Assembly (NCBI GenBank): GCA_023150055.1
Contig: JAKLLP010000145.1
Span: 1-5,875, forward strand
Source: Gammaproteobacteria bacterium
GTDB taxonomy: Bacteria; Pseudomonadota; Gammaproteobacteria; Steroidobacterales; GCA-2729495
Direction: 5' to 3'
DNA length: 5,875 nt
Shown piece after piece: positions 1-5,875 of the stretch (the stretch's first letter is position 1; each line of letters opens with the position of its first letter). The notes below the pieces were generated by a model. It was not told the DNA's origin, did not search any database, and saw only the letters and a program-made list of their open reading frames with translations. Position numbers and translations under genes: made by a program.

Positions 1-5
1 ACAGG

Positions 6-81
6 GGTAGCACCTTGTGGGAGAGGTAGCACCTTGTGGGAGAGGTAGCACCTTGTGGGAGCAGTAGCACCCTGTAGGAGG
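6..81. repeat. 19-bp tandem repeat, about four copies
   Basis: Four head-to-tail units of 19 bp start at 6, 25, 44 and 63. The first two are identical (GGTAGCACCTTGTGGGAGA), the third differs at its last base, and the fourth is diverged (AGTAGCACCCTGTAGGAGG) and runs into the hairpin at 80-93. The units contain TGTGGGAG or TGTAGGAG, which resembles the conserved head of REP elements of Xanthomonadales and Pseudomonas. The array may therefore be a local amplification of a REP head. It lies outside the terminator of the first gene, in non-coding DNA, and may continue to the left of the window. Confidence 0.8.
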
Positions 82-100
82 CACTTCAGTGCCGATTACG
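73..100. repeat. REP-like palindromic element
   Basis: TGTAGGAG is followed by a perfect hairpin: GGCAC (80-84), loop TTCA (85-88), GTGCC (89-93), then GATTACGG. The arrangement of a TGTAGGAG head, a GC-rich stem and a TTCA loop matches the general form of REP-type elements seen in Xanthomonadales and Pseudomonas. Assignment rests on pattern recall and one copy; genome-wide copies cannot be seen here. Confidence 0.5.
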
Positions 101-107
101 GAGCGAC

Positions 108-142
108 AAAAAAACGGCCGTCGGGTTTTGCCCGGCGGCCGT
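108..142 (-). terminator. Rho-independent terminator of the VPLPA-CTERM gene
   Basis: The arms at 114-125 and 131-142 pair over 12 bp with one G-T wobble around a 5-nt loop. Read on the minus strand the hairpin is followed by seven T residues (complement of the A-run 108-114), the classic intrinsic terminator form. It lies 36 nt past the stop codon of the minus-strand gene ending at 179. Between them sits another inverted repeat (AATCAG 150-155 with CTGATT 165-170, or alternatively CAGCC 153-157 with GGCTG 159-163), which has no T-run and is probably not a terminator. Confidence 0.88.
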
Positions 143-178
143 CTTGTTGAATCAGCCTGGCTGCCTGATTGAGCGCTG

Positions 179-787
179 TCAGCCGCGGCGCCGGCGCCAG
201 AACCCGGCCAGGCCGAAGCCGGTGGCGGCGAGCCACGCGGTCGCCGGAAGTGGCACGGCTCCGACCGTCACGCCGTTGTAGGTGAAGCCGTCGATCGGCT
301 GACCGCCCATGGTGATGAACCCGCCAAACGAGCTACTGGGCACTACCGACACCGCTCCAGGGGAGCCTGACATCTGCGGCGCCAGTATGTTTCCTAGCAG
401 GATCAGCCCCGTGATGCCGGCTTCTGCGCCGATGTAGACTTCCAGGTCCGCTGTGCTGGCCTGGTTCACTGGCGGCCCGTAACCAGTGTACGGGCTGTCG
501 TCCGGGTCGGAATCGGCATCAGGGCCATCCGGAAGGGTGTTGAGGCTGTCGAACTGGGCCGAGGGCAAAAAGGCCGAGTTCGTCAACACGCCGCTGAAGG
601 TCAGCTCCACGCCACCACCCTGGGAAAGGACATTCTCCAGATCCAGGTAAAGGCTGAGATTGACGATGGTCGGCAATACCGACGGGGCAATCGACGACGG
701 CGTGATGTAGAAGGATGCAGCCTGCCCGTTGCCCGCGATGAGCGCCGCGGCAGCCGCAATCAGGTAGCGCTTTACTGAAGAGTGCAT
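179..787 (-). CDS. VPLPA-CTERM sorting-domain protein with cohesin-like body
   Basis: A 202-residue exported protein. Residues 1-23 form a signal peptide (charged start, alanine-rich core, likely cleavage after GQA). The C-terminus is a textbook exosortase sorting signal: VPLPA at 178-182, a hydrophobic segment at about 183-197, then RRRR at 198-201. In known systems an exosortase cleaves this tripartite tail and the protein is delivered to the envelope or extracellular matrix; no exosortase gene is in this window. The mature body (about 25-175) is beta-rich and glycine-rich. Its pattern (a VNLSLYLDL strand, GGGVELTF, SAFLPS, then GITGLILLGNI and GGF) resembles cohesin-like domains of other PEP-CTERM proteins, but this is judged by eye. 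An acidic stretch at 87-97 might bind calcium. The start ATG at 785-787 has a GGGGGAT element about 6 nt upstream. The gene is transcribed away from the dockerin-bearing gene at 1174. Confidence 0.85.
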   Translation of the reverse strand: MHSSVKRYLIAAAAALIAGNGQAASFYITPSSIAPSVLPTIVNLSLYLDLENVLSQGGGVELTFSGVLTNSAFLPSAQFDSLNTLPDGPDADSDPDDSPYTGYGPPVNQASTADLEVYIGAEAGITGLILLGNILAPQMSGSPGAVSVVPSSSFGGFITMGGQPIDGFTYNGVTVGAVPLPATAWLAATGFGLAGFWRRRRG

Positions 788-873
788 GGACGATCCCCCA
801 GCGATCTGTTTTTCTTGCCTTGATGCCTTATTGGTTCCTGGTGGGCGTCAGAGGACGGTGGAGTCGCCCCAGG

Positions 874-891
874 CCAGCAATCAATTGCTGG
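874..891. promoter_or_regulatory. Perfect inverted repeat, candidate operator
   Basis: CCAGCAATCAATTGCTGG has perfect 8-bp arms around a 2-bp centre. The size and symmetry suit a dimeric DNA-binding regulator, and it sits about 87 bp upstream of the minus-strand start codon. The regulator is unknown and no homologous sites are visible in the window. Confidence 0.4.
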
Positions 892-927
892 TCAAACGCT
901 AACGCAATCGTGTGCTGACTGCAATTC

Positions 928-943
928 ACATTGGACTCAATGT
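928..943. promoter_or_regulatory. Second inverted repeat in divergent region
   Basis: ACATTGGACTCAATGT has perfect 6-bp arms around a 4-bp spacer. Its centre is 53 bp from the centre of the inverted repeat at 874-891, about five helical turns. The arm sequence differs from the first repeat, so if both are binding sites they probably serve different proteins. Confidence 0.3.
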
Positions 944-1157
944 TAAAGAAACGGAGCGAAACGCCGGTAGCTATTAACATAAAACACCCCCACGTACCCC
1001 TCGGCCTGAATAACGCCACAGCGAGTACCCCACATTTGGGGCTGCACTTTCAGGGGGGGCGCCGCGACTCGAGTCCGGCAGCAGGTCGTTGCAACAGGCT
1101 TGTCAGTCCGCCTGCAATTCCAGACAGTGTCGGCCTGCCCTCATCGAATTCGCGAAC

Positions 1158-1169
1158 AGGAACCAGGAA
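1158..1169 (+). promoter_or_regulatory. Ribosome binding site fixing the start at 1174
   Basis: Two AGGAA elements lie at 1158-1162 and 1165-1169, 11 and 4 nt before the ATG at 1174. Neither spacing is ideal, but together with the signal peptide that begins at this ATG they favour it over the earlier in-frame TTG (931) and ATG (940). Confidence 0.55.
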
Positions 1170-1173
1170 TCGT

Positions 1174-2943
1174 ATGCCGGCTAAATCGCATCCAACCCAC
1201 GCTGCAGGCGCCGCATGGCTAGGCTTGGCTATCGCGGTCATACCGCTCGCAGCGCTCGCGTCCTACAGGGACGACGTCGGCTACACGGCGCTTCGGGCCG
1301 AACTCGGTGCTGCGGCGATGCCGACCGGCGCCGACGTGCCAGTCGCGCAGATCGAGGCGCCCGTCGATGTCGGGGGCCAGGACACATGGATGCCCAACCC
1401 CTCTAGCGCGGAATTTGCCGGCAAGATCATCACAGACTCAACGGCGCCGCCCGCGCCGGTCGGCGTCTTTTCGAGTCACGCCACCAGCGTCGGGCGAAAA
1501 TTTTTCGGTCTCACCAGCTCAGTTGCCGCAGGCATAACGAGTATCGGCGTGTACTCTGCCGAGGGATGGCTCGGCGGGGACTTTCTCCAGGCGGGCATGG
1601 GCGCACGGCCGCTATCTTCCGGCATGCGCATTGGCAATCACAGCTGGGTCGGCGATACCAATGACGCCGGCATCAACTCCGAAGTGTTACGCCGGCTGGA
1701 CTGGGTGATCGAGACCGACGATTTCCTTCAGGTCGTAGCGATGAACAACGGCGCCGGCGCCAGCAACGTCGCCCTGCTCTGCAGTGGCTTCAACTCCATC
1801 GCCGTCGGCCGCAGCGATCTCGGACACCGGATCGGCACCGTTGCGATCGACGCGACTTACAGTGCGGGCCGGGTACGACCTCACCTGGTGTTCCCGGCAG
1901 AAAACACGAGTTCCACCAGCGCCTACCTGGCCTCGCTGTCGGCGCTCCTGGTGGAAACGGGACACGCTAACGCCGCCTTGTCGACCGATCCTGCGATCAA
2001 CAGCTACACCAACCGTGCCGGTTCGTTGATCCGCAATGCCGAGCGCGTGGAAGTGGTCAAGGCCGCGCTGATGGCGGGTGCCGATCGCGTCACTCGCAAT
2101 TCGACCTTGGGCAATCTCGACCGTTACCGGGGCCAGGCCTCGTTTCAGTCCGCCAACGGGCTCGATACCCGCTACGGCGCGGGCCAGGCCAACATTCGCA
2201 ATAGCTACTGGATCATCACGGCCGGCGAGCAGAACAGCACCGAGGATGGCGGCGTCGGCGGCGCGGAACGCGGCTTCGACTACGATCCGGAATTCGGCGG
2301 GAGCAGCGGATCGAACGCTACGGCCACCTACCCTCTGCCGCTGTCGTCCGTGCCGCGACTGCTTACCGCGACGCTCGCCTGGAACATCGACATCAATGGC
2401 GGCACGTCCTTGAGTTTCAACGGCGCCTCGACGCTACGCGATCTCGCCCTCGCGGTGATCGACACCGCCACATCGGCCACGGTAACAGGCTCACAAGACA
2501 CCAGCGACAACACCGAGAACATTTATGTCGTGGTGCCCGCCAATGCCGAGTATGCGCTGCGTGTGTCCCGCGGCTCCGGCGCGTCGTTCCGCTACGACTA
2601 CGGCCTCGCATGGCAACTCCTGCCTGATGCCGATGCCGACGGGGCCCACGACGGCCAGGACAACTGCCTTGACATCGCCAATGGCCCGCTCGCCCCCGAC
2701 AGCGGTGGCAACAGTCAGCGCGACACGGATGGCGATGGCTTCGGTAACGCCTGCGATGGCGATTTCGACAACAGCGGCGGCATCGTCAATTTCGCGGACC
2801 TCGCCTACTTCCGTGGCGTGTTCGGCACGGCCACAGCGGATGCCGACCTCGACGGCAGCGGTGGCATCGTCAACTTCACGGACCTCGCGCTGTTCCGGGC
2901 GATGTTCGGCAAGGCGCCGGGGCCCTCCGCGCACGCGCCGTAG
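1174..2943 (+). CDS. Secreted subtilisin-like protein with TSP3-like repeats and C-terminal dockerin
   Basis: A 589-residue protein from the ATG at 1174. Residues 1-29 form a signal peptide (hydrophobic core about 14-28). Residues about 55-350 show a subtilase (S8) pattern: VAQIEAP at 57-63 in the place of the Asp motif, SSHATSVG at 100-107 for the His motif (His102), AMNNG at 189-193 for the oxyanion Asn region, NSIAVG at 207-212, and NTSSTSAYLAS at 244-254 for the Ser motif (Ser246). The catalytic Asp appears to be Glu61 and the Ser motif has lost its Gly and Pro, so activity is uncertain. Residues about 395-481 look like the beta-sandwich (PPC-like) domain often found after subtilases. Residues 485-530 hold aspartate-rich thrombospondin type 3-like calcium repeats with two cysteines (498, 527). 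Residues 530-579 are two dockerin-like repeats, followed by a short KAPGPS tail. No sorting signal or membrane anchor is present at the C-terminus. It is transcribed divergently from the VPLPA-CTERM gene, a plausible anchoring partner. Confidence 0.8.
   Translation: MPAKSHPTHAAGAAWLGLAIAVIPLAALASYRDDVGYTALRAELGAAAMPTGADVPVAQIEAPVDVGGQDTWMPNPSSAEFAGKIITDSTAPPAPVGVFSSHATSVGRKFFGLTSSVAAGITSIGVYSAEGWLGGDFLQAGMGARPLSSGMRIGNHSWVGDTNDAGINSEVLRRLDWVIETDDFLQVVAMNNGAGASNVALLCSGFNSIAVGRSDLGHRIGTVAIDATYSAGRVRPHLVFPAENTSSTSAYLASLSALLVETGHANAALSTDPAINSYTNRAGSLIRNAERVEVVKAALMAGADRVTRNSTLGNLDRYRGQASFQSANGLDTRYGAGQANIRNSYWIITAGEQNSTEDGGVGGAERGFDYDPEFGGSSGSNATATYPLPLSSVPRLLTATLAWNIDINGGTSLSFNGASTLRDLALAVIDTATSATVTGSQDTSDNTENIYVVVPANAEYALRVSRGSGASFRYDYGLAWQLLPDADADGAHDGQDNCLDIANGPLAPDSGGNSQRDTDGDGFGNACDGDFDNSGGIVNFADLAYFRGVFGTATADADLDGSGGIVNFTDLALFRAMFGKAPGPSAHAP
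2761..2910 (+). repeat. Duplicated dockerin-like calcium-binding repeats (coding)
   Basis: Two 22-codon units at 2761-2826 and 2845-2910 are offset by 84 nt (28 residues). Both read D-x-D-x-S-G-G-I-V-N-F-x-D-L, then end in a helix with FR and MFG or VFG. This is the type I dockerin arrangement of two F-hand calcium loop-helix units. They are also clearly similar at DNA level, consistent with an internal duplication. Each loop is one residue longer than the usual 12-residue pattern because of the S-G-G step. Confidence 0.8.
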
Positions 2944-3031
2944 TCGTCGCCAGGGGCGAGCGGAATTGCACTCGGTTGCGCCGCCACCGCCAGTCCTGCC
3001 GACGTACGAGCGAAGATCGGCACCGCCGCAA

Positions 3032-3050
3032 GGGCGTTCGCATGACGCCC
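3032..3050. other. Hairpin in convergent intergenic gap
   Basis: GGGCGT (3032-3037) and ACGCCC (3045-3050) can pair over 6 bp around a 7-nt loop. It lies in the 121-bp gap between the converging dockerin gene and folE, 15 nt past the folE stop. No T-run follows on either strand, so it is at best a weak terminator element. Nothing else is recognisable in this gap. Confidence 0.3.
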
Positions 3051-3064
3051 GCGCCGGCCACGAC

Positions 3065-3637
3065 TCAGTCGAGCAACCCGAGAAACTCGTTGCGCGTCTG
3101 CGGCTGGGTACGGAAGTTGCCGAGCATGCACGAAGTGGTCATGACGGAGTTCTGCTTTTCCACGCCGCGCATCATCATGCACATGTGCTGGGCCTCGATC
3201 ACGACACCCACGCCCTTCGCCTGGATCGCCCCGTGCACGCACTCGGCGATCTGCTTGGTCAGCACTTCCTGGATCTGCAGCCGCCGCGCGAAGAGATCGA
3301 CGATGCGGGCGATCTTCGACAGTCCCAGCACCTTGCCCTCCGGCAGGTAGGCCACGTGGCACTTGCCGATGAAAGGCAGCATGTGATGCTCGCAGAGCGA
3401 ATACATCTCGATGTTGCGCACGATCACCATCTCGTCGGTGTCACTGGTGAACACCGCGCCGTTGACGAGGTCCTCCACGCTCTGGCGGTAGCCCCGCGTC
3501 AGGAAGTGGAACGCACTCGCCGCCCGTCGTGGCGTGTCCCGCAACCCCTCGCGCTCGACATCCTCGCCGAGCAGCGTGACGATTTCGCGGAAGTGGCCCT
3601 CCATGGAACGGATGGCCTGGTCGTTCTCCTCTGACAT
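3065..3637 (-). CDS. folE: GTP cyclohydrolase I
   Basis: A 190-residue cytosolic enzyme converting GTP to 7,8-dihydroneopterin triphosphate and formate, the first step of tetrahydrofolate synthesis and an entry to other pterins and 7-deazaguanines. The family signature is complete: [10 protein letters not shown] at 80-89, with Cys82 and His85 as zinc ligands, and Cys153 as the third ligand in QHMCMMMRG (150-158). Cys82 to Cys153 has the same 71-residue spacing as Cys110 to Cys181 in the E. coli enzyme. His84 and His151 match its catalytic His112 and His179. The [19 protein letters not shown] segment (101-119) and VEKQNS (159-164) are typical. The protein is shorter at the N-terminus than E. 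coli FolE (222 residues) but has the size of the compact bacterial type. The start at 3637 is supported by GGAG six nt upstream; an internal ATG at codon 12 is less likely. It lies 72 bp downstream of the NRPS gene on the same strand, with no clear terminator between. Confidence 0.97.
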
Positions 3638-3661
3638 CGAACTCTCCCCGCCGGTCCGGCG
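3638..3661 (-). promoter_or_regulatory. folE ribosome binding site with adjoining palindrome
   Basis: On the minus strand GGGGAGAG (3642-3649) precedes the folE ATG, with the GGAG core six nt away. Immediately upstream is a perfect 13-bp palindrome, CGCCGGTCCGGCG on the plus strand (3649-3661), overlapping the ribosome binding site by one base. As RNA it could form a 4-bp stem with a 5-nt loop that partly shields the site; as DNA it could be an operator. In such GC-rich sequence it may also be chance. Confidence 0.45.
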
Positions 3662-3709
3662 TCCTGTCCCCGCCGATCATAACGTCACCGCCCGGATCCC
3701 GCCTCCCGC

Positions 3710-5875
3710 TTATCGCACCCGCCGCCTCAGGGCGGGCAAGCCCGGCGAGGGCGTGCGGCGCGCGGTGTGCTCCAGCGCTTCGGCCATGCCGGCCACGGTG
3801 GGGTTTTCGAACAGTGCGAGGAGCGGCAGCTCCACGGCGAAGGCATCGCGCACCCGGGCGATCAGCCGCGTGGCCAGCAGCGAGTGCCCGCCGAGCACGA
3901 AGAAGTCGTCGTGCACCCCCACCGACTCGCGTCCGAGCAGCCCCGACCAGATCTCGCACAAGCGCCGCTCGCTCTCCCCGCGCGGCAGCGTGGCGCCCGC
4001 TGCCACCGCCCGCGGCGCCGGCAACGCCGCCTCGTCGAGCTTGCCGTTCGCCCGCCGCGGCAACGCACCGAGCCACACGAACGCCGCCGGGACGAGCGAC
4101 TCCGGCAGCCGCGCACGCAGGCCCGCGCGCAGCTCCGCCTCCGCCATGAGCGCGCCACCCCCGGTCTCGGCCAGGTACGCCACCAGCGTGCTCTCCCCGG
4201 CTGCATCGGCGCGCGCCATGACCGCGCACTCCACCCCGGGCAGCAGCGCCCCGAGCGCCGCCTCCACCTCCGCCGGCTCGATGCGGATCCCGCGGATCTT
4301 CACCTGCCGGTCGCACCGTCCCTCGTGCAGCAGCTCACCACCGGGCAGCCGCCGCACCAGATCCCCCGTGCGCAGCAGCACCCGCCCGTCGGGCAGACGG
4401 CGCAGCCGCCGGCGCGTCAGTTCGGCATCGCCGTGATACCCGGGCGTCAGGTACTCGCCCACCAGCCCGAGCTCCCCGCGCCACGCTGAGACATCCGGCT
4501 CGCCCTGCTCGTCGAGCAGCCACGCCTCCAGCCCGGCCACCGCCGCGCCCACCGGCAGCCCCTCGCCCACCACCCGCGTGTCGTGATCGGCGCAGAACTG
4601 CAGACCCATCGTGCTCTCGGTGAGACCCAGCCCGTTCACCAGCCGCGCACCGCGCCGGAACCGCAGCCGGAACAGCTCCAGGTCCGAGCGCCGCGCCCGC
4701 TCTCCGCCCAGCACCACCAGCCTTACTGCGCTCAAGTCTTGTGTGCACGTCACCCGCCCGCCGAACAGGTGCCGGTACACCGTCGGCGTGAAGTGCAACA
4801 CGCTCACCCGCTCGGCCGCGATGCGGTCGATCAGCTCCGGCGCCGACTCCGCCCCGCGCAGGTCATACAGGTGCACGCTCGCCCCCGTGAGCAACGCACC
4901 GAACAGGTCCTGCACCGCCGCGTCATAACCGTAGCCGGCAAACAGACTCAGCCGGTCGGACTCCACGAGACCGAGCGAGCGCGACCACAGCCCCACCTGG
5001 CCGAGCACGTGGCGATGACTCTGCACCACCCCTTTGGGCGCCCCCGTCGTCCCCGAGGTGTAAAGAAGATAAGCCTCCTGGTCGGGGGCGACTGCCGGCG
5101 CCACTGTTGTCATTGCTAACGACGTCGCCGTCGCCCCGATCGACTCATCGACCACGATCAGCGGCAGCGCGCAGCCCTCCAGCCACGGCGCCCGCTCACG
5201 CCGCGCGCGGTCCGTCACCACCGCCACAACACCCGCATCGATCAGCACCTGCCGATTGCGCGCCTCCGGCGCGTAAGCATCGAGCGGCACGTAGCTTCGC
5301 CCCGCGAGCACCGCACCGAGCAGTCCTGCCACCATCCACTCGTCATGACCGAGCAGCAGACCCACCCGGCCACTGCCCGCACCGGCCCCCGTGGCGATCC
5401 CCGCCGCCACCGCCTGTCCATACCCGAGCAGCTGCGCGTAGCTCCAGCTCCCGCCCGCAAATCCCACCGCCTGCGCTTCACCGCGCCGGCGCCCCTGCGC
5501 CACAAGCCGATCTCCCAGCGAACCCTCGACATCCAAGGGCAGCGGCTGTCGGGCACGGGCCTCACGCCGCTGTTGCGCCTGGTGGTCCCGCGAGTCTGCG
5601 TCCAGCACCGCGAGCTGGCCCACGCGCAGGCCGGCGTCCTCGCCCACCTCGTGCAGCACACTCAGGTAACCGCCGAGCAATGCCTCCATCGTCGCGGCAT
5701 CAAACAGGTCGGCGTCGTACTCGAACATCAGCCCGATGCCGCCGGCCTGCTCGACCACGCTCGCGGTGAGATCGAACTTCGCCGTCCTGCGTGGCGCGGC
5801 GATGCGCGAAGCGGACAGCTCGCCCAGCGCGAGCCGTTGTGCGGGTTCGCTGTGGAAATTGAACATGACCTGGAA
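3710..5875 (-). CDS. Nonribosomal peptide synthetase, C-terminal part (C-A-PCP), 5' end outside window
   Basis: The frame is open to the window edge; the ATG at 5866 is internal, preceded by in-frame F-Q-V, a continuing condensation-domain strand. Counting that Met as residue 1, residues 1-75 are the end of a condensation domain (AKFDLTASV, then YDADLFDAATM). Residues about 115-615 are an adenylation domain with its core motifs in order: A1 WSYAQL 141-146, A2 AGRSYVPLD 188-196, A3 YTSGTTGAPKG 269-279, A4 GYDAAVQDLF 313-322, A5 NGLGLTES 411-418 (a variant of NxYGPTE), A6 GELGLVGEYLTPGY 464-477, A7 RTGDL 499-503, A8 GRCDRQVKIRG 516-526, A9 LPESLVP 587-593, and A10 NGKLD 607-611. Residues about 630-700 are a carrier domain; LGGHS at 658-662 holds Ser662 (codon 3881-3883), the phosphopantetheine site. 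The protein stops about 18 residues later with no thioesterase, reductase, epimerase or further condensation domain. It activates an amino acid and extends a peptide from an upstream donor; the substrate is not assigned. Confidence 0.95.
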   Translation of the reverse strand, partial: FQVMFNFHSEPAQRLALGELSASRIAAPRRTAKFDLTASVVEQAGGIGLMFEYDADLFDAATMEALLGGYLSVLHEVGEDAGLRVGQLAVLDADSRDHQAQQRREARARQPLPLDVEGSLGDRLVAQGRRRGEAQAVGFAGGSWSYAQLLGYGQAVAAGIATGAGAGSGRVGLLLGHDEWMVAGLLGAVLAGRSYVPLDAYAPEARNRQVLIDAGVVAVVTDRARRERAPWLEGCALPLIVVDESIGATATSLAMTTVAPAVAPDQEAYLLYTSGTTGAPKGVVQSHRHVLGQVGLWSRSLGLVESDRLSLFAGYGYDAAVQDLFGALLTGASVHLYDLRGAESAPELIDRIAAERVSVLHFTPTVYRHLFGGRVTCTQDLSAVRLVVLGGERARRSDLELFRLRFRRGARLVNGLGLTESTMGLQFCADHDTRVVGEGLPVGAAVAGLEAWLLDEQGEPDVSAWRGELGLVGEYLTPGYHGDAELTRRRLRRLPDGRVLLRTGDLVRRLPGGELLHEGRCDRQVKIRGIRIEPAEVEAALGALLPGVECAVMARADAAGESTLVAYLAETGGGALMAEAELRAGLRARLPESLVPAAFVWLGALPRRANGKLDEAALPAPRAVAAGATLPRGESERRLCEIWSGLLGRESVGVHDDFFVLGGHSLLATRLIARVRDAFAVELPLLALFENPTVAGMAEALEHTARRTPSPGLPALRRRVR

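Follow-up and report, generated by a model that had tools for sequence, protein, structure and literature searches.

This locus raises the question of whether a small VPLPA-CTERM protein may serve as the surface receptor of the dockerin-bearing protein encoded beside it. The window, which is the whole stretch of 5,875 nt analysed here, lies on contig C50 of its own genome, G000 (2.65 Mb, 73% complete). As shown in Table 1, a 202-aa VPLPA-CTERM protein and a 589-aa protein are encoded there by two divergent genes, both of which were taken as real genes because full-length homologues exist for each. The original prediction had regarded them as a minimal receptor-ligand pair. We think it probable that the 202-aa protein, with a predicted cohesin fold, is a surface docking port for the neighbouring subtilase-like protein and for other dockerin proteins of the same cell. 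The earlier idea is thereby supported and also broadened, to a likely exosortase-anchored cohesin port for many dockerin clients.

Table 1. Features of the two divergent genes, in window positions.
Feature	Position	Strand	Evidence
VPLPA-CTERM protein gene including stop, 202 aa; predicted cohesin-fold surface receptor	179..787	-	ORF, homologues, structure model and fold matches
Signal peptide, residues 1-24, inferred	716..787	-	sequence; model helix 2-18
Cohesin-fold body (predicted), residues 25-176	260..715	-	structure model
VPLPA-CTERM sorting tail, residues 177-202	182..259	-	PF07589, E 0.0006; motif invariance; XrtD in genome
Intergenic region common to both divergent genes	788..1173		promoter scan empty
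Dockerin-bearing subtilase-like protein gene including stop, 589 aa	1174..2943	+	ORF (ATG at 1174), homologues, model
Predicted subtilase-fold domain, about residues 28-350; triad positions E61, H102, S246	1255..2223	+	model
C-terminal beta-sandwich resembling that of KP-43, residues 366-484 approximately	2269..2625	+	model strands; KP-43 match reaches residue 482
TSP3-like linker, about residues 485-527	2626..2754	+	PF02412, E 0.0096; family profile matches thrombospondin
Dockerin, residues 528-582, two loops N-F-A-D and N-F-T-D	2755..2919	+	family profile against solved dockerins; A5 profile
End of conserved post-dockerin tail, family consensus PPGPSGxxP	2920..2940	+	A5 alignment

No sigma-70-like site was found by promoter scan in the region between the two genes. 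The 202-aa protein has a signal-peptide-like start, a body of about 150 residues and the tail AVPLPATAWLAATGFGLAGFWRRRRG. The strand pattern of the body had been called cohesin-like, and comparison of its predicted structure with cohesins had been set beforehand as a test. The structure model and its fold matches agreed with this claim: the body was predicted to adopt the cohesin jelly-roll fold, at 8-14% sequence identity to solved cohesins. The cohesin signal emerged by structure only and not by sequence search. PF00963 (Cohesin) matched neither the window protein at E≤1, nor any protein of G000 at E≤1e-3 (genome 73% complete), nor any of the 21 body-positive loci described below, and since neither the protein nor G000 is matched, the protein was filed as a cohesin-fold variant outside PF00963. 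Searches of PDB sequences, with the single sequence and with a profile, gave chance matches only (Elongator, E 1.8; mucin-1, E 0.68).

The exosortase sorting tail claimed for this protein is present, as is the signal-peptide-like start. The tail has the motif, the hydrophobic helix (model helix 182-201) and the basic C-terminal end of an exosortase substrate, and V178, P179, L180, P181 and A182 are invariant in seven rows including the window. PF07589 scored 20.2 bits on the tail, just below its cut-off of 20.7, and the homologue P0127 scored 25.3 bits against TIGR03370, just below 25.35. G000 has two exosortases, XrtD (TIGR04152; 546 bits, cut-off 400) and XrtB (412 bits), and an exosortase was found in 8/8 genomes with the cohesin clade when 40 genomes were searched. 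As the family name and the tail suggest, XrtD, the VPLPA-CTERM-specific exosortase, would process this tail.

The 589-aa protein ends in two dockerin loops, DFDNSGGIVNFADLAYF and DLDGSGGIVNFTDLALF, after the TSP3-like stretch. On the single window protein the Pfam dockerin model was silent, TSP_3 alone being reported; the Dockerin_1 (PF00404) cut-off was not reached, while a number of its homologues carry PF00404, and NF041540 gave 15.9 bits against the 29 needed. A 68-row family profile (window included) found solved dockerins (2y3n, E 3.4e-6; 1daq, E 1e-4), the best such row being 8x39, named 'Serine protease' (E 5.4e-7). Residues 528-582 comprise two duplicated calcium-loop/helix segments with predicted helices at 540-549 and 568-577, and the A5 dockerin profile, of which the window is itself a row, scored 99.9 bits at 2758-2940. 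The two-repeat dockerin of the original prediction is thus borne out by the loops and by the family profile matches, and the protein, said to have no anchor of its own, stops seven residues past the dockerin. The PPGPSGxxP tail after the second loop is conserved in most dockerins of alignment A5 and might belong to the interface.

The subtilase-like protein had 750 homologues at E≤1e-3. In the predicted model it takes the subtilase (peptidase S8) fold. The Asp-His-Ser triad was not found, as Glu stands at the catalytic Asp position, and the protein is therefore named subtilase-like. In the aligned rows E61 was kept in 68/68, H102 in 67/68 and S246 in 67/68 (window 1354-1356, 1477-1479 and 1909-1911). 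E61 is equated with the catalytic Asp on the basis of predicted strand 57-61, which ends there; in an hhalign comparison with a true S8 protein, the Ser motif alone could be aligned to the family. The earlier label 'peptidase-like' was apt for the predicted fold, but Glu takes the catalytic Asp position in every row. This is an apparent Asp-to-Glu subtilase family, in which the triad positions are held by Glu, His and Ser. KP-43-type subtilases (1wmd; SubHal, 5fax) differ from the window protein in the Glu at the catalytic Asp, the TSP3-like linker and the dockerin.

A survey of related genomes for conserved pairing had also been set beforehand, and the link between cohesin and dockerin was found to be conserved. 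The linkage set was made of 96 loci among the A3-profile matches listed for 147 genomes (own genome included), namely 52 full-length loci and 44 tail-only loci, the latter a hand-picked part of those listed. Flanks were scored with a cohesin-body HMM and a dockerin HMM. The body-positive threshold (A3 body HMM, E≤1e-3) was fixed when the surroundings of the 16 top-scoring rows, 14 of them close to a dockerin, were already known; five further body-positive rows were scored unseen, and four were near a dockerin, one of them in the same frame. A dockerin lay within 5 kb at 18/21 body-positive loci versus 4/75 body-negative loci (Fisher 6e-13), and in the same 18 genomes only 1/37 body-negative A3 matches was near a dockerin (Fisher 5e-11). 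Some loci are not independent, since the G007 and G009 bodies are identical and G032 and G037 each gave two hits from one locus; merging them leaves 15/18, among which G088 carries body and dockerin within a single open frame. Three body-positive loci, G035:C39, G021:C30 and G043:C12, lacked a dockerin within 5 kb. Dockerins were present in 18/18 genomes with a clade body versus 17/129 others, where 'with' and 'without' rest on the 96 loci, so that weakly scoring members may have escaped. Across the examined loci, clade-bearing family genomes held one or two of these cohesins, and their dockerins numbered 1-8.

Proximity could have another cause: the body may belong to a structural envelope or exopolymer protein without dockerin binding, placed near dockerins in surface-protein gene islands. 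PEP/VPLPA-CTERM proteins are numerous (up to 22 matches per genome, as the number scored), and a related body with the same kind of tail occurs without dockerin neighbours. In a tree of 52 bodies the window belongs to a group of 13 with full support, of which 11 have a dockerin as neighbour, and a well-supported sister group of 24 has none (0/24). The sister-clade body is related to the window clade by weak HMM matches. It was found in at least 24 family genomes, eight of them (G001, G003-G006, G017, G028 and G029) without any dockerin hit; the presence of such a body is therefore no predictor of dockerin binding, and it is the linkage that predicts it. Against a structural role, other A3 matches of the same genomes are near dockerins in 1/37 cases while clade loci are in 18/21, the sister clade never is, and the link recurs outside the order in genomes with few dockerins. 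We regard this explanation as unlikely. Taking any full-length A3 match as a cohesin was rejected: 21/52 were near a dockerin, because this looser set also takes in the second clade, which has no dockerin neighbours, and the tree separates the two. A G001 member of the sister clade scored 20.4 bits with PF00963 (cut-off 24.1), and G000 has a member of its own (L103, G000:C221:4735-5298).

At class level the body profile matched 8/369 genomes at E≤1e-5, own included, and in the phylum sample the own genome was the sole match among 398. Outside the order, 4/8 hits (in seven genomes) had a dockerin within 8 kb, in genomes that hold just 1-5 dockerins. The distances were 0.5 kb in G239, 2.9 kb at G357:C42, 7.6 kb in G236 and 7.7 kb in G314. 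The G167 hit is on a 3-kb contig and is uninformative for neighbours; no dockerin was found near the second G357 hit (C28), and in G267 and G244, each with a cohesin hit, dockerin hits were absent. The G314 and G167 frames run off their contigs with the C-terminal tails out of view, and the G244 cohesin frame ends in a different kind of membrane anchor.

As regards the clients, four dockerin matches were detected in G000 and eight in the complete genome G007, with one detected clade cohesin each. The ten dockerin proteins scanned from these two genomes include sugar-dehydrogenase-like, M64-peptidase-like, NHL-propeller, copper-amine-oxidase-like and CEMIP/G8 proteins, and the remaining ones showed linker or unknown domains only. 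No glycoside hydrolase catalytic family was found in the ten at E≤1e-3 (G000 being 73% complete). In other genomes the cohesin neighbours were Ig-repeat proteins, S8 subtilases (G057, G078 and G021) and a CotH protein (G011). The cohesin could instead be the private receptor of the divergent subtilase-like protein and bind nothing else, as originally proposed, and that divergent pair is indeed kept in the window, G007, G009 and G025. However, the cohesin adjoins other dockerin proteins in G037, G038, G057, G078, G021, G011 and G032, close subtilase relatives lie on contigs other than the cohesin's in G035, G037 and G038, and the [FY] contact signature described below is common to all dockerins detected in G000 (4/4) and in G007 (8/8). 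A private pair is accordingly quite unlikely. The receptor part of the original prediction agrees with the predicted cohesin fold and the conserved pairing; its dedicated minimal pair was given up because the clade adjoins several different dockerin proteins, genomes hold 1-8 dockerins, and subtilase relatives are found elsewhere.

The choice of cohesin by type I dockerins is known to depend on the residues that directly follow the loop Asn. In ten clade-bearing family genomes the first of these is aromatic (N-[FY]-x-D) in both loops of 34/36 dockerins, one loop having G for N, as against 2/15 dockerins in five family genomes lacking the clade. Both G008 dockerins break the [FY] rule. The two [FY] dockerins among the 15 come from the incomplete genomes G034 (87%) and G039 (70%), and 12 of the other 13 from only two genomes, G016 and G023. 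The sample held 4/6 G016, 8/20 G023 and 2/3 G038 dockerins and was complete for the other genomes named; G009 (twin of G007), G014, G026, G030 and G031 were left out. The pattern is consistent with a match of clade and dockerin and is taken as supporting evidence only, as related sequences are not independent.

The true partner of these genomes' dockerins might be a different cohesin that escaped detection, or a polymer of the envelope, while the VPLPA cohesin catches the dockerins of other proteins or none. Other receptors seem to exist, because 17 genomes hold dockerins without a detected clade body (some with 34-39 dockerins, G097 and G067), which points to other receptors or other dockerin roles, and because Pfam-type cohesins, matched by PF00963 in 8/147 genomes (7 over cut-off), occur elsewhere in three clade genomes (G057, G070 and G088). 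In G023, moreover, divergent cohesin-like tandem genes adjoin an N-A-Q-D dockerin. Against this, PF00963 finds no cohesin in G000 itself, a weak argument in a genome 73% complete, and the three of its 16 A3 matches that were examined are the window protein, one sister-clade protein and one tail-only protein. We consider such a separate receptor improbable for the window dockerin.

At the G023 locus (C18, L200 2192-4641) the dockerin gene is followed by two tandem divergent VPLPA/PEP-CTERM genes scoring 20.5 and 19.1 bits. G023 (20 dockerins) has no other cohesin-like genes; the two were not counted in the clade and may represent another kind of receptor, matched to another kind of dockerin. 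At G032:C29 (L062 2695-16535) a VPLPA cohesin and three dockerin genes are clustered with a frame of 1992 aa that combines cohesin body and dockerin. Natural open frames joining the two modules were found twice, in this genome and in G088; they resemble adaptor scaffoldins in joining both modules, and no VPLPA tail match was found in either frame.

For the docking port which we prefer, both proteins would be exported, XrtD would cleave the VPLPA tail and fix the cohesin at the envelope, and secreted dockerin proteins without anchors would be caught through calcium-dependent cohesin-dockerin contact. Several clients would share one port (sugar-dehydrogenase-like, M64-peptidase-like, NHL-propeller and subtilase-like proteins), which would make it a display system unlike the cellulosome. 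The evidence leans, with less assurance, towards a general Gram-negative port, in which a single VPLPA cohesin anchored by XrtD would display every dockerin protein that the cell secretes (eight clients in a complete genome) by modular calcium-dependent enzyme display unrelated to cellulose, and the contact residues of the dockerins would have co-evolved with the cohesin clade.

Cell-surface anchoring scaffoldins of cellulosomes, such as ScaE of Ruminococcus flavefaciens (2zf9), are attached by sortase or through SLH domains in Gram-positive bacteria that degrade cellulose. Here the tail is of exosortase type, and 0/10 scanned G000 and G007 dockerin proteins have a glycoside hydrolase catalytic family. 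The own XrtD over cut-off and the VPLPA tail resemble the XrtD/VPLPA-CTERM sorting system (TIGR04152, TIGR03370). Non-cellulosomal cohesin-dockerin modules were reportedly reviewed by Peer et al. in 2009. Such modules are known, and archaeal ones bind each other, according to the parts consulted of PMC5244752 and PMC9012536; there, the function of cohesins and dockerins in organisms without cellulosomes is given as 'not known' (PMC5244752) and their implications as unclear (PMC9012536, on ANME archaea). Compared with these modules (Archaeoglobus cohesin 2xdh; ANME archaea, PMC9012536, in the parts consulted), the window cohesin has a bacterial exosortase tail, its group is unseen by PF00963, and its dockerin link was counted over many genomes. 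In the sections consulted of PMC6461901, the 'planctosome' of freshwater Planctomycetes is a hypothetical peptide-degrading cohesin-dockerin complex, which is similar in that peptidases would be held at the cell surface and TSP3 repeats are present, and which differs in its 2,210-aa anchoring protein with lamin-tail domain and adaptor, where a single 202-aa cohesin with VPLPA-CTERM and XrtD is found here. Among the papers searched, none linked cohesin or dockerin to VPLPA- or PEP-CTERM proteins, though a mention may exist in the Peer et al. review or in the work of Haft et al. on exosortases; in the parts consulted of PMC9012536, cohesin, dockerin and exosortase all appear, but in separate contexts. 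The locus thus offers a concrete receptor group missed by sequence profiles, with likely anchor, sorting enzyme and clients named, and reduces the question of the non-cellulosomal role to a simple binding test. If true, a set of small VPLPA-CTERM proteins would gain their first molecular role, and a practically useful surface-display module for Gram-negative bacteria would be at hand.

Downstream of the pair lie a GTP cyclohydrolase I gene and then part of an NRPS module, with the end of a condensation domain, adenylation and carrier domains on the minus strand (3710-5875), open at the contig edge. At the other contig edge, positions 6-62 hold three tandem 19-bp copies of GGTAGCACCTTGTGGGAGA, the third with one mismatch, where shuffles expect 0.
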